Shown one piece after another: positions 1-64,000 of a stretch of DNA of 64,000 nt. The first letter of the stretch is position 1; each line of letters begins with the position of its first letter. The DNA is from Gemmatimonadota bacterium (GTDB taxonomy: Bacteria > Gemmatimonadota > Gemmatimonadetes > Gemmatimonadales > Gemmatimonadaceae). The position numbers and the translations under genes were made by a program. Below the pieces are notes generated by a model, which worked only from the letters and a program-made list of their open reading frames with translations, did no database searches and was not told the origin of the DNA. The stretch is taken from contig JAZKBK010000004.1 of NCBI GenBank assembly GCA_040388625.1, forward strand, positions 496,001-560,000, read 5' to 3'.

Positions 1-2035
1 GCTCCAGTCCGGTGATGCGCTTGTGCTTTCCGGGGATGACGCGCGCACGATAGAAGTGGCGCGCGAGCGAACTGTGAAGAATGTCTTCCACGAGCGTCGA
101 TTTGCCCGATCCGGATACACCCGTCACCGCGACAAAATTGCCGAGCGGAATCTCCGCCGTCACGTCGCGCAGATTGTGCTCGGTCGCACCTTCTATGCAC
201 AGCATGCGGTCGCCATCCTGCGGGCGCCGCTTTTCCGGAACAGCAATCACCGAATCACCGCGCAGGTAGCGCCCAGTCACCGACGCGCGATCGTTGGTTA
301 CCTGCTCCACCGTGCCCTCGGCAATGACAAAACCACCGTGCTTTCCGGCGCCGGGTCCGAGGTCGATCAGGTGATCCGCGGCGCGCATCGTCTCCTCATC
401 GTGCTCCACGACGATCACGGTGTTGCCGAGATCGCGCAGCTGTCGCAGCGTCGCGAGCAATCGAGCGTTGTCTCGCTGGTGCAGACCGATCGACGGCTCG
501 TCCAGTATGTACAGCACGCCAACGAGTCGCGAGCCGATCTGTGTCGCGAGGCGAATGCGCTGCGCCTCGCCGCCGGACAACGATTCCGCCGCGCGGCCAA
601 GCGTCAGGTAGTCGAGACCTACGTCGACCAGAAAGCGCAGTCGCTCGCGTACTTCCTTGAGGATTGGGCCGGCGATGTCGGCGTCGAGCCCGGGTTGCGA
701 TCCCGATCGAACCTTGATGTCATTGAAGAAGTGAACCGCTTCGCCAACAGATAACTCGACCACGTCGCCGATGTTGACGCCAGCGATCGTCACTGCGAGC
801 GACTCGGGCTTGAGCCGTCGTCCGCCACAGGCAGTGCACGGAAGCGCGGTCATGAACTGCTCGAGATCGAGACGCACCGAATCCGACTCAGTCTCGTCGT
901 AACGGCGCTGCACGTTGGAGATGATTCCTTCCCACTTGATGTCGGCAGAGCGCGGACCGCCGCGGCGTCCGCCCGATCCGTAAAGAAGTGCGTCGCGCGT
1001 CTTCTGAGGCAGCTCGCCCCAGGGCGTATCGAGATTGAACTTGAGCTCGCGCGCGAGTCCTGGAAGGATGGTGCGTCGCAGATATCCGTCCGGCTCACCC
1101 CAAGGGAGAACCACGCCTTCCGGAATGGTCAGACTGGCGTCGCCGAGTATGAGATCCTCGCTTACCTCGCGACGAGTTCCGAGTCCGCCACACTTGGGGC
1201 ACGCACCGAACGGCGAGTTGAACGAGAACTGACGCGGCTCGAGCTCTGTGAGCGACGTTCCGCAATCGGGACATCCGAACTTCTCGGAAAACAGGTTCGA
1301 CGAATCGTCGTCGTGACGTTTCACTTCGACCAGACCGTCGGACAGCTTGAGTGCAGTCTCCACCGAATCCGCCAGGCGGCCGCGGTCGTCGCGATTGACG
1401 ACAACGCGGTCGACGACGATGGCGACGCTGTGATTCAGCTTCTTGTTCAGCTTTGGTGGCGACGCAAGCTCGATCAGATCGCCGTCGACGACGGCGCGCA
1501 CGAACCCCTGGCGGCGTGCACTCTCGAACAGCTCACGAAACTCGCCCTTTCTTTCGCGCACGAGCGGCGCGAGAATCTCGATGCGCGTGTCCTTTGGCCA
1601 CTGCAGGATCGTGTCCGCGATCTGCGCGGCGCTCTGACGCTCAACCGCACGGCCGCACGTGGGGCAGTGCGGTGTGCCAGCGCGCGCGTAAAGGAGACGC
1701 AGGTAATCGTAGATTTCCGTTACGGTCCCGACGGTAGAGCGCGGATTGTGGCCCGCCGTCTTCTGCTGGATCGATATCGCCGGTGACAGTCCCTCGATCG
1801 AATCGACATCGGGCTTTTCCATCAACCCGAGGAACTGGCGTGCGTAAGCGGACAGCGACTCCACGTACCGCCGTTGACCCTCGGCGTAGATGGTATCGAA
1901 GGCCAGCGACGACTTGCCGGAGCCCGACAGGCCGGTGATCACCGTCAGCTTGTCGCGCGGGATGGTAACATTGACGTCGCGGAGATTGTGCTCGCGAGCG
2001 CCTCGAACTATCAGTGCCTCTTCTGCCATAGCCAT
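1..2035 (-). CDS. uvrA: Excinuclease ABC subunit A, 3' end beyond the window
   Basis: UvrA is the damage-recognition ATPase of nucleotide excision repair and loads UvrB at DNA lesions. About 678 residues are visible. The first Walker A (GLSGSGKS) is at residues 35-42, the ABC signature [13 protein letters not shown] is followed by Walker [16 protein letters not shown], and a second Walker A (GVSGSGKS) lies near residue 640. Zinc-type CPxCG, CPDCG and CPKCG pairs lie between them. The family is about 940 residues long, so roughly 260 C-terminal residues are missing at the window edge. Two ATGs are possible, at 2035 and 2029; neither has a strong ribosome binding site. It is transcribed away from cutA. 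The assignment is secure. Confidence 0.97.
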
Positions 2036-2069
2036 CTAAACCTAACGGACTTACGGTGTAAATTCGGGT

Positions 2070-2405
2070 ATGCCACACTCCGACGCAGTAGTTGTCCTGA
2101 CGACGGTCGGGACGGAGGACGATGCCGCAACCCTCGTCCGGGCCCTTCTCGAGCGGCGCCTTGTGGCGTGCGGGACGATGCTCCCAAAGGCACGCTCCAT
2201 CTACCGGTGGGACAACAAGGTTGCCGACGAGACCGAGGTAGTCCTGATGCTCAAGACCCGGTCCGCCTGCCTGGACGCCCTTCAGGCCTCTTTCGAGACG
2301 CTCCACCCATACAAGCTGCCCGAGCTGCTGGTCCTTCCGGTCGCCGCCGGCCTGCCGAAGTACCTCAGCTGGATCGCGGACGAGACCGGCCTCTCGATCG
2401 CGTGA
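2070..2405 (+). CDS. cutA: CutA1 divalent-cation tolerance protein
   Basis: This 111-residue protein has the length and sequence of the trimeric CutA1 family. The family's VxTT start, the RLVACGTMLP segment, YRWDNKV, EVVLMLKT and the HPYKLPELLVLPV motif are all present. CutA is linked to copper and divalent-metal tolerance in Escherichia coli, but its biochemical role is unsettled. A TAAATT box at 2059-2064 lies only 5 nt upstream of the ATG and there is no Shine-Dalgarno sequence, so the mRNA may be leaderless. The stop codon overlaps the GTG start of the next gene, which suggests an operon running into the ABC exporter genes. Confidence 0.95.
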   Translation: MPHSDAVVVLTTVGTEDDAATLVRALLERRLVACGTMLPKARSIYRWDNKVADETEVVLMLKTRSACLDALQASFETLHPYKLPELLVLPVAAGLPKYLSWIADETGLSIA

Positions 2406-3166
2406 AACTGAACCTGGACCGCCGGGTTCTCGCCGCGGCGGCTCTTCTCTGCTGGGCAATCGGGCTGGCCTGGATGGTCAGACGTCGCCACGACGTCTCC
2501 GACGCTGACCGCCTCGCACTGGGTGTCCTCCGCCTCGAGCCGGCAACCTACTTCTACACGATCGATCAGACGGGCGAGCCAATCGGCTGGGCTAGCTCAT
2601 CGCTCGATACCACCGCAAGCGGCTTCACGGCTCGTGGGGCGGTGCGGGTGCGCGCGCTCATCGCCGGCGACAGCCAATCGGTAATCGCGTCGTCAACCGC
2701 TCACCTCACCCGCGCATTCGCGCTAGATACTTTCGCGCTCACCGTAAACGGAATCGAGCATCCGCTTCAGCTCCGGGAAACGCCTCCCGCAGGCTCAGGC
2801 GTTCTGCTTCCCTCCCTGGCGCCGATCGCGATAATGCTCACGCGCGCGCCCCACATCGGGGCGTCGACTGCAACCCGCATCTACAATCCACTCAGCCGGC
2901 GCGTCGAACCCGTGACGCTCCGCATTGCTGCAGAGTCCTTATTCAGCGTGGCGGATAGCGCCGTTTTCGACACTGCACGGAAGCACTGGGTAGCCGCTCA
3001 CATCGACACGGTACGCGCTTGGCAGCTCGTACCACCCTCTCGTGCGATTTCTGCCTGGGTGGATTCACGCGGCCGGCTCGTTGCCGCGAGCGAGCCCGGC
3101 GGACTGTCGATGACGCGCAGTACCTACGAGATCGCCACGCTCAACCCGAAGCTCCCGAAACCTTGA
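2402..3166 (+). CDS. Membrane-anchored protein of unknown function
   Basis: I do not recognise a family for this 254-residue protein. It starts at a GTG overlapping the cutA stop. A hydrophobic helix at about residues 8-25 follows the basic MKLNLDRR N-terminus, so it is probably an inner-membrane anchor with the remaining 225 or so residues outside the cytoplasm. The exported part is rich in short beta-strand-like stretches and Ser/Thr, with no evident catalytic motif. Its TGA overlaps the TTG start of the ABC ATPase, so it is translationally coupled to an exporter and may be an accessory subunit. That role is inferred from position only. Confidence 0.75.
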   Translation: MKLNLDRRVLAAAALLCWAIGLAWMVRRRHDVSDADRLALGVLRLEPATYFYTIDQTGEPIGWASSSLDTTASGFTARGAVRVRALIAGDSQSVIASSTAHLTRAFALDTFALTVNGIEHPLQLRETPPAGSGVLLPSLAPIAIMLTRAPHIGASTATRIYNPLSRRVEPVTLRIAAESLFSVADSAVFDTARKHWVAAHIDTVRAWQLVPPSRAISAWVDSRGRLVAASEPGGLSMTRSTYEIATLNPKLPKP

Positions 3167-3918
3167 TCCAGCTTGCAGGCCTCACGAAGCGTTACGGCAA
3201 CTTCACAGCTGTTGCAGAAATGGATCTGTCGGTGCGACGAGGTGAATTGTTCGGCCTCCTCGGCCCGAATGGCGCCGGCAAGACCACCACGCTGCGCATG
3301 ATCGCCGGCATTCTTCAGCCTACGGCCGGAACCATCGCGATTGGCGGTGTCAGTCTCGCCGACGATCCCGTCGCGGCCAAATCCAGGTTGGGCTTTATCC
3401 CGGATCGCCCATTCATCTACGAGAAGCTCACGGGCACCGAATTCCTGCGCTTCGTCGCCGGTCTGTACGGTCAGGGTGGAGATGAAATCGACCGGCGTGG
3501 AGAAGAGCTGCTCGCGCTCTTCGATCTCGTCGATTGGAAGGACGAGCTGGTCGAAACCTACAGTCATGGCATGCGCCAGAAACTCATCATCGCCAGCGCG
3601 TTCGTTCACCGTCCGGAAGTCATAGTCGTCGACGAGCCGATGGTCGGACTCGACCCAAAAGCGGCACGTCTGCTCAAGGACCTGTTTCGCGCCTACGTCG
3701 ATCGTGGTAATACGATAGTCATGTCGACACACACGCTCGAAGTGGCGGAGACGTTGTGCGACAGGATCGCGATCGTCCAGAACGGAAGGATCGCAGCAAT
3801 GGGAACGATGACCGAGCTTCGCACCAGTACCGGTTACGATTCCGGACTGGAAGACATCTTCCTCCGGCTGACCGGAGAGAAGGCAGGGCGTACGGCGCTG
3901 GAAGTTCTGTCGGTCTGA
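3163..3918 (+). CDS. ABC exporter ATP-binding protein
   Basis: This is a 251-residue single-domain ABC ATPase. Walker A is GPNGAGKTT near residue 38. The signature helix is a degenerate YSHGMRQKL, as is common in ABC-2 type exporters, and Walker B is VIVVDEPMVGLD with an STH switch histidine. I start it at TTG 3163, which overlaps the preceding stop codon, because upstream in-frame codons lie inside the previous gene and homology begins at about this residue. It is followed after 10 nt by a large permease, its likely partner. The substrate cannot be read from the sequence. Confidence 0.93.
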   Translation: MIQLAGLTKRYGNFTAVAEMDLSVRRGELFGLLGPNGAGKTTTLRMIAGILQPTAGTIAIGGVSLADDPVAAKSRLGFIPDRPFIYEKLTGTEFLRFVAGLYGQGGDEIDRRGEELLALFDLVDWKDELVETYSHGMRQKLIIASAFVHRPEVIVVDEPMVGLDPKAARLLKDLFRAYVDRGNTIVMSTHTLEVAETLCDRIAIVQNGRIAAMGTMTELRTSTGYDSGLEDIFLRLTGEKAGRTALEVLSV

Positions 3919-3928
3919 CGGCGACATC

Positions 3929-5602
3929 ATGGTCCGGCAGCTACTGCACGTACTGTCTCCCAAAGTGCAATCGCTTCGCGCCGTTGCGCGACGGGGATCG
4001 CGCGGACGCGGCGCGCGAATTGTTCTCCTGTCGAGTGTCGGCGGAGTGTTCTGGCTCTGCGTATTCGGCGTCACCTACCGGCTGCTGACGTACTTCAGGA
4101 ACGTTCCCGAGATCGGCACGCTGCTCGCCGCAAAGCTGCTCGGCCTGGTCCTCGTGAGCTTTTTTGGCCTTCTGTTGTTATCCAACGTCATCACCGCGCT
4201 GTCCACCTTCTTCCTCGCTCGTGATCTGGATCTGCTTGTTGGAACGCCAGTCGACTGGCTGTCCGTATACGGTGCGAAACTCATCGAGACGCTGGTGAAC
4301 TCGAGCTGGATGGTCGTGTTGATGGCGTTTCCCATCTTCACGGCATACGGAATCGCGTACGACGGAGGTTGGTGGTATCCGCTCGTTGCTGTCGCCGCAG
4401 TGATTCCGTTTCTGATAATTCCGGCTGCCGTCGGCGCAGCTGTCACGCTGCTGCTTGTCAACATTTTCCCCGCGCGTCGCACGCGTGACATTCTCAGCGT
4501 GATCACGGTGCTCGCCGCTGGCGGCGTCATACTCGCGTTCAGATTGCTGCGTCCCGAACGACTCGCCCGACCGGAGGGCTTTCGCTCCCTCGTCGATTTT
4601 CTTGCAGTTCTGCGGACGCCCACTTCGCCGTGGCTCCCGAGTGACTGGGTGCAGACGGGCGTGCTCGGCTGGCTGCGTTACGAGCCGGATGCGCTGCCGT
4701 TCTATCTACTGTGGTCGACCGCTGCGGCGCTTGTCGTCATGGGTGCGATACTGCATCGCACCCTCTACGCCGCTGGATTCAGCAAATCACAGGAAGGAAG
4801 CGGCAGAACGGCGACACGCGGCCGCGCACGGTCGCGCATGCTGCTGAACATGCTTCCCGCGACGCGGCGAGAGCTCGTGCTCAAGGAACTGCGCCTGTTC
4901 TTCCGCGATACGACGCAGTGGTCGCAGCTGATCTTGCTGGTCGTGCTCGTCGTCGTGTACGTGCTCAACGTTCGCTTTCTTCCGTTGCGCGGCGACGGAA
5001 TAACCTTCTTCCTCGCCAACATAGTTCCATTCCTGAATCTCGTCCTCGCTGGATTCGTGCTCGCCTCGATCGCTGCGCGGTTCATCTTTCCGTCGGTGAG
5101 TCTGGAAGGACGCTCGTGGTGGCTGCTCAAGGCCAGCCCACTCTCGATGCGCGATCTGCTGTGGGCGAAGTTCTGGGTGGGTACGATGCCACTTCTCGCG
5201 TTGGCGCTCGCGATCGTCTTCACGACCGACGTGCTTCTCGAGGTGAGCGAGTTCATGACCGCGGTTTCGATCGGTACGATCACGCTGCTTACCTTCGCAA
5301 TATCCGGCCTCGCGATCGGCGCTGGAACCATCTTCCCCCAGTTCGAAACTGAGAACGCGGCGCAGATACCTACATCGTTCGGCGGTCTCATATTCATGAT
5401 GACCGCCATTTCGCTCATCGGTGCCGTGATCGTGCTCGAGGCGCGGCCGGTATACACGTATCTCCTGGCGCGATCGTTCGGGAGTCCGATCGACCCGACG
5501 GAGATGATAATCGCCTTCTCAGCCGCCGCGGCGTTGTGTCTGACGGCAACTCTTGCACCGATCCACCTGGCGGTGCGACGGTTGACCGCACTGGAGCTAT
5601 AG
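3929..5602 (+). CDS. ABC exporter permease, large polytopic membrane protein
   Basis: This 557-residue protein is strongly hydrophobic, with about 10-12 predicted membrane segments. Clear ones include GGVFWLCVFGVTY, LLGLVLVSFFGLLLLSN, LILLVVLVVVYVLNV and a group near the C-terminus. Two similar halves are separated by a basic linker around residue 290 (GRTATRGRARSRM), so it may be two fused permease halves. It sits directly behind the ATPase gene and resembles the putative-ABC-exporter permeases paired with such ATPases. Its stop overlaps the convergent gene's stop by 6 nt. Cargo is unknown. Confidence 0.8.
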   Translation: MVRQLLHVLSPKVQSLRAVARRGSRGRGARIVLLSSVGGVFWLCVFGVTYRLLTYFRNVPEIGTLLAAKLLGLVLVSFFGLLLLSNVITALSTFFLARDLDLLVGTPVDWLSVYGAKLIETLVNSSWMVVLMAFPIFTAYGIAYDGGWWYPLVAVAAVIPFLIIPAAVGAAVTLLLVNIFPARRTRDILSVITVLAAGGVILAFRLLRPERLARPEGFRSLVDFLAVLRTPTSPWLPSDWVQTGVLGWLRYEPDALPFYLLWSTAAALVVMGAILHRTLYAAGFSKSQEGSGRTATRGRARSRMLLNMLPATRRELVLKELRLFFRDTTQWSQLILLVVLVVVYVLNVRFLPLRGDGITFFLANIVPFLNLVLAGFVLASIAARFIFPSVSLEGRSWWLLKASPLSMRDLLWAKFWVGTMPLLALALAIVFTTDVLLEVSEFMTAVSIGTITLLTFAISGLAIGAGTIFPQFETENAAQIPTSFGGLIFMMTAISLIGAVIVLEARPVYTYLLARSFGSPIDPTEMIIAFSAAAALCLTATLAPIHLAVRRLTALEL

Positions 5603-6727
5603 CGCAGGCCCGACGAATGTGAACGGCTGCTGAACCAGCTGCCGAACGGGATGGCCGCGGAGGCGCGCGGGAATGAATCGGGCTTCCGAAAGCGCCCGGA
5701 CTACAGAGGCCGCGAACCGAGGATCGGTCGATGAGACGATGCCAATCGTTTCCGGCTCGGGGCGCCCAGCAGTGTCGACCACGAACTCCGCCAGGACTCG
5801 TCCGGGGACGCGCTCCTTGTAGAGTGGATCGGGATACCAGGGCGTGGCAGGAGCGGACGAGTCCACTCGCGCGGGTATGTCCACTTGATCGGCGGTGTAG
5901 ACCTTGAGACGGTCGACAAGGTCGGCGAGTTCCGCCGGGGTGAGCGATTTCTTCTTTCTGGGCTCGCCCTGGCGGGTCCAGACAACGATGGTTCCGCAAA
6001 GTATGGGACCGAGCCGATCGACGAACTGCGGCGGAACGGTGGCGATGCCCGAGTAGATCTCGATTCCAACGATATCGCTCGGCGTCACCCAGTCCAGATC
6101 GAACTCTGCCGAGTTGGCGGGCGTGCCATCGATCCAGACCGACGGCCAGCAGCTATTGCCGCGAATGCGAACATGAGACTCGTCCGGATTGCTTTCGGTG
6201 ATCTGAAGTCCCGGAACCATCCGGAGCATGTCTGTGATCTTAAGCGGCGCGCGCTCCGCAATTTCGTCAGCCGTGATGAAGTGCCCGAAGCCGCGATCTC
6301 GTCGCTCGTAGAATCCCGCCAGATAACCTTCGTAGTGGCGCGGAAGTTTTGCGCGCACGACCACCGGGCTGAGCTCGTGCGGCACGTCCTTCATCGTCAC
6401 GTCGACGTGCGTGGTCGTTCGGTTGGTGACGACAACATCGATGGACACCGGTAAGAAGCCCAGGCGCCGAACATGTAACGATCCTGTGCCGGGAGGGACT
6501 CCCTGGAGGATGAACCGGCCGGAATCGTCGCTCTCGGCGCTGAGCGCCGTGCCGGCTACGGAGACTTTTGCTCCGTTGATTCCAACACCGGCCGAGTCAC
6601 GCACGGTGCCGGTGATGGTACCCTGCGCGGCAGCGTTGCGGGTCAACGCCGGCGACGCGCTCAGGATCAGGAGCGCAGGCAGCATTACAGCTGAACCTCT
6701 TGAGATCCGCACGGGCGACCAGTGCAT
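5597..6727 (-). CDS. Secreted CarboxypepD_reg / TonB-receptor Plug / TonB C-terminal fusion protein
   Basis: The start at 6727 has a strong GGAGG ribosome site 5 nt upstream. The 376-residue product has a signal peptide (cleavage near residue 35, NAAAQ). A carboxypeptidase-regulatory-like Ig fold (GTITGTVRDSAGVGINGAKV) covers about 36-105. A TonB-dependent-receptor Plug-like domain (DMLRMVPGLQI, VRIRGNSCWPSVWIDG) covers about 128-252. A TonB C-terminal-like domain (VLAEFVVDTAGRPE, ARFIPAR) covers about 290-376. C183 and C244 could form a disulphide within the Plug. There is no 22-strand barrel, so it cannot be a receptor channel by itself. I infer a periplasmic or outer-membrane adaptor; the role is unknown. 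Confidence 0.85.
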   Translation of the reverse strand: MHWSPVRISRGSAVMLPALLILSASPALTRNAAAQGTITGTVRDSAGVGINGAKVSVAGTALSAESDDSGRFILQGVPPGTGSLHVRRLGFLPVSIDVVVTNRTTTHVDVTMKDVPHELSPVVVRAKLPRHYEGYLAGFYERRDRGFGHFITADEIAERAPLKITDMLRMVPGLQITESNPDESHVRIRGNSCWPSVWIDGTPANSAEFDLDWVTPSDIVGIEIYSGIATVPPQFVDRLGPILCGTIVVWTRQGEPRKKKSLTPAELADLVDRLKVYTADQVDIPARVDSSAPATPWYPDPLYKERVPGRVLAEFVVDTAGRPEPETIGIVSSTDPRFAASVVRALSEARFIPARLRGHPVRQLVQQPFTFVGPAL

Positions 6728-6747
6728 CTGAACCTCCGGATCGATGC

Positions 6748-7005
6748 CTACAACGTCTTTCCCTCGATTGTCTTTCCAAGGAACGCGCGAAACAATGGCG
6801 GCAGGGAGGCGAGCGCCCACACCACTTCGAGGATGATGAACCCGGCGCGCCGGTCATGGATCGCGACCCAGGCGAGCAGCCCCGATCCAACAAAGTTGAG
6901 CACATTGAATGCCGCGCCGTCGTTTCGCATCTTGCCCGCCTGCAGCGACACGAACCCGATGAGCAAGAAGGCCGCGCCGACCATCGACAGCGTTTGATAG
7001 AACAC
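6748..7005 (-). CDS. CBU_0592-like small membrane protein
   Basis: This 85-residue protein starts at GTG 7005, just downstream of the preceding gene's stop at 7010. Longer starts would run into that gene. It has three hydrophobic segments (MVGAAFLLIGFVSL, AFNVLNFVGSGLLAWVAI, GFIILEVVWALASLP), a layout and sequence like the CBU_0592 family of small membrane proteins of unknown function. It is the last gene of the cytochrome c maturation operon. That placement is suggestive, but a role in haem delivery is not shown. Confidence 0.7.
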   Translation of the reverse strand: MFYQTLSMVGAAFLLIGFVSLQAGKMRNDGAAFNVLNFVGSGLLAWVAIHDRRAGFIILEVVWALASLPPLFRAFLGKTIEGKTL

Positions 7006-7009
7006 CCGG

Positions 7010-7363
7010 TCAGGCCGCCAGAACGTTCCCGCACTCGGAACAGTAAGCCGCGTCACTCTCTGGACGCGGCCCGCAGCGCGCGCAGACCACTTCACTCGCC
7101 GGCGCCGGCTCACCCGTGCGCATCGCGGCTACGGCACTCTGCGTGTACGACGACTTGAGCTCTGCGTAGTCAGTATCCGAAAGCTTCCCGGTTACATGGT
7201 CGAACTCGATCTCGCGCAGTGCGTCGACCGCGGTCGTGACGCCGGTGCTTCGGCTCACCACCCGCGGCACCGACTTCATCCCGAGCGGCTCCCGGAATAG
7301 TGGATACAGCACGAAACAGAGCGCCACGATGGCAAGCCCGGTTCCAACGATCATCGCAATCAT
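7010..7363 (-). CDS. CcmI-like membrane protein with C-terminal zinc ribbon
   Basis: The 117-residue product has one N-terminal membrane helix (MIVGTGLAIVALCFVLYPLF). A short segment DALREIEFDHVTGKLSDTDY follows that resembles the beginning of CcmI/CycH proteins, and then a four-cysteine zinc ribbon (CARCG...CSECG). Classical CcmI carries a large TPR domain that binds apocytochrome; that domain is absent here. The start overlaps the ccmH stop. By position and N-terminal resemblance it is probably a reduced CcmI-type subunit of the cytochrome c haem lyase, with the zinc ribbon possibly replacing the TPR interaction surface. That role is inferred. Confidence 0.75.
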   Translation of the reverse strand: MIAMIVGTGLAIVALCFVLYPLFREPLGMKSVPRVVSRSTGVTTAVDALREIEFDHVTGKLSDTDYAELKSSYTQSAVAAMRTGEPAPASEVVCARCGPRPESDAAYCSECGNVLAA

Positions 7364-7929
7364 GCGTCGTCCCTCATTACTTCGTGCAAACGCGCAAGCT
7401 CTTCCGGCGTGGCGTGAACCGTATCCTCCGGGATGTTTGGCTCTGCCTCCGGCCTGCTCCAGTGCTTCAACAGCGCAAACACCAGCACGCTGCCAGCGCC
7501 AAGCGTCACGAATGGAGCCAGATAGCCAAGCCAGTTGAAGCCTTCCTTTGCAGGCGCCATCAACACGCGCTCACCGTACACCGAGCGAAACGCAGCCAGG
7601 ATCTCCTGCGCACCGTATCCGCCCCCGACCAGCCCCATCACGTCCACGTGCATCGACGGCGAGACAGGACACGTGAAATCGGTTGTCCTGCAAGTATAGA
7701 TGTCGAGGTTGCAGCCGCACTGGCAGTGAATGTGGTGTTCGAGGTCGTCCCGTTGCGCGTCGCTCAGCAGTGGAGTGGCATTCGGCTTCGCGGGCAGTCG
7801 CACCGGCTTGTACGTGGCGGCGCTCATGTCCATGTCCATCGAATTCGCCGACCCCTGCGCACTCGCAACGCGCGCGACAGCAAGACTGCTCGCGACAGAA
7901 AGCAGAAACTGTCTGCGCCCCATCGTCAT
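7360..7929 (-). CDS. ccmH: Cytochrome c maturation thiol-disulphide protein CcmH
   Basis: The start at 7929 forms an ATGA overlap with the ccmF stop; 7923 is an alternative. The 189-residue protein has a signal peptide with a twin-arginine-free N-region (MGRRQFLLSVASSLAVA), a CcmH core and one C-terminal membrane helix (APFVTLGAGSVLVFALL). The classical LRCxxC active site is replaced by HCQCGC (C69, C71, C73) with further cysteines at C80 and C87. The downstream helix-rich segment ending YGERVLMAPAKEG is typical of the family. It reduces apocytochrome cysteines before haem attachment in the periplasm. The identification is good; the cysteine pattern is atypical. Confidence 0.88.
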   Translation of the reverse strand: MTMGRRQFLLSVASSLAVARVASAQGSANSMDMDMSAATYKPVRLPAKPNATPLLSDAQRDDLEHHIHCQCGCNLDIYTCRTTDFTCPVSPSMHVDVMGLVGGGYGAQEILAAFRSVYGERVLMAPAKEGFNWLGYLAPFVTLGAGSVLVFALLKHWSRPEAEPNIPEDTVHATPEELARLHEVMRDDA

Positions 7930-9965
7930 GCGCTTTCCACCGGTATCGCGTCCGGACGCAGCGTCGTCACGTATCCGCCCTGCTTTCTCCTGCGCTCTGC
8001 CTGCGGCCACATCACGATCAGACCGCCGACCGCCATGCACATTCCGCCGAGCCACACCCAGCGCACCAGCGGGTTGAATGTGATTCGTATCTCGCCCGTA
8101 TCCTGGCCAGTCACACCGGCGAGCGTCACGTACACGTCCTGCCTGAACGAGCCCTTGATTCCCACCGCCGTCGCCGGCTCGAAGGTCGGAACGCGATTGT
8201 TCGGGTCGTTGCCGGAGAAGTACTGCCGCTTCTCACTCGTGATGACGCCCATCCGCTTGCCGTCGCGTTTCGTCTCGAGTGCTATCGCGGTTACTTCACG
8301 ATTCAGAACGTCGTAGCGCGACACACCCTGGCTCGTGAACGTCCAAGTGTGCCCGAACGGATCGACCAGGGTCTTGGTATCGCCAGCGGAAATTGTAAGA
8401 TCATGTTCCGTCTTGAACGCGAGTCCGGCAAACGCGCAGAAGATGATCACCACGCCGGCATGTACGATGTATCCGCCATAACGCCGGCGATTCCGCGCGA
8501 TCAGATGCACGAATGCAACTGGCACTGCCTCGTCGTACATCGAATGGCGCGCGCCAACACCCTTGTAGAATTCCTGCAGAATGGTCGCCGCGACGAAGCC
8601 CGCGAACGCGTACGCGATCATCGCGGACATGCTTCGCATGCCAGCGGCAAACAACAGCGCCGGTACGATGACGAGCGCCGATGCCGGAAACGTGAACTGT
8701 CGCCGCAAGTTCGCGACCGACGCACGACGCCACGCAATCAGGGGACCGATTCCGGTCAGCAGCAGCAATAGCAGTCCCAGCGGAACGTTGACCGCATTGA
8801 AGAACGGCGGACCGACCGTGATCTTGGTGCCGCGCACCGCTTCGGTGAGAATCGGGAAGAGCGTTCCCCACAAAACCGAAAACGCGATTCCAACCAGTAC
8901 GAGATTGTTGTACAGGAACGCCGCTTCTCGGCTCACCATGCTCTCGAGCACCGCGTTGGCCTTGAGGTCCTTGAGACGCGTGGTGACGAGATACACGCTC
9001 ACGATGATCGCGACGCCGAGGAATCCGGCGAACCAGTTGCCAACGGGCGACTGAGCGAACGAGTGAACGCTGGATATCACTCCGCTGCGAGTGATGAACG
9101 TTCCGAAGATCGACAACAGGAAGGAGCAAATGACCAGCGTCACGTTCCACTTGCGCAGCATGCCGCGCTTTTCCTGCACCATCACCGAATGCAGAAACGC
9201 AGTCGTCGTGAGCCACGGGAGCAGGCTGGCATTTTCGACCGGATCCCAGGCCCAGTAGCCGCCCCATCCGAGCTCGACATACGCCCACCACATGCCAAGC
9301 ACGATGCCCGTCGTGTTGAAGAACCAGCTGACCAGCGCCCAGCGCCGCACCGCGACCAGCCACTCCGCGTCGAGCCGGCGAGTAACCAGCGCCGCGATCG
9401 CGAATGCGAATGGAATGCTGGTTCCGACGTAACCGAGATAGAGATTCGGCGGATGGATCGCCATTCCCGGATTCTGGAGCTGCGGATTCATTCCGCGCCC
9501 ATCGACCGGCAGCCAGTCGAGCCGCTCGTACGGATTCGAGCCGAAGCAGAGCGTCGCGAGGAAGAAGATCGCGATCACGGCGAGCGTGCCGATCACGTAA
9601 GGCATCAGCTCGCGATTGCGGCTGCGACTCGTCAGCACCGCAATCGACGAGAAGAAGGTGAGGATGAGAACCCAGAACAACATCGAGCCCGCCTGCCCGC
9701 CCCAGAACGCGGTGAACAGATAGGCTTTCGGTAGATTCGCGCTGGTGTACGACGCTACGTACTTGAAGGAGAAGTCGTGGGTGAAGATCGCCGTCCACAA
9801 CCCGGCCGAAGCAAGAACCACCATCGCGAACGTCGCGTAAGTTCCGCGCTCAGCACTCGCGATAAGATCCTGGCGCTTGAGCGAGCCGCCGGCAAAAGAC
9901 ACGGTCGCCGTCCAGACCGCCATCAACAAGGCGACCCACAGCGACAGCTCACCAACGAGAATCAT
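7926..9965 (-). CDS. ccmF: Cytochrome c haem lyase subunit CcmF
   Basis: CcmF receives haem from holo-CcmE and joins it to CxxCH motifs in apocytochromes. This 679-residue polytopic protein is of normal family length. It carries the tryptophan-rich WWD periplasmic signature (WGGYWAWDPVENASLLPW) and the GTFITRSGV segment, both diagnostic of CcmF. Many membrane helices are visible along its length. It lies 39 nt downstream of ccmE and overlaps ccmH. The ABC subunits ccmA/ccmB and ccmC are not in this window. Confidence 0.97.
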   Translation of the reverse strand: MILVGELSLWVALLMAVWTATVSFAGGSLKRQDLIASAERGTYATFAMVVLASAGLWTAIFTHDFSFKYVASYTSANLPKAYLFTAFWGGQAGSMLFWVLILTFFSSIAVLTSRSRNRELMPYVIGTLAVIAIFFLATLCFGSNPYERLDWLPVDGRGMNPQLQNPGMAIHPPNLYLGYVGTSIPFAFAIAALVTRRLDAEWLVAVRRWALVSWFFNTTGIVLGMWWAYVELGWGGYWAWDPVENASLLPWLTTTAFLHSVMVQEKRGMLRKWNVTLVICSFLLSIFGTFITRSGVISSVHSFAQSPVGNWFAGFLGVAIIVSVYLVTTRLKDLKANAVLESMVSREAAFLYNNLVLVGIAFSVLWGTLFPILTEAVRGTKITVGPPFFNAVNVPLGLLLLLLTGIGPLIAWRRASVANLRRQFTFPASALVIVPALLFAAGMRSMSAMIAYAFAGFVAATILQEFYKGVGARHSMYDEAVPVAFVHLIARNRRRYGGYIVHAGVVIIFCAFAGLAFKTEHDLTISAGDTKTLVDPFGHTWTFTSQGVSRYDVLNREVTAIALETKRDGKRMGVITSEKRQYFSGNDPNNRVPTFEPATAVGIKGSFRQDVYVTLAGVTGQDTGEIRITFNPLVRWVWLGGMCMAVGGLIVMWPQAERRRKQGGYVTTLRPDAIPVESA

Positions 9966-10004
9966 TGTAAGGAGAAGTAGAGCGCGGTCATGGCCGCGCT
10001 GTCG

Positions 10005-10427
10005 TCACGTCTGAGCGCGCGCTGGACGATCCGGCGCGTTCTCATACCGCGAGGCACACTTGGCGAGGAGTGTCGTCGCATGAAATACCTGGTCGCGCCC
10101 GAGGCGACCCTCCACCACTACGTCCACGCTGTCCGTGAACGTATCCGGCGTGATGCCACGATAATCCACGTTGTACGTGTGCGTCCCGTCGGTCATTCGG
10201 AACGACGTCTCGCGACCGCCAGGCTGGCGCACGATCGAACCGCTCACAACACGCGCGCCAACCTTGACGCCCGTGTTGTAGAACGTGGGATCGGTCGCGA
10301 TCTTGCTCGAAAGCTCCGTCGGCGTGAGATAATACGTCGCCGTCTTACTGATGGAGCTCGCCATCAGATATCCGGCCACGCCGAGTATCAGCGCACCGCC
10401 AGTCAGGAATTTGGTGCTCGCTTTCAC
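10005..10427 (-). CDS. ccmE: Haem chaperone CcmE, cysteine (CxxxY) type
   Basis: This 140-residue periplasmic haem chaperone has an N-terminal anchor (FLTGGALILGVAGYLM) and an OB-fold body (VEGRLGRDQVFHATTLLAKC). In most CcmE proteins haem is bound covalently by a histidine in LAKHxxxY. Here the position is C124 followed by Y128 (CASRY), the CxxxY variant described from some sulphate reducers and archaea. The start is GTG 10427. A TATATT box at 10436-10441 is 8 nt upstream, so the transcript may have almost no leader. It is the first gene of the ccmE-ccmF-ccmH operon. Confidence 0.93.
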   Translation of the reverse strand: MKASTKFLTGGALILGVAGYLMASSISKTATYYLTPTELSSKIATDPTFYNTGVKVGARVVSGSIVRQPGGRETSFRMTDGTHTYNVDYRGITPDTFTDSVDVVVEGRLGRDQVFHATTLLAKCASRYENAPDRPARAQT

Positions 10428-10581
10428 AGCAGGGAAATATATCGTCTGTCACCGCCGCAAATGGAGCGCCTGCGGCGAAAACAAGAGGTGACCGGCGGCA
10501 CCGACCGACCCTTGCGCTCCGGGCGGCGCCGTCCGGGATCCTGCACGGCGCTTTGGCCATCGCCGCGCGCCCCATCAACGG
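10428..10581. other. Intergenic region upstream of ccmE
   Basis: This 154-nt gap separates the cytochrome lipoprotein gene from ccmE. It holds the putative ccmE -10 box (minus strand, 10441-10436). It also holds an inverted repeat with 7-bp arms at 10453-10459 and 10471-10477 around an 11-nt loop. No thymine tract follows the repeat in either direction, so I cannot say whether it is a terminator or an operator. No reading frame here looks coding. Confidence 0.4.
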
Positions 10582-11835
10582 TCATAACGACTTGAGATAC
10601 TGCACGAGATCGGCCTTCTGCTGGGCGGTGAGGTTCAGCGCCAGCTTCGAATTGTACCGCTCCACCACGTCCGCCAGCGTCGCCGCGCTCCCGTCGTGAA
10701 AATACGGCGGATGCTGCCACACTCCCTTGAGCGGCGAGGTCCTCCACTGCTTGGTCGCCGTCCGCAAGGCGTACGCCGGATCGGTCGGTATCTCGGATAG
10801 CGCGTGCAGACGAGTGTTGCCGTCCGTGAATTCCTGGCCAACGTGGCACTGCGCGCACTTGCCGGGGCCCGCGAAGACCACCTGCCCGCGCGCGGCCGCA
10901 GTCGCGTCGAACGACCCGACCGGTGCCGCAGGCGCGTTCAGGCTCAGCTGGTACGCCTGCAAAGCCGGAAGCTTCGGCTCGACCAGATTGGGCGCCGGCT
11001 GCTGCACGTTGATTCCCAGACGCGGCTCCGAAAAATTGCCCTGCCCGTGCATCTGCGTGACCGCGACGTACCGGTTCCAGTATTCCAGATCCGTCCCGTC
11101 ACCCGTAAATGTCACCGAATGCAGCCCCGCCAGCCCGTACGCCGGCGGTATGACGGTCGGCCCATTCTTCCCGTCGAAGTTGTAACGTGGATCGTACTTC
11201 CCCGCTCCCCAGGAGTTGTACACGGCCTTTTGCGCCGGCGTGAGCGCGCCCGAGAGAGCGATGATGGCCCCTGGATTCAGGTCCCGGTTGGGCCACCCGT
11301 CCAGCCTGTGCCCGATCCCTGGAGCAAATGCGTCGTCCACAGTCGAGTGACACAGCGCACAGGTGATTCCGACCCGTGTCAGAGAGTCACGTCCGTTCAC
11401 AGTCACCACCGTCCCGCGCACTCCGACCACGGCGCCGAGCTTGATGAGCGCGACGGTGGTGGCCGGACTCTTCAGGTCCACCTGGCCCGCCTGAATCGCC
11501 TGCACGAGCGCTGCAGGAAGCGTATCCATGTCCACCTTGAGCCCCACCGACAGCGCGGTCGTGGGATCGACGGCTGCCTGGATCACGCGCTCCATGTGCA
11601 GCGTGTCCGTCCAGAATTTCTCGTCACCAAACGTGTCGAACCTGAAGATCTGCTTTCCGCTCGCAATCAGCTGCGGCGACGGCGGCGGCTCCACGGGATT
11701 GCGATCGCTGTTACACGCGACGACGGACACCACCGACCCACTTATAAGGAAGAGCAGCATCCACGCCTGGAACCAATCACGCACACTCCCCCGACCCTTC
11801 TCCAGTGTGCGCTCGATCCACGATCCTGACAACAT
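10582..11835 (-). CDS. Di-haem cytochrome c peroxidase-like lipoprotein
   Basis: This 417-residue exported protein has two haem-binding motifs, CALCH at 159-163 and CAQCH at 327-331. The C-terminal region (SPLKGVWQHPPYFHDGSAATL) is typical of the bacterial cytochrome c peroxidase/MauG superfamily. An N-terminal hydrophobic stretch ends in VVAC41, a plausible lipobox. Family members reduce peroxide or carry out other periplasmic oxidations. AGGAG lies 8-10 nt upstream of the ATG. It lies just upstream of the ccm operon that would attach its haems. A large AT-rich dyad sits about 70-100 nt upstream of its start codon. The exact substrate is unknown. Confidence 0.85.
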   Translation of the reverse strand: MLSGSWIERTLEKGRGSVRDWFQAWMLLFLISGSVVSVVACNSDRNPVEPPPSPQLIASGKQIFRFDTFGDEKFWTDTLHMERVIQAAVDPTTALSVGLKVDMDTLPAALVQAIQAGQVDLKSPATTVALIKLGAVVGVRGTVVTVNGRDSLTRVGITCALCHSTVDDAFAPGIGHRLDGWPNRDLNPGAIIALSGALTPAQKAVYNSWGAGKYDPRYNFDGKNGPTVIPPAYGLAGLHSVTFTGDGTDLEYWNRYVAVTQMHGQGNFSEPRLGINVQQPAPNLVEPKLPALQAYQLSLNAPAAPVGSFDATAAARGQVVFAGPGKCAQCHVGQEFTDGNTRLHALSEIPTDPAYALRTATKQWRTSPLKGVWQHPPYFHDGSAATLADVVERYNSKLALNLTAQQKADLVQYLKSL

Positions 11836-11906
11836 GCCTCGGCTCCTTTTCGGTTCTGACCGGTCTCCAGCGCGCCTCGCACAGGGGCGGCCGAATGCCG
11901 ATCTCT

Positions 11907-11936
11907 AAATAAGTGCAGGTTTTCCTTGACTTATTT
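11907..11936. promoter_or_regulatory. Nested 30-bp AT-rich dyad, probable operator
   Basis: Arms AAATAAGT (11907-11914) and ACTTATTT (11929-11936) are perfect inverted repeats, with a second inverted pair inside them (AGG/CCT around TTTT). The arm centres are 22 bp apart, about two helical turns, which fits a dimeric or tetrameric regulator. The surroundings are GC-rich, so the AT-rich dyad stands out. It lies upstream of the di-haem cytochrome gene (minus strand) and 45 nt past the end of the UDG gene. The regulator is not identified. Confidence 0.5.
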
Positions 11937-11980
11937 ATTTAACCTGACTGGCGCCGTCGCTGGGTAAGATGTTTGTCAGG

Positions 11981-12619
11981 TTACTCAGGGCGTAGCCGGC
12001 GCCGCAGCAGCGAAAGGGCTTCATCCAGCAGTGCCTTGTGCCCCGCGCCGTGGACCCAGCTGCTCGCGCCGGATGGATGCGGTAAGGGAATTACAGTTGT
12101 CTCCCGCCCGTTCAGCTCACAAATGTGCTCTCGGCCGATCAGAAGGTCGAGCGGCGCGCGGGGGAGAAATCGGTCGATTGCGAGGCGCCCGACGGGGATC
12201 ACCACCGCGGGCCTGATCAGCGCGAGTTCCGTATCCAGCCAGTGGCTGCACAACTCCTGCTCTGCTGGCGACGGCACGCGGTCGCCGCGTCCGCTCGCGC
12301 TCGCACCGGGATAGCAACGTGTGATCGCGGCGATATAGATCTGCTCGCGCGCCTCCTCTTCACTGAGACCCGCCTGCGCCAGCCACCTGAACAGAGTCTT
12401 GCCAGCCCGCCCTGCGAACGGCCGTTGTCCGGTTATCTCGACCTGCCCGGGCGCCTGCCCCACCAGCATCGCGCGCGGGCGGCGCGCCATCGACAGTATG
12501 GGAATCGCTCCCGCAACCCTGTCGCCGCACGCGCGGCACGCACTCAACGCGGCGCAGTGCCGCTCCAGCGCTCGTTCGAGATCGAGCCCGGCGTCGCGCT
12601 CGAGCAACCCACCAGACAT
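11981..12619 (-). CDS. Uracil-DNA glycosylase, iron-sulphur type
   Basis: This 212-residue protein removes uracil from DNA to start base excision repair. Motif GQAPGQVE at about 54-61 matches the active-site loop of family 4/5-like UDGs, and HPSGASSW near the C-terminus carries the catalytic histidine motif. Cysteines in CRACG, CYPG and CSHW fit the four ligands of a [4Fe-4S] cluster. It follows topoisomerase IB by 15 nt in the same orientation. Assignment to a particular UDG family is uncertain. Confidence 0.88.
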   Translation of the reverse strand: MSGGLLERDAGLDLERALERHCAALSACRACGDRVAGAIPILSMARRPRAMLVGQAPGQVEITGQRPFAGRAGKTLFRWLAQAGLSEEEAREQIYIAAITRCYPGASASGRGDRVPSPAEQELCSHWLDTELALIRPAVVIPVGRLAIDRFLPRAPLDLLIGREHICELNGRETTVIPLPHPSGASSWVHGAGHKALLDEALSLLRRRLRPE

Positions 12620-12634
12620 TCGCGAAATACACCT

Positions 12635-13654
12635 CTACTCCGAACCGCTGCGTCTCCGTTGACGACGGTCCGGAAAATATTCGTCCAGAAACTGAATCAG
12701 CGCGCGCTCTTCCGGCGTCCATGAACCGCGCGCAGACCTATGATTGGTGGATGCCGGTAATCGTATTGTATCACCATGCTCCAGGTACCGCTCGATTACC
12801 ACCGGATGCACGTACGATTCTCTGCAGATCGTCGGCGTATTGCCGAGCTCGGCGGCGACGAGTCTGATTGCGGTCGCAACATTCTTCTTTGCTTCGCGCT
12901 CCGATTGCGCGGCGCCAATATCCGCGAGCACCGTTGCCGCGCGCAACGTGCCGCCCCAGGTCCTGAAGTCCTTGGCACTGTATGGAAATCCCGCAATCTC
13001 CTGGAGGTAGTCGTTGACCTCGCCGGACTCCACGTTGTGCCATGCACTGTCACCGTCCCGATATCGAAACAGCCGCCGGCCGGGAACCTTCAGCAGCGAC
13101 TCTACGAACCGCGCAAGATCCCGATTCACAACCGTCTTGCGATGTCTGATCGATCGCTTACCTACATAGTCGAAGCTGATTCTGTCGCCGTCCACTGCGA
13201 CGTGCGACTTGCTGAGCGTCGTCAGACCAAACGTGCCGTTCTCCTTCGCGTATCGATCGTTCCCGATTCGAAAGAAGCCGTCCGCAAGCAAAAGGATCAC
13301 GGCAGCATGGACTTTCTCGGGAGAGAAATCCTTTCGCCGGAAATCTTCCGACACGCGCCGCCGAATCGCCGGCAGATCGCGCGCCATCTGCCGAACGCGA
13401 TAATACTTCCGTCGCTGGCCGCGCTTCACCGCATTCGGATGATAGCGGTACTGCTTGCGACCGCGAGCGTCGAAACCCCACGCCTGAATCGCGGCGCGTT
13501 CGCTCGCAGCGATATGAACGTCTGTCCACGCGGGCGGGATCGCCAGCGCGTCGATCTGCGCGGCGCGTGCAGCACTCACCGCCTTCCCCGACGACGTCAC
13601 GTAGCTGAAACGCCCGCGCTTCCTGCCGGTTCTCGAGAGCCAGGTTTGGCGCAT
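12635..13654 (-). CDS. DNA topoisomerase IB (poxvirus/bacterial type)
   Basis: Bacterial topoisomerase IB relaxes supercoils through a 3'-phosphotyrosyl intermediate. The 339-residue protein has the family N-terminal domain (PPAWTDVHI, GRKQYRYHP) and the catalytic KDFRTWGGTLRAA segment. The active-site tyrosine lies in CRESYVHP. The length is normal. I use ATG 13654; an in-frame TTG at 13672 would add six residues. It is divergent from the enoyl-CoA hydratase gene, with about 67 nt between starts. Confidence 0.95.
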   Translation of the reverse strand: MRQTWLSRTGRKRGRFSYVTSSGKAVSAARAAQIDALAIPPAWTDVHIAASERAAIQAWGFDARGRKQYRYHPNAVKRGQRRKYYRVRQMARDLPAIRRRVSEDFRRKDFSPEKVHAAVILLLADGFFRIGNDRYAKENGTFGLTTLSKSHVAVDGDRISFDYVGKRSIRHRKTVVNRDLARFVESLLKVPGRRLFRYRDGDSAWHNVESGEVNDYLQEIAGFPYSAKDFRTWGGTLRAATVLADIGAAQSEREAKKNVATAIRLVAAELGNTPTICRESYVHPVVIERYLEHGDTIRLPASTNHRSARGSWTPEERALIQFLDEYFPDRRQRRRSGSE

Positions 13655-13721
13655 GTCCGGCGATCCAAGCAAGAAGGCTGCCTTCCGGGACCGGCGGTCC
13701 GGCGGCGCTTATATTCAGCGC

Positions 13722-14504
13722 ATGTCTTCCTATGACTTTATCACCTTTGAAGTCGCCGACCGGATCGCTACGATCACGGTCAACCGCCCCGACAAGCTCA
13801 ACGCGCTCAACTCCGCTACGATCGCCGAGCTCGGCGCGGCGATCGACGACGCGCGAGTGCGACAGGACGTTGGCGGCGTGATTCTCACCGGCGCCGGACG
13901 CGCGTTCATCGCCGGCGCGGACATCAGTGAGCTGCAGGGGCAATCGCCATTCGTGGCGAAAGGCCGTTCTCGCGCCGGCCAGGAAGTTTTTCGCCGCTAC
14001 GAGATGTGCCCCAAACCCGTCATAGCGGCGGTCAATGGATTCGCATTGGGCGGCGGATGCGAGATCGCCATGGCGTGTCATGTGCGCATCGCATCGGAGC
14101 ACGCCAAGTTCGGCCAGCCCGAAGTCAAGCTCGGCATCCTTCCCGGTTACGGTGGCACCCAGCGGCTCCCGCGCCTCGTTGGCAAGGGGCGCGCGCTGCA
14201 GCTGCTCATGACGGGCGAGATGATCGACGCGGAGGAAGCGCTTCGCATCGGACTCGTGAACCGCGTCGTGCACGCTGCCGAGCTGATCGGAGCCGCGCAG
14301 ATAATGTTGAAGCAGATCATGCAGAACGCGCCGCTCGCGGTCGCGCTCAGCATCGAAGCCGTGGACCGTGGACTCGGCATGACTCTCGACGAAGGTCTGA
14401 CACTCGAGGCGAATCATTTCGGCTTGCTCGCCGCAACTGACGACATGAAGGAAGGAATGTCGGCATTTCTCGAGAAGCGCACGCCGGGCTTCAACGGACG
14501 CTGA
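13722..14504 (+). CDS. Enoyl-CoA hydratase/isomerase family protein
   Basis: This 260-residue crotonase-fold protein probably hydrates trans-2-enoyl-CoA in fatty-acid beta-oxidation. The oxyanion-hole segments AGRAFIAGADISEL and NGFALGGGCEIAMACHVRIA are present. The two catalytic glutamates are visible: the first in QPEVKLGILPGYGGTQRLPR and its partner just upstream in GGGCEIA. I use ATG 13722; an in-frame upstream ATG would overlap topoisomerase IB. No Shine-Dalgarno is present. A TATATT box at 13710-13715 ends 6 nt before the ATG, so the transcript may be leaderless. Confidence 0.92.
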   Translation: MSSYDFITFEVADRIATITVNRPDKLNALNSATIAELGAAIDDARVRQDVGGVILTGAGRAFIAGADISELQGQSPFVAKGRSRAGQEVFRRYEMCPKPVIAAVNGFALGGGCEIAMACHVRIASEHAKFGQPEVKLGILPGYGGTQRLPRLVGKGRALQLLMTGEMIDAEEALRIGLVNRVVHAAELIGAAQIMLKQIMQNAPLAVALSIEAVDRGLGMTLDEGLTLEANHFGLLAATDDMKEGMSAFLEKRTPGFNGR

Positions 14505-14546
14505 CGGAGACGCGGAAGCGTCGCCCTGACGGCTGGCTGCATACCA

Positions 14547-15671
14547 ATGGCGCTTCTCGATCGTCTATCGATCCGTGACTTCCGCAACGTCGTGCGTGCA
14601 GAGCTCGCGTTTCCGGCCGAGGGTGTAGTCATCATTGGCGACAACGGCCAGGGCAAGACAAACATTCTGGAAGCGATCTACTACTTCCAGCTTCTCCGCT
14701 CGGTTCGCGGAGCGCGCGACGCAGATCTCGTGCGCTTCGGCGCAAGCGCGTTTCATCTGCACGCAACAGTTGCAACCAACGGTGAGCACGAGATCTCCGC
14801 CGCGTTCGGTCGCGGGCGAAAGCGCGTGACCGCCGACGGCGCGGAGGTGAAGCGCTTGAGTGGCGCGCTCGGTTCGCTTCCGGCCGTCGTGATATCGCCG
14901 CGCGATGTCGCGCTCGTGAGCGGATCGCCGAGTGAGCGACGGCGATTTCTGGACGTCGCGCTCGCGCTCACTTCACCACGCTACCTCAGCGCGCTGCAGC
15001 AGTACCGTGCGGCACTCACGCAGCGCAACGCCGCATTGCGCGGAGTTGCGCGCGGAGTCCAGTCCGATGAAAGCGTGGCTGCATGGGAGCCCGCGCTTGC
15101 CGCGAGCGGTGCAGTTCTACTGGCTGAGCGGATCGCGTGGATGGATCAGCACGAGCGCGAGTACACGCGCATCACCGCCGCGATCGGCGAGCCCGAGCCG
15201 ATGACCATGCGCTACGTGACGTCGACCGCGAATCCGCGAGACGCTGCCGACGAATTGAGCGACACGCTCGCTCGCAAGCGCACGCTGGATATTCGCAGGG
15301 GATTGACGCACGCCGGGCCGCATCGGGACGACGTTGCAATGCAGATCGGCGGACATGATCTGCGCACTTTTGGCTCCGGCGGTCAGCAGCGCACCGCCGC
15401 CATCACGCTCCGATTGCTGGAGGCAGAGACACTCAAGGCGCATGCTGGCACTGATCCGTTGCTGCTTCTGGACGATCCGTTCGCGGAGCTGGACGTGCGT
15501 CGCAGCGCGCACATCCTCGCGTTGCTTCAGGAGGCTGTGACCGGGCAGACGATCCTGACCGTGCCACGCGCGGGCGACATACCGCCAAACCTGAGCAGAC
15601 TGGTGCGGTGGCACATAGCCGCCGGCGCGATCGCGTCTGGAGTGGCACCCGGGGGCGAGAGTGTCCGATAA
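14547..15671 (+). CDS. recF: DNA replication and repair protein RecF
   Basis: RecF is an SMC-like ATPase that helps load RecA at single-strand gaps through RecFOR. The 374-residue protein has Walker A GDNGQGKTN near residue 31, the RecF motif SPRDVALVSGSPSERRRFLD and the signature FGSGGQQRTAAITLRL. Walker B is LLLLDDPFAELD. The 3' end overlaps dciA by 11 nt, and gyrB follows. This recF-dciA-gyrB order is the classic chromosomal arrangement, but dnaA and dnaN are not upstream here. Confidence 0.96.
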   Translation: MALLDRLSIRDFRNVVRAELAFPAEGVVIIGDNGQGKTNILEAIYYFQLLRSVRGARDADLVRFGASAFHLHATVATNGEHEISAAFGRGRKRVTADGAEVKRLSGALGSLPAVVISPRDVALVSGSPSERRRFLDVALALTSPRYLSALQQYRAALTQRNAALRGVARGVQSDESVAAWEPALAASGAVLLAERIAWMDQHEREYTRITAAIGEPEPMTMRYVTSTANPRDAADELSDTLARKRTLDIRRGLTHAGPHRDDVAMQIGGHDLRTFGSGGQQRTAAITLRLLEAETLKAHAGTDPLLLLDDPFAELDVRRSAHILALLQEAVTGQTILTVPRAGDIPPNLSRLVRWHIAAGAIASGVAPGGESVR

Positions 15672-15975
15672 AAAACGCACTCCTGAACGGATCTCCGACG
15701 CACTCAGTTTCTACCTGAAGGAAGCCGGGCTGGACGTCCGCATGGTCCAGTCCGCAGTCGTGCCGGAATGGGCCGAGCTGGTTGGGCGCGACATTGCCGC
15801 CGTGACCGAGCCGCTGTTCGTGACGCCCGACGGATCGCTGTTCGTGGCGGTCCGGACAAATGCCTGGATGACTGAGCTGCAGCTCATGGAGCCGCAGCTG
15901 GTAAGGGCATTGAATACCGATCCCGCGCGCCCGCGGGTCCGAAAGCTCCGGTTCCAGTTGGCGCGGCCGGTCTGA
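15661..15975 (+). CDS. dciA: DciA/DUF721 family replicative-helicase loader-like protein
   Basis: This 104-residue protein starts at GTG 15661 inside the end of recF. It has the DUF721/DciA layout of an N-terminal helix, the WAELVGRDIAAVTEPLFV strand-turn and an AWMTELQLMEPQL helix. DciA is the ancestral bacterial loader or partner of the DnaB helicase in species without DnaC. Its usual place is exactly between recF and gyrB, as here. The family is diverse, so assignment rests on synteny plus this short similarity. Confidence 0.85.
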   Translation: MSDKKRTPERISDALSFYLKEAGLDVRMVQSAVVPEWAELVGRDIAAVTEPLFVTPDGSLFVAVRTNAWMTELQLMEPQLVRALNTDPARPRVRKLRFQLARPV

Positions 15976-16022
15976 CACCGCCAAGTTGTTGTCGCACAAT
16001 AGCTTACAGCGTGCCACGACGC

Positions 16023-16051
16023 TTGCCAATGGGGTCCGTTCCGGTTATATT
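16023..16051 (+). promoter_or_regulatory. Probable sigma-70 promoter of gyrB
   Basis: TTGCCA at 16023-16028 and TATATT at 16046-16051 are separated by 17 nt, a near-consensus housekeeping promoter. Transcription would begin near 16058, leaving a leader of about 64 nt before the gyrB ATG. A TATTAT alternative overlaps the -10 box with a 19-nt spacer. No DnaA boxes were seen in this interval. Confidence 0.6.
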
Positions 16052-16121
16052 ATAGAGTCTACGGCACCGTTGCATTCGGTATTTATTCGGTAGCCGTCCC
16101 ACGCCAATTTTGGTCGCGTAA

Positions 16122-18071
<1,950 letters not shown>

Positions 18072-18100
18072 CACACGTCCATGTAAGACGATTTGACGAA

Positions 18101-18143
18101 CGCAAGAGCCCGGCAATCTTCCATCGATTGCCGGGCTCTTGCG
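18101..18143. terminator. Long perfect hairpin after gyrB
   Basis: Two perfectly complementary 18-nt arms (18101-18118 and 18126-18143) enclose a 7-nt loop 29 nt after the gyrB stop. The stem is GC-rich. No run of thymines follows on the plus strand, so it may act as a transcript-stabilising or factor-assisted terminator rather than a classic intrinsic one. Confidence 0.65.
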
Positions 18144-18293
18144 TTACCTGCTTCACAGAATCGGGCGACGCGTCCTGCAGCAACGAATCGCCCACACCCG
18201 CTTACCCCAGCTTGGTCTCGCGCCCACTCCTCCGCCCTATACTCGGCGCGTATCACTCATCCGATTCGCCGCTGATGCGGCAGGAGTGTCATA

Positions 18294-18830
18294 ATGCAGA
18301 GAGTAATTCGCCGAACGTTGCTCGCGGCGCAGTTGATCGCCGCCACGGTAATCGCAACGCCGGCCCATGCGCAGTCCAGCGCGTCGGGCTCGATCGCCAT
18401 CACCGCACAGGTCGTGGCACCGCTCCAGCTCATCGTAACACACGCACTCGATTTCGGCCGCATGCTCACGGCCACTACCAAGACCATCGCTCCGAGCGCG
18501 GCGACTGGTGGCCGCTTCGAGCTGATCGGCCAGGGCGGCTCCGCAGTCACCGTGACGCTATCGATGCCGTCGCAGCTCAATCCGCCGGCCGGAACCAACC
18601 TGCCGGTCACGAACTGGACCTACCTCCTCGGCGACAGCCCAACGCTGACCGGAACACCGGTCACCTTCAACTCCGGTACGAGCGACCCGATCGCGGCGCA
18701 CTTTCAGACGTTTGCCGGTACGACGAAGTTGTACTTCGGAATCGGCGCGACGGTGCAGGCCTCCGCAGCCCAACCCACCACGGCCTACACGGGCACCGGC
18801 CAGATTACGGTCGCGTATTCCGATCTGTGA
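18294..18830 (+). CDS. Secreted DUF4402 domain protein
   Basis: The 178-residue product has a signal peptide (LLAAQLIAATVIATPAHAQ, cleavage near residue 27). The rest is a beta-rich body matching DUF4402, with the recurring VVAPLQLIVTHALDFGRML start and a C-terminal TGTGQITVAYSDL strand. DUF4402 proteins are surface or periplasmic proteins often found beside fimbrial chaperones, as here. An AGGAG sequence sits 8-10 nt upstream of the ATG. The stop overlaps the start of the chaperone gene, so the two are co-translated. Molecular function is unknown. Confidence 0.85.
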   Translation: MQRVIRRTLLAAQLIAATVIATPAHAQSSASGSIAITAQVVAPLQLIVTHALDFGRMLTATTKTIAPSAATGGRFELIGQGGSAVTVTLSMPSQLNPPAGTNLPVTNWTYLLGDSPTLTGTPVTFNSGTSDPIAAHFQTFAGTTKLYFGIGATVQASAAQPTTAYTGTGQITVAYSDL

Positions 18831-19690
18831 GGCTGCGTCTCGTCGGTGGCCGAGCGGCCAAGACCGGAGTCGCGTGGTGCGCACTCGGCAGGCTCGCCGG
18901 TGCGCAGGTTGCCGGAATAGGCGTCGATCCGCACATGGTCGTGTTGACGCCGGCCCGTCCCGCCGGAGAGATAACGGTGCTGAACCCGCACGCAACGCGT
19001 GCGGAGTTCAGCGTCGATCTGCGCTTTGGTTACGCGACCACGGATTCGGCAGGACAGCTGCGCGTCGAGCTGAACGACGAGCCGGACAACGCAAGCGCGG
19101 CCGGATGGATCATTCCATATCCCAGTCGGTTTGTGCTGAAGCCTGGTGCGACCCGCACCGTTCGGCTCCTCGCGCGACCGCCAGCAATACTTGCCGACGG
19201 TGAGTACTGGGCCCGCATTACCGTTCACGCGCGAGACGACGCACCGCCCATTTCAATCGATACGGCCGATACGACCGCACCGCGGCTGCATATCGCACTG
19301 GAGACCGCGACGGTTCTCCCGGTATTCTTCCGCAAGGGTATGGTTTCCACCGGAGTCGCGATCGGATCGGTTGAGGCCGTCGCACGACGCGGTGTGATCG
19401 ACGTGCGCGCGACGCTCACGCGGAACGGCAACGGTGCATTCATCGGTGTCGCTCACCTCATCGTGCACGACTCCGCGGGCCATCTCGTCGCGACCGCCGA
19501 TCGTCAGATCGCGGTGTATCGCACCATGCGGCCGCGCTGGACGATCCCAATTCCGCCCGAAGCTTCGCTCGACGGGAATTCCGTCGCCGTGTCGCTTTCC
19601 ACAGATCGGCATGACGTACCGCGCAACATGCTGCTCCAGGCAAACCCCGTTGCGGCCATCCTTGCCGCAAGGAGAGACGAAGCGCCGTGA
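18827..19690 (+). CDS. PapD-like periplasmic pilus/fimbrial chaperone
   Basis: This 287-residue protein starts at GTG 18827, inside the stop of the DUF4402 gene. A short signal-like N-terminus ending about AGAQVA precedes two Ig-like domains. The first has the PapD-family pattern with WIIPYPSRFVLKPGATRTVRLLA and a DGEYWARITV strand. Such chaperones bind subunits by donor-strand complementation in the periplasm; the likely client is the DUF4402 protein. No usher gene is nearby, which is unusual. The convergent phosphorylase gene ends 6 nt further on. Confidence 0.75.
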   Translation: MRLRLVGGRAAKTGVAWCALGRLAGAQVAGIGVDPHMVVLTPARPAGEITVLNPHATRAEFSVDLRFGYATTDSAGQLRVELNDEPDNASAAGWIIPYPSRFVLKPGATRTVRLLARPPAILADGEYWARITVHARDDAPPISIDTADTTAPRLHIALETATVLPVFFRKGMVSTGVAIGSVEAVARRGVIDVRATLTRNGNGAFIGVAHLIVHDSAGHLVATADRQIAVYRTMRPRWTIPIPPEASLDGNSVAVSLSTDRHDVPRNMLLQANPVAAILAARRDEAP

Positions 19691-19696
19691 CGCTGC

Positions 19697-21025
19697 TTAC
19701 TGAAGCCGCTCGACAGCATCCGACGTTATTCGATGCGACACCAGCGGCAGGACATCAACCGGCGCATCACCAATCGAGATCGCAGCGTCGAGCACGCTGC
19801 GGCCGATCGCCACGCCGGCATCGTCCGCAGCGTGAATGAATGCAATCACGTCGCCTTCCGTAACGGCCGCGTTCGGCTTCACCATTATGTCGAAGCCGAC
19901 GGCCGGATCGACGACATCGTGCATTGCGCGCCGGCCGCCGCCAAGCGCGACCACACCATGACCAATGGCACGCGGCTCCACGCGCTGCACGATTCCGTCG
20001 CGCGATGCACGGTACTCAGCACGAAGTGGCGACGACGGAAGCAGTGATACATCGTCGACGACGCGTGGATCGCCGCCCTGCGCCGCGACTATGGCTCGGA
20101 AGCGCTCTGCAGCCCTGCCGCTCCTGATCGCTTCGCGCATCTGCAGTTGAGCATCCTGATGCGTTGTTGCGACGCCGGCGAGCAGCAGCATCTCCGCGCC
20201 AAGCGCATACGTTACCGCCGCGAGATCCTCGGGCGGATGGCCGCGCAGAAACTCGATCGCCTCGCGCACCTCCATCGCATTGCCGCACGCGTCACCGAGC
20301 GGACGGTCCATTGCTGTGACTAGCGCGACCACGGGACAGCCGCGATCGGCGCCCAGCTCGATCATCGTCTTCGCGAGCTCGATCTCGCGATCCAGCTCGG
20401 GGAGAAACGCACCGCTGCCACTCTTGATATCGAGTACCAGACCCGTCAGTCCCTCGGCGAGCTTCTTGCTCATTATGCTGGCCGAGATGAGCGGTATCGC
20501 CTCGACAGTTCCGGTTGCGTCGCGGAGCGCGTACAACTTGCGGTCCGCAGGGGCGATCTCACCGGTCTGCCCGATGAGCGCACAGCCGATGCGGTCCAGC
20601 TGCGCACGTGCGGCCGCAAGAGACAGGTCGGTCCGGAATCCGGGGATCGATTCCAGCTTGTCCAGCGTGCCGCCCGTGTGTCCCAGCCCGCGCCCCGACA
20701 TCATGGGCACCGCCACGCCAAGCTCGGCTATAAGGGGGGCAAGCACGAGCGACACCTTGTCGCCCACGCCGCCCGTCGAATGCTTGTCGAGTCGGGGGAT
20801 GGCCATGTCCGACAGATCCAGCCTGGCGCCGCTGCTGAGCATCGCATCGGTCAGCGCGTCGGTTTCGGTACGAGACATGCCGCGGAAGAAGACCGCCATC
20901 AACAGCGCCGACATCTGATAATCCGGCACGTCGCCTGCCGAATACGCATGAATGAGCTCGCGCCATTCGGACGACGTAAGTTTGTCGCCGTCGCGCTTGC
21001 GCTCGATAAGCCGTGGAACGATCAT
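19697..21025 (-). CDS. deoA: Pyrimidine-nucleoside (thymidine) phosphorylase
   Basis: The enzyme splits thymidine or uridine with phosphate into base and (deoxy)ribose-1-phosphate. The 442-residue protein has the family signature in KHSTGGVGDKVSL, followed by GRGLGHTGGTLDKLESIPG and SIMSKKLAEG. Both halves of the fold are complete. Whether it is thymidine-specific (DeoA) or broad-range (Pdp) cannot be decided by eye. The start at 21025 is divergent from a TPR gene, 43 nt away. Together with thymidine kinase at 45.9 kb it gives pyrimidine deoxynucleoside salvage. Confidence 0.95.
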   Translation of the reverse strand: MIVPRLIERKRDGDKLTSSEWRELIHAYSAGDVPDYQMSALLMAVFFRGMSRTETDALTDAMLSSGARLDLSDMAIPRLDKHSTGGVGDKVSLVLAPLIAELGVAVPMMSGRGLGHTGGTLDKLESIPGFRTDLSLAAARAQLDRIGCALIGQTGEIAPADRKLYALRDATGTVEAIPLISASIMSKKLAEGLTGLVLDIKSGSGAFLPELDREIELAKTMIELGADRGCPVVALVTAMDRPLGDACGNAMEVREAIEFLRGHPPEDLAAVTYALGAEMLLLAGVATTHQDAQLQMREAIRSGRAAERFRAIVAAQGGDPRVVDDVSLLPSSPLRAEYRASRDGIVQRVEPRAIGHGVVALGGGRRAMHDVVDPAVGFDIMVKPNAAVTEGDVIAFIHAADDAGVAIGRSVLDAAISIGDAPVDVLPLVSHRITSDAVERLQ

Positions 21026-21068
21026 CGGGGTATTCTAAGCAACGTTTACGCTCTTGGAGATGCCAATC

Positions 21069-21842
21069 ATGGTTCGTAAGCTTGCCACCACGGGATTGAT
21101 CGCCCTGTCCCTGGCCATCCCGGGACTTTCGGCCGGCGCCCAGTCTGCGGTTACGTGGGTAGCTCGTGGCGATTCGGCCTACGATGCCCGCAACGCGACC
21201 GCGGCACTGGAAGCGTATCAAAAAGCGCTCGCAATCGAGCCGAACAATTATGACGCGTCGTGGCGTGCAGCTCGCTCGCAGGTGGACCTCGCACTGAGCG
21301 AATCAGACGCGGGCAAGCGGAGCGCCATGTACAAGGCGGCGCAGGACGAGGCGGCTCACGCCATTCAGGTCAACCCCTCCGGCGCAGATGGCCACTTCGT
21401 ATCGGCCGAAGCGCTCGGACGCATGGCGCTCACACTTGGCGCCCGCGATCGCGTGAAATACGCAGGCAAGGTGCGCGACCAGGCACTCGAGTGTCTCAGG
21501 ATCGAGCCAAAGCATGCCGGATGCCTGCACGTAATGGGAGTATGGAACGCCGAAGTAATGCGCCTCAACGGCTTCACGCGCATGATCGCGCGCAACTTCC
21601 TCGGAGGTCAGGTCTTCAGCCAGGCAAGCTGGGCCAACGCGCGGAGCTATCTGGAGCAGGCCGTGACCAACGATCCACGCCGGATCGTGCATCGCCTTGA
21701 CCTCGCAAAGGTGTACGTCGACATGGGTCTCCCCTCACTCGCGAAAACGGAATATCAGGCCGTCCTGTCAGGCGAGCTTGTCGACTACAACGACCCGAAG
21801 TACAAGGCCGAAGCGGCTGAGGCGTTGAAAAAGCTGCAGTGA
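21069..21842 (+). CDS. Secreted tetratricopeptide-repeat protein
   Basis: The start ATG 21069 has GGAG 9 nt upstream; TTG 21054 and ATG 21060 are in-frame alternatives. The 257-residue product has a signal peptide (LIALSLAIPGLSAGAQS) and at least two TPR units. One is WVARGDSAYDARNATAALEAYQKALAIEP, which reads as several short matches, and the other is around the ARSYLEQAVTNDP helix. It resembles the RMDN/TPR proteins common in this group. It probably mediates protein contacts in the periplasm. Partners are unknown. Confidence 0.8.
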   Translation: MVRKLATTGLIALSLAIPGLSAGAQSAVTWVARGDSAYDARNATAALEAYQKALAIEPNNYDASWRAARSQVDLALSESDAGKRSAMYKAAQDEAAHAIQVNPSGADGHFVSAEALGRMALTLGARDRVKYAGKVRDQALECLRIEPKHAGCLHVMGVWNAEVMRLNGFTRMIARNFLGGQVFSQASWANARSYLEQAVTNDPRRIVHRLDLAKVYVDMGLPSLAKTEYQAVLSGELVDYNDPKYKAEAAEALKKLQ

Positions 21843-21930
21843 CGAGGTTGGTGCTGCGGCACAGGGCGGCCCGTCGATGGCCGCGAAAGCGGGAACCCGT
21901 CCGCCCCGAATGCCGTTCGCTGAAACCGCC

Positions 21931-22299
21931 TTATGCGACGTCGGCCGGACGACGTTGGCCGGCGCGCGTCCGCGCCGCCCTGTTCAACTCCTTGCCGAGT
22001 TGCTCCCATGGACTGCGGCGCCATGGGCGGCGACGCCGGAGCTCACGACTCAGGGCCAGCCTGGTATGGGCCCCCGACTGCGGAGCGACCAGAAGTGCAA
22101 TGCCGGCGCCGAGTACCACGCCAGCGGCAACCCCTGCAGCGACCAGGGCGACCGAGCGCCAGTCGGCTTCGCGCTTGAATGGGCGGCCGCGTGGAATATT
22201 GGTGGCGTCAGCGCTCTTTTTGCGGCTGAGTTTGGGCCTCCAGAAGCGCCGCGAACGTGCGCCAAATGTTTCTTCGGGTGAGTCGTGAATAGTATCCAT
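21931..22299 (-). CDS. YtxH-domain protein
   Basis: I use ATG 22299, giving 122 residues; longer starts have no support. A single glycine/alanine-rich helix (VALVAAGVAAGVVLGAGIAL) is followed by LLVAPQSGAHTR, the YtxH-type pattern. A basic C-terminal tail (ELRRRRPWRRSPW) follows. YtxH proteins are small stress-linked membrane proteins of unknown activity. It is divergent from the response-regulator gene with about 70 nt between. Confidence 0.7.
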   Translation of the reverse strand: MDTIHDSPEETFGARSRRFWRPKLSRKKSADATNIPRGRPFKREADWRSVALVAAGVAAGVVLGAGIALLVAPQSGAHTRLALSRELRRRRPWRRSPWEQLGKELNRAARTRAGQRRPADVA

Positions 22300-22369
22300 T
22301 AGTCTTGTGAGAACTGAAGCTGGTAAGAATCTTGCTTGAGACGGCGTGCAATACCCGTGCGAGGAGTGG

Positions 22370-22748
22370 ATGAGCGAATCTGGAAAGTTAGTGTTACTCG
22401 TAGAAGACAACGAAGACAACCGGATCGTCTACTCGACGATTCTCAAGCATTTCGGCTATAGTGTCATCGAGGCGCTGAACGGAGAGGAGGGCATCGCAAA
22501 GGCGCGAGCCCAGCAACCCGATCTCGTCCTGATGGACATTTCCATACCCGTAATCGACGGTTGGGAGGCCACGCAGGTGCTGAAGCACGACCCCGCGACC
22601 AGGCACATCCCCATCATCGCGCTCACAGCTCACGCGCTGGCCTCTGACCGCGAGAAGGCGATGGAAGTTGGATGCGATGGCTATCTTGCCAAGCCCTGTG
22701 AGCCTCGCGCAGTTGTCGCCGAAGTTCAGCGCTTCCTTGGTCGGCCTG

Positions 22749-22759
<11 letters not shown>
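22370..22759 (+). CDS. Single-domain response regulator
   Basis: This 129-residue protein is a bare CheY-like receiver. The phosphoacceptor is D56 in LVLMDISIP, with the acidic pair E12-D13, T86 in ALTAHAL and K108 in LAKPC. There is no output domain, so it must act by protein contact or phosphotransfer. GAGGAG precedes the ATG at 22370. Its 3' end overlaps the start of the diguanylate cyclase gene by 11 nt, so the two are made together. The cognate kinase is not in the window. Confidence 0.93.
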
Positions 22760-25773
<3,014 letters not shown>

Positions 25774-25774
25774 A

Positions 25775-26293
25775 GTGAACGAGACCAATATCAACAATCC
25801 GCCGCTTCTATCAGTCCCGCCCCGTGCGCTCCTGGCGCTCCGGAAGGCCATGCTCACGCGACCGGACCTCGACACCGTCTTCGCGCTACGGGATGCCGCC
25901 TTCGCTGGCGGTGACGCGATGTACGACGCCTTCGCAGCGTTCGTCCAGGCAAAGGACAACGTCGACCCGCAGGAACTCGAAATCCAGCGGTTCTTCCAGC
26001 GGGCCGGTGAATTCTGGACTCAGTCCGGCTGGGGCCAGACGTCGTTTTCCGAAGCCGATGGGGCCTTCTGCGCGGTCGAGATCACCGGCTGCTGGGAAGC
26101 ACACGTCGACGACCAGCCCGACCCTCGCGGCTGTCACCTGACGGTCGGTATCATCGGAGCGTTCCTAGGCAAGTTCGCCGACTATCCGGTCGCGGTGCTC
26201 GAAGTCGAGGGGCCGGCGACGGACAGTGAGAAATGCCGCTTTCTGGCAGGAAATGTGGACATGATCGGCGCGAAGTACGCGGAGAATTCGTAG
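25775..26293 (+). CDS. V4R (4-vinyl reductase)-like domain protein
   Basis: This 172-residue protein starts at GTG 25775, one base after the ligA stop. The C-terminal half resembles the V4R small-molecule-binding domain. It has CHLTVGIIGAFLGKFADYPV, a helix following a cysteine, then VLEVEG and the closing SEKCRFLAGN with a conserved cysteine. V4R domains bind hydrocarbons or pigments' precursors in regulators and in BchJ, and occur alone in many genomes. No photosynthesis genes are here, so I do not infer a pigment role. Ligand is unknown. Confidence 0.6.
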   Translation: MNETNINNPPLLSVPPRALLALRKAMLTRPDLDTVFALRDAAFAGGDAMYDAFAAFVQAKDNVDPQELEIQRFFQRAGEFWTQSGWGQTSFSEADGAFCAVEITGCWEAHVDDQPDPRGCHLTVGIIGAFLGKFADYPVAVLEVEGPATDSEKCRFLAGNVDMIGAKYAENS

Positions 26294-26303
26294 CAAGTGG
26301 TGC

Positions 26304-26376
26304 GGGGGACGGGGTCCGTCCCCCCGGCAGAAAGTTCCTCCGGAGTCCGTCCCTACTCCGTCCCTACTCCGTCCCC
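26304..26376. repeat. G/C-run hairpin plus three 11-bp tandem repeats
   Basis: A perfect hairpin with 9-bp arms (26304-26312 and 26316-26324) and a 3-nt loop is followed by three tandem 11-bp units of the form ACTCCGTCCCT (26344-26354, 26355-26365, 26366-26376; first and last units differ by one base). The CCGTCCC core is shared with the hairpin. It fills the gap between two convergent genes and may end transcription. The unit runs right up to the phosphoribosyltransferase stop codon. Confidence 0.8.
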
Positions 26377-26901
26377 CTAGCCGTTCAACAGCTCCCGATA
26401 GACCGGATTTGGAACGAGCGTTCCATCGACGATTACTTCGCGATCCCACGGCAGCACCACGGCACTCTCGGTCGCGAGTGCGTGGTAATCCGGCTCGTAG
26501 CTCCCCGTTCGGAAGCAAACAGCCGTTCTCACCTCGACCGCGCCCACATGATGCAAGGCTGCTATCGCCAACCGTAGCGTGTCGCCCCCGTCGCACGTCT
26601 CATCCACCACCAGCACTCGGCGATTCAGCGCCTGCGGCGGCGCCTCGCCAAAGACAGCGGGCGTTTCGCGGATGACTTCGGAGTGATATTTCCGGCTCAC
26701 CAGAATCGAATGAAAGTCGCGGCCCAGCATGGCGGCCACGACAGCGCCAGGCACGACTCCCGCCGTGGCGACTCCCACGACGATGTCCGGCTGGTACGCG
26801 CGCGCGACCTTGAGGGCAAGTCCGCGGGAAAGCTCGCCGAAGAGGGGCCACTCTACCACGAGGACCCCGCGCGCCGGATCGATGGATGTGCGTCGAGGCA
26901 T
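26377..26901 (-). CDS. Phosphoribosyltransferase family protein
   Basis: The 174-residue protein has the type I PRTase fold, with the PRPP-binding loop VLVVDETCDGGDTL at about 93-106 and a VGVATAGVVPGAVVAAMLG segment. It is like the xanthine/hypoxanthine-type or uncharacterised PRTases that lack a clear base specificity. Such enzymes transfer phosphoribose from PRPP to a nucleobase. It is divergent from the TPR-ParA genes, 45 nt away. Substrate unknown. Confidence 0.85.
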   Translation of the reverse strand: MPRRTSIDPARGVLVVEWPLFGELSRGLALKVARAYQPDIVVGVATAGVVPGAVVAAMLGRDFHSILVSRKYHSEVIRETPAVFGEAPPQALNRRVLVVDETCDGGDTLRLAIAALHHVGAVEVRTAVCFRTGSYEPDYHALATESAVVLPWDREVIVDGTLVPNPVYRELLNG

Positions 26902-26946
26902 GATAGCAAGCTAGCCCGAACGGTGCGTCCTCGATAGCTTCCCCTA

Positions 26947-27435
26947 ATGTCGTTCTGGAGCCGGCTGACAGGAAAAACTGCAACACAGAAGCCACAAAAG
27001 CTGGACTACTTGAGCGAGGCCCTCGCGCTCGAGCGTCAGGGCGATTTCGACGCGGCCCTGACGTCGTATCGTCTCGCAATGCGGGACCAGCCGAGCAATT
27101 TCAAGGTGCTCCAGAACATGGCGATTGCCTACACCAAGGTCGGCCAGCCGGAGCAGGCAATCCGCTGTTACCGTGGCGCGCTGCACATCGAGCCGCGGCT
27201 GGCGGGAGCGCACTACGGACTGGCCTTTCTGTTGCTAAAGCGCGGTGACATCGCAGACGCAGCATATCATCTCGACGCGTTTCTGCTCGACGCACCCAAG
27301 AGTCCCGAAGCCACGCGCTGGGTCACGCATGCGAGAGAAACGCTGGATACGTTGCGGACCAGCGATGGCGAAGTGACGACCGATTCCGTGGATGCTGATC
27401 TGACGATGGATCAGCCGCCAGAGGACCCGGAATAA
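26947..27435 (+). CDS. TPR-repeat protein linked to ParA
   Basis: The 162-residue cytoplasmic protein has two to three TPR units (LSEALALERQGDFDAALTSY, NMAIAYTKVGQPEQAIRCY, YGLAFLLLKRGDIADAAYHL) and an acidic C-terminal tail. It probably acts as a protein-binding adaptor. Its TAA stop abuts the GTG of the ParA gene with no gap, so the two are co-translated and likely work together. There is no signal peptide. Confidence 0.8.
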   Translation: MSFWSRLTGKTATQKPQKLDYLSEALALERQGDFDAALTSYRLAMRDQPSNFKVLQNMAIAYTKVGQPEQAIRCYRGALHIEPRLAGAHYGLAFLLLKRGDIADAAYHLDAFLLDAPKSPEATRWVTHARETLDTLRTSDGEVTTDSVDADLTMDQPPEDPE

Positions 27436-28206
27436 GTGGGTTCAGTTCTCGCCGTCGTCAGCCAGAAAGGTGGCGTCGGCAAGACGACCACCGCGGTGAA
27501 TCTGGCCGCGGCATTCGCGCGGCGCGGACTCAAGACGCTCATCATCGACGTGGATCCGCAAGGCGCCGTTCGTTACGGCGTTGGGCTTCGCAAGGACCAC
27601 TCAGTCTACGGCTTCGCCGACTATCTGAGCGGCGAGTGTGCGCTGCGCGACGTGATTCTTCCGACGATGCTGCCGTGGCTGCGTGTGATTCTCGCGGGTA
27701 CGGTCAGTGACGAAGCCGATCACCTCGCATATCAGAGTCTGGTCGCGGACTCGGAGTTGCTTCCCGAGCTGTTGGAAACGGCGCGCCAGCGCTGTCACAT
27801 CGTAGTGGTCGACACGCCCCCCGGGCTCGGTCCCATCACGCACAAGGTACTGCTCGGCAGCCAGCACGTAGTGGTGCCGCTGCAGTGCGAGCCGCTTGCG
27901 TTGCAGACGACGCCGCAGATCCTTCGCGGGATTCAGAGCGTCGTCGAACTCAACGAGCAGTTGATACTGGACGGGCTCATTCTGACGATGTACGAGCCCA
28001 ACAATCCTGCCAGCGAGCGCGTCGTCGAGTACGTTCGGCAACACCTGCCCGCGAATATTGTTTTCCGCCAGCTCGTGCCGCGCACAGTTGCAGCGGCGGA
28101 TGCGTTCGCCGCCGGCCAGCCTGTAGTGACGCGCAGCCCCGCGGACGCCGCGGCGCAGGCATACATCAACATCGCGACTTCGCTCGTCGAGCGAATGGAT
28201 GGCTGA
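27436..28206 (+). CDS. ParA/MinD-type ATPase
   Basis: The 256-residue protein has the deviant Walker A VSQKGGVGKTTTAVNLA at about 8-24 and the ParA motifs IDVDPQGAVRYGVG and VVVDTPPGLGP. It also has the closing VPRTVAAADAFAAGQPV region typical of the family. These ATPases position DNA or protein complexes by dimerising on DNA or membrane. No parB gene follows; instead the neighbours are a TPR gene and a lipoprotein-like gene. So a role in positioning something other than the chromosome is possible. Start GTG 27436. Confidence 0.92.
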   Translation: MGSVLAVVSQKGGVGKTTTAVNLAAAFARRGLKTLIIDVDPQGAVRYGVGLRKDHSVYGFADYLSGECALRDVILPTMLPWLRVILAGTVSDEADHLAYQSLVADSELLPELLETARQRCHIVVVDTPPGLGPITHKVLLGSQHVVVPLQCEPLALQTTPQILRGIQSVVELNEQLILDGLILTMYEPNNPASERVVEYVRQHLPANIVFRQLVPRTVAAADAFAAGQPVVTRSPADAAAQAYINIATSLVERMDG

Positions 28207-29005
28207 GCTGGTCCGCAAGGCGATGCCACGCAACCGTGGTATTCCCGCGTTGATCGCGCTGCTGCTCTCAGCAGCCGTACTGGGAGCGGGCGCGTGCGCG
28301 GAGATCAACACCGATCCGAAATTCGCCGCGGCGATCGCTATCGACACACTGCCATTCCCCTCGATCGTGGCGAACGACTCTCTGCGCGATTCGCTCGGGG
28401 TTGCGCGTCCGCTGCACGGTTCCGTATTCAACATCGAGGGAAGCGCGCTCTCGTCGATTGCGGTGAGGTTTCGCACACCCGACGCAGGCGCAAGGGTGGA
28501 CAGTGTAACCGGATACGTCGTGGCAGACACGGCGCGCAGTACTCCTGTAAGGATCATCGCAGTCTCTGGCGCGCTGCAGTCCGCGCCCGACACTCTGTAT
28601 ATCGTTCCGCTGCCGGACACCGTGAGCACCACCAGCACCACCGATTCGCTGCTGTATTCTCTCACGGATACGACGGCCAACATCTCGAATCCCCTGACAC
28701 TGCAAGTGGGCCACCGTGTTCCGGTCTCGACGCCACTGCCGGTGCGCTCATATATCGTGAGCTACCGAATCGCATATCCCAGCGATACGCTTCTGGCGCA
28801 GCTGGTTACGCGCGACGGTGGGCGGAAATCGACCGTGGACACGACTGACGCAACCGGTACTTCGCAGCGACGAATCCGGCTTCGGCCCTTGAGTCTCACG
28901 AGTGTCAACGATTCCGTAGTGGTGATCGCCACGGTACGTTACCGTGGTGTTGCCGTCGCCGGCGCACCCGTTCGGTTTGTACTCAAGGTGAAGCCGCACC
29001 CGTAA
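28199..29005 (+). CDS. Exported protein of unknown function, possible lipoprotein
   Basis: No family is recognised. The 268-residue product has a hydrophobic signal (LIALLLSAAVLGAGAC) with a weak lipobox at AGAC, then repeated beta-strand-like blocks rich in D, S and T (SRST, TVSTTSTTDSLLYSL). Two blocks (RVDSVTGYVVADTARST and the KSTVDTTDATGTS region) suggest Ig-like or invasin-like modules. The start overlaps the ParA stop by 8 nt; an in-frame ATG at 28223 is an alternative. It is followed by the acyl-CoA ligase after 14 nt. Confidence 0.65.
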   Translation: MAELVRKAMPRNRGIPALIALLLSAAVLGAGACAEINTDPKFAAAIAIDTLPFPSIVANDSLRDSLGVARPLHGSVFNIEGSALSSIAVRFRTPDAGARVDSVTGYVVADTARSTPVRIIAVSGALQSAPDTLYIVPLPDTVSTTSTTDSLLYSLTDTTANISNPLTLQVGHRVPVSTPLPVRSYIVSYRIAYPSDTLLAQLVTRDGGRKSTVDTTDATGTSQRRIRLRPLSLTSVNDSVVVIATVRYRGVAVAGAPVRFVLKVKPHP

Positions 29006-29019
29006 GACTGGAGCCATAG

Positions 29020-30873
29020 ATGCTCGTGGTAAACGGTGGACCACGCCCGGAGCCCGGTACCCTGAATCAGTTGTTCTTTCAGGCGATCGAGCGGTACGAC
29101 AAGCCGGACGCGCTGCAGGTGAAGATCGGAGGGCGCTACGAACCCATTTCGCATCGCGCCATGCTGGAGCGTGTGCGCCACGTCGCGTACGCACTGCAAT
29201 GGATGGGAGCGAAACCGGGCGACCGTGTCGCGATACTTTCCGAGAACCGTCCGGAATGGGCGATCGCCGATTTTGCGTGCCTTACGACAGGCGTGACCGA
29301 TGTTGCGATCTACCCCACGCTACCGGATTCGCAGATCGCGTACATCCTGAAGGATTCGGGTGCCATGGCGATCTTCGTCTCGACTGCGGAACAGGCCCAG
29401 AAGGTTGCGACCATACGCCATCAACTTCCCACGCTCAGATCCGTCATAAGCTTCGATTCCGTGGAGTCGGGTCTGGCGGATTTCAGCATGGCCGAATTCG
29501 AGCGACGCGGCGCGGAAGACGAGCCGCCCGACGCCGCCGCGCGCCACCGTGAGCACGCCTTGCAGGTACGCCCCAACGACATAGCGACCTTCCTCTATAC
29601 CTCGGGTACCACCGGCGAGCCGAAGGGCGTCATGCTGACGCACGACAACATCCATTCAAACGTCGCTGCATCGCGCGAGATGATCCCGTTCGTCGGCAAT
29701 GACGTTGCACTCAGCTTCCTCCCGCTGTCGCACATCCTGGAGCGTATGGCCGGACACTATCTGATGTTCGCGACCGGAACTTCCATTGCATATGCGGAAT
29801 CCACGGCGACAGTGCCGGACAACATGCTCGAAGTGCGTCCGACACTCATGATATCTGTCCCGCGCCTCTATGAAAAGATGTACGGACGCGTTGTCGAGAC
29901 CGGAATGACTGGCGGGGCGGTCAAGAAGCGAATCTTCCTCTGGGCCCGCGCGACAGGCGACAGGTGGGCGGACGTGAAGCTTGCCGGTGACACACCGCGC
30001 GGTGGCCTGGCGCTGAAATACTCGCTCGCGCAGCGGCTCGTCTTCTCCAAGCTCAGGACGCGCACGGGCGGACGGCTGAGATACATGGTATCCGGCGGTG
30101 CGCCCCTCTCCGCAGAAATCAACAAGTTCTTCTACGCTGCCGGTCTCACTATCCTCGAAGGCTACGGCCTCACGGAAACCTCGCCTGTCGTCGCCGTGAA
30201 CACGCCAAGCGCGTTCCGTATCGGAACCGTAGGCATGGCTATTCCGGGAGTGTCGATCTCCATCGCCGAAGACGGCGAGATTCTGGTGCAGGGTCCCAAC
30301 GTGATGGTGGGCTACTACAACAAGCCGTCGATGACGAAGGAAGCGATCGATTCCGGCGGATGGTTTCACACCGGCGACATCGGCGTGCTGAACGACGGCT
30401 TCCTTACCATCACGGATCGCAAGAAGGAGCTGCTGGTTACGGCTGGCGGAAAGAACATCGCGCCGCAGCCGATCGAAACGCTGATGAAACGCAGCAAATT
30501 CGTCGCGGAAGCGGTGCTCATAGGCGACCGGCGCAAATTTCCCATGGCACTGGTGGTTCCGGATTTCGACCAGTTGGAAAAGTGGGCGCGCTACAAGGGA
30601 CTCGTCTTTTCGGACCATGAAACGCTGATCGCGCTTCCGGAAGTGCGCGCCAAGATGGAGCGAGAGACGCTATCCAGCCTTGGCGATCTCGCGCACTTCG
30701 AGACACCCAAGAAGGTCACGCTGGTCCCGCAGGATTTCTCCGTGGATCGCGGCGAGCTTACGCCGACGCTCAAGGTCAAGCGACGTGTGATCGACGATCA
30801 TTACAAGCATCTGATCGACGCTGTCTATTCCGAGGTGGAGGCGACTGGATCAGCGCCGGTGGAGCGCCACTAG
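29020..30873 (+). CDS. fadD: Long-chain acyl-CoA ligase (AMP-forming)
   Basis: The 617-residue adenylate-forming enzyme activates fatty acids to acyl-CoA via an acyl-AMP. The P-loop is LYTSGTTGEPKGVMLTH at about 192-208. The A5 region GYGLTETSPVVAV and A7 WFHTGDIG are clear, and the GGKNIAPQPIE segment precedes the C-terminal lid. Length and motifs fit FACL/FadD-type long-chain ligases. It can supply substrate to the enoyl-CoA hydratase at 13.7 kb. The 3' end overlaps a convergent gene by 24 nt. Confidence 0.93.
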   Translation: MLVVNGGPRPEPGTLNQLFFQAIERYDKPDALQVKIGGRYEPISHRAMLERVRHVAYALQWMGAKPGDRVAILSENRPEWAIADFACLTTGVTDVAIYPTLPDSQIAYILKDSGAMAIFVSTAEQAQKVATIRHQLPTLRSVISFDSVESGLADFSMAEFERRGAEDEPPDAAARHREHALQVRPNDIATFLYTSGTTGEPKGVMLTHDNIHSNVAASREMIPFVGNDVALSFLPLSHILERMAGHYLMFATGTSIAYAESTATVPDNMLEVRPTLMISVPRLYEKMYGRVVETGMTGGAVKKRIFLWARATGDRWADVKLAGDTPRGGLALKYSLAQRLVFSKLRTRTGGRLRYMVSGGAPLSAEINKFFYAAGLTILEGYGLTETSPVVAVNTPSAFRIGTVGMAIPGVSISIAEDGEILVQGPNVMVGYYNKPSMTKEAIDSGGWFHTGDIGVLNDGFLTITDRKKELLVTAGGKNIAPQPIETLMKRSKFVAEAVLIGDRRKFPMALVVPDFDQLEKWARYKGLVFSDHETLIALPEVRAKMERETLSSLGDLAHFETPKKVTLVPQDFSVDRGELTPTLKVKRRVIDDHYKHLIDAVYSEVEATGSAPVERH

Positions 30874-31470
30874 CGGACCACGCTTCTCACCGATCCACCA
30901 GTGATCGTCACGCGCAATCTCTTCCATCTCCGCTGGGACTGGCAGCATTGCAGGCGCGACCATCCGCCCGCCGGGCGAGAGAGCGCGCGCGGCAAGCCTC
31001 AACTCATTCCCAGACCAGCCCGAGTCATCGATCGCGACACCACGGAGCGAGCCGTCGGTAACGGGTAGGCGGTTATCGGAGTAAAGCGTTCCAACTCGCT
31101 CCGACTCCCCAATCGGTTCTTGCGGGTTGACGGCATAAGCGCGCAATCCAACCAGCTCCGCAAGCTCGATCGCGTACCGCGCCCAGTCACCCACGAGCGC
31201 GATCGTTGCTCCGTCGGCAACCGCGAGGAATGCGCCGACTCGGATCGCGCCTTCATCATCGCGTGGCAACAACTCCCCGGTGACGGCTCCGGCACTCCGG
31301 TCGCGGAACCACACTTCACCGTCCTCGATCTCGTATTCGCGGCGGCACGTGGGGCAGCCGAGTAACCCCTGCACGACCAGGCGCTCGTCGCGTTGAAGTA
31401 TTGCCGCAACCAGCGGGATCTGAGGATGGTCGGCAGTGCAGCGCAACCCATCCAGTAGCTCGATGAACAT
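30850..31470 (-). CDS. Trm112-like zinc-finger protein with degenerate methyltransferase-like domain
   Basis: The 206-residue protein begins with a Trm112-like domain (LRCTADH, then GCPTCRREYEIEDGEVWF; C11, C39, C42 with H15 as a likely fourth ligand). The following region looks like a Rossmann SAM-methyltransferase remnant (ALVGDWARYAIELAELVG, LRLAARALSPGGRMVAPAM) without a clear GxGxG SAM loop. Trm112 proteins activate partner methyltransferases; here finger and enzyme-like domain are fused. It is the last gene of the PTPS-folE-SDR operon. Function unknown. Confidence 0.65.
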   Translation of the reverse strand: MFIELLDGLRCTADHPQIPLVAAILQRDERLVVQGLLGCPTCRREYEIEDGEVWFRDRSAGAVTGELLPRDDEGAIRVGAFLAVADGATIALVGDWARYAIELAELVGLRAYAVNPQEPIGESERVGTLYSDNRLPVTDGSLRGVAIDDSGWSGNELRLAARALSPGGRMVAPAMLPVPAEMEEIARDDHWWIGEKRGPLVALHRR

Positions 31471-31502
31471 CCGGCAATCAGTTCCAGCGTGTTAGGCGTG
31501 CA

Positions 31503-32225
31503 TTACGAGTGCGACAGCCGCAACTCGTCGACGTTGACGGTTGCTGGCTGCGTCACTGCGTACAACACCGCGGAGGCCACGTCGCTCGGCGTGAGCATCG
31601 CACCGCGATCCGGCACGATCCGTTCGGGTCCGCTGAACGTGATTCCATCCCACATGTCCGTATTGACCGGTCCCGGTGAAACGAGCGTCGCGCGGACGCC
31701 AGAGCCCTTCAGCTCCAGGCGAAGCACCTCGTGCATGGCACGCAACGCGTACTTGGCCGGCGCGTACGCACCATTCTCTGGAAAGATTCCGCGGTCCGCG
31801 ATCGAGCCCAGGCTGACGAAGTGCCCGCTTCCACGCTGTTTCATCTTCGCCGCAAACGCGTGTACGATCAGAAACGGGCCAAACAGATTGGTGCCGAGTA
31901 CGTCGCTGAACAACCGCATCGGCATCTCCGTAATCGCGGCGACCTGAAAGACCCCCGCATTGTTCACGACGAGGTCGGGCGCGCCTCCCAGCTCGGTCTC
32001 CACACGCTCGGCCATCCCGCGCACCGACGTCTCATTGGTAACGTCACATGGCGCGGCGAATGCGCCGTGGCCAATCTCGCCCGCAAGACGTCGGAGGGCA
32101 TCCTCCGTACGTGCAACGAGCGCAACTCGCGCTCCGTCACTTGCCAGAGCACGCGCGATCGCCTCACCGATGCCGCGCGATGCGCCCGTTACGAGCGCAC
32201 TTCTTCCGGCCAGACGGTTGCTCAG
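31503..32225 (-). CDS. Short-chain dehydrogenase/reductase, probable CTG start
   Basis: The 240-residue SDR has the Rossmann loop [12 protein letters not shown] near the N-terminus, the NNAG motif, catalytic Ser in FVSLGSIA and YxxxK in YAPAK, and a PGPVNT segment. It is of normal length only if translation begins at CTG 32225, which overlaps the folE stop (CTGA). No ATG, GTG or TTG exists in frame between an upstream stop and the Rossmann loop. The next in-frame ATG is after the loop and would give a broken protein. In context with PTPS and GTP cyclohydrolase I it may be a sepiapterin reductase-like enzyme. Confident SDR, tentative substrate. Confidence 0.88.
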
Positions 32226-32866
32226 AGCGACGACCCGTTCGGGATCAGGCGCAGGAACTCGTCGCGCGTCTTTGGATCCTCACGAAACGATCCCAGCACG
32301 GCGGACGTGACAGTGGTCGAGTTCTGCTTCTGTACGCCACGCATCATCATGCACAGGTGCGCCGCTTCGATCACCACTCCGACGCCGCGCGGTTTGAGCA
32401 CATCCGTTATGGCTTGCGCGATGTCGACTGTCAGACGCTCCTGCACCTGCAGCCGGCGAGCGAAGATGTCCACCACGCGAGCAAGCTTGGAGAGCCCGAC
32501 GATTCGTCCGTCCGGTATGTACGCGATGTGTGCCTTTCCGAAGAACGGCAGCATGTGATGCTCGCACATCGAGTACAGTTCGATGTCGCGCACCAGGATC
32601 ATGTTCGAGTGCTCCTCCTCGAACATTGCGTCTCCGATTACCGTTCGCGCATCCTGATCGTAGCCGTGCGTAAGAAACGCCATCGAGCGCGCTACACGCT
32701 CAGGCGTCTTGAGAAGACCTTCGCGATTGGCGTCCTCGCCCAGCAGAGCCAACTGCTTTCGCACGAGGTCTTCGTAGTCAGCCAGCGCAGCTGCGGACGT
32801 GCCAGGCGGCAGAATGTCATCCGGGTCCGGCTCGAATGCCCTGTTGATCGCAGTGTTAGTGGCCAT
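32222..32866 (-). CDS. folE: GTP cyclohydrolase I
   Basis: FolE converts GTP to 7,8-dihydroneopterin triphosphate, the entry to folate, queuosine and biopterin synthesis. The 214-residue protein has the zinc and active-site motifs [20 protein letters not shown] and the [21 protein letters not shown] segment, plus the C-terminal [12 protein letters not shown]. Length is normal. It overlaps the upstream PTPS gene by 11 nt and the downstream SDR gene by 4 nt. Confidence 0.97.
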
Positions 32867-33269
32867 CGTATTCCACGTAGTTGTTCTCCGTCTCCCAAAG
32901 TACCAGCCGAACCAGCCGGCCCGGCCTGATCTTTCCTTCGAGAATGCGCCACATCTGAACGATCATGTTCTCTGCGGTCGGGATCACCTCGTGCATGAAC
33001 GGAACGTCGACGTTCAGGTTGTGATGATCGACCAGATCGACCACCTCGCGAGTGACCAGATCCTTGAGCCGGCTCAGATCGAACACGTAGCCCGTGTTCG
33101 GGTCCACTTCACCCGCTACCGAGACGTCCAGCGTGTAATTGTGGCCATGGCCGTGCGGATTGTTGCACTTGCCGAAGGTGCGACGATTCTCCTCATCGGA
33201 TAGCGCCGGATTGTGGACGCGGTGCGCTGCGTTGAACTTGAGTCGCCGGGTGACCGTGACCGTTGGCAT
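32856..33269 (-). CDS. 6-pyruvoyl-tetrahydropterin synthase (PTPS/QueD family)
   Basis: The start at 33269 has GGAGG 5 nt upstream. The 137-residue protein keeps the PTPS catalytic Cys (C35 in [13 protein letters not shown]), zinc histidines H16, H41 and H43, and the DHHNLN and ENMIVQMW motifs. The [13 protein letters not shown] pattern and the [10 protein letters not shown] and [10 protein letters not shown] segments are closer to eukaryotic-type PTPS than to short QueD. The enzyme makes 6-pyruvoyl-tetrahydropterin (biopterin path) or 6-carboxy-tetrahydropterin (queuosine path). Which one cannot be settled by eye. Confidence 0.9.
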
Positions 33270-33284
33270 GCATCCTCCGGACGC

Positions 33285-33320
33285 AAAAACCTCCGTCGTG
33301 GCTCGAGCCACGACGGAGGT
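33285..33320 (-). terminator. Perfect palindromic terminator of the 6S RNA gene
   Basis: A perfect 32-bp palindrome at 33289-33320 (16-bp stem) is followed on the minus strand by a run of five thymines (33289-33285). This is a strong intrinsic terminator. It lies downstream of the 6S-like RNA and only 16 nt before the PTPS start codon, so it separates the RNA from the pterin operon. Confidence 0.85.
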
Positions 33321-33478
33321 CGGAGTGGAGAGGATTTTTGAAGCCCTGTCGAAACAATGAGGCTCTCACCCACGCTTTCCGCCTTCCCCGCACTGGGGCA
33401 TGACGTCGGCACAGTTTGTCGATCCCACGTGAAGGACTTATCGGCTCAAAAACTGAGCTCTCCGCTCCGATGAAAACC
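33321..33478 (-). ncRNA. ssrS: Probable 6S RNA
   Basis: 6S RNA sequesters the housekeeping RNA polymerase by mimicking an open promoter. The terminal strands form a long closing stem: CGGAG (33469-33465) pairs with CTCCG (33325-33321), then a C/A mismatch, then GGAGAG (33463-33458) with CTCTCC (33332-33327). The TGAGCCGATA stretch directly following the 5' strand matches the E. coli 6S sequence at the same place, and it can pair with GGGCTTCA on the 3' side. A large unpaired middle and an apical G/C hairpin (CCCC/GGGG) complete the rod shape. Size (about 160 nt before the terminator), a TATAAG box upstream and a strong terminator downstream all fit. Confidence 0.72.
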
Positions 33479-33484
33479 GCGTAA

Positions 33485-33490
33485 CTTATA
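33485..33490 (-). promoter_or_regulatory. -10 box of the 6S RNA gene
   Basis: TATAAG on the minus strand (33490 to 33485) is 7 nt before the proposed RNA 5' end near 33478. No clear -35 hexamer is visible at the usual spacing. Confidence 0.5.
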
Positions 33491-33540
33491 CGGAAGAAAG
33501 CTATTGGTCGTTCCACATCCGGTCAACGGACTAGAGGGGC

Positions 33541-33717
33541 ATGGATTTAGGCATTGTCGTTGCGGTGGTGATGCTCGTGATATGGGGTGTGTGGACCTTC
33601 GCGCTCAATGCGCCGGGCTGGGCGCACATATTGCTCACCGTGGGAGTATTTCTGCTCTTCTATCGAATCGTGGTCCGCGGCACACCCGGATATCCCACAG
33701 CGGGCCGCAAAGAGTAA
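33541..33717 (+). CDS. Small Lmo0937-like membrane protein
   Basis: This 58-residue protein begins MDLGIVVAVVMLVIWGVW and has two hydrophobic helices, the second being HILLTVGVFLLFYRIVV, with a short basic tail. It resembles the Lmo0937 family of tiny two-helix membrane proteins of unknown function. It starts 3 nt after an AGGGG-type purine run and ends 3 nt before the next ATG, so it is the first gene of a two-gene unit. Confidence 0.75.
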   Translation: MDLGIVVAVVMLVIWGVWTFALNAPGWAHILLTVGVFLLFYRIVVRGTPGYPTAGRKE

Positions 33718-33720
33718 ACG

Positions 33721-34743
33721 ATGTTTGACCCAGCCGCGTCGGCCAGCGGACGCGGTGCGATCGCGGAACAGCCTCTTGCGCTGAAACCAGTCCCGCCGGG
33801 ACTTGGGCGTCGCGTCGTTGTCACCGGAGCTGCCGGCTTCGTCGGCTGTCACACCTGCCGCGCTCTCGCCGGGAAAGGCTGGCAGGTCCGCGCCCTTGTT
33901 CGAAGCGCCGCCAAAGCGGCCGAGCGACTCGCCCATCTTCCAGTTGAAATCCGAATCGGTGACATTCGGGATCCTGCGTACCTCGCGTCATCGATGGACG
34001 GCGCCACAGCGGTCGTTCACCTCGCCGCCATCGCTATCGAGCACGATGGCGATACCTACGAATCGGCCAATACGAACGCAACGCGCGCCGTGATCGAATC
34101 CGCCTCGAATGCCAGGGTGCGCCGCTTCGTGCACATGTCGCAGAACGGCTCCGACAGCAAGTCGCCTTACCGATTCCTTCGAAGCAAGGGCATTGCGCAG
34201 GACCTCGTCACGTCGAGCGACCTCGAATGGACGGTACTCCGCCCGTCTGTCATCTTCGGACGCGAGGACGAGTTCGTCAACATGCTCGCTCGTCTGGTGC
34301 GCCTCACTCCATTTGTATTGCCGCTTCCGGACGATGGCCGTGCACGCTTTCAGCCGATCGCGGTCGACGATGTCGCCCAGGTCATCGCGCACACGATCAG
34401 CGATGCGTCCACGCATCAGCAGATCTTTCCACTCGGTGGCTCCGCCGAGCTGACGCTTCGTCAGATAGCCGAGCGCATTCTCGTCGCCATGAACGCCCGG
34501 CGGGCCGTAATTGGCGTGCCGGCCGCGATCATTCGGCCGCTCGTCGCAGCGCTCTGGCATCTCGTTCCCAGACCGCCCGTGACGAGCGAGCTGCTCGACA
34601 TCCTTGCGTTGAACAACACCGTCCCCGACAACGCACTCGTATCGGTGTTCGGAATCAGCCCGGCGCCGTTCGCGCCGGAAGAGCTTTTGTACCTTCGCAA
34701 CATCACCTTCGGGGAAGCGCTCCGGTCGTTGTTCAGGAACTAA
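33721..34743 (+). CDS. NAD(P)-dependent epimerase/NDUFA9-like atypical SDR
   Basis: The 340-residue protein has an N-terminal Rossmann loop VVTGAAGFVGCHTCRALAGKGWQVRALVR, cited here only as TGAAGFVG near residue 36, and the HLAAIA motif. The central segment FVHMSQNGSDSKSPYRFLRSKG replaces the usual YxxxK with YRFLRSK, as in NDUFA9/NmrA-type atypical SDRs. It likely binds NAD(P)H but may not be a classical dehydrogenase. A C-terminal part binds an unidentified ligand. It overlaps the convergent aminotransferase gene by 4 nt. Confidence 0.8.
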   Translation: MFDPAASASGRGAIAEQPLALKPVPPGLGRRVVVTGAAGFVGCHTCRALAGKGWQVRALVRSAAKAAERLAHLPVEIRIGDIRDPAYLASSMDGATAVVHLAAIAIEHDGDTYESANTNATRAVIESASNARVRRFVHMSQNGSDSKSPYRFLRSKGIAQDLVTSSDLEWTVLRPSVIFGREDEFVNMLARLVRLTPFVLPLPDDGRARFQPIAVDDVAQVIAHTISDASTHQQIFPLGGSAELTLRQIAERILVAMNARRAVIGVPAAIIRPLVAALWHLVPRPPVTSELLDILALNNTVPDNALVSVFGISPAPFAPEELLYLRNITFGEALRSLFRN

Positions 34744-35849
34744 CCCCTCAAAGCTCTCAGCCCGTCCGCGACCGCCCCGAGGCAGGATTCCAGTCCTGCA
34801 ACCGTATGGTCTCCCATATGTCCGACGCGAAACGTCGCCGATCGTAAAACTCCGTAACCGGTGCCGATCGTATATCCACGCTCGGCAACGTTCCGCACCA
34901 GATCGGTCGACACCATTCCCGACGGTAACGATACCGCAGTAACGGTCGGCGACCGCGCTCCCTCCTTCGCGAGTATCGAAATATCGATATCGAGCGCATC
35001 ACGCGTCCGCCCCACCCATTGTTCCATGGTCGAGCGCATCGCTTCATGTCTGGACCAGCGCGCCTCGATCCCTTCGGCGACGATCGCCTGCACCTGTCGA
35101 TCGAGCGCGAAGATGAGCGACACCGCAGGGGTCGCTGGCGTCTCCTGGTTCCGCGCGTGGGAATCGAAGGCGAGCAGATCGAAGTACATGCCACGACCCT
35201 CCACTTTTTCGATCGCCCGCAGATAATTCTCCGACACCACGGCGAACGCCAGCCCTGTCGGTAGTGCGAGCGCCTTCTGCGATGCGCTCACGACACAGTC
35301 CACGTCCCACGCGTCGAATTCCAGCCGCGCACCGCCAACTCCGCTGACGCTGTCGACAATTGTCAGTACTCCCGATTCACGCGCGACGCGCGCGATTGCG
35401 CGCACGTCTGCGAGCGCACCAGTGGAGCTCTCGTTGTGAATCATGGTCAGCGCCGAGTACGATCCAGCTTCGAGTCGCTTGCCGACCTCCTCCGCGTCCG
35501 GGACATCGCCCAGCGCAAAACCGATCTGATCCACCTCTCGGCCACACTCATGCGCGAGCTTCACGAAGCGCTCACCGAACGCCCCGTTCACGAGCGCCAG
35601 TATTCTTCCACGCGGCGCACAACGTATTGCGGCCTCCATTCCGCCAGTGCCGGATGACGTCAGTACATACACAGGCCGTTGCGTCCGGAACACGTCGCGC
35701 ATTCCGGCCTGTATGCGCGAGAAGATCTCGTGAAACTCCGCGCCGCGGTGAGGGATCGGCTGCCGCAGCATCGCCTTCAAGACGTCTTCTCTGACTTCCG
35801 TGGGGCCGGGAAAGAAAAATGTACCCGGCTGCGGTTCAGGTTGCTGCAC
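34740..35849 (-). CDS. Class V aminotransferase (alanine-glyoxylate/serine-pyruvate type)
   Basis: The 369-residue PLP enzyme has the family opening FFPGPTEVREDVLKAM, the SSGTGGMEAAIR phosphate-binding segment, and TIVDSVSGVGG containing the Asp that contacts the PLP ring. The Schiff-base lysine is in SASQKALALPTG. It probably transfers the amino group of serine or alanine to glyoxylate or a related acceptor. It begins at GTG 35849 directly after the GNAT stop and is the last gene of the long repair operon. A metabolic enzyme there is unexplained. Confidence 0.9.
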   Translation of the reverse strand: MQQPEPQPGTFFFPGPTEVREDVLKAMLRQPIPHRGAEFHEIFSRIQAGMRDVFRTQRPVYVLTSSGTGGMEAAIRCAPRGRILALVNGAFGERFVKLAHECGREVDQIGFALGDVPDAEEVGKRLEAGSYSALTMIHNESSTGALADVRAIARVARESGVLTIVDSVSGVGGARLEFDAWDVDCVVSASQKALALPTGLAFAVVSENYLRAIEKVEGRGMYFDLLAFDSHARNQETPATPAVSLIFALDRQVQAIVAEGIEARWSRHEAMRSTMEQWVGRTRDALDIDISILAKEGARSPTVTAVSLPSGMVSTDLVRNVAERGYTIGTGYGVLRSATFRVGHMGDHTVAGLESCLGAVADGLRALRG

Positions 35850-36827
35850 TCAGATCTCCCAGTTCGACAGGATGACACCGGCGTGCGCCGGCTCCGGACG
35901 ATCGGCGAGCGTCATGCGAAGGTCGGTCCATCGAACGCGCGCTCCCCGACGAATGAGCTGTGCATACAAAGCGCCGTAGGCGCCCTGCATTCTGATGGCC
36001 ACCCGACGCGTCCCGGATCTGCGTGCATAATCCGCGAGTTGGGTCGCGAGTACGTCGACGTCACTTTCGGCGCGGCACGCAAGCTTCAAAACACGCAGCT
36101 CGTCCCTGCCCCGACCTTCGACAAGCGGCGCTGTGTGACACAATGCAAAACCATCGACCGTGCCGCCGCGCTCCAGGACGAGCGTATCTCCCAGTCCGAG
36201 CGCGTGAGTCAGGTTGATCTCGCGCGTGTAATCGTATCCCGGCGATATGTCCTGCGTGAGTTCTGCGCATCTCGTGACGAGATCGGTCCGCTCGCTCTCG
36301 GACAGACGCCCCAGCTGCACGATTCTGCTGTCCGCGTAATCCGCGTCCAGCGTGATGGTGATCGTGAGATAGGATGGAACGTAGCCCAGCGACGAGTAGA
36401 AGCCGATGTTGTCGACCGTCCGGGGCATGGTTTCGAGACCGATAACTTTCGCGCCGTGATCAGCGAGCCACCTTGTCCCCTCGGTGACTACGCTCTTGCC
36501 GATACCGTGGCCCTGGAGAGACGGAGTCACGGCGAGGGGACCCATCCAGCCTTCCGTGCCAGACAGATGACACATGTTGAAGGCGACGATTTCATCGCGC
36601 TCTCCGCGCCATAGCATTGCGCCGCCGTCAGCGTCCTCGATCGCGAACCGCCAGATCGCGGAGCTGAGATTCGGAACGTGAACACCGACCAGCCCGTCCT
36701 TGCGGTATCGGTCGGTGAAGGCGCCGCTGAACACTGAGTTCAGGCTTGCGACGTCCCGCACGGTCGCAGGATACGGTCCCGACACGCTCGGCGAGCGTCT
36801 GAAGTTCTTCGCGAATCCAGCCGTCAC
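35850..36827 (-). CDS. Tandem GNAT-fold N-acetyltransferase
   Basis: The 325-residue protein has a full GNAT domain at about 20-165. Its acetyl-CoA motif is VTPSLQGHGIGKSVVTEG, and ETMPRTVDNIGFYSSLGY follows. The C-terminal half (about 180-325) looks like a second, degenerate GNAT unit. Members acetylate amines or proteins. The start GTG 36827 lies just behind the sbcC stop, so it is coupled to the repair genes. Substrate unknown. Confidence 0.85.
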   Translation of the reverse strand: MTAGFAKNFRRSPSVSGPYPATVRDVASLNSVFSGAFTDRYRKDGLVGVHVPNLSSAIWRFAIEDADGGAMLWRGERDEIVAFNMCHLSGTEGWMGPLAVTPSLQGHGIGKSVVTEGTRWLADHGAKVIGLETMPRTVDNIGFYSSLGYVPSYLTITITLDADYADSRIVQLGRLSESERTDLVTRCAELTQDISPGYDYTREINLTHALGLGDTLVLERGGTVDGFALCHTAPLVEGRGRDELRVLKLACRAESDVDVLATQLADYARRSGTRRVAIRMQGAYGALYAQLIRRGARVRWTDLRMTLADRPEPAHAGVILSNWEI

Positions 36828-39302
36828 TCAGGCTCCTTGCATCGGGAATACCGTATCTACCTCCACATCGTCGTGCTCCGCCAGCCGAAGCGACGGAATT
36901 CCCTCGTCCGACCCGTCGACCACCGACGCGCCCGTCTCCTCATCATAGCGCACGACGATAACCCTATCGACCCCCTCACGCACGCTCTCGATATGAGTGA
37001 TGAGAATCACCTGCTCGAACCTGTCTTCCAGTCTATGGAGCAGCTCCAGAACATTGTCGCGTCTGGATGAGTCCAGTGATCCGAAGACCTCGTCCAGTAC
37101 CAGCAACGAGAACGGTTGGCCCGACCGGTCGGCAATCATCTGGGAGATCGCCAGGCGAAGCACCAGATTGGCAAGGTCTTCCTCACCACCGGATATCACG
37201 GGCTTTGCTATCCCATCCTCCAGAACGACGATGTCGTAACGTTCGTCCAGCTCGAGTCTGTTGTAGCGCTCGTCAGTAAGCGCGCCAAGAAAAGAGCTCG
37301 CAATCTCCGAGAGTTCCGGACGCAGGGCATCGTTCAGATCGCCTCGAAGGTCCCGAAATGCGTTGTCCAACTCGTCGTGCATCAGCCGCTGGCCGTTCAG
37401 GACGCGCAGCCGTTCCGCCACTCGCTCATACTCGCGCTTCGCGGCCTCCGCGGTATCCAGGCGTTGCTGCGCAGCACGTACGTCACCCTGGGCGCCGACG
37501 ACGATCAGCTCGCTGGATCGGGAAGCTTCAGTCGCGCGCTCGAAGTCGGCGCGAACAGCATCGTGCGCAGTCTGCGAGAACTCGCGCGTCGCGCCGGCGT
37601 TGCGCAGCGCATCGCGTTTCGCGATCGCCCTCGCCAACTCCGAGTCGATCCGCGCTCGCTCCACCTGCGCGGCCGGTGCGCGCTCGACCGCCGCCTCGAG
37701 CCGCGCGGCACGAAGGTCCATCGGTGCGAGACGCTCGATTTCCCTGCGCACGTACGCGTGACGCTCGGCATCGTACACGGCACTGATCGAGTTGATCTCC
37801 GCAAGCATCTCCGCGCGACGTTGGTCCTTCGCCGCTATCTCGCGTTCGAGAGCCGGCAATTCGTGCACGGCGGCCTGCACCTTGGCAAGTTTCCGCTCGA
37901 GCGTAGTGAGCGCCATCGCGAGGCCGCGCCGCTTCTCCTCCAGGGTCGATACGCCAGCCGGAATCGCGGCAAGTTGATCTTCGCGGTCCCGATAGTACTG
38001 GCCGTCCACGCGGAGCGTCTCCAGCTGTTCGGCCAGGTGCGTTACGACAGACCGGAAGTTGGCGCCGAGTACACGGTTGCATGTCGGACAGATGCCCTCA
38101 GCACCCAGCTCGACGATGCTATCGTGTTGCTCCTTCACATCGGCGTATTGGCGGCGCAGCTCCTGCAGCTTCGTTTCCGCTTCCTGCTTATCGCGTACCC
38201 ATTCGGTGCGCAGCGTTTCAAGCGTCTGGGACGTCTCCTCGAACTGCGTACGAGCTTGCTCCAGCTCGAGCGTCACGGCCTCTTCCAGAGCTGGTGCTGT
38301 CTCGAGTCGTCCCAGCCGCTCGCGCAGCCGGATCAGCTCATCCGCCAGTGCGCGCTCGTTTTCCATGAGCGCGAGGCGTCGACCTTGCTGGCGGAAGAGA
38401 TCGTCCAGCCCAAGTAGCTCCTGACGCAGAGCAGGCAGCGGCGCAATTGCCGCGCGCAGCGTCGCCAATTCCTCGTGCACAGTCGCGATCGCGATCAGTT
38501 CCGAGGCCAGGCGCTCTCCATCTCTCGTGAGATCCGAAACCTCACGCTCGACGATCGTTATCTCGGCGAGCAATCGTTGCCACTGCTCGCGCTCGCGCTG
38601 CGCCTGTTCCCACAAGGGAGTCACACGCCGCAGCTCCGCGAGCGCGATCGAATGACGCGTCCCAGCTTCATTCGAACGCGCAATCGCATCCTGCAGACTT
38701 GCGGCCGCCACCGACAGTGCGCCTGTGATCGCCTCCGGTTCAGGCATCGCGGAGCGGAGGCCGGCGATCTCGGCGCCGATACGCCTGCGTGATTCGCGTG
38801 CGATCTCCTGTGCGGCACGGAGTCGCTCATAGCCCAGCACTCGCGACAGGAATTGCGCGCGCTCGGTGGTACCCATCGCCGCCATCACGGCGAGATCCTT
38901 CTGACCCGTGAAGTACGTATTGAAGAATTCGCCGCGCGACATGCCCATGCGTCGCGCGACGAGCTCGTTCACGCCGCTGATGGAATTGGCGACAGCAGAT
39001 TCGGATCCGTCCAGATAGAGCGATGCGGTCGTCAACCCGCGCTTCACTCTGTAACGATGTCCACCAAGCTCGAAATCGAGCTCGACCTCGACCGGGGCAC
39101 GTGGTCCCGCGCCGAGGAACCGGACGCCGTCCCGCTGACCACGGATCGCTGGTTGACCGTACAGTGCCCACGCGATCGCTTCGAGCACCGTCGTCTTGCC
39201 AGAACCGTTTGGGCCAATGATCGCGGTGATGCCGCGATCGAACGTCATCTCCGTCCGCGCGTGCTGGCGGAAGTTCAGCATGCGAAGACTGTTGATCTTC
39301 AC
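36828..39302 (-). CDS. sbcC: Rad50/SbcC-type SMC ATPase
   Basis: The 824-residue SMC-like protein partners with Mre11/SbcD in DNA end processing. Walker A is GPNGSGKTT at 30-38. Long coiled coils (about 170-390 and 430-690) flank a zinc hook CPTC at 405-408 that dimerises two molecules. The C-terminal ATPase half has the signature ISGGEEDLANLVLRLA and Walker B LLVLDEVFGSLD. Length is like archaeal Rad50 and shorter than E. coli SbcC (about 1,050). It overlaps the sbcD gene by 4 nt. Confidence 0.95.
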   Translation of the reverse strand: MKINSLRMLNFRQHARTEMTFDRGITAIIGPNGSGKTTVLEAIAWALYGQPAIRGQRDGVRFLGAGPRAPVEVELDFELGGHRYRVKRGLTTASLYLDGSESAVANSISGVNELVARRMGMSRGEFFNTYFTGQKDLAVMAAMGTTERAQFLSRVLGYERLRAAQEIARESRRRIGAEIAGLRSAMPEPEAITGALSVAAASLQDAIARSNEAGTRHSIALAELRRVTPLWEQAQREREQWQRLLAEITIVEREVSDLTRDGERLASELIAIATVHEELATLRAAIAPLPALRQELLGLDDLFRQQGRRLALMENERALADELIRLRERLGRLETAPALEEAVTLELEQARTQFEETSQTLETLRTEWVRDKQEAETKLQELRRQYADVKEQHDSIVELGAEGICPTCNRVLGANFRSVVTHLAEQLETLRVDGQYYRDREDQLAAIPAGVSTLEEKRRGLAMALTTLERKLAKVQAAVHELPALEREIAAKDQRRAEMLAEINSISAVYDAERHAYVRREIERLAPMDLRAARLEAAVERAPAAQVERARIDSELARAIAKRDALRNAGATREFSQTAHDAVRADFERATEASRSSELIVVGAQGDVRAAQQRLDTAEAAKREYERVAERLRVLNGQRLMHDELDNAFRDLRGDLNDALRPELSEIASSFLGALTDERYNRLELDERYDIVVLEDGIAKPVISGGEEDLANLVLRLAISQMIADRSGQPFSLLVLDEVFGSLDSSRRDNVLELLHRLEDRFEQVILITHIESVREGVDRVIVVRYDEETGASVVDGSDEGIPSLRLAEHDDVEVDTVFPMQGA

Positions 39303-40501
39303 AGCGAGTCGCTCACTGGAATGGCTGTCGCCGCAGCATCCGCCATGGTCAGATATTCCATACCGAGCGACACGAATGCAGCACGATCGATCTCCGCGGA
39401 AATCGGTCGTGATTCCAGCTTGTCGCGCAGTATCTCCGGCAGCGACGGACGTCTTCCCGGCGCCCCGCTCGCACTACGAAGCACGAGCTCCGGGCGGCGC
39501 ACGTCGAGGTTGAAGTGCAATGCACGCCGCTTCACGTCGCGCACAGCCTTGGGGTCCATCTGACGCGCAACGTGTCGCGACACGTTGGTGATCACGAGCC
39601 GCGCTACGTTGTCGTCTATCGGCACGCGCGAACTATCCACTCTTTCCTGTATTGCCTCGTCGAGTTCCCGCGCCGTCATCGACGTGCCATCGAGTCGCGG
39701 AAGGTCCACCAGCGGGCGGGAGACGGTGAGTGGATGAAAGGTGTGGGTCGCTGTCTCGAGGTCCCACTCGATGATGCCCTTCCCCCCGCGAACCGGATCG
39801 TGCAATCCGGCGGCCCGCTCCTCGTGAATCTCACCCCACGGATTGGCGCTGGTGTAATCGATCGAGCCAGAGTAGTAAGCGTTCGGCGCCACTTCGCGGT
39901 GAACGTGATAGTGGCCGAGCGCCACGTAGTCCCAGCGCGTCGGCTCGATCTGATCCTTGCTGATCTCGACGCTGGATCGCTCCATGCGCCGCGCGTAATC
40001 CGGCAGCACGCCCTCCACCTCGCCGTGCAACAGCAGAATGTTCCGCTGCGCCGCAGGATCGGGTGTAAGCGCCGGAACGCCGCTCGGCATGTCCGGAACC
40101 GCCAGAATCGAGACGCCCTGCTCCGGAAACTCCAGTCGCTGTGCATCACCTTCGACGACCGTGATTCCGAGCGGCGAGAAAAGGCGAAGGATGCAACCCG
40201 TTTCGGCTGTGCGTGGGGTGTCATGATTGCCAGCGACCATCACGACCTTCGCATCCGGCAACGACGAAACGAGACGCGCGAATTGCAGGAAGGCGTGCAG
40301 GATCGCGGGATTGGACGGACGCACCGTGTGAAATACGTCGCCCGCGATGAGAACGAAGTCGGGACGCAATTCGATGGTCCGGTCGATCGCCCGCTTGAAC
40401 GTGCCGGCGACATCGGCTTCACGCTGATTGATTCCAGCGGGAGTCAATCGCTGATACTGCCGGTAGCCAATGTGAAGATCGGCGAGATGGACCAGCCGCA
40501 T
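39299..40501 (-). CDS. sbcD: Mre11/SbcD-type DNA nuclease
   Basis: The 400-residue calcineurin-like phosphoesterase is the nuclease of the Mre11-Rad50 complex. All five metal motifs are present: HLADLHIG, AGDVFH, VAGNHD, LLHGEV and ALGHYHVH. The capping and Rad50-binding region covers the C-terminal 150 residues. It is 5 nt downstream of the secreted-protein gene and coupled to sbcC by an overlap. It would cut 3'-to-5' or endonucleolytically at breaks and hairpins. Confidence 0.95.
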   Translation of the reverse strand: MRLVHLADLHIGYRQYQRLTPAGINQREADVAGTFKRAIDRTIELRPDFVLIAGDVFHTVRPSNPAILHAFLQFARLVSSLPDAKVVMVAGNHDTPRTAETGCILRLFSPLGITVVEGDAQRLEFPEQGVSILAVPDMPSGVPALTPDPAAQRNILLLHGEVEGVLPDYARRMERSSVEISKDQIEPTRWDYVALGHYHVHREVAPNAYYSGSIDYTSANPWGEIHEERAAGLHDPVRGGKGIIEWDLETATHTFHPLTVSRPLVDLPRLDGTSMTARELDEAIQERVDSSRVPIDDNVARLVITNVSRHVARQMDPKAVRDVKRRALHFNLDVRRPELVLRSASGAPGRRPSLPEILRDKLESRPISAEIDRAAFVSLGMEYLTMADAAATAIPVSDSL

Positions 40502-40506
40502 CGCGC

Positions 40507-41298
40507 TCAGTTCCCCACCAGTTCCATGAGCGACTGGATGATGCGCATGCGCGCATGGATCGGCGGCCGTCCAAGTGGATGCACGTCCGACACCACGCTC
40601 ACGACCATCTGCGAATCGGTAATCCAGCCCAGGCGGCGGTCCACCTGCATCGTGCCCTCGATTGTTCCGAAGGTTTTCCCCACGGTTCCGGCCCCGTCCT
40701 GAGCGTGATCATGCGTGACGGCCCCGTGGAAAGATACGTACGCCACAGCGCCGCGTCCGGCCAGTGAATCCAGACGGAAGGTGGTGCGCACGTCCGCGGT
40801 GCTCGGCCCGCTGGTGCTCAGCGGTACCCGCATGTCGCGTACCCACGTATGGCCGACCGCGACCGGATGTGGAGGAAGCATCGACGGCATCTGCGTCCCA
40901 ACCGAGACGACGTCGCCTGAACCCGCCCCCACGTTCATGCCGCCACTCTCATCCACGCGCAGGCGAACGGTGCGGCCTTCCAGCGCACGCTGAGCCTCGC
41001 GAAGCGGTCGCAGTGCAACGTTCGACGGAAAGACCCGCACAGAGTCGGTCACTGAAAGAAGATCCGTGTATCCGTGCGCCCGCTGCAGCACGATCGCCCG
41101 CGTCCAGACACGCATTTCCCCCGACATCGTTTCGGGCGGATCGCCCGACTCCATCTCGAATCGCTGCTCCAGCTGCATGCGCAACGTGTCTCCCGCGGGC
41201 GGAGCGATCTTCAGCGTAACGGTCTGAGCCAGCAACGGCGCTGCGGTCAGTCCACACACCAGAAAAAGTGGTAACAAGCCACCCACTCCGCGGATCAC
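40507..41298 (-). CDS. Secreted protein of unknown function within the repair operon
   Basis: The 263-residue product has a signal peptide (LLPLFLVCGLTAAPLLAQ, cleavage near residue 25) and a beta-rich body with no catalytic motif that I recognise. It may resemble DUF6263-type periplasmic proteins. It starts at GTG 41298, 3 nt after the herA stop, and ends 5 nt before sbcD, so it is translationally embedded between two DNA-repair genes although it is exported. The mismatch of location and neighbours is unexplained. Confidence 0.7.
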   Translation of the reverse strand: MIRGVGGLLPLFLVCGLTAAPLLAQTVTLKIAPPAGDTLRMQLEQRFEMESGDPPETMSGEMRVWTRAIVLQRAHGYTDLLSVTDSVRVFPSNVALRPLREAQRALEGRTVRLRVDESGGMNVGAGSGDVVSVGTQMPSMLPPHPVAVGHTWVRDMRVPLSTSGPSTADVRTTFRLDSLAGRGAVAYVSFHGAVTHDHAQDGAGTVGKTFGTIEGTMQVDRRLGWITDSQMVVSVVSDVHPLGRPPIHARMRIIQSLMELVGN

Positions 41299-41301
41299 CG
41301 G

Positions 41302-43248
41302 TCAGGCTCCGTATGGATCGTCGTTCGGTGCGCCGCGAAGCGCGGCCACCTGCGGCCGCTGCTGCACGGACTGCGTGATTCGTTTTGGCAACCGCGCGCG
41401 GAAGGTGCCGAGCATGTCCGCTGGTCGCTCCTTGAGAGTCACCGCGAGCGCGCGAAGCACGTCGCCCTCATCGTGCAACCCGATCGCGTCTTCCACAGCC
41501 TGCAGCGTGATCGACGAATCGCGCCCACGGAGCGCGCGGTATACGGCCGCTTCCAGCGACACCTCTCCGCCTTGCGGATATTGCTCGGCCCCGAGACGAC
41601 CAGCCATGACCGCCGGCCGCGGGAACCGCACGAATATCGGCTGGGTGAAATGCGGATGCCGGATCATCAGTTGACCCTTCTCGAGCGTCGCGAGCTTGGT
41701 CCGCGTTGCAGGTGAGAGCACCGCGTAACCAGGTGCACTCAACTCGTCCGCATCCATTCTTCCGAACACCGAGGTGCCCGAGTTGCCCACGACTCTGCGA
41801 TGCACCTGCGACCTGAACTGCTGCGCACTGAACAGCACCAGCCCCAGATACCGCCCTCGCTCGGCGATGTCCAGCAGCATCTTGCGCACGTACGTGTCCG
41901 GCCCGTCGCCTGGTGCATACTTGTTCAGCTCGTCGACGAACACCACTACATGCTTCACGCCCAGGTCGCGCCGCTCCAGATGCTCCCGCAGTTTGGACAC
42001 TACGCGTGCGAAGATCAGATCCTGCGCATCCTCCTCCAGATTCGCGACGTCCACCACGTAAGTCGCGCGATCCTCGAACTCGCCAAAAGGCAGATCGCTC
42101 ACCGGTCCCGAGTCGGTGACCAGCCCAGCACATCGCACCGATATGTTTGACAGCCGGTTGCGAACCTTGCGGATCGTCGCAACGTGATGAGTGCGCCAGC
42201 TTTCCTTGTTGCCGTTCTCGAGTCCGCGCAACACGTCGCGAAACCAGTCTTCCAGATCCGCAAACGACTGCACTACGTGCGGCCGCGTGAGCATTGGATC
42301 GGTGAAGGTCTGATCGATCACGCTGCGCGTTATGAAATCGATCAGCGCGTCCGCTTTCGCGTCGATGTCGTCCCGATTGAGCAACACCTCGGCGTACTGC
42401 AGCACCTCGCGCAACCCCCACGTGAGCGGAGTCACGTTGTGCGCGAGCGCCTCGTTCGAGCGCAGAGTGTTGAGAGAGAAGCCGCGTGCCGAGTAGGGTG
42501 CGTAGTATTGAACGTTCTGAAACGGCCGCGCCGGAACACCCATCTTGTCGTACAGCGCCCTGTCACCGTCATCCAGCTTGCCCGGCAGATCGAGAAAGCA
42601 GAGATCCGGCCCCTTCACGTTGAAGCATACCGCGGCAATCGATCCGCGGCTCTCCGGAAAGTGAGCGAACAACGATGCCAGTATCCACTCCACCGCGCTC
42701 GTCTTCGTCGCCAGACCCGACACGCCAGTGATGTTCAGATGCGCTGCCTCCGGCCCGACCAGAAAATCCGCGTCGAGAAAGATCGTCGCGTCCGTTCCAC
42801 CAGCGCGATACACGCCGATCGGAATCCCCGTGTGGCTACCGTCGCGCAGATAACCATCCATCCGCAGCGCAACGTTGACGTCTTCCTCCTGCGCGAGAAA
42901 CACATCGCCCATCGGCACCGGTTGCAGCGGCTCCTCGGGGATCTGTCGCAATACCGCGGCGCTGTAGAGCCGGATCTCCGACCGCTCTGCAGATGCGAAC
43001 CCGGCCGATCCCGGCGCACCATCATGCCCCAGCACGTCGTGCATCGGGGTGAGCAGATCGGTGTAGCTGAAACCCTCGGTCACGATTCCGTAGATGTGCG
43101 GAATCTGCCCTTCAACCGGCCGGCGTCCATCGACGCGCACTATCGTGCCAATGCCTACCGGCGAATCCAGCGCTGTCCAGAAATGAAACTCGTGCGGCGT
43201 GTTGGGCTTCCGCTCCGTCGCGACGACCCTTCCAAGTATTTCGGTCAC
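41302..43248 (-). CDS. herA: HerA-type hexameric DNA translocase ATPase with atypical P-loop
   Basis: I choose GTG 43248, which overlaps the nurA stop (GTGA) and puts the HerA N-terminal barrel (ILGRVVATERKP) at the start; 648 residues result. A HAS-barrel precedes a FtsK/HerA-type ATPase. The Walker A is GVSGLATKTS (165-174) in place of GxxGxGKS, and Walker B is HVVVFVDELNKYAP at about 437-450. HerA forms a hexamer that binds NurA and moves DNA through it during end resection. A variant HerA family with the ATKTS loop is known from several bacterial phyla. Confidence 0.88.
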   Translation of the reverse strand: MTEILGRVVATERKPNTPHEFHFWTALDSPVGIGTIVRVDGRRPVEGQIPHIYGIVTEGFSYTDLLTPMHDVLGHDGAPGSAGFASAERSEIRLYSAAVLRQIPEEPLQPVPMGDVFLAQEEDVNVALRMDGYLRDGSHTGIPIGVYRAGGTDATIFLDADFLVGPEAAHLNITGVSGLATKTSAVEWILASLFAHFPESRGSIAAVCFNVKGPDLCFLDLPGKLDDGDRALYDKMGVPARPFQNVQYYAPYSARGFSLNTLRSNEALAHNVTPLTWGLREVLQYAEVLLNRDDIDAKADALIDFITRSVIDQTFTDPMLTRPHVVQSFADLEDWFRDVLRGLENGNKESWRTHHVATIRKVRNRLSNISVRCAGLVTDSGPVSDLPFGEFEDRATYVVDVANLEEDAQDLIFARVVSKLREHLERRDLGVKHVVVFVDELNKYAPGDGPDTYVRKMLLDIAERGRYLGLVLFSAQQFRSQVHRRVVGNSGTSVFGRMDADELSAPGYAVLSPATRTKLATLEKGQLMIRHPHFTQPIFVRFPRPAVMAGRLGAEQYPQGGEVSLEAAVYRALRGRDSSITLQAVEDAIGLHDEGDVLRALAVTLKERPADMLGTFRARLPKRITQSVQQRPQVAALRGAPNDDPYGA

Positions 43249-44204
43249 GCTATGGCTCGTAGAAACTGCTCGCAGTCGCGAATCCCGTATGCCATCCGGT
43301 CCCATCGGCCGTCGGGCAATGACAGCGGCGTCACTTCACCCAGCACCCAGCGCGACACTTCATTGGCGCGCTCCGCAACATCATCCGTCGGCGAGACCTC
43401 GATACGAACAAGTCCGAACATCGCGTCACGTCCGCGTGGATCGCGCAACCGGAGATACCAGCTGATCACCGGACTCCGCTGCCTGGCCGACAACGTGAAC
43501 ACGGAACTGCGCTCCCCTCGCTTGAGCGACATCACCACGTCCAGCGCATCTCCATCGGCAAACAGAGTCTGATGACTCTTTATGACACCGACCGCACAAC
43601 TGGCTGCCGCCACACGCCCGCTTCCGCTGATCCCGCCGTCGATGAACAATGGCTCGGAGCCATCGGCACACCATAGCTCAGCGAGCTTGCGCTCGGCGTT
43701 GTCGCGATCCCGTCCCACGCGCTCGAACGCGACAGCGCGCAGTGCCGCTGGATGACGCGATACCAGCGCTCCGGTGCCCTCGTCGTGGCTGGTATCGACG
43801 ATCTCGAATCCGCCCGTCTCTGTCCGACCTTCGCATTTGAGGAGCGTCAATGGCATGTACAACCGTCGCGACATGATCGGTGTGCGATGTCCCCACGTGA
43901 CGAACCGACGGTTGACGCGAACGCGCACCACTGCCGCCACCGTCCCGTCGACTATCGGAATGCCATTGCGATGACATGCGATTCGCGCACGCTGGATTCC
44001 GTCCAGAAAACCCGCGAAGCGAACCTCGGGCTCGCCGGTTATTCGATGCGCACGCAGCCTTTGCCCTTCTATGCACTGCGCCGCTGCGATGCGCGGCGCC
44101 TCGTTATACGCGCCAGAGTAACTCTCGTCCGCCGGCGCGTCCGACTGAACTATCTCGACATCCGGGAGCAGGGATTGGATCGCTCGCAGTACGTCAATTG
44201 ACAC
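43245..44204 (-). CDS. nurA: NurA-type 5'-3' nuclease
   Basis: I use GTG 44204, overlapping the upstream gene's stop; 319 residues result. Metal-binding acidic positions lie in FLDGIQRAR (D68) and LFIDGGISG (D189), the two conserved NurA aspartates, with a RNase H-like fold between. The gene is directly upstream of and overlaps herA. NurA and HerA form a helicase-nuclease machine that degrades the 5' strand at breaks after Mre11-Rad50 has opened the end. Sequence divergence is high, so the fold call rests on motifs plus partner gene. Confidence 0.8.
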   Translation of the reverse strand: MSIDVLRAIQSLLPDVEIVQSDAPADESYSGAYNEAPRIAAAQCIEGQRLRAHRITGEPEVRFAGFLDGIQRARIACHRNGIPIVDGTVAAVVRVRVNRRFVTWGHRTPIMSRRLYMPLTLLKCEGRTETGGFEIVDTSHDEGTGALVSRHPAALRAVAFERVGRDRDNAERKLAELWCADGSEPLFIDGGISGSGRVAAASCAVGVIKSHQTLFADGDALDVVMSLKRGERSSVFTLSARQRSPVISWYLRLRDPRGRDAMFGLVRIEVSPTDDVAERANEVSRWVLGEVTPLSLPDGRWDRMAYGIRDCEQFLRAIA

Positions 44205-44472
44205 CGATGTCCCACGCTTGCTCCAGATCACCCTTCGAGTACACTCGGAATGCCGTCAGGGTCTGTGTCTTCTGCAGACCCGGCGCCGTGGAAACCTCCT
44301 CGGTTACCACGCGCGCGACGCTTTCGAAGTCGGGAACCTCCACAAGAGCGACGAGATCCCAGTCGCCACTCACGGAGTACACGCGCGATACCCCTTCAAT
44401 CCCGGCCAGCTTGGTGGCACATTGCGGGATCCGCTGCGGGTCGGCCCTCACCAGCACGATGGCGGAGATCAT
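44194..44472 (-). CDS. Stand-alone Lrp/AsnC ligand-binding (RAM) domain protein
   Basis: The 92-residue protein is a bare RAM domain (ISAIVLVRADPQRIPQCA, VYSVSGDWDLVALVEVPD) with no helix-turn-helix. Such proteins sense amino acids and form rings. It is the first gene of the repair operon and overlaps nurA by 11 nt. Its start lies 27 nt from a divergent gene, so its promoter must be within that short gap or inside the neighbour. Confidence 0.88.
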   Translation of the reverse strand: MISAIVLVRADPQRIPQCATKLAGIEGVSRVYSVSGDWDLVALVEVPDFESVARVVTEEVSTAPGLQKTQTLTAFRVYSKGDLEQAWDIGVN

Positions 44473-44499
44473 CCCATAACATTACCGAGCGAACACCGA

Positions 44500-45939
44500 A
44501 TGGAACAGGCCGAGCGCGGCACGGCTTCACGCAGCCAGAACGTCGTCCACTTTCTCCCGAGGACGACCGATGCGCTTGTGCGCGTCATAACGCCCGCTCT
44601 CGAGCGCATGGATGCAGCCCAATCCTCCCTCCAGCTCCTCGTCGTGACCCCCGACGCGGAGACGGCTGTCATCGTGGGCGACGTCGTCAGCCGCCTGGCC
44701 GGCGCCCAGGGAATCGAGGTCCTCCCGGTCACCTCTGCCAACCGCGCTGCCCGCATGCTCGCCGAGCGTCCGGTCCACGCCGTCGCAGGCCCCGCAATGG
44801 AGCTCCAGACCCTCATCCAGCGTTCCGCGATCAAGCTGGATGAACTTCGAACGATCGTTCTAGCGTGGGTAGATGATGAGATGGCAGAAACGCCGGCAGC
44901 CTTCGCCGCCCTCGAATCGCTCTTTGGCGAGCTGCCGAAGACCGCCACTCGCGTCATGATCGCCCGCCGCGCCACGCCTGACGCCGAGAAGATCATCGAT
45001 GCACACCTGAGAACCGCCAGGCGGATGACGCCGCCCGAAGCCGAAGCCGGCGCGGTGCCTCAGATCTCACCAGCAGCACCTTCGGTCCACTACGTGAGCG
45101 TCAGCTCTGCCTCGCGTCCCGCGGCACTGCGCAGGCTTCTGGACGAGCTCGACCCGCCCTCGGCTGCGATAGTCGTCCGCGACACGGCGTCCGAAGCAGA
45201 TGCCGTCCAGACCGTCCGGAGCCTTGGCTACCGCCGCACCGACGATCCGATCAGGATCGCGCGTTACGACGCGATTCCGCCCAGCCACACCGTGATCCTG
45301 TACGACGCGCCGGTGATGCCGAGCGAGATCGCGTCCACCACGGCAATCGGTCCCGTTCAGATAGTCGCCCTCGCGACTCCGCGCGACATGATCTCGCTGC
45401 ACGAGCTGGCGGAATCACTGCTCCCGCTGACACTCGAAGGCCCCGGCTCGGCTGCGCGTTCGCGCGATTCACGGCTGCGCGAGGAGCTGGCGATCGTGCT
45501 TTCGCAGGGCGTTGCCACGCGCGAGATGCTGGCGCTGGAACCGTTGCTCGACCGTTACGACGGAATCGAGATCGCCGCGGCGGCAGTAAGGTTGCTCGAC
45601 GTCGAGCGCACACGCAGTGCCTCCGCGCCTCGCCAGCTGCGGCTCGTGGCAGCGGACTCCACGTCCGCGCAGTCGCGTGAGAATCGTGGCGGTGAGCGCG
45701 GCTCGCGCCCGCCACGCGAGCGTGAATTTCGCGGACCGCCGCATGGTGGTCCACGCCCGGAACGTAGTGAGCGCAAGGAATGGACGCCACGTCAACCGCG
45801 CGAGGGAGGAAGCGCGCACGCCGGCAGCGATCGCCGCGAGCGCAACCTTGGCCGCGGTCCCCGTTCTGGCGGAGCGGGTCGCGACGATCGCGGTCGCCCG
45901 AGCGGTCCTCCACGTCGTCCACGGCCCTCCGAGCGGTAA
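44500..45939 (+). CDS. Degenerate DEAD-box-helicase-like protein with RGG-rich tail
   Basis: The 479-residue protein follows the DEAD-box RNA helicase plan but with key motifs changed. The motif Ia-like strand is LQLLVVTPDAE (44-54), where PTREL is expected. Motif II reads VDDE (124-127) instead of DEAD, and motif III is RVMIARRAT where SAT is expected. No Walker A is visible. The second-domain strands AAIVVRDTASEADAVQ and the C-terminal helix bundle (LREELAIVLSQGVATREM) match DeaD-type helicases. The last 90 residues are R/G/P-rich. I infer a catalytically dead RNA-binding protein. Confidence 0.7.
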   Translation: MEQAERGTASRSQNVVHFLPRTTDALVRVITPALERMDAAQSSLQLLVVTPDAETAVIVGDVVSRLAGAQGIEVLPVTSANRAARMLAERPVHAVAGPAMELQTLIQRSAIKLDELRTIVLAWVDDEMAETPAAFAALESLFGELPKTATRVMIARRATPDAEKIIDAHLRTARRMTPPEAEAGAVPQISPAAPSVHYVSVSSASRPAALRRLLDELDPPSAAIVVRDTASEADAVQTVRSLGYRRTDDPIRIARYDAIPPSHTVILYDAPVMPSEIASTTAIGPVQIVALATPRDMISLHELAESLLPLTLEGPGSAARSRDSRLREELAIVLSQGVATREMLALEPLLDRYDGIEIAAAAVRLLDVERTRSASAPRQLRLVAADSTSAQSRENRGGERGSRPPREREFRGPPHGGPRPERSERKEWTPRQPREGGSAHAGSDRRERNLGRGPRSGGAGRDDRGRPSGPPRRPRPSER

Positions 45940-45945
45940 CGCGGA

Positions 45946-46557
45946 GTGAGTGTCGCATACCAGCACACCGGCGGCTGGATCGAGGTAGTCGCCGGCGTCA
46001 TGTTCAGTGGCAAGAGCGAGGAGCTCATTCGCCGTATCCGGCGCGCACTCATCGCGCGAAAGCGCGTCCAGGTGTTCAAGTCGCGCCTGGACGAGCGCTA
46101 CGCCGGCATCAATGCTGTCTCGAGCCACGACGGGCGGACGGTGGAGGCGATTCCTGTCGACACGGCTGCACAGATCGCACAACGATTGGATCCCACCGCG
46201 CAGGTGATCGGGATAGATGAAGCGCAGTTTCTCGATCCGGGAATCATCACACTCGTCACGACGCTCGCTGACACCGGACGGCGCGTGATAATTGCCGGCA
46301 CCGACACCGACTTTCGTGGCGAGCCGTTTGGCGCCATGCCGCAGCTCATGGCGATCGCCGAGAGCGTGGACAAGCTACACGCGATCTGTGTGCTCTGCGG
46401 CGGACCCGCAACACGCAATCAGCGACTTATTGACGGGAAGCCCGCGCCGTACGAGAGTCCACAGATCATGGTCGGCGCAGCGGACCGGTACGAAGCACGG
46501 TGCAGGATGTGCCATAGCGTGCCGCGGCTGGACGCCGCGCAGGTGCGCATGTTCTGA
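45946..46557 (+). CDS. tdk: Thymidine kinase (type II)
   Basis: The 203-residue enzyme phosphorylates thymidine. Walker A is [11 protein letters not shown] at about 17-27. The acidic DEAQFLD motif, the lasso segment GLDTDF-like [11 protein letters not shown] and a four-cysteine zinc site (CVLCG...CRMC) follow. All are standard for cellular type II TK. GTG 45946 lies 6 nt after the preceding stop. It complements the pyrimidine-nucleoside phosphorylase at 19.7 kb. Confidence 0.96.
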
Positions 46558-46656
46558 CGCTCCTCGGAGCCGATCTCGAACCGGCGCAATTGGTCGCGGT
46601 GCCAGGACGTTGCCGGCCGTACGATCGCGACGGTCGTTGACGAACAGCACCAAACA

Positions 46657-46688
46657 AGAACGGCCCCGGTATCAACCGGGGCCGTTCT
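46657..46688. terminator. Bidirectional terminator between tdk and the pilin operon
   Basis: A perfect 14-bp stem (46657-46670 with 46675-46688) has a 4-nt loop. On the minus strand it is followed by a T-rich stretch (TTGTTTG), so it ends the pilin operon, whose last stop is at 46711. It also lies 100 nt after the tdk stop on the plus strand. Confidence 0.8.
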
Positions 46689-46710
46689 GCACTGTCACGC
46701 TTTGCGATAA

Positions 46711-48753
46711 CTAGGGTGTCAGCGAGTTGTACAGCGCCGCCACGTCGAAGCCAGCCGGATCGATTTCGTAATATCTGTTATCCGTGTACCGCCCTGTCGT
46801 CGGGAAGTAGGGTGGCGGATTGTACAGCGCGCACTTGTCGTAGCTGTAACGCTTCGCGAAACCCGTTCCGTCGGAAAGCCCGACAGCGCCGCGTTGCTTC
46901 TGGATTATTCCGCCCGTGAGATAGAGACATCCACGGCCGTTGTTGGTTCCTTCACAATCGTTCGCGTTGTTCGGTCCAGAACTGTAATTCTCGGCGCCGA
47001 ACGCAGTGTTGAGCGCCATCATGACACCCTGTACGAACACGTCCTTTGTATCGTCCATGTTCTTGTAGCCAACGCCGTAAACGTTCAACGGATCCTGCTC
47101 TGCATTGTCGGCGACCAGAATGTCGTTGCCGGAGATAATTCCGAGCATGTCCGCCGTGCAGTTGTTGAGCGACGGATCCGTCACGTATTTCGTATCGCGC
47201 AGAATGGCGACGTTACCGGTCGCGTACAGCGTGACGCGCCCACGAAGCGTGCCGCTGATTCCGGTAGTCCCAGCGACGTAGATCACGCCCTTCGTGCCGG
47301 GATTGAGCCCACGGTAGAGCGGGTACAGATACTGTGCCTCCGCCGGGTACAAGGCCGTCAGCTGAGGAGCGACGGCGCCTGTGTAGGGTTTCCAGTAACC
47401 CATCGGGTTGGTCGTCACTCCCGCATAGAACGTCGTACTATCACCGGCAACTTTCTGAACGAGAGCGAGGAGTTGTGCTGTCGTCATCGTGTTCACGCCC
47501 GCCGTGTCGACCTTGAACTGTGGGTCGTACCGGTAGCTCGCCGCGTGCAGATTCGGATCACCGCCCAGATAGCACCGCGCAGTCGGCTGCGACAGCACGG
47601 CCTTCTCACGGGTCGATGCAGTGGTGCTGGTCAGCGACGCAATCGATGGGCCTGTGTAGCCGCCGCCGGAATATCTTCCCGATGCCGTAAGTGCCCGTGA
47701 GAACCATTTCGCGGTGTCTTCTGAAATCGGCACGAATGCCGGACGAGCGGATGAGCCGAGAGCGGTACCTGCGGTCGTAAAGATGTAAGTCGCGCCGCAG
47801 TTGGCCTCGGTCGAGTCTCCACGCACCCATGGCGCGGTCTTGCCGTAGTAAACCCGGAAAAATCCGTCGTCAGCGCCGTTGATCGGCAATCCGGCGACTC
47901 CGCCGGTTCCGCCGTTGTACGGGCGCGCGACGAACTCGATACGCATCAGCGTCTTGTCGACCGTGTTGGAGTTGGGCGCAGTGAAGTTGAAGCCACCCGA
48001 CGATGCATATCCCGAAAGCGAGCTGAGCGCCGTGTTGTTGGGAAGCGCGATCGGTTTCTGGTTGGCAGAATAACCCACATCGAACGTTCCGTAGCCGGCG
48101 CCAAGTACTGCACCAGCCGTTCCTACTGTACCGTGAAAACGCGCGCCGCCGGACCCGATGTTGAGATTGTCATTGGACCAGACGGGGCCCCACAGTTGAT
48201 CGTTGTTGTTGAAATAGATTATGGAGCCGTTGTTCGTTTCCTGGTTGGACCAGTAGGCAAACTTCGCGAAGCTCTCTTGTGCGAGCTCGAGTCGGCGCAC
48301 AACCTGCGCACCACTCTGATTCTTCGCGACCGCCACGACGCTCACGAACCGTCCAAACTGCCCGGTATTCGAGCTGGTCGGTCCCAGATACATGCTCACC
48401 GTAATTCCCGGGACAACCTTGCCGTCCGCGCCAAGTATTGTCGCATTGCTGGTGACAGTGGTGTAGCCCGAGTCCGGCGCAGCGTACGGGTCGAAATTAA
48501 GAGTGCTCTTCCCCATCGCGAGCACTGCCTCGGCAGCGTAACGCAAGTCACGCTCCTGATCGTACGAGTTCGCGAGTATCTGTTCGTTGCCGCCGAGGTA
48601 GATCGCCGACGTCGCGAGGCTCGCCAGCGACAGCGTGAGCACGAGTGTCAATATCAACGCGGAGCCGCGGCGCTCGACGCCGGGTCTCATCGTGCGCCTA
48701 CTCTTCCACGCGCGGTACTTGACCGCTATTTGCGTAAGGTGCTTGGCGTACAT
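46711..48753 (-). CDS. PilX-like type IV pilus assembly protein, unusually long
   Basis: The 680-residue product has a PilX-like N-terminus (RRGSALILTLVLTLSLASLATSAIYL) followed by a long extracellular part rich in Gly, Asn, Ser and Thr. GGGGGAAG precedes ATG 48753; ATG 48690 is an alternative. PilX minor pilins are usually 150-250 residues, so about 450 residues are additional and may form an adhesin head. It follows PilW by 11 nt and ends the operon, before a strong terminator. Confidence 0.75.
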   Translation of the reverse strand: MYAKHLTQIAVKYRAWKSRRTMRPGVERRGSALILTLVLTLSLASLATSAIYLGGNEQILANSYDQERDLRYAAEAVLAMGKSTLNFDPYAAPDSGYTTVTSNATILGADGKVVPGITVSMYLGPTSSNTGQFGRFVSVVAVAKNQSGAQVVRRLELAQESFAKFAYWSNQETNNGSIIYFNNNDQLWGPVWSNDNLNIGSGGARFHGTVGTAGAVLGAGYGTFDVGYSANQKPIALPNNTALSSLSGYASSGGFNFTAPNSNTVDKTLMRIEFVARPYNGGTGGVAGLPINGADDGFFRVYYGKTAPWVRGDSTEANCGATYIFTTAGTALGSSARPAFVPISEDTAKWFSRALTASGRYSGGGYTGPSIASLTSTTASTREKAVLSQPTARCYLGGDPNLHAASYRYDPQFKVDTAGVNTMTTAQLLALVQKVAGDSTTFYAGVTTNPMGYWKPYTGAVAPQLTALYPAEAQYLYPLYRGLNPGTKGVIYVAGTTGISGTLRGRVTLYATGNVAILRDTKYVTDPSLNNCTADMLGIISGNDILVADNAEQDPLNVYGVGYKNMDDTKDVFVQGVMMALNTAFGAENYSSGPNNANDCEGTNNGRGCLYLTGGIIQKQRGAVGLSDGTGFAKRYSYDKCALYNPPPYFPTTGRYTDNRYYEIDPAGFDVAALYNSLTP

Positions 48754-48764
48754 TCTTCCCCCGA

Positions 48765-49949
48765 TTATGGAACAGTTACCTGATTACTCGCCGCAATTGG
48801 AGAGAACTGGCCGCCGCAATCTTCAGCAGCCACTCCGTAGACCCACGTGTTGGTACTCGACACCTGCGTGTCTGTGAACGTGTAGGTCGGCTGTCCAGCT
48901 GGTATCGAGGCGAGCGGATCTGCAAACACGTCGCCTACCAGGCGTCGATAGATGACGTACTTCTCCACATCCTTCTCGCCACCGCCGTCATCTGTCGCAC
49001 GACCCCAGCTCAGTACTACCTGATTGGATGTTGGCGCGACAGCAGTCACTGACTGCCCAAAGACCGGCGCGTCGCCGCATGTCGCGTGATTCAACAGACC
49101 GGCATTGAGCAACCGGATCGATGCATCCGCCGGCCGTTGAGTCTTGGTTCCGTCGCGCTCGATGAAGCTGCCAATCAAATGAACCTTCACAAAGCGAATC
49201 TCGTCGGTGAGGGCCGATGATCCGGTGTCCGCCGGCGACCCGTGTATGGGAACGTGAATCGCCGGCAGCGACGACGCCGGAACGTCGACGACGGCACCAG
49301 CAGCGTTGATTATCTGATACGTAAACGGAGGCGTGAGGGGATCGAGTATCATCCCGCGCGCCAGCGTGTCGATCGGCATCGCGTTCACGCGCCGAAACAG
49401 CGCGTACCGGCCGCTCGAACCCGGACTGTTGTCCGGTGCGACCCAGAAGGAAATGGTTTCCGCAGCGCTCGGCGGTCCGCCACGAAAGTACGACGTCGTC
49501 GGCCACACGGTCGACGAGACCGGTAGCGTGATCTGATGCGCCGGCGTCATGCTCATCGTCGAGCCGGCCGGAAGATCGGGATCGTAGTACACCGCGCCGA
49601 ACGCGCCGCCTTCGGCTGCCGTATCGCGCGCCGCATAGTCGGCGTCGAACGTCACGGCGAATGGATCGGCCTGCACGAGCAGCGGTTGCTGATCGGAAAC
49701 CCCGGCACCGGCAACGCGTATTTGCCGCTCCATCGTCGAGATGGCAAAGCGCACGTTCTGCTGAGCGTCGGATCGTCCAGCGGTGCTGCCCATTGCCTGC
49801 ACCTGTGAGCGGAAGAGCGGAACGGCCATAGCGAACACCAACAGCAGAATGGTGATCGACAGCATGACTTCAAGCAGCGTGAATCCGCTGCGCCTCCGTC
49901 CCGCACGGTGAGCCGCGCTCGAGCTCGCGGCGAAGGTCATCACATTCAT
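48765..49949 (-). CDS. PilW-like minor pilin with C-terminal fibronectin III domain
   Basis: The 394-residue protein has the prepilin cleavage/methylation motif GFTLLEVMLS followed by the hydrophobic helix ITILLLVFAMAVPLF, typical of type IV pilins cut by PilD. The middle is PilW-like. The C-terminus (VVLSWGRATDDGGGEKDVEKYVIYRR as strands; APTSNQ start) reads as a fibronectin type III domain, suggesting adhesion. It starts 1 nt after the PilV stop. Confidence 0.85.
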   Translation of the reverse strand: MNVMTFAASSSAAHRAGRRRSGFTLLEVMLSITILLLVFAMAVPLFRSQVQAMGSTAGRSDAQQNVRFAISTMERQIRVAGAGVSDQQPLLVQADPFAVTFDADYAARDTAAEGGAFGAVYYDPDLPAGSTMSMTPAHQITLPVSSTVWPTTSYFRGGPPSAAETISFWVAPDNSPGSSGRYALFRRVNAMPIDTLARGMILDPLTPPFTYQIINAAGAVVDVPASSLPAIHVPIHGSPADTGSSALTDEIRFVKVHLIGSFIERDGTKTQRPADASIRLLNAGLLNHATCGDAPVFGQSVTAVAPTSNQVVLSWGRATDDGGGEKDVEKYVIYRRLVGDVFADPLASIPAGQPTYTFTDTQVSSTNTWVYGVAAEDCGGQFSPIAASNQVTVP

Positions 49950-49950
49950 G

Positions 49951-50340
49951 TCAGAACGCGGCTATCATCGTCGTACGCTTGATCGGCGTGCCGAGTCTGG
50001 GATTGGAGACGGTTACGGTAATCGTCTTGTAGTCGTAGAGATCGCTCGACCCGCCACCCGTGTGCGTGACCTGCGTCTTCCGCGTGTAGCCGACATATGG
50101 TGTCGCGAGTGCCACGGTACCAGGATAGAGCGTGTCGATCGCAGTGTAACGCGGCGCGTTCTTGATTTCTTCGAGCCGTTGGGAGGCGAGCTCATTCGCG
50201 GTGTTCTTGACGTCGCTGACGGCGGCGATGCGCGCGAATTTGCCCATGAAGCTCGCAATGCTGAGCATCGCGGTGGCGAGAATCGTCACTGCGATCATGA
50301 CTTCGACCAGCGTCATTCCCTTTCGTACGCCCTTGATCAT
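49951..50340 (-). CDS. PilV-like minor pilin
   Basis: The 129-residue protein has the prepilin motif KGMTLVEVMIAV and the helix TILATAMLSIASFMG with the usual Glu at +5 of the mature protein. It is PilV/PilI-like in length. The start overlaps the GspH-like gene's end by 4 nt and its end is 1 nt before the PilW start, so the set is one operon. Confidence 0.88.
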   Translation of the reverse strand: MIKGVRKGMTLVEVMIAVTILATAMLSIASFMGKFARIAAVSDVKNTANELASQRLEEIKNAPRYTAIDTLYPGTVALATPYVGYTRKTQVTHTGGGSSDLYDYKTITVTVSNPRLGTPIKRTTMIAAF

Positions 50341-50897
50341 AGTCCCGCTCCTATCCAGGTGCTCCCGTTGTAGCGGTACGACTGCACGCGCCCCGTTGCC
50401 TGTCGAACGTGAATCGCGCGCATGTCCGACTTGTTGATTCGATAAGACGACAGATACAGCTCCAGCTCACTGCTCACCGCACCGTCACGATGGTAGTAGA
50501 CGGTCGGGTAGTTGTCACGACTGGCAAGGCTGCTGCCGACCACGGATGCACTGGCGCTGAGCTGCACTCCAGCGGGTGGTAGAATGAAACGAGTCCCATC
50601 CTCGAGTTGCGTCCAGCGAACGGTCTCTCCGGGGTCAACCTGATGATTGTCGTTTGCGTCGTAAACCACGCGTATGCGTCGCCCGGTTGTATCGAAGCTG
50701 ACCATGACGTCGGTCTGACGCACGATCGCGACTCGCTGGGCCTGCTGAAGCGCGATCTGCACCGTACGCATGCCCGTATCCGCGTCGAATTGTGCGGCCT
50801 TGAGGCGTGGCAAAGCGAGTGCGGCCAGAATGCCCACGATGGACACCACGATCAACATCTCGATTAGCGTGAATCCCGCGCGAACGGTTTTCGCCAT
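50337..50897 (-). CDS. GspH/FimT-type pseudopilin
   Basis: The 186-residue protein has the prepilin motif GFTLIEMLIVVSIVGILAALALP (shown as its conserved start GFTLIEMLI with Glu5) followed by a GspH/FimT-like beta domain (TVQIALQQAQRVAIVRQ). FimT is a minor pilin linked to DNA uptake in some bacteria; GspH is its type II secretion counterpart. The PilV/PilW/PilX neighbours favour type IV pili. It is the first gene of the operon, divergent from an AraC-type gene. Confidence 0.88.
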   Translation of the reverse strand: MAKTVRAGFTLIEMLIVVSIVGILAALALPRLKAAQFDADTGMRTVQIALQQAQRVAIVRQTDVMVSFDTTGRRIRVVYDANDNHQVDPGETVRWTQLEDGTRFILPPAGVQLSASASVVGSSLASRDNYPTVYYHRDGAVSSELELYLSSYRINKSDMRAIHVRQATGRVQSYRYNGSTWIGAGL

Positions 50898-50960
50898 ACT
50901 GAGAAGGTAGGGTTATGAGGTCGCGTGAGTCGTCACGCTGCCGGACGGTCTTGTCACTAA

Positions 50961-51800
50961 ATGCGAGTATCGGCGTCCATAGTGACAACCAAAGCATCTG
51001 AAAACATCTACGTGAGCGTCATCGTCACTCTGACGAGCCATCCAGGGCGCCTTGCCCGGATCAGGTCCGCCGCGCGCGACAGCCACACGGTTATCGCCTG
51101 CGACAGCTGGGAACAGATTTTTTCCACATGCCGTGACCGGATGGTTCACGCCGCGGTTCTGGACCTCGAAATAGCAGCATCGCCGAGCTTCGACCCCATC
51201 CGCCGGTTCAAACGCATGAATCCGACGGTTGCGCTCATCGGATACACGACTTGCACCCTTGAAAGGGTACATCACATTTTTGACGCAGGACGCTACGGCT
51301 TCGAGGCCCTCGTCATCGCCGACATCGACGACGGGCCGTCGGCATTCTCACGCGCAATCGAGAGAGCCTCGGCGCGGGGTGTCGCGGGAATGGTGAGGAA
51401 CAACCTGGCGCCAGCCGTCGATCCGATGGCCACGGACGCCTTGCTGACAGCGATCACCAGAGCCCATGAGCGACTAACGCCGGCGAGCCTGGCGCAGGAA
51501 ATGGGGGTGGGCGGCCGACGACTCTCGCGCGCACTCGCCGCATCGGGATATCCGTCGGCGCACAAGCTCATCATGTGGGGAAGGCTCATCGTTGCGGCGG
51601 CGCTCATGGACGGAACGCGCCACAGCAGCGACCGGATCGCGCTCACCTTGCGCTTTCCATCGGGCAGCGCGTTCCGCAACAACTGTCGGCGTTACCTGGG
51701 AGCCACCCCGTCGGAAATCCGTGCGCGCGGCGGTGCGACTCTGGTTTTCAGCCTGCTGCGCGATGGAATTGCGGCGAACCGTCGGTCTTCGGACCTGTAG
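50961..51800 (+). CDS. AraC-type regulator with REC-like N-terminal domain
   Basis: The 279-residue protein has an N-terminal receiver-like fold (VIACDSWEQIFSTC, AAVLDLEI, NPTVALIGYTT) in which the acceptor-like Asp is in VLDLE but other phosphorylation residues are not conserved. It ends with an AraC helix-turn-helix pair (PASLAQEMGVGGRRLSRAL, FPSGSAFRNNCRRYLGATP). It probably binds DNA directly. It is divergent from the pilin operon (64 nt between starts) and may control it. The ATG 50961 lacks a clear ribosome site; GTG 51012 is an alternative. Confidence 0.75.
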   Translation: MRVSASIVTTKASENIYVSVIVTLTSHPGRLARIRSAARDSHTVIACDSWEQIFSTCRDRMVHAAVLDLEIAASPSFDPIRRFKRMNPTVALIGYTTCTLERVHHIFDAGRYGFEALVIADIDDGPSAFSRAIERASARGVAGMVRNNLAPAVDPMATDALLTAITRAHERLTPASLAQEMGVGGRRLSRALAASGYPSAHKLIMWGRLIVAAALMDGTRHSSDRIALTLRFPSGSAFRNNCRRYLGATPSEIRARGGATLVFSLLRDGIAANRRSSDL

Positions 51801-51896
51801 CAGCCCGACGTCCCGCAGAGGCTCATCCGCCCCCGATATGGCGGCGCCAACAGTTTTCAGTTTACAAGCGTGAGTCCGTTCATACTTTAGTTGGTG

Positions 51897-52517
51897 ATGC
51901 TATACATAGGCTTGACTGGCAACATTGCCAGCGGAAAGTCCGAGGTTGCGGCCCGATTCGCGCGGCACGGGGCGACCATAGTGGACGCGGACGTTCTGGC
52001 TCGTGACGCGGTCGCGGTTGGTTCGCCGGCGTTCGAGCGCGTCGTCGCTCGTTGGGGCAAGGGAATTCTGGCGCCTGATGGAACGCTCGACCGGGAGGCA
52101 TTGAGGCATACCGTCTTCGCCGACCCGGCCCAGCTGGAAGAGTTGAACGCGATAGTCCATCCCGGCGTCAACAAGCTGCGCCGGAAGATGGTGGCCGAGG
52201 CGCGAAAGCGCGGCGACGCGGTGCTTATCTATGTGGTGCCGCTGTTGTTCGAGCGACGGCTTGCAGGCGAGTTCGATCAGATCATCCTGGTCGATGCGCC
52301 ACAGGTCCTGCGGTTGAAGCGGCTCGTGGAGCTGCGCGGGATATCACCCGAAGACGCCGCCAATATGATCTCCGCTCAGATGCCCGCCGAGCTCAAGCGG
52401 GCGCGCGCGAACTTCGTAATCGAGAATGATGGTTCGCTCGAGCAGCTGGACGAGCAAGTGATGGACGTGTGGTCGCGGTTGACAGCCTCCGGCGCCCGGC
52501 CTAGCTTGGCGGTCTGA
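51897..52517 (+). CDS. coaE: Dephospho-CoA kinase
   Basis: CoaE performs the last step of coenzyme A synthesis, phosphorylating dephospho-CoA. The 206-residue protein has the P-loop GLTGNIASGKSE at about 5-16, DADVLARDAV, the HP segment in NAIVHPGV and the YVVPLLFE loop. In-frame TTG 51891 and GTG 51894 precede the ATG at 51897. A TTTACA/TACTTT pair (51861-51866 and 51883-51888, 16-nt spacer) puts the transcript start near the codon itself, so it may be leaderless. Confidence 0.94.
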   Translation: MLYIGLTGNIASGKSEVAARFARHGATIVDADVLARDAVAVGSPAFERVVARWGKGILAPDGTLDREALRHTVFADPAQLEELNAIVHPGVNKLRRKMVAEARKRGDAVLIYVVPLLFERRLAGEFDQIILVDAPQVLRLKRLVELRGISPEDAANMISAQMPAELKRARANFVIENDGSLEQLDEQVMDVWSRLTASGARPSLAV

Positions 52518-52569
52518 GCGGCGCGCGGCGCCGTTCCCCCCATTACGCTCCATATCGAGGCATTGACGC

Positions 52570-52953
52570 GTGGCCAACGTTCCCGGCGACCTGCTTTACA
52601 CGGCTGAGCATGAATACATTCGCGATCGCGGCGACGGCATCGTCGAGGTCGGCATCACCGACTACGCTCAGGGCGAGCTCGGCGACGTCGTTTATCTCGA
52701 GCTGCCGAAGGTTGGTACGTCCTTCGCCAGGCATGACGTGTTCGGGACGATCGAGGCGGTGAAGGCTGTTTCGGAGCTGTTCGCCCCGCTGGCTGGTGAG
52801 GTCACGGAAGTGAATACCAGGCTGGATGGCGAGCCGGCGATCGTGAATAGCGATCCCTTCGGCGAGGGCTGGATGATCCGGTTGAAGGTCAAGGATCCGG
52901 ACGAGATGGCTACGCTGCTAAAGCCTGACGCCTACAGCTCGCAGATAGGCTGA
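52570..52953 (+). CDS. gcvH: Glycine cleavage system H protein
   Basis: GcvH is the lipoylated carrier of the glycine cleavage system, moving the aminomethyl group between P, T and L proteins. The 127-residue protein has the lipoylation site K65 in FGTIEAVKAVSEL and the EGWMIRLKV C-terminus. The start is GTG 52570. It is convergent with gcvP, with a terminator between the two. No gcvT is seen in the window. Confidence 0.96.
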   Translation: MANVPGDLLYTAEHEYIRDRGDGIVEVGITDYAQGELGDVVYLELPKVGTSFARHDVFGTIEAVKAVSELFAPLAGEVTEVNTRLDGEPAIVNSDPFGEGWMIRLKVKDPDEMATLLKPDAYSSQIG

Positions 52954-52960
52954 ACTGAAG

Positions 52961-52992
52961 GTCGTCGTCCCCGCGAAAGCAGGGACGACGAC
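52961..52992. terminator. Bidirectional terminator between gcvH and gcvP
   Basis: Two 11-nt arms, GTCGTCGTCCC (52961-52971) and GGGACGACGAC (52982-52992), form a perfect stem with a 10-nt loop. It lies 8 nt after the gcvH stop and 17 nt beyond the gcvP stop on the other strand. No strong T tract is present. Confidence 0.6.
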
Positions 52993-53009
52993 ACTCGCCA
53001 CGATCGGAC

Positions 53010-55898
53010 TCAGCTCACGTACGAATCCGTCGGCGGGCAGGAACAGATGAGATTGCGATCGCCGTAGGCCGACTCGATGCGCGCGGTAGCAGGCCAGAAC
53101 TTGGATTCCCGCACCCACGGTGCGGGATAGGCTGCCTGGCTGCGGGGATACGGATGGGTCCACTCGTCGGCCGTGATGCGCGCGGCGGTGTGTGGGGCGT
53201 TCTTCAATAGATTGTCGGCGCGATCAGCCGTGCCGGTCTCGATCGCTCGAATTTCCTCACGAATCGCGATCATTGCGTCGCAGAAGCGATCCAGCTCGGC
53301 TTTGGACTCGCTCTCAGTTGGCTCGATCATCATCGTGCCGGCAACTGGGAACGAGACCGTAGGCGCGTGGAAGCCGTAGTCCATCAACCGCTTTGCAATG
53401 TCCTCGACGTCGACGCCGCTCGTCGCCTTCACGACACGCGTGTCGATGATGCACTCGTGCGCGACGGTGCCGTTCTGTCCGCGGTACAGCACGGGGTAGT
53501 GTGGCTCGAGCCGCTTCGCCATGTAGTTGGCATTCAATATTGCAATCTTGGTCGCCTCGACGAGTCCATCCGGGCCCATCATGCGGATGTACGCATACGA
53601 TATGGGCAAAATGCTGGCGCTTCCCCACGGCGCTTCGGAAACCGCTCCAACAGTCTCGCGGCCGGGTTGATCGATGACCGGATGACCGGGCAGGAATGGT
53701 GCGAGATGCGACGCTACACAGATGGGACCCATGCCAGGTCCGCCGCCGCCGTGCGGAATGCAGAAGGTCTTGTGCAGGTTGAGGTGGCAGACGTCGGCGC
53801 CGACGTCGCCCGGACGGCACAGGCCGACCATCGCGTTCATATTGGCGCCATCCATGTAAACCTGGCCACCGTTCGCATGAATGATCGCGCAGATGTCCGA
53901 AATCGTCTCTTCGAAAACACCGTGCGTCGACGGATACGTGACCATGAGCGCAGCGAGATCGGCGCGGTGTGCTTCCGCCTTGTCGCGCAGATCGGCGACG
54001 TCGATGTTGCCGGACGGATCGGTCTTCACCACGACGACCGTCATGCCGGCCATCACCGCACTCGCCGGATTGGTGCCATGCGCAGATTGAGGAATGAGGC
54101 AGATCTTTCGATGTGCTTCGCCGCGTGACTCGTGGTAACCCGCAATGGCGAGCAGTCCCGAGTATTCGCCCTGCGATCCGGCGTTGGGCTCCAGCGATAC
54201 GGCGGTGAAGCCGGTGATCTCGGCAAGATCGGCTTCGAGCTCGCGGAACAGCTGCGCGTAGCCAGCAGTCTGATCCACCGGCGCAAAGGGATGGATCTTG
54301 TTGAACAGCGGCCACGTGATGGGCATCATCTCCGCGGTCGCGTTGAGTTTCATGGTGCAGGAGCCGAGCGGAATCATCGAATGCACGAGCGAAAGATCGC
54401 GCGCCTGCAGGCGATAGATGTAGCGCAGAAGCTCGGTCTCGGAGTGGTACTTATTGAATACCGGATGCGTGAGGAATGCCGATGTGCGACGGAAGCGCTC
54501 ATCGTAGCGCGGATCGGAAGCAGCCAGCAGTTCGTCGAAGTTGGTGTCGGTCGCGGAGGAACCGCTGAGCAGCTTGAGAATATCCACCACGTCGGCCAGA
54601 CTCGTAGTCTCATCCAGCGAGATGCCTATTTCGTTATCACCGAGACGGCGAAAGTTGATGCGCGATTCGACAGCGCGCGTCATCACGTCCTGGACCTTCC
54701 CTGCACCGAGGTCGACGCGAAGCGTGTCGAAGTAGTCTTCGTGCACGATGCGCAAGCCGAGTCTACGAATTCCTTCCGCGAGTGCGGCCGTGAGCTGGTG
54801 GACGCGTTTGGCAATGCGCTCGAGTCCCTCCGGACCGTGATACACCGCGTACATGCTTGCGACGACTGCTAGCAGGACCTGCGCAGTGCAGATGTTGCTG
54901 GTTGCCTTCTCGCGGCGAATGTGTTGCTCGCGTGTCTGCAACGCCATGCGAAGTGCGGGCGCTCCGTCCGCGTCGCGCGAAACGCCGATGATGCGACCTG
55001 GGATCTGGCGCTTGTACTCGTCGCGTGTCGCGAGGAAGCCGGCGTGGGGACCGCCGTAGCCGAGCGGAACGCCGAATCGCTGGGTGTTGCCCACGACGAT
55101 GTCGGCACCCCACTCTCCTGGCGGCGACAGCAGCACCAGGCTGAGCAGGTCGGCGGCGACGGTTACGAGCGCATCGTGCGCGTGAGCGTCGTCACAGATC
55201 GACGAATAGTCGCGGATGGCCCCGTCCGTGGCCGGGTACTGTACGAGTGCGCCGAACACCTGTGGACCGAACTCGAACTTGTCATACGGAAGGACGTGTA
55301 CCGTGAGGCCGCGAGCCGCTGCGCGGGTCTGGACCACGCTGATGGTTTGCGGATGGCAGTCGTCCGCAACGAGGAATACCTCCTTCCCTCCCTTGCCGGC
55401 GAGGGCATGGGCGAGCCCCATCGCCTCGGCAGCCGCGGTGGACTCATCGAGCAACGAGGCGTTGGCAATGGGGAGTCCGGTCAGGTCAGCCACCATGGTC
55501 TGGAAGTTCAGCAAGGCTTCCAGGCGCCCCTGGGCAATTTCGGCCTGATATGGCGTGTAGGCAGTGTACCAGGCTGGGCTTTCTACGATGTTGCGCTGGA
55601 TGACCGGCGGAGTGACGCAGTCCGAGAAGCCCATGCCGATGTACGACCTGAAGAGCTTGTTGCGGGCGGCGATGCATCGGAGCAGCGCCAGCGTTTCCGC
55701 TTCGGTCCTGGCCGCCGGGATCGAGAGCTGGCTCCGGAACCTGATTCGCTCTGGAACGGTCGCATCTATCAGGGAGTCGAGGCTGTCGTAGCCGAGTGTG
55801 GAGAGCATCTCGGATACTTCGGCCGGCGTCGGGCCGATGTGGCGGGGTGCAAATTGATCAGCGCTTTCGAGCGCGGAGGGAGCCTGAACGGAAGCCAT
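53010..55898 (-). CDS. gcvP: Glycine dehydrogenase (decarboxylating), P protein
   Basis: GcvP decarboxylates glycine and transfers the aminomethyl group to lipoyl-GcvH. The 962-residue single-chain enzyme has the two homologous halves of the P protein. Visible motifs include [26 protein letters not shown], and the Schiff-base lysine in [18 protein letters not shown]. Length is normal for the fused bacterial type. It is convergent with gcvH rather than behind it. Confidence 0.97.
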
Positions 55899-56099
55899 CT
55901 ATCGAGAGATTGGATTGTGCGGCGACGGCGGCATTGGGCGCCGAGGAGGGCTCTCTGCGAGAGCGCCTTCAGCCCGTAAATTTAATCGTCTGTAGCAGGC
56001 CGTATTCGAGGGTGAATCTTGTGCGGCTGGCGGAATGGCGCGATGATGTAGCGCTGACGATACTCATCGAGGACAACCCAGACGCGATCATATCACTCG
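55899..56099. other. Divergent promoter region of gcvP and the peptide transporter
   Basis: This 201-nt gap lies between gcvP (minus) and the solute-binding protein gene (plus). It has an inverted repeat, GCTCTC at 55952-55957 and GAGAGC at 55961-55966, that would fold in the gcvP leader. I compared it with the glycine riboswitch consensus and did not find the conserved core. An AT-rich stretch near 55976-55985 could hold promoter elements. Nothing else is recognisable. Confidence 0.35.
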
Positions 56100-57848
56100 A
56101 TGAGTCCAACGCCACGTACCATTCCGCCGCGCATGCCTGACGGGCGCCGGGCAGCGCTGTGCTGCGCGCTGGCCCTCACTGTCGGATTCATCGCCGGTTG
56201 CAGCGAGAAGTCGCGAACCGAAAGCGGGGGCGGGACCCTGGTGGTCTCGACCGCCTCCGACGCGGACAATCTCTTTCCGCCACTCGTAATGTCGAGCCAG
56301 GGTCGGCAGGTGGTGGAGCAGATATTCGAGCCGCTGGCCGACGTCGGCGATTCTCTGAACGTGTTCGGAGATGCCGGGTTCATTCCGCGGCTTGCGGACA
56401 GCTGGAGCTGGTCGGCCGATTCGTTGTCGATCGCATTTCACCTGAACCCGCGTGCCCGTTGGCACGACGGGAAGCCGGTAAGAGCGAGCGACGTCAGGTT
56501 CACGCTATCGTTGGCCAAGAATCCAGTGGTAGCGGCGCCGATCGCTCCGCTGCTGTCAAACGTGGATTCGGTGAGCGTCACCGACTCGCTGACGCCGGTG
56601 TTCTGGTTCAAGCGACGCTCGGCGCAGCAGTTCTATGATGCAGCCACGGTCGCGCTCATCGTGCCGGAACACATTTATGGCGGCATCGCGCCGGCGGCGC
56701 TGGCGTCCTCGGACGTGCTGCGGCATCCGGTGGGGTCCGGGCGGTTCAAGTTCCGCCGCTGGGTTCCGAATGCGACGATCGAGATCGTGTCGAACCGGGA
56801 TCACTACCGTGCGCCGGCGAGGCTCGATCGCGTGATATGGACTATCGCGCCGGGAGACTTCAGCGCAGCATCCACACGGTTTCTCGCAGGCGAGGCGGAT
56901 TTCTTCCCGAGCGTCCGGCCGGACATGATGGCGCAGATCGCGAAATCGCCGAATCTGCGATTGGTCGAATATCCCGGGTTCAAGTTCGGCTACATGGTTT
57001 TCAACATGCGGGATCCGAAGAATCCGAAGGCGCCACATCCGCTATTCCACGACGTTGCGGTGCGACGCGCGCTCACGATGGCGATCGACCGGGCGTCGCT
57101 GGTACGCAACGTCTTCGACTCGCTCGCGATCGCGAGCATCGGCCCGACCGTACGCGCGATGGGAACCAGCGACACGACAATTGCGCAGATACCCTACGAC
57201 CCGAGCGGTGCAATGCGCATTCTCGACTCGCTCGGGTGGCGCGCCGCACGCGATGGGATACGAGCGCGCGATGGAAGGCAGCTCGCGTTCACGATCATGG
57301 TCCCCTCATCGAGCAAGGATCGCGAGCGTCTGGCGGTACTGATGCAGGATCAGTTCAAGCGCGTCGGCGTCAAGGTGAGCATTCTCTCGGTCGAGCCGAA
57401 CGTGTTCGAGCAACAGCAGGCGACTCACGCGTTCGATGCGGCGATCGAGACCTGGCTGGCAGACCCCAGCCCTGGCGGCATCCGTGAGAGTTGGGGATCG
57501 GAAGCCGCGCGAACCGAGGGAAGCAAGAACTACGGCGACTATGCGAACTCCATCTTCGACACGCAGGTCGACAGCGCGCTCGGAGCGTCATCGCGGCCAG
57601 CCGCACGCGTGTTGTTCTCGCGTGCATTCCAGACGCTGATCTCGGACGCGCCGGCGATCTGGCTGTTCGAGCCGCGTAACGTAGTCGGCATTCAGAAACG
57701 CATTCATACCGCACCGCTGCGGGCGGACGCGTGGTGGGCCCATCTTGCAGACTGGTACGTTCCGGCCGACGAACAGATCGCGCGCGACCATGCGGGTGAC
57801 GATACTGCGCCGCGGGCGGATTCACCGTCGTCGAAAGGGAGCAGCTAG
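56100..57848 (+). CDS. Peptide ABC transporter solute-binding lipoprotein
   Basis: The 582-residue protein is an SBP_bac_5-type peptide/nickel-binding protein. A signal peptide ends at the lipobox FIAGC34, so it is lipid-anchored. The NLFPPLV and DVRFTLSLAKNPVV segments and the PLFHDVAVRRALTMAIDR motif are typical of the family. It is the first gene of the five-gene importer and ends 1 nt before the permease start. Confidence 0.94.
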   Translation: MSPTPRTIPPRMPDGRRAALCCALALTVGFIAGCSEKSRTESGGGTLVVSTASDADNLFPPLVMSSQGRQVVEQIFEPLADVGDSLNVFGDAGFIPRLADSWSWSADSLSIAFHLNPRARWHDGKPVRASDVRFTLSLAKNPVVAAPIAPLLSNVDSVSVTDSLTPVFWFKRRSAQQFYDAATVALIVPEHIYGGIAPAALASSDVLRHPVGSGRFKFRRWVPNATIEIVSNRDHYRAPARLDRVIWTIAPGDFSAASTRFLAGEADFFPSVRPDMMAQIAKSPNLRLVEYPGFKFGYMVFNMRDPKNPKAPHPLFHDVAVRRALTMAIDRASLVRNVFDSLAIASIGPTVRAMGTSDTTIAQIPYDPSGAMRILDSLGWRAARDGIRARDGRQLAFTIMVPSSSKDRERLAVLMQDQFKRVGVKVSILSVEPNVFEQQQATHAFDAAIETWLADPSPGGIRESWGSEAARTEGSKNYGDYANSIFDTQVDSALGASSRPAARVLFSRAFQTLISDAPAIWLFEPRNVVGIQKRIHTAPLRADAWWAHLADWYVPADEQIARDHAGDDTAPRADSPSSKGSS

Positions 57849-57849
57849 C

Positions 57850-58845
57850 TTGGGGTCAGCGGGAAGGCGTGGTGTAGTCGGCACCGTCGTATCGCGCCTC
57901 TTGCAGGCAGTAATCGTCGTCGCGATCGTCACGACGATCGTCTTCGTGCTCATCCACATTGCGCCGGGCGATCCATTCACGTCGGCGATGGACAACCCCA
58001 ACGTCACCGAAGCGATGCGTGGCAGGTGGCGCGCGATGTACGGGTTGGACCGGCCGCTGCTGGAACAGTATGTCCGCTACCTGAGCAACGTGGCACGCGG
58101 GAATTTTGGCTGGTCATTCTCGATGCACAGGCCGGTCATCGACGTCTTGAAGGACGCGTTGCCGAACACGCTGCTGCTTGCCGGAACGGCGCTGGTGCTC
58201 GGGTTCGCCGGCGGGATCGGGCTCGCAGTGATTCAGGCAACGAGACCGGGATCCCGCACTGATCGCACGCTCGGTGCGGGATCGATGTTCTTCTACGCGA
58301 TGCCTGACTTCTGGCTCGCGCTCATGATGATGCTGATCTTCGCGTACTGGCTTCCGTGGTTCCCCGTCGCCGGCGCCGTGGATCCGGTGATGCACGAATA
58401 CATGGGGCCACTCGCGGCTCTGGGCGACAGACTCAAGCACCTGGCGCTTCCGGCAATCACACTTGCTCTGCTCTCCGGCGCGGCGGTGGCACGGTACCAG
58501 CGTGCGGAGCTGCTGCGCGTTCTGCCGGATGATTTCGTCCGCACCGCCCGCGCGAAGGGTGTGAGCGAGCGACGTGTGATGTGGGTTCACGTGCTTCGCA
58601 ACGCTCTCATACCAACAATCAGCCTGCTCGGCCTTTCACTGCCGGTATTGTTCACCGGCGCGGTGTTTATCGAGCGCGTCTTTGCCTGGCCGGGAATGGG
58701 TTGGGTGATTCTGAACGGTGTCGCGACGCGCGACTATCCACTGGTTACGGCGGGCGTAATCGTTGCAGCGGCAACCGTAACGCTCGGGAGCCTGGGAGCC
58801 GACCTGTTGTACTCCGTCGCCGATCCGCGAATTCGTGGACGCTGA
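57850..58845 (+). CDS. Peptide ABC transporter permease (DppB type)
   Basis: The 331-residue permease starts at TTG 57850; there is no in-frame ATG or GTG nearby before the first helix. Six membrane helices and the ABC-contact EAA loop (RTARAKGVSERRVMWVHVLRNALIP) are present, with the DppB-type HIAPGDP segment after helix 1. It transports peptides with the partner DppC-like subunit. Confidence 0.9.
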   Translation: MGSAGRRGVVGTVVSRLLQAVIVVAIVTTIVFVLIHIAPGDPFTSAMDNPNVTEAMRGRWRAMYGLDRPLLEQYVRYLSNVARGNFGWSFSMHRPVIDVLKDALPNTLLLAGTALVLGFAGGIGLAVIQATRPGSRTDRTLGAGSMFFYAMPDFWLALMMMLIFAYWLPWFPVAGAVDPVMHEYMGPLAALGDRLKHLALPAITLALLSGAAVARYQRAELLRVLPDDFVRTARAKGVSERRVMWVHVLRNALIPTISLLGLSLPVLFTGAVFIERVFAWPGMGWVILNGVATRDYPLVTAGVIVAAATVTLGSLGADLLYSVADPRIRGR

Positions 58846-59716
58846 TACGCTGAGAGATCGGCCGCACTGGACGCACCGCATGGTGCGACACGCAGGCGTC
58901 GCGTCAGGCGTGATCGCGGTCATCGTAGTCGTTGCGTTGCTCGCGCCATGGGTAGCGCCCTATGATCCGATTGCGCAGCCTGACATCATTGGGCTCAAGA
59001 ATCTCGCGCCATCGTTCAGCCACCCCTTCGGTACTGATTCGTTCAGCCGCGACGTTCTGAGCAGATGCATCTACGGTGCGCGCATTTCGCTTTCGGTCGC
59101 CGCTCTTGCGACGGCGATCGCAATAACGCTTGGAACGCTCTATGGTGCAATCGCGGGTTACGTCGGCGGAGCGGTCGATGCGGTGCTCATGCGCATCGTG
59201 GACGCGGCGCTTTCGATTCCGCGAGTCCTGCTACTGATCGCAATTCTGGCGTTGTGGAATGGTTTGCCGCTCTGGTTACTCATCGTAGTGCTCGGAGCCA
59301 CGGGCTGGTTCGGGCTCAGCAGGATGGTGCGTGCTCAGGTATTATCGATGCGCGAGCTCGACTTCGTGGCGGCAGCGCGAGCGTTGGGGGCATCGGGGCC
59401 GAGGATTCTTTTCCGTCACATCTTACCGAATGTGCTTCCCACCATTATCGTCGCTGCTACGTTGGGCGTGGGGCACGTGATCATACTCGAGGCAGGGCTT
59501 TCGTACCTGGGGCTGGGCGTTCAGCCGCCGAGCGCGAGCTGGGGTAGCATAATTCAGGATGGAGCCGATCAGATTGGCGCTGCGTGGTGGATATCACTTT
59601 TTCCGGGACTGCTCATCGTCACGACTGCCATCGCGTGCAACGCGCTGGGCGATGCGCTGCGTGCAGCGTTCGATCCGCGTGAGGACGCGGTGACGATGGC
59701 CGAGCTCGATTCATGA
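58835..59716 (+). CDS. Peptide ABC transporter permease (DppC type)
   Basis: The 293-residue permease starts at GTG 58835, overlapping the DppB-like gene by 11 nt. It has a DppC-like [20 protein letters not shown] segment after helix 1 and the EAA loop [21 protein letters not shown]. It would form the channel with the DppB-type subunit. Its stop overlaps the next ATG. Confidence 0.92.
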
Positions 59717-60741
59717 CGGACCCGTTGCTGGCGGTCAGCGATCTGCGGACTTATTTCCACGACGGCGAGGTGATTGCCCGTGCAGTGGACGGGGTCTCGT
59801 TCGACGTGGCAGAGGGCGAGACTGTCGCGGTGGTGGGTGAATCCGGCTCGGGTAAATCGGTCACCGCACTTTCCATTCTCAGGCTCATTCGTCCGCCCGG
59901 CAGGATCGAGACCGCCAGCAGCATCAGATTCCAGGGGCGCGAACTTCTGCAACTGAGCGACGGCGAGATGCGCACCATCCGAGGCAACCGGATCGCGATG
60001 ATATTCCAGGAGCCGATGTCGGCGCTCAATCCTGTGCTCACGGTAGGTGAACAGATCGCGGAAGTAGTGCGCGTACACACCCACGCGTCGCGTCACGATG
60101 CGTGGGAGCGCGCGGTGGAGATGCTCGCCCTCACTGGAATCTCGGCTCCGCGCGAGCGGGCATCGGAATATCCGCACCAGCTCTCTGGCGGCATGCGTCA
60201 GCGCGTAATGATTGCGATGGCCCTCGTGCTGAAGCCGGCGCTGCTTATCGCAGACGAGCCAACGACCGCACTCGACGTCACGATCCAGGCACAGATACTC
60301 GAGTTGCTCCAGCGGCTGCAGCAGCAGCTTGGAATGGCAGTGCTGCTCATCACGCACGACCTTGGTGTCGTTGCAGAAGTCGCGGACCGAGTCGTCGTGA
60401 TGTATGGCGGCGAGGTGGTCGAGCGTGCCACGGTGGCTGAGTTGTTCGAGGCGCCGCAGCATCCGTATACCGAAGGGCTGATGAGTGCGATGCCCCGACT
60501 CGACAGTGACACCGAACGACTCGTGACGATCCCGGGCGTCGTGCCGCCTTCGACCGCGTGGCCGAGTGGTTGTCGATTCCGGGATCGCTGCAGTTACGCC
60601 TGGGATCGGTGCGCGACGGAACATCCCCCGCTCTACTCGGTTGGACACGAGCACGAATCACGCTGTCATCTTGCCGTCGAGCCGCTGCGCCGGTCCGAAC
60701 CGCATACGCCGTTAACTGTGCGCGTCGGCGCCGGCTCGTGA
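59713..60741 (+). CDS. Peptide ABC transporter ATPase (DppD type)
   Basis: The 342-residue ATPase has Walker [12 protein letters not shown] near residue 43, signature LSGGMRQRV and Walker [15 protein letters not shown]. The C-terminal oligopeptide extension ([12 protein letters not shown], a four-cysteine cluster) marks the DppD/OppD branch. It overlaps the previous gene by 4 nt and the DppF-type gene by 4 nt. Confidence 0.95.
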
Positions 60742-61751
60742 CGAGCGCGCGCACCAACCCGGCATTGCTGCAGGTTACGCACCTGCGCAAGGACTTTCCA
60801 GTACGCCAGGGTTTGCAGCACAGTCTCTTCGGGCGCAACGCCGCTGCGATCCGCGCTGTGAACGACGTCTCGTTCGACATAGCGCGGGGTGAAACTCTGG
60901 GTGTTGTTGGCGAATCGGGTTGCGGAAAGACGACGATGGGTCGCGCGATCCTCCGACTGATCGAGCCAACCTCCGGCTCCGTGGTCTTCGATGGGATCGA
61001 CGTTGCAACGTTGCACGGCGCCGCGTTGCGCAGCATGCGACGGAAGATGCAGGTAGTCTTCCAGGATCCGTTCTCGTCGCTCAACCCGCGGATGACGGTC
61101 GGCGCGGCGGTCAAGGAGGGAATGTTGATCCACCACCTCGCCGAAGGTCGCGCTGCCGATCATCGCGTCAAGACACTGTTCGAGGAAGTCGGGTTGAATC
61201 CGGATTATGCCTCGCGCTATCCGCATGAGTTCTCGGGCGGTCAGCGGCAGCGCATAGGTGTCGCGCGAGCGCTCTCGGTCGAGCCGGAGATGATCGTCTG
61301 CGATGAGCCGGTGTCCGCGCTCGACGTGTCAGTGCAGGCGCAGGTCATCAATCTGCTGCAGGATCTTCAGCGAGATCGGGGCCTCACCTACCTGTTCATA
61401 GCCCACGATCTGTCGGTGGTGCGTCACATCGCAGATCGTGTCGCGGTCATGTATCTCGGGCGGATCGTCGAGATTGCGTCGGCAGACGATCTTTATTCCA
61501 ACCCGACGATGCCGTACACACAGGCGCTGCTCTCGGCGGTGCCACGTCCGGAGCCGGGCCGTCAGACGGCGCGCATCGTGCTACAGGGTGAGCCGCCATC
61601 GCCAGCGAACCCACCACCTGGATGCGTATTTTATTCGCGCTGTCAGCATCCGCTCAAGGATGACGACTGTACGCGAGTGGTTCCGCCGCTGGAAGAAAAG
61701 ACGCCCGCGCACTTTGCTGCATGCATCAAACAGCCAAGCCAGCTGCCATAA
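60738..61751 (+). CDS. Peptide ABC transporter ATPase (DppF type)
   Basis: The 337-residue ATPase starts at GTG 60738, overlapping the preceding stop. Walker A is [12 protein letters not shown], the signature is FSGGQRQRI, Walker B is [13 protein letters not shown], and a C-terminal [11 protein letters not shown] cysteine cluster follows. It is the second ATPase of the importer. A POT transporter gene follows 33 nt later. Confidence 0.95.
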
Positions 61752-61784
61752 CCAATCCTGCATCTCCCCCAGCCTCACATCGCC

Positions 61785-63368
61785 ATGGCAACACAGAAGT
61801 CAGTTTTCGACCAGCCACAAGCCGCGACTGTCACCCACGACGAGCCACCCACCGGGTTCGAGCAATGGACGGGGAACAAGGCGTTCTTCGGGCACCCGAC
61901 CGGCCTGTCAACGCTCTTCTTCATGGAGATGTGGGAGCGGTTCTCGTATTACGGGATCCGGCCCCTGCTGGTGCTGTTCATGTCCGCAGCGCTCATGTCG
62001 GGCGGCTTCGGCTTCGACCGTACCGTCGCCTCGTCCATCGTCGGCATCTACGCGGCCTGTGTCTACCTGGCGTCATTGCCGGGCGGGTGGATCGCGGACC
62101 GGTGGCTTGGATTGCAACGTTCCGTTTTGTGGGGCGGCGTGCTCATCGCATGCGGACACATCTCGATAGCGCTATCGACGGTCTTCGCGCACTCGGCGTT
62201 TTTCGTCGGCCTCGTATTCATCGTGCTGGGCACCGGAATGCTCAAGCCCAACGTATCGGCAACTGTCGGCGATCTCTATCCTGAAGGCGGTGCGCGCAGA
62301 GATGCTGGCTTCTCGATCTTCTACATGGGTATCAATACCGGCGCGCTGATCGCACCGCTGATCACCGGCTATCTCGGAGAGCGCGTTGGTTGGCACTGGG
62401 GATTCGGCGCGGCTGGCGTCGGCATGATCATTGGCGTCATCATGTTCAAGTTGCGCATGACGCAAACGCTCGGCCCGATTGGCGCCGCCTCGACAGCAAG
62501 TGTCGCGGAGCAGAACAAGGTAAAACGCATCACCTTCGCGAGCGTCGCGGTGATCGGCGTCATCGTTCTGCTCACTATCCTCGGAGTGATTCACATCAAT
62601 CCCGTCGCGCTTGCTGAACGTATGGGATACGTGCTACTGGCTCTCGCCGTGGTCTACTTCGCGTACATGTTCTTTTTCGCTGGCCTCAACACGGGGGAAA
62701 AGAAGCGAGTCGCCGTGATCGTCGTCCTGTTTGTCTTTGCAACGATCTTCTGGGCAGGGTTCGAGCAGGCGCCCACATCTCTCAACCTGTTTGCGCACGA
62801 TTTCACCAACCGCACGGTATTTGGCTGGGAAGTACCTACGTTATGGCTGCAGTCCGCCGAGTCATTCTTCGTCATCACGCTTGCCCCGGTATTCGCATGG
62901 ATCTGGGTTGCTCTCGCGCGCAGAAGGCTCGACCTGTCGAGTCCCACCAAGTTTGCGATCGGTCTCGCATTCGCCGGCGTCAGTTTTCTTGTAATGCTCG
63001 TGGCGTCCAACCGCATCGTCGCAAGCGCGGCAGTGGGCGAGGCCATGCACGTGTCGATGTGGTGGCTTGTGATCTGCTACATGTTCCAGGCATTCGGCGA
63101 GCTGTCGCTCAGCCCCGTCGGATTGAGCTCGATGACCAAACTCGCGCCGCGACGCTTTGTCGGTCAGATGATGGGCATCTGGTTCCTGGCCGACGCGCTC
63201 GGCAACCTCGTTGCTGGACTGGTCGGCGGTCACGTGAATCCGAACAACCTCAGCGAGATGCCGCTGCTGTTCAGGAATACAGCGATAGCGCTCTTCATTG
63301 CCGCCGCGGTGTGTGCCGCGCTGGTCATTCCGATCCGGAAGATGATGGAAGAGAAGACGTCAGCGTAA
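61785..63368 (+). CDS. Proton-coupled oligopeptide transporter (POT/PTR family)
   Basis: The 527-residue transporter has the POT signatures. ExxER-like EMWERFSYYGIRPLLVLF lies in helix 1, the GGWIADRWLG loop follows helix 2, and FSIFYMGINTGALIAP is in the PTR2 motif. About 14 helices are expected. It imports di- and tripeptides with protons. Placed directly after a peptide ABC importer, it gives two uptake routes at one locus. Confidence 0.95.
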   Translation: MATQKSVFDQPQAATVTHDEPPTGFEQWTGNKAFFGHPTGLSTLFFMEMWERFSYYGIRPLLVLFMSAALMSGGFGFDRTVASSIVGIYAACVYLASLPGGWIADRWLGLQRSVLWGGVLIACGHISIALSTVFAHSAFFVGLVFIVLGTGMLKPNVSATVGDLYPEGGARRDAGFSIFYMGINTGALIAPLITGYLGERVGWHWGFGAAGVGMIIGVIMFKLRMTQTLGPIGAASTASVAEQNKVKRITFASVAVIGVIVLLTILGVIHINPVALAERMGYVLLALAVVYFAYMFFFAGLNTGEKKRVAVIVVLFVFATIFWAGFEQAPTSLNLFAHDFTNRTVFGWEVPTLWLQSAESFFVITLAPVFAWIWVALARRRLDLSSPTKFAIGLAFAGVSFLVMLVASNRIVASAAVGEAMHVSMWWLVICYMFQAFGELSLSPVGLSSMTKLAPRRFVGQMMGIWFLADALGNLVAGLVGGHVNPNNLSEMPLLFRNTAIALFIAAAVCAALVIPIRKMMEEKTSA

Positions 63369-63386
63369 CGCGCGATTTCGACCGGA

Positions 63387-64000
63387 TCAGGGCCAGTTGT
63401 AAACCGAGTTCGGGATCGCGCGCTCGCGGCTGGTCTGAACGTCGCCGGGCTCGTGCCAGAACCAGCGCGTGAAGTCGTGATTCGTGAAGCGGATCTCGAA
63501 CTTTGAATCGCCGCGGTCGTTCAGCGGGAAGGCGAAATCGACGCGCCATGTCCGCCGCGACCGCGGTGGCAAAGCGGCGAGAAGGCCGACGCCGACAGCG
63601 TATTTGACGTTCGTATTGACTCCGAACGGGGCGTCACCGGCCCACAAACGTCCCGCGTCCACCCAGACCGCGCTGGCGAGACCGGCGAACTGACGAACGT
63701 GTCCCAGGCGGTAACGGTCCTCCAATCGCATTACGACGCGCTGTCCACCGCCGAGATCCGACGAGCCGTAGCCTCGCATTCCGCCGTCGCGGTCGGCAAG
63801 TGAGAGCTGAAACGGGACCCTCTGGCGCGAACCACCGCTGTACTCCACATCGAAGATCGACGTGTGCTTGGCCGACGGATGCGCGTACCAGGCCGCCCTG
63901 CCGCTAGCGAGCACACCATCGAACCGGTGCGTGTCGAGATTGCGACGCCGCTCGCCCATGATTTCCATACCTGCAAAAGACTGCGGGGTCCCGTACCCGT
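63387..64000 (-). CDS. Outer-membrane beta-barrel protein, 5' end beyond the window
   Basis: At least 204 residues are visible and the frame stays open to the window edge, so the N-terminus is missing. The visible part is made of alternating amphipathic strands (GGGQRVVMRLEDRYRLG, AGLASAVWVDAGRLW, KYAVGVGLLAALPP) like the C-terminal barrel of surface-antigen/BamA-related proteins, with FEIRFTNHDF near the end. A terminal aromatic is not the last residue, so the final strand may be atypical. Client unknown. Confidence 0.7.
   Translation of the reverse strand, partial: GYGTPQSFAGMEIMGERRRNLDTHRFDGVLASGRAAWYAHPSAKHTSIFDVEYSGGSRQRVPFQLSLADRDGGMRGYGSSDLGGGQRVVMRLEDRYRLGHVRQFAGLASAVWVDAGRLWAGDAPFGVNTNVKYAVGVGLLAALPPRSRRTWRVDFAFPLNDRGDSKFEIRFTNHDFTRWFWHEPGDVQTSRERAIPNSVYNWP

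Follow-up and report, generated by a model that had tools for sequence, protein, structure and literature searches.

A conserved bacterial nurA-herA-mre11-rad50 gene cluster in Gemmatimonadales and its probable role in DNA end resection

Background

Does the grouping of nurA, herA, mre11 and rad50 in a bacterium mark a machine for resecting broken DNA ends, and if so, does it stand in for the usual bacterial enzymes? The locus that raises this question lies in a stretch of 64,000 nucleotides (the window) from a soil bacterium of the Gemmatimonadaceae. The sequence-only reading of the window had proposed archaeal-like resection in this lineage or, alternatively, another job such as defence. Bacterial NurA-HerA has already been characterised and one bacterial four-gene cluster, that of Oceanithermus, is published. 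What NurA-HerA does in bacteria is nevertheless unsettled, since its deletion in Deinococcus leaves DNA repair good or even improves it.

Results

Locus layout and gene calls

The eight minus-strand open reading frames that had been claimed at 34740-44472 were all recovered in our check of the window, and nurA, herA, mre11 and rad50 are among them (Table 1). Between neighbours there is either no gap, an overlap of a few bases or a gap of up to 5 nt, and this spacing together with the overlaps supports a putative operon of eight genes. The identities proposed for the four genes were upheld by profiles, Pfam and NCBIfam models and structure models. Of the earlier gene calls only the herA start at 43305 had to be given up: it is about 19 codons too long, because a sister genome carries a stop inside the extension and relatives have an ATG at the codon of V20 in the window. 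The start is GTG at 43248, and at the junction (..AGC GTGA CC..) it shares 4 nt with the TGA of nurA.

Table 1 Features of the cluster. Positions are those of the window.
Feature	Position	Strand	Description
RAM protein	44194-44472	-	Stand-alone Lrp/AsnC ligand-binding domain, 92 aa; Pfam AsnC_trans_reg 5.9e-15
nurA	43245-44204 (open frame to 44231)	-	Predicted RNase H-like 5'-3' nuclease; profile and fold
NurA motif I aspartate D77	44001-44003	-	Aligned with the FVDG motif of 1zup; taken as equivalent of drNurA D53
herA	41302-43248 (ORF called to 43305)	-	Hexameric HerA/FtsK-type DNA translocase, ~648 aa; profile and fold
HerA Walker A GVSGLATKTS	42697-42726	-	K201/T202 = drHerA K175/T176; unusual P-loop
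HerA Walker B D458/E459	41929-41934	-	Invariant in alignment; = drHerA D487/E488
Secreted DUF6263 protein	40507-41298	-	Pfam DUF6263 3.8e-6; between herA and mre11
mre11/sbcD	39299-40501	-	Mre11-type calcineurin-like nuclease; Metallophos 1.2e-10
rad50/sbcC	36828-39302	-	SMC-like ATPase, 824 aa; AAA_23 1.4e-21, SbcC_Walker_B 2.4e-7
Rad50 zinc-hook CPTC, residues 405-408	38079-38090	-	Both cysteines invariant in every row
GNAT acetyltransferase	35850-36827	-	Acetyltransf_1 1.8e-11
Class V aminotransferase	34740-35849	-	Aminotran_5 3.4e-21; best named model BhcA-like 2.3e-58

Family membership of the four proteins

As a single protein, the window NurA has no Pfam or NCBIfam match, and herA was nearly missed by such scans. 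We attribute the negative result for NurA to low sensitivity, since profiles and structure models recover the family. A profile of 37 NurA relatives matches D. radiodurans NurA (7f6d, 4.4e-16) and Thermotoga TM1739 (1zup, 7.5e-7), and the AlphaFold model (pLDDT 89.6) has an RNase H-like fold whose best Foldseek matches are 1zup (1.9e-12) and 7f6d_G (3.2e-12). In the alignment, position 77 is Asp in 35 of the 37 sequences, Asn in one and Gly in one, while the second aspartate (D198), K218 (drNurA K201) and R309 (drNurA R309) are invariant. Profile and structure thus place the product within the NurA family, as had been claimed, and it is predicted to be a Mn-dependent 5'-3' nuclease.

The HerA profile matches D. 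radiodurans HerA with an E-value of 1.8e-125 over profile positions 4-568, and the structure model matches 7wrw at 3.7e-38, whereas an archaeal HerA (T. kodakarensis 9x1l) reaches only 0.69 against the profile. On these scores we assign the window HerA to the known bacterial (Deinococcus) subfamily and do not regard it as an archaeal import. The drHerA counterpart of its Walker A motif is GISGVATKTS, in which K175 and T176 contact nucleotide and Mg; K201, T202 and S203 are invariant among 30 relatives, as is R485, which corresponds to the trans-acting Arg513 of drHerA, in the alignment. The pore differs. Arginines R495 and R552, which drHerA needs for translocation, are replaced in the window by G466 and A524. 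HerA of the Gemmatimonadales type mostly has A/G/S at 466 and T/A/S at 524, and both arginines occur only in three rows of the related family f5. Lysines or arginines at 474, 537 and 543 could be stand-ins; position 474 is Arg in the window. The pore arginines are a requirement in one studied homologue and not a signature that defines the HerA family.

Mre11 matches the Mre11_Sulfo model at 1.1e-21 and M. jannaschii Mre11 at 5.6e-15, and Rad50 matches PRK03918 (Rad50) at 6.9e-52 versus 9.7e-27 for TIGR00618 (SbcC). Among the Mre11 metal ligands D8, H10, D55, H93 and H199 are invariant and N92 and H197 nearly so; in Rad50 the Walker A motif, the signature SGG and D737/E738 are invariant. With the zinc hook, the motifs of an Mre11-Rad50 (SbcCD) pair are all present, and we assign the two proteins to that family from their sequences. 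For both, archaeal models give better scores than E. coli-type ones, as would be expected if the four genes had recently been transferred from archaea. We find such a transfer hardly credible given the Deinococcus affinity of HerA, a base composition that is flat across the window, and the order-wide distribution of the cluster.

Conservation in relatives

All four genes are clustered in the window and conserved in relatives. Throughout Gemmatimonadales the genes keep the order nurA-herA-mre11-rad50-GNAT; counting only contigs long enough to judge, nurA precedes herA in 62/69 and mre11-rad50 follow herA in 49/52, and this retention of gene order argues that the cluster is not due to chance. 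The regular linkage agrees with the sequence-only reading, which would have been contradicted by relatives in which herA and nurA were never linked to sbcCD. The complete tight eight-gene operon is found in the window's own genus only; what relatives share is the core nurA-herA-(secreted)-mre11-rad50-GNAT. Family f5 has the order herA-mre11-rad50-nurA, with frames that abut or overlap in two contigs (L068 and L069) and nurA orthologues above the Pfam NurA cut-off. Two of the three contigs that represent Armatimonadota (L149 and L150) carry the cluster too. In family f9 nurA is distant from herA, and IMG/VR yielded a single distant HerA contig (L031). Pairwise distances of NurA, HerA, Mre11 and Rad50 covary (r 0.79-0.89).

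The companion genes are distributed differently. The RAM gene lies upstream of nurA throughout the family, often at a distance of 1-2 kb, the DUF6263 gene is found in Gemmatimonadaceae only and its secreted product is probably a passenger, and the aminotransferase is at the locus in the window's genus only. The GNAT gene directly follows rad50 in relatives with or without nurA-herA. The presence of these unrelated genes (DUF6263, GNAT, aminotransferase) in the same row, and the loss of nurA-herA where mre11-rad50 are kept, would fit an operon that is common without a common function, nurA-herA and mre11-rad50 being neighbours only. We judge this improbable, as the four genes are adjacent in another order in f5, in Armatimonadota, in Oceanithermus (PMC5448004) and in archaea (PMC2288612).

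The defence job that had been suggested is disfavoured. HerA-type motors do act in defence elsewhere (PMC11291478): DUF4297-HerA, Sir2-HerA and Thermus TdpAB couple such a motor to an effector, as here, so that the cluster might act against phages or plasmids with the HerA motor and a nuclease. The NurA model also matches TdpAB weakly (8wfd, 2.2e-6), and defence HerAs are among the matches of the HerA model. The Deinococcus proteins are nevertheless by far the closest to both NurA and HerA, and the partner proteins differ from those of the HerA defence systems. PADLOC gave generic SMC/HerA matches only and no specific defence family, no sulfur-modification genes were seen alongside the cluster, and the best model of the aminotransferase is not DndA-like. 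The cluster is moreover single copy, occupies a conserved position with thymidine kinase and pilus genes as neighbours in different genera, has a core-genome distribution (86/103 family genomes) outside any defence context, and its NurA and HerA covary in distance with Mre11 and Rad50. A defence role is therefore very unlikely.

Other resection enzymes and loss of nurA-herA

Family searches of the window's genome for recBCD and addAB found an addB-addA operon, together with RecJ and two RecQ-family helicases, so the bacterial enzymes have not given way to NurA-HerA here. Thus, of the proposal of archaeal-like resection, the end-resection role stands as the best reading and the stand-in for bacterial enzymes does not hold here. 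Its wider form survives: for 40 of the 63 relatives that carry NurA-HerA, neither RecBCD nor AddAB was detected. RecJ and RecQ were present in 35/35 genomes tested.

NurA and HerA are jointly missing from the same 17 of the 103 family genomes. Of these 17, mre11 is retained in 16, and the remaining cluster is intact in the 14 loci that could be read; in lineages with RecBCD the two genes have dropped out repeatedly from within a conserved operon. RecBCD or AddAB occurs in 15/17 genomes without NurA-HerA versus 23/63 with it (Fisher p 2e-4), a table (15/2 versus 23/40) in which G236 was counted as a RecBCD genome after special inspection, its recC being cut by the contig end, and for which lone frames of RecB length in genomes with NurA-HerA were run against a recB model whose sensitivity for AddA is imperfect (a Caulobacter control was missed). 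Seven losses were placed on the tree, and the independent-pairs test was not significant, for which reason we do not claim the association as established. A within-genus permutation gave p 0.024, and losses counted by hand fell on RecBCD/AddAB lineages in 5/7 cases (p 0.07), or 6/8 including off-tree genomes (p 0.03), values that are only indicative. The association is strong in the raw counts and weak once shared ancestry is counted.

Discussion

The best explanation, to which we give a probability of about 0.7, is that the cluster serves break-end resection, with Mre11-Rad50 working with NurA-HerA, in this genome beside AddAB and RecJ/RecQ. Mre11-Rad50 would recognise and open a broken or blocked DNA end, after which the HerA hexamer would load onto the duplex and pump it into the NurA dimer, which would cut the 5' strand and leave a 3' tail for RecA. 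In relatives lacking RecBCD and AddAB, NurA-HerA would be the sole recognised coupled motor-nuclease, with RecJ/RecQ as an alternative route. In vitro, the orthologous proteins of D. radiodurans assemble as a 2:6 complex and resect 5' strands (PMC9960219). Also in favour of this explanation are the preserved catalytic residues, the linkage of the four genes in two different orders, the joint loss of nurA and herA and the covarying distances. Counting against it are the missing pore arginines of this HerA, the presence of RecJ and RecQ in all 35 genomes tested, the weakening of the loss association when shared ancestry is allowed for, and the separation of nurA from herA in f9. Whether the pair resects ends in bacteria is disputed, because deletion of nurA and herA in D. 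radiodurans results in higher, not lower, resistance to UV and mitomycin C.

This enhanced resistance would also suit an accessory or regulatory complex, engaged in fork repair, in clearing long flaps or palindromes together with Mre11-Rad50, or in restraint of RecJ, with ordinary resection left to AddAB or RecJ/RecQ. All of these enzymes are present in the window's genome; D. radiodurans HerA stimulates RecJ, NurA blocks the stimulation and the mutants have opposite phenotypes (PMC4663267); and two genomes (G199 and G201) lack NurA-HerA without any RecBCD or AddAB being found. We consider an accessory role unlikely, since most losses are in RecBCD/AddAB lineages, as expected if these enzymes replace NurA-HerA, and the 40 genomes with NurA-HerA and neither enzyme also argue against it. 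Returning to end resection, a more tentative extension, to which we give somewhat less than even odds, is that in much of Gemmatimonadaceae NurA-HerA and Mre11-Rad50 may be the main resection machine, interchangeable with RecBCD/AddAB, with HerA gripping DNA through pore residues other than those of Deinococcus.

The window shares with D. radiodurans NurA-HerA (7f6d, 7wrw, 7wrx; Yang et al. 2023) the same subfamilies, the P-loop G-SG-ATKTS, the catalytic residues and nurA adjoining herA. It differs in the pore and in its linkage to mre11-rad50, an arrangement that the papers examined do not describe for D. radiodurans. In Oceanithermus profundus (nurA-hepA-sbcD-sbcC; Blesa et al. 2017), also a bacterium, sbcD and sbcC come after nurA-herA; this is one reported Thermales genome, whereas here the linkage is order-wide, extends to Armatimonadota contigs and comes with repeated natural loss of nurA-herA. 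The archaeal herA-nurA-mre11-rad50 operons (Constantinesco 2002, 2004; Quaiser 2008) cluster the same four functions. Unlike them, the window has HerA and NurA of a bacterial subfamily, added passenger genes, and a host with AddAB, RecJ and RecQ. The enzymes are of bacterial kinds already known, but their cluster is conserved throughout the order, and nurA-herA has been lost several times, in most cases in genomes that have RecBCD or AddAB.

Gemmatimonadaceae offer a cleaner natural experiment on the role of NurA-HerA than Deinococcus. The pair sits in one conserved cluster with mre11-rad50, is often the sole coupled motor-nuclease of its kind found in a genome, and is missing from close relatives, the majority of which carry RecBCD or AddAB. 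Whether one resection machine has replaced another thus becomes testable, both through genome comparison and through deletions in relatives that can be cultured.

Conservation of the gene row

The eight minus-strand genes claimed by the sequence-only reading are all present in the window and are so tightly packed that separate promoters would not fit. That observation stands with one corrected start. The herA frame had been opened at 43305, which is too far upstream of the true start, since a stop codon in one sister genome falls within the upstream extension and relatives have methionine at the codon equivalent to V20 of the window HerA. The nurA stop and herA start share GTGA, a four-base overlap. 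The organism belongs to the Gemmatimonadaceae. GC content varies little along the window (59-67 percent), its genome (3.84 Mb, 22 contigs) is 99 percent complete, and the nearest named contigs with the same cluster are Gemmatimonadetes MAGs with HerA identities of 92 and 89 percent.

The order RAM-nurA-herA-(secreted)-mre11-rad50-GNAT is repeated in one genome per genus of two families, f1 and f2, with the RAM and secreted proteins confined to f1 in this comparison. Among 80 GTDB contigs with HerA, nurA lies upstream of herA in 62 of the 69 with adequate sequence, and mre11 and rad50 lie downstream in 49 of 52; all four genes occur in 2 of 3 contigs of Armatimonadota. Family f5 of the same class, whose NurA clears the Pfam cut-off, has the altered order herA-mre11-rad50-nurA, and the frames abut or overlap in contigs L068 and L069. 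That one gene set stays clustered in two different arrangements points to a common function. Exceptions are genome G244 and family f9, where nurA is unlinked, and genome G028, where pilus genes displace it.

A role in defence had also been proposed. The predicted NurA model weakly matches TdpAB, a Thermus system, and no partner genes of TdpAB-like systems were seen adjoining the cluster, on which PADLOC returned nothing beyond generic SMC and HerA model matches. Next to the cluster lie a thymidine kinase gene, type IV pilus genes and metabolic genes. Protein distances of the four genes covary (r 0.79-0.89), which fits long shared inheritance, not mobile defence genes.

The proteins

As a single protein the nurA product had no Pfam or NCBIfam match. 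A profile of 37 relatives matched D. radiodurans NurA (drNurA; 4.4e-16) and, at 7.5e-7, structure 1zup of T. maritima NurA, and structures of these same two proteins are the best matches of its AlphaFold model (pLDDT 89.6). Residues D198, K218 and R309 never vary, and 35 of the 37 sequences have D77; K218 and R309 correspond to K201 and R309 of drNurA, with D77 assigned to D53, each of the three being essential in drNurA. A distant nurA-herA pair (33 percent) was also seen on a candidate viral IMG/VR contig of 42.6 kb (L031).

The HerA profile matches D. radiodurans HerA (drHerA) over almost the full length (1.8e-125), and its predicted fold matches structure 7wrw (3.7e-38). Its P-loop is of an unusual kind, GVSGLATKTS, the type also used by drHerA, where K175 and T176 touch nucleotide and magnesium. 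In contrast to the Deinococcus protein, whose translocation and resection require pore arginines R495 and R552, the Gemmatimonadales type lacks both, which were found together only in the three HerA proteins of f5. Their place may be taken by Lys or Arg residues conserved at 474, 537 and 543. Mre11 keeps its metal ligands and Rad50 its Walker motifs, signature and zinc hook, and both resemble their archaeal and Thermotoga counterparts more than they do SbcCD of E. coli.

Coordinates of the features discussed (window positions unless a contig handle is given)
Feature	Position	Remarks
Stand-alone RAM (AsnC ligand-binding) domain	44194-44472	upstream of nurA; 59-96 percent identity across family
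NurA	43245-44204	
HerA G466 codon	41908-41910	drHerA R495 position; mostly A/G/S in Gemmatimonadales-type alignment
HerA A524 codon	41734-41736	drHerA R552 position; mostly T/A/S in the same alignment
Secreted DUF6263 protein	40507-41298	between herA and mre11; Gemmatimonadaceae only; no apparent connection to DNA repair
GNAT acetyltransferase, 325 aa	35850-36827	directly after rad50 in almost every relative from two families
Thymidine kinase	45946-46557	opposite strand, beside cluster; synteny marker throughout order
addB-addA operon, window's own genome	G000:C3:291136-297432 region	
AddAB-type pair, window's genus	L155:7134-13432	unlike the L175 pair
AddAB-type pair, window's genus	L175:4713-11595	unlike the L155 pair

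Other resection enzymes and natural loss of nurA-herA

The proposal that NurA-HerA stands in for RecBCD or AddAB is wrong for the window's genome, which encodes an addB-addA operon, RecJ and two RecQ-family helicases; the earlier interpretation as a whole is partly supported. Across the family such a replacement may apply. The 63 tested genomes with NurA-HerA comprise 13 with RecC, 10 with an AddAB pair and 40 with neither, the recB model at 1e-40 being likewise negative in these 40. All 35 genomes tested for RecJ and RecQ have both, which leaves routes other than NurA-HerA possible. In genome G190 of the same genus, identity with the AddA of the window's genome is as low as about 30 percent; G190 apparently has two AddAB pairs, suggesting AddAB exchange.

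Of the 103 family genomes, 17 lack nurA, and it is these 17 that lack herA as well; 16 of them keep mre11. At all 14 readable loss loci mre11-rad50 and neighbours are present and only nurA-herA is gone; RAM and the secreted gene are present at most of them (RAM at 12). GNAT follows rad50 here too and therefore tracks mre11-rad50. RecC was found in 12 of the 17, AddAB in G195 and G228, a contig-cut RecBCD in G236, and neither system in G199 and G201. A recC-recB-recD operon in genome G019 scores over curated cut-offs. RecBCD or AddAB is thus present/absent in 15/2 genomes without NurA-HerA versus 23/40 with it (Fisher p 2e-4), an association that is strong as a raw count and weak once shared ancestry is allowed for. 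A within-genus permutation gave p 0.024 (RecBCD of G236 not counted). Since the tree holds only about 7 loss events and an independent-pairs test on it was not significant, we regard replacement of lost NurA-HerA by RecBCD or AddAB as suggestive.

Archaeal four-gene clusters are long established (PMC2288612), bacterial NurA-HerA is already known with a solved structure (PMC9960219), and nurA-herA is reportedly linked to sbcD-sbcC in the bacterium Oceanithermus profundus (PMC5448004). Among open-licence full texts we found no paper combining NurA and HerA with Gemmatimonadetes. The cluster described here is widely conserved and comes with a useful natural pattern of nurA-herA loss.
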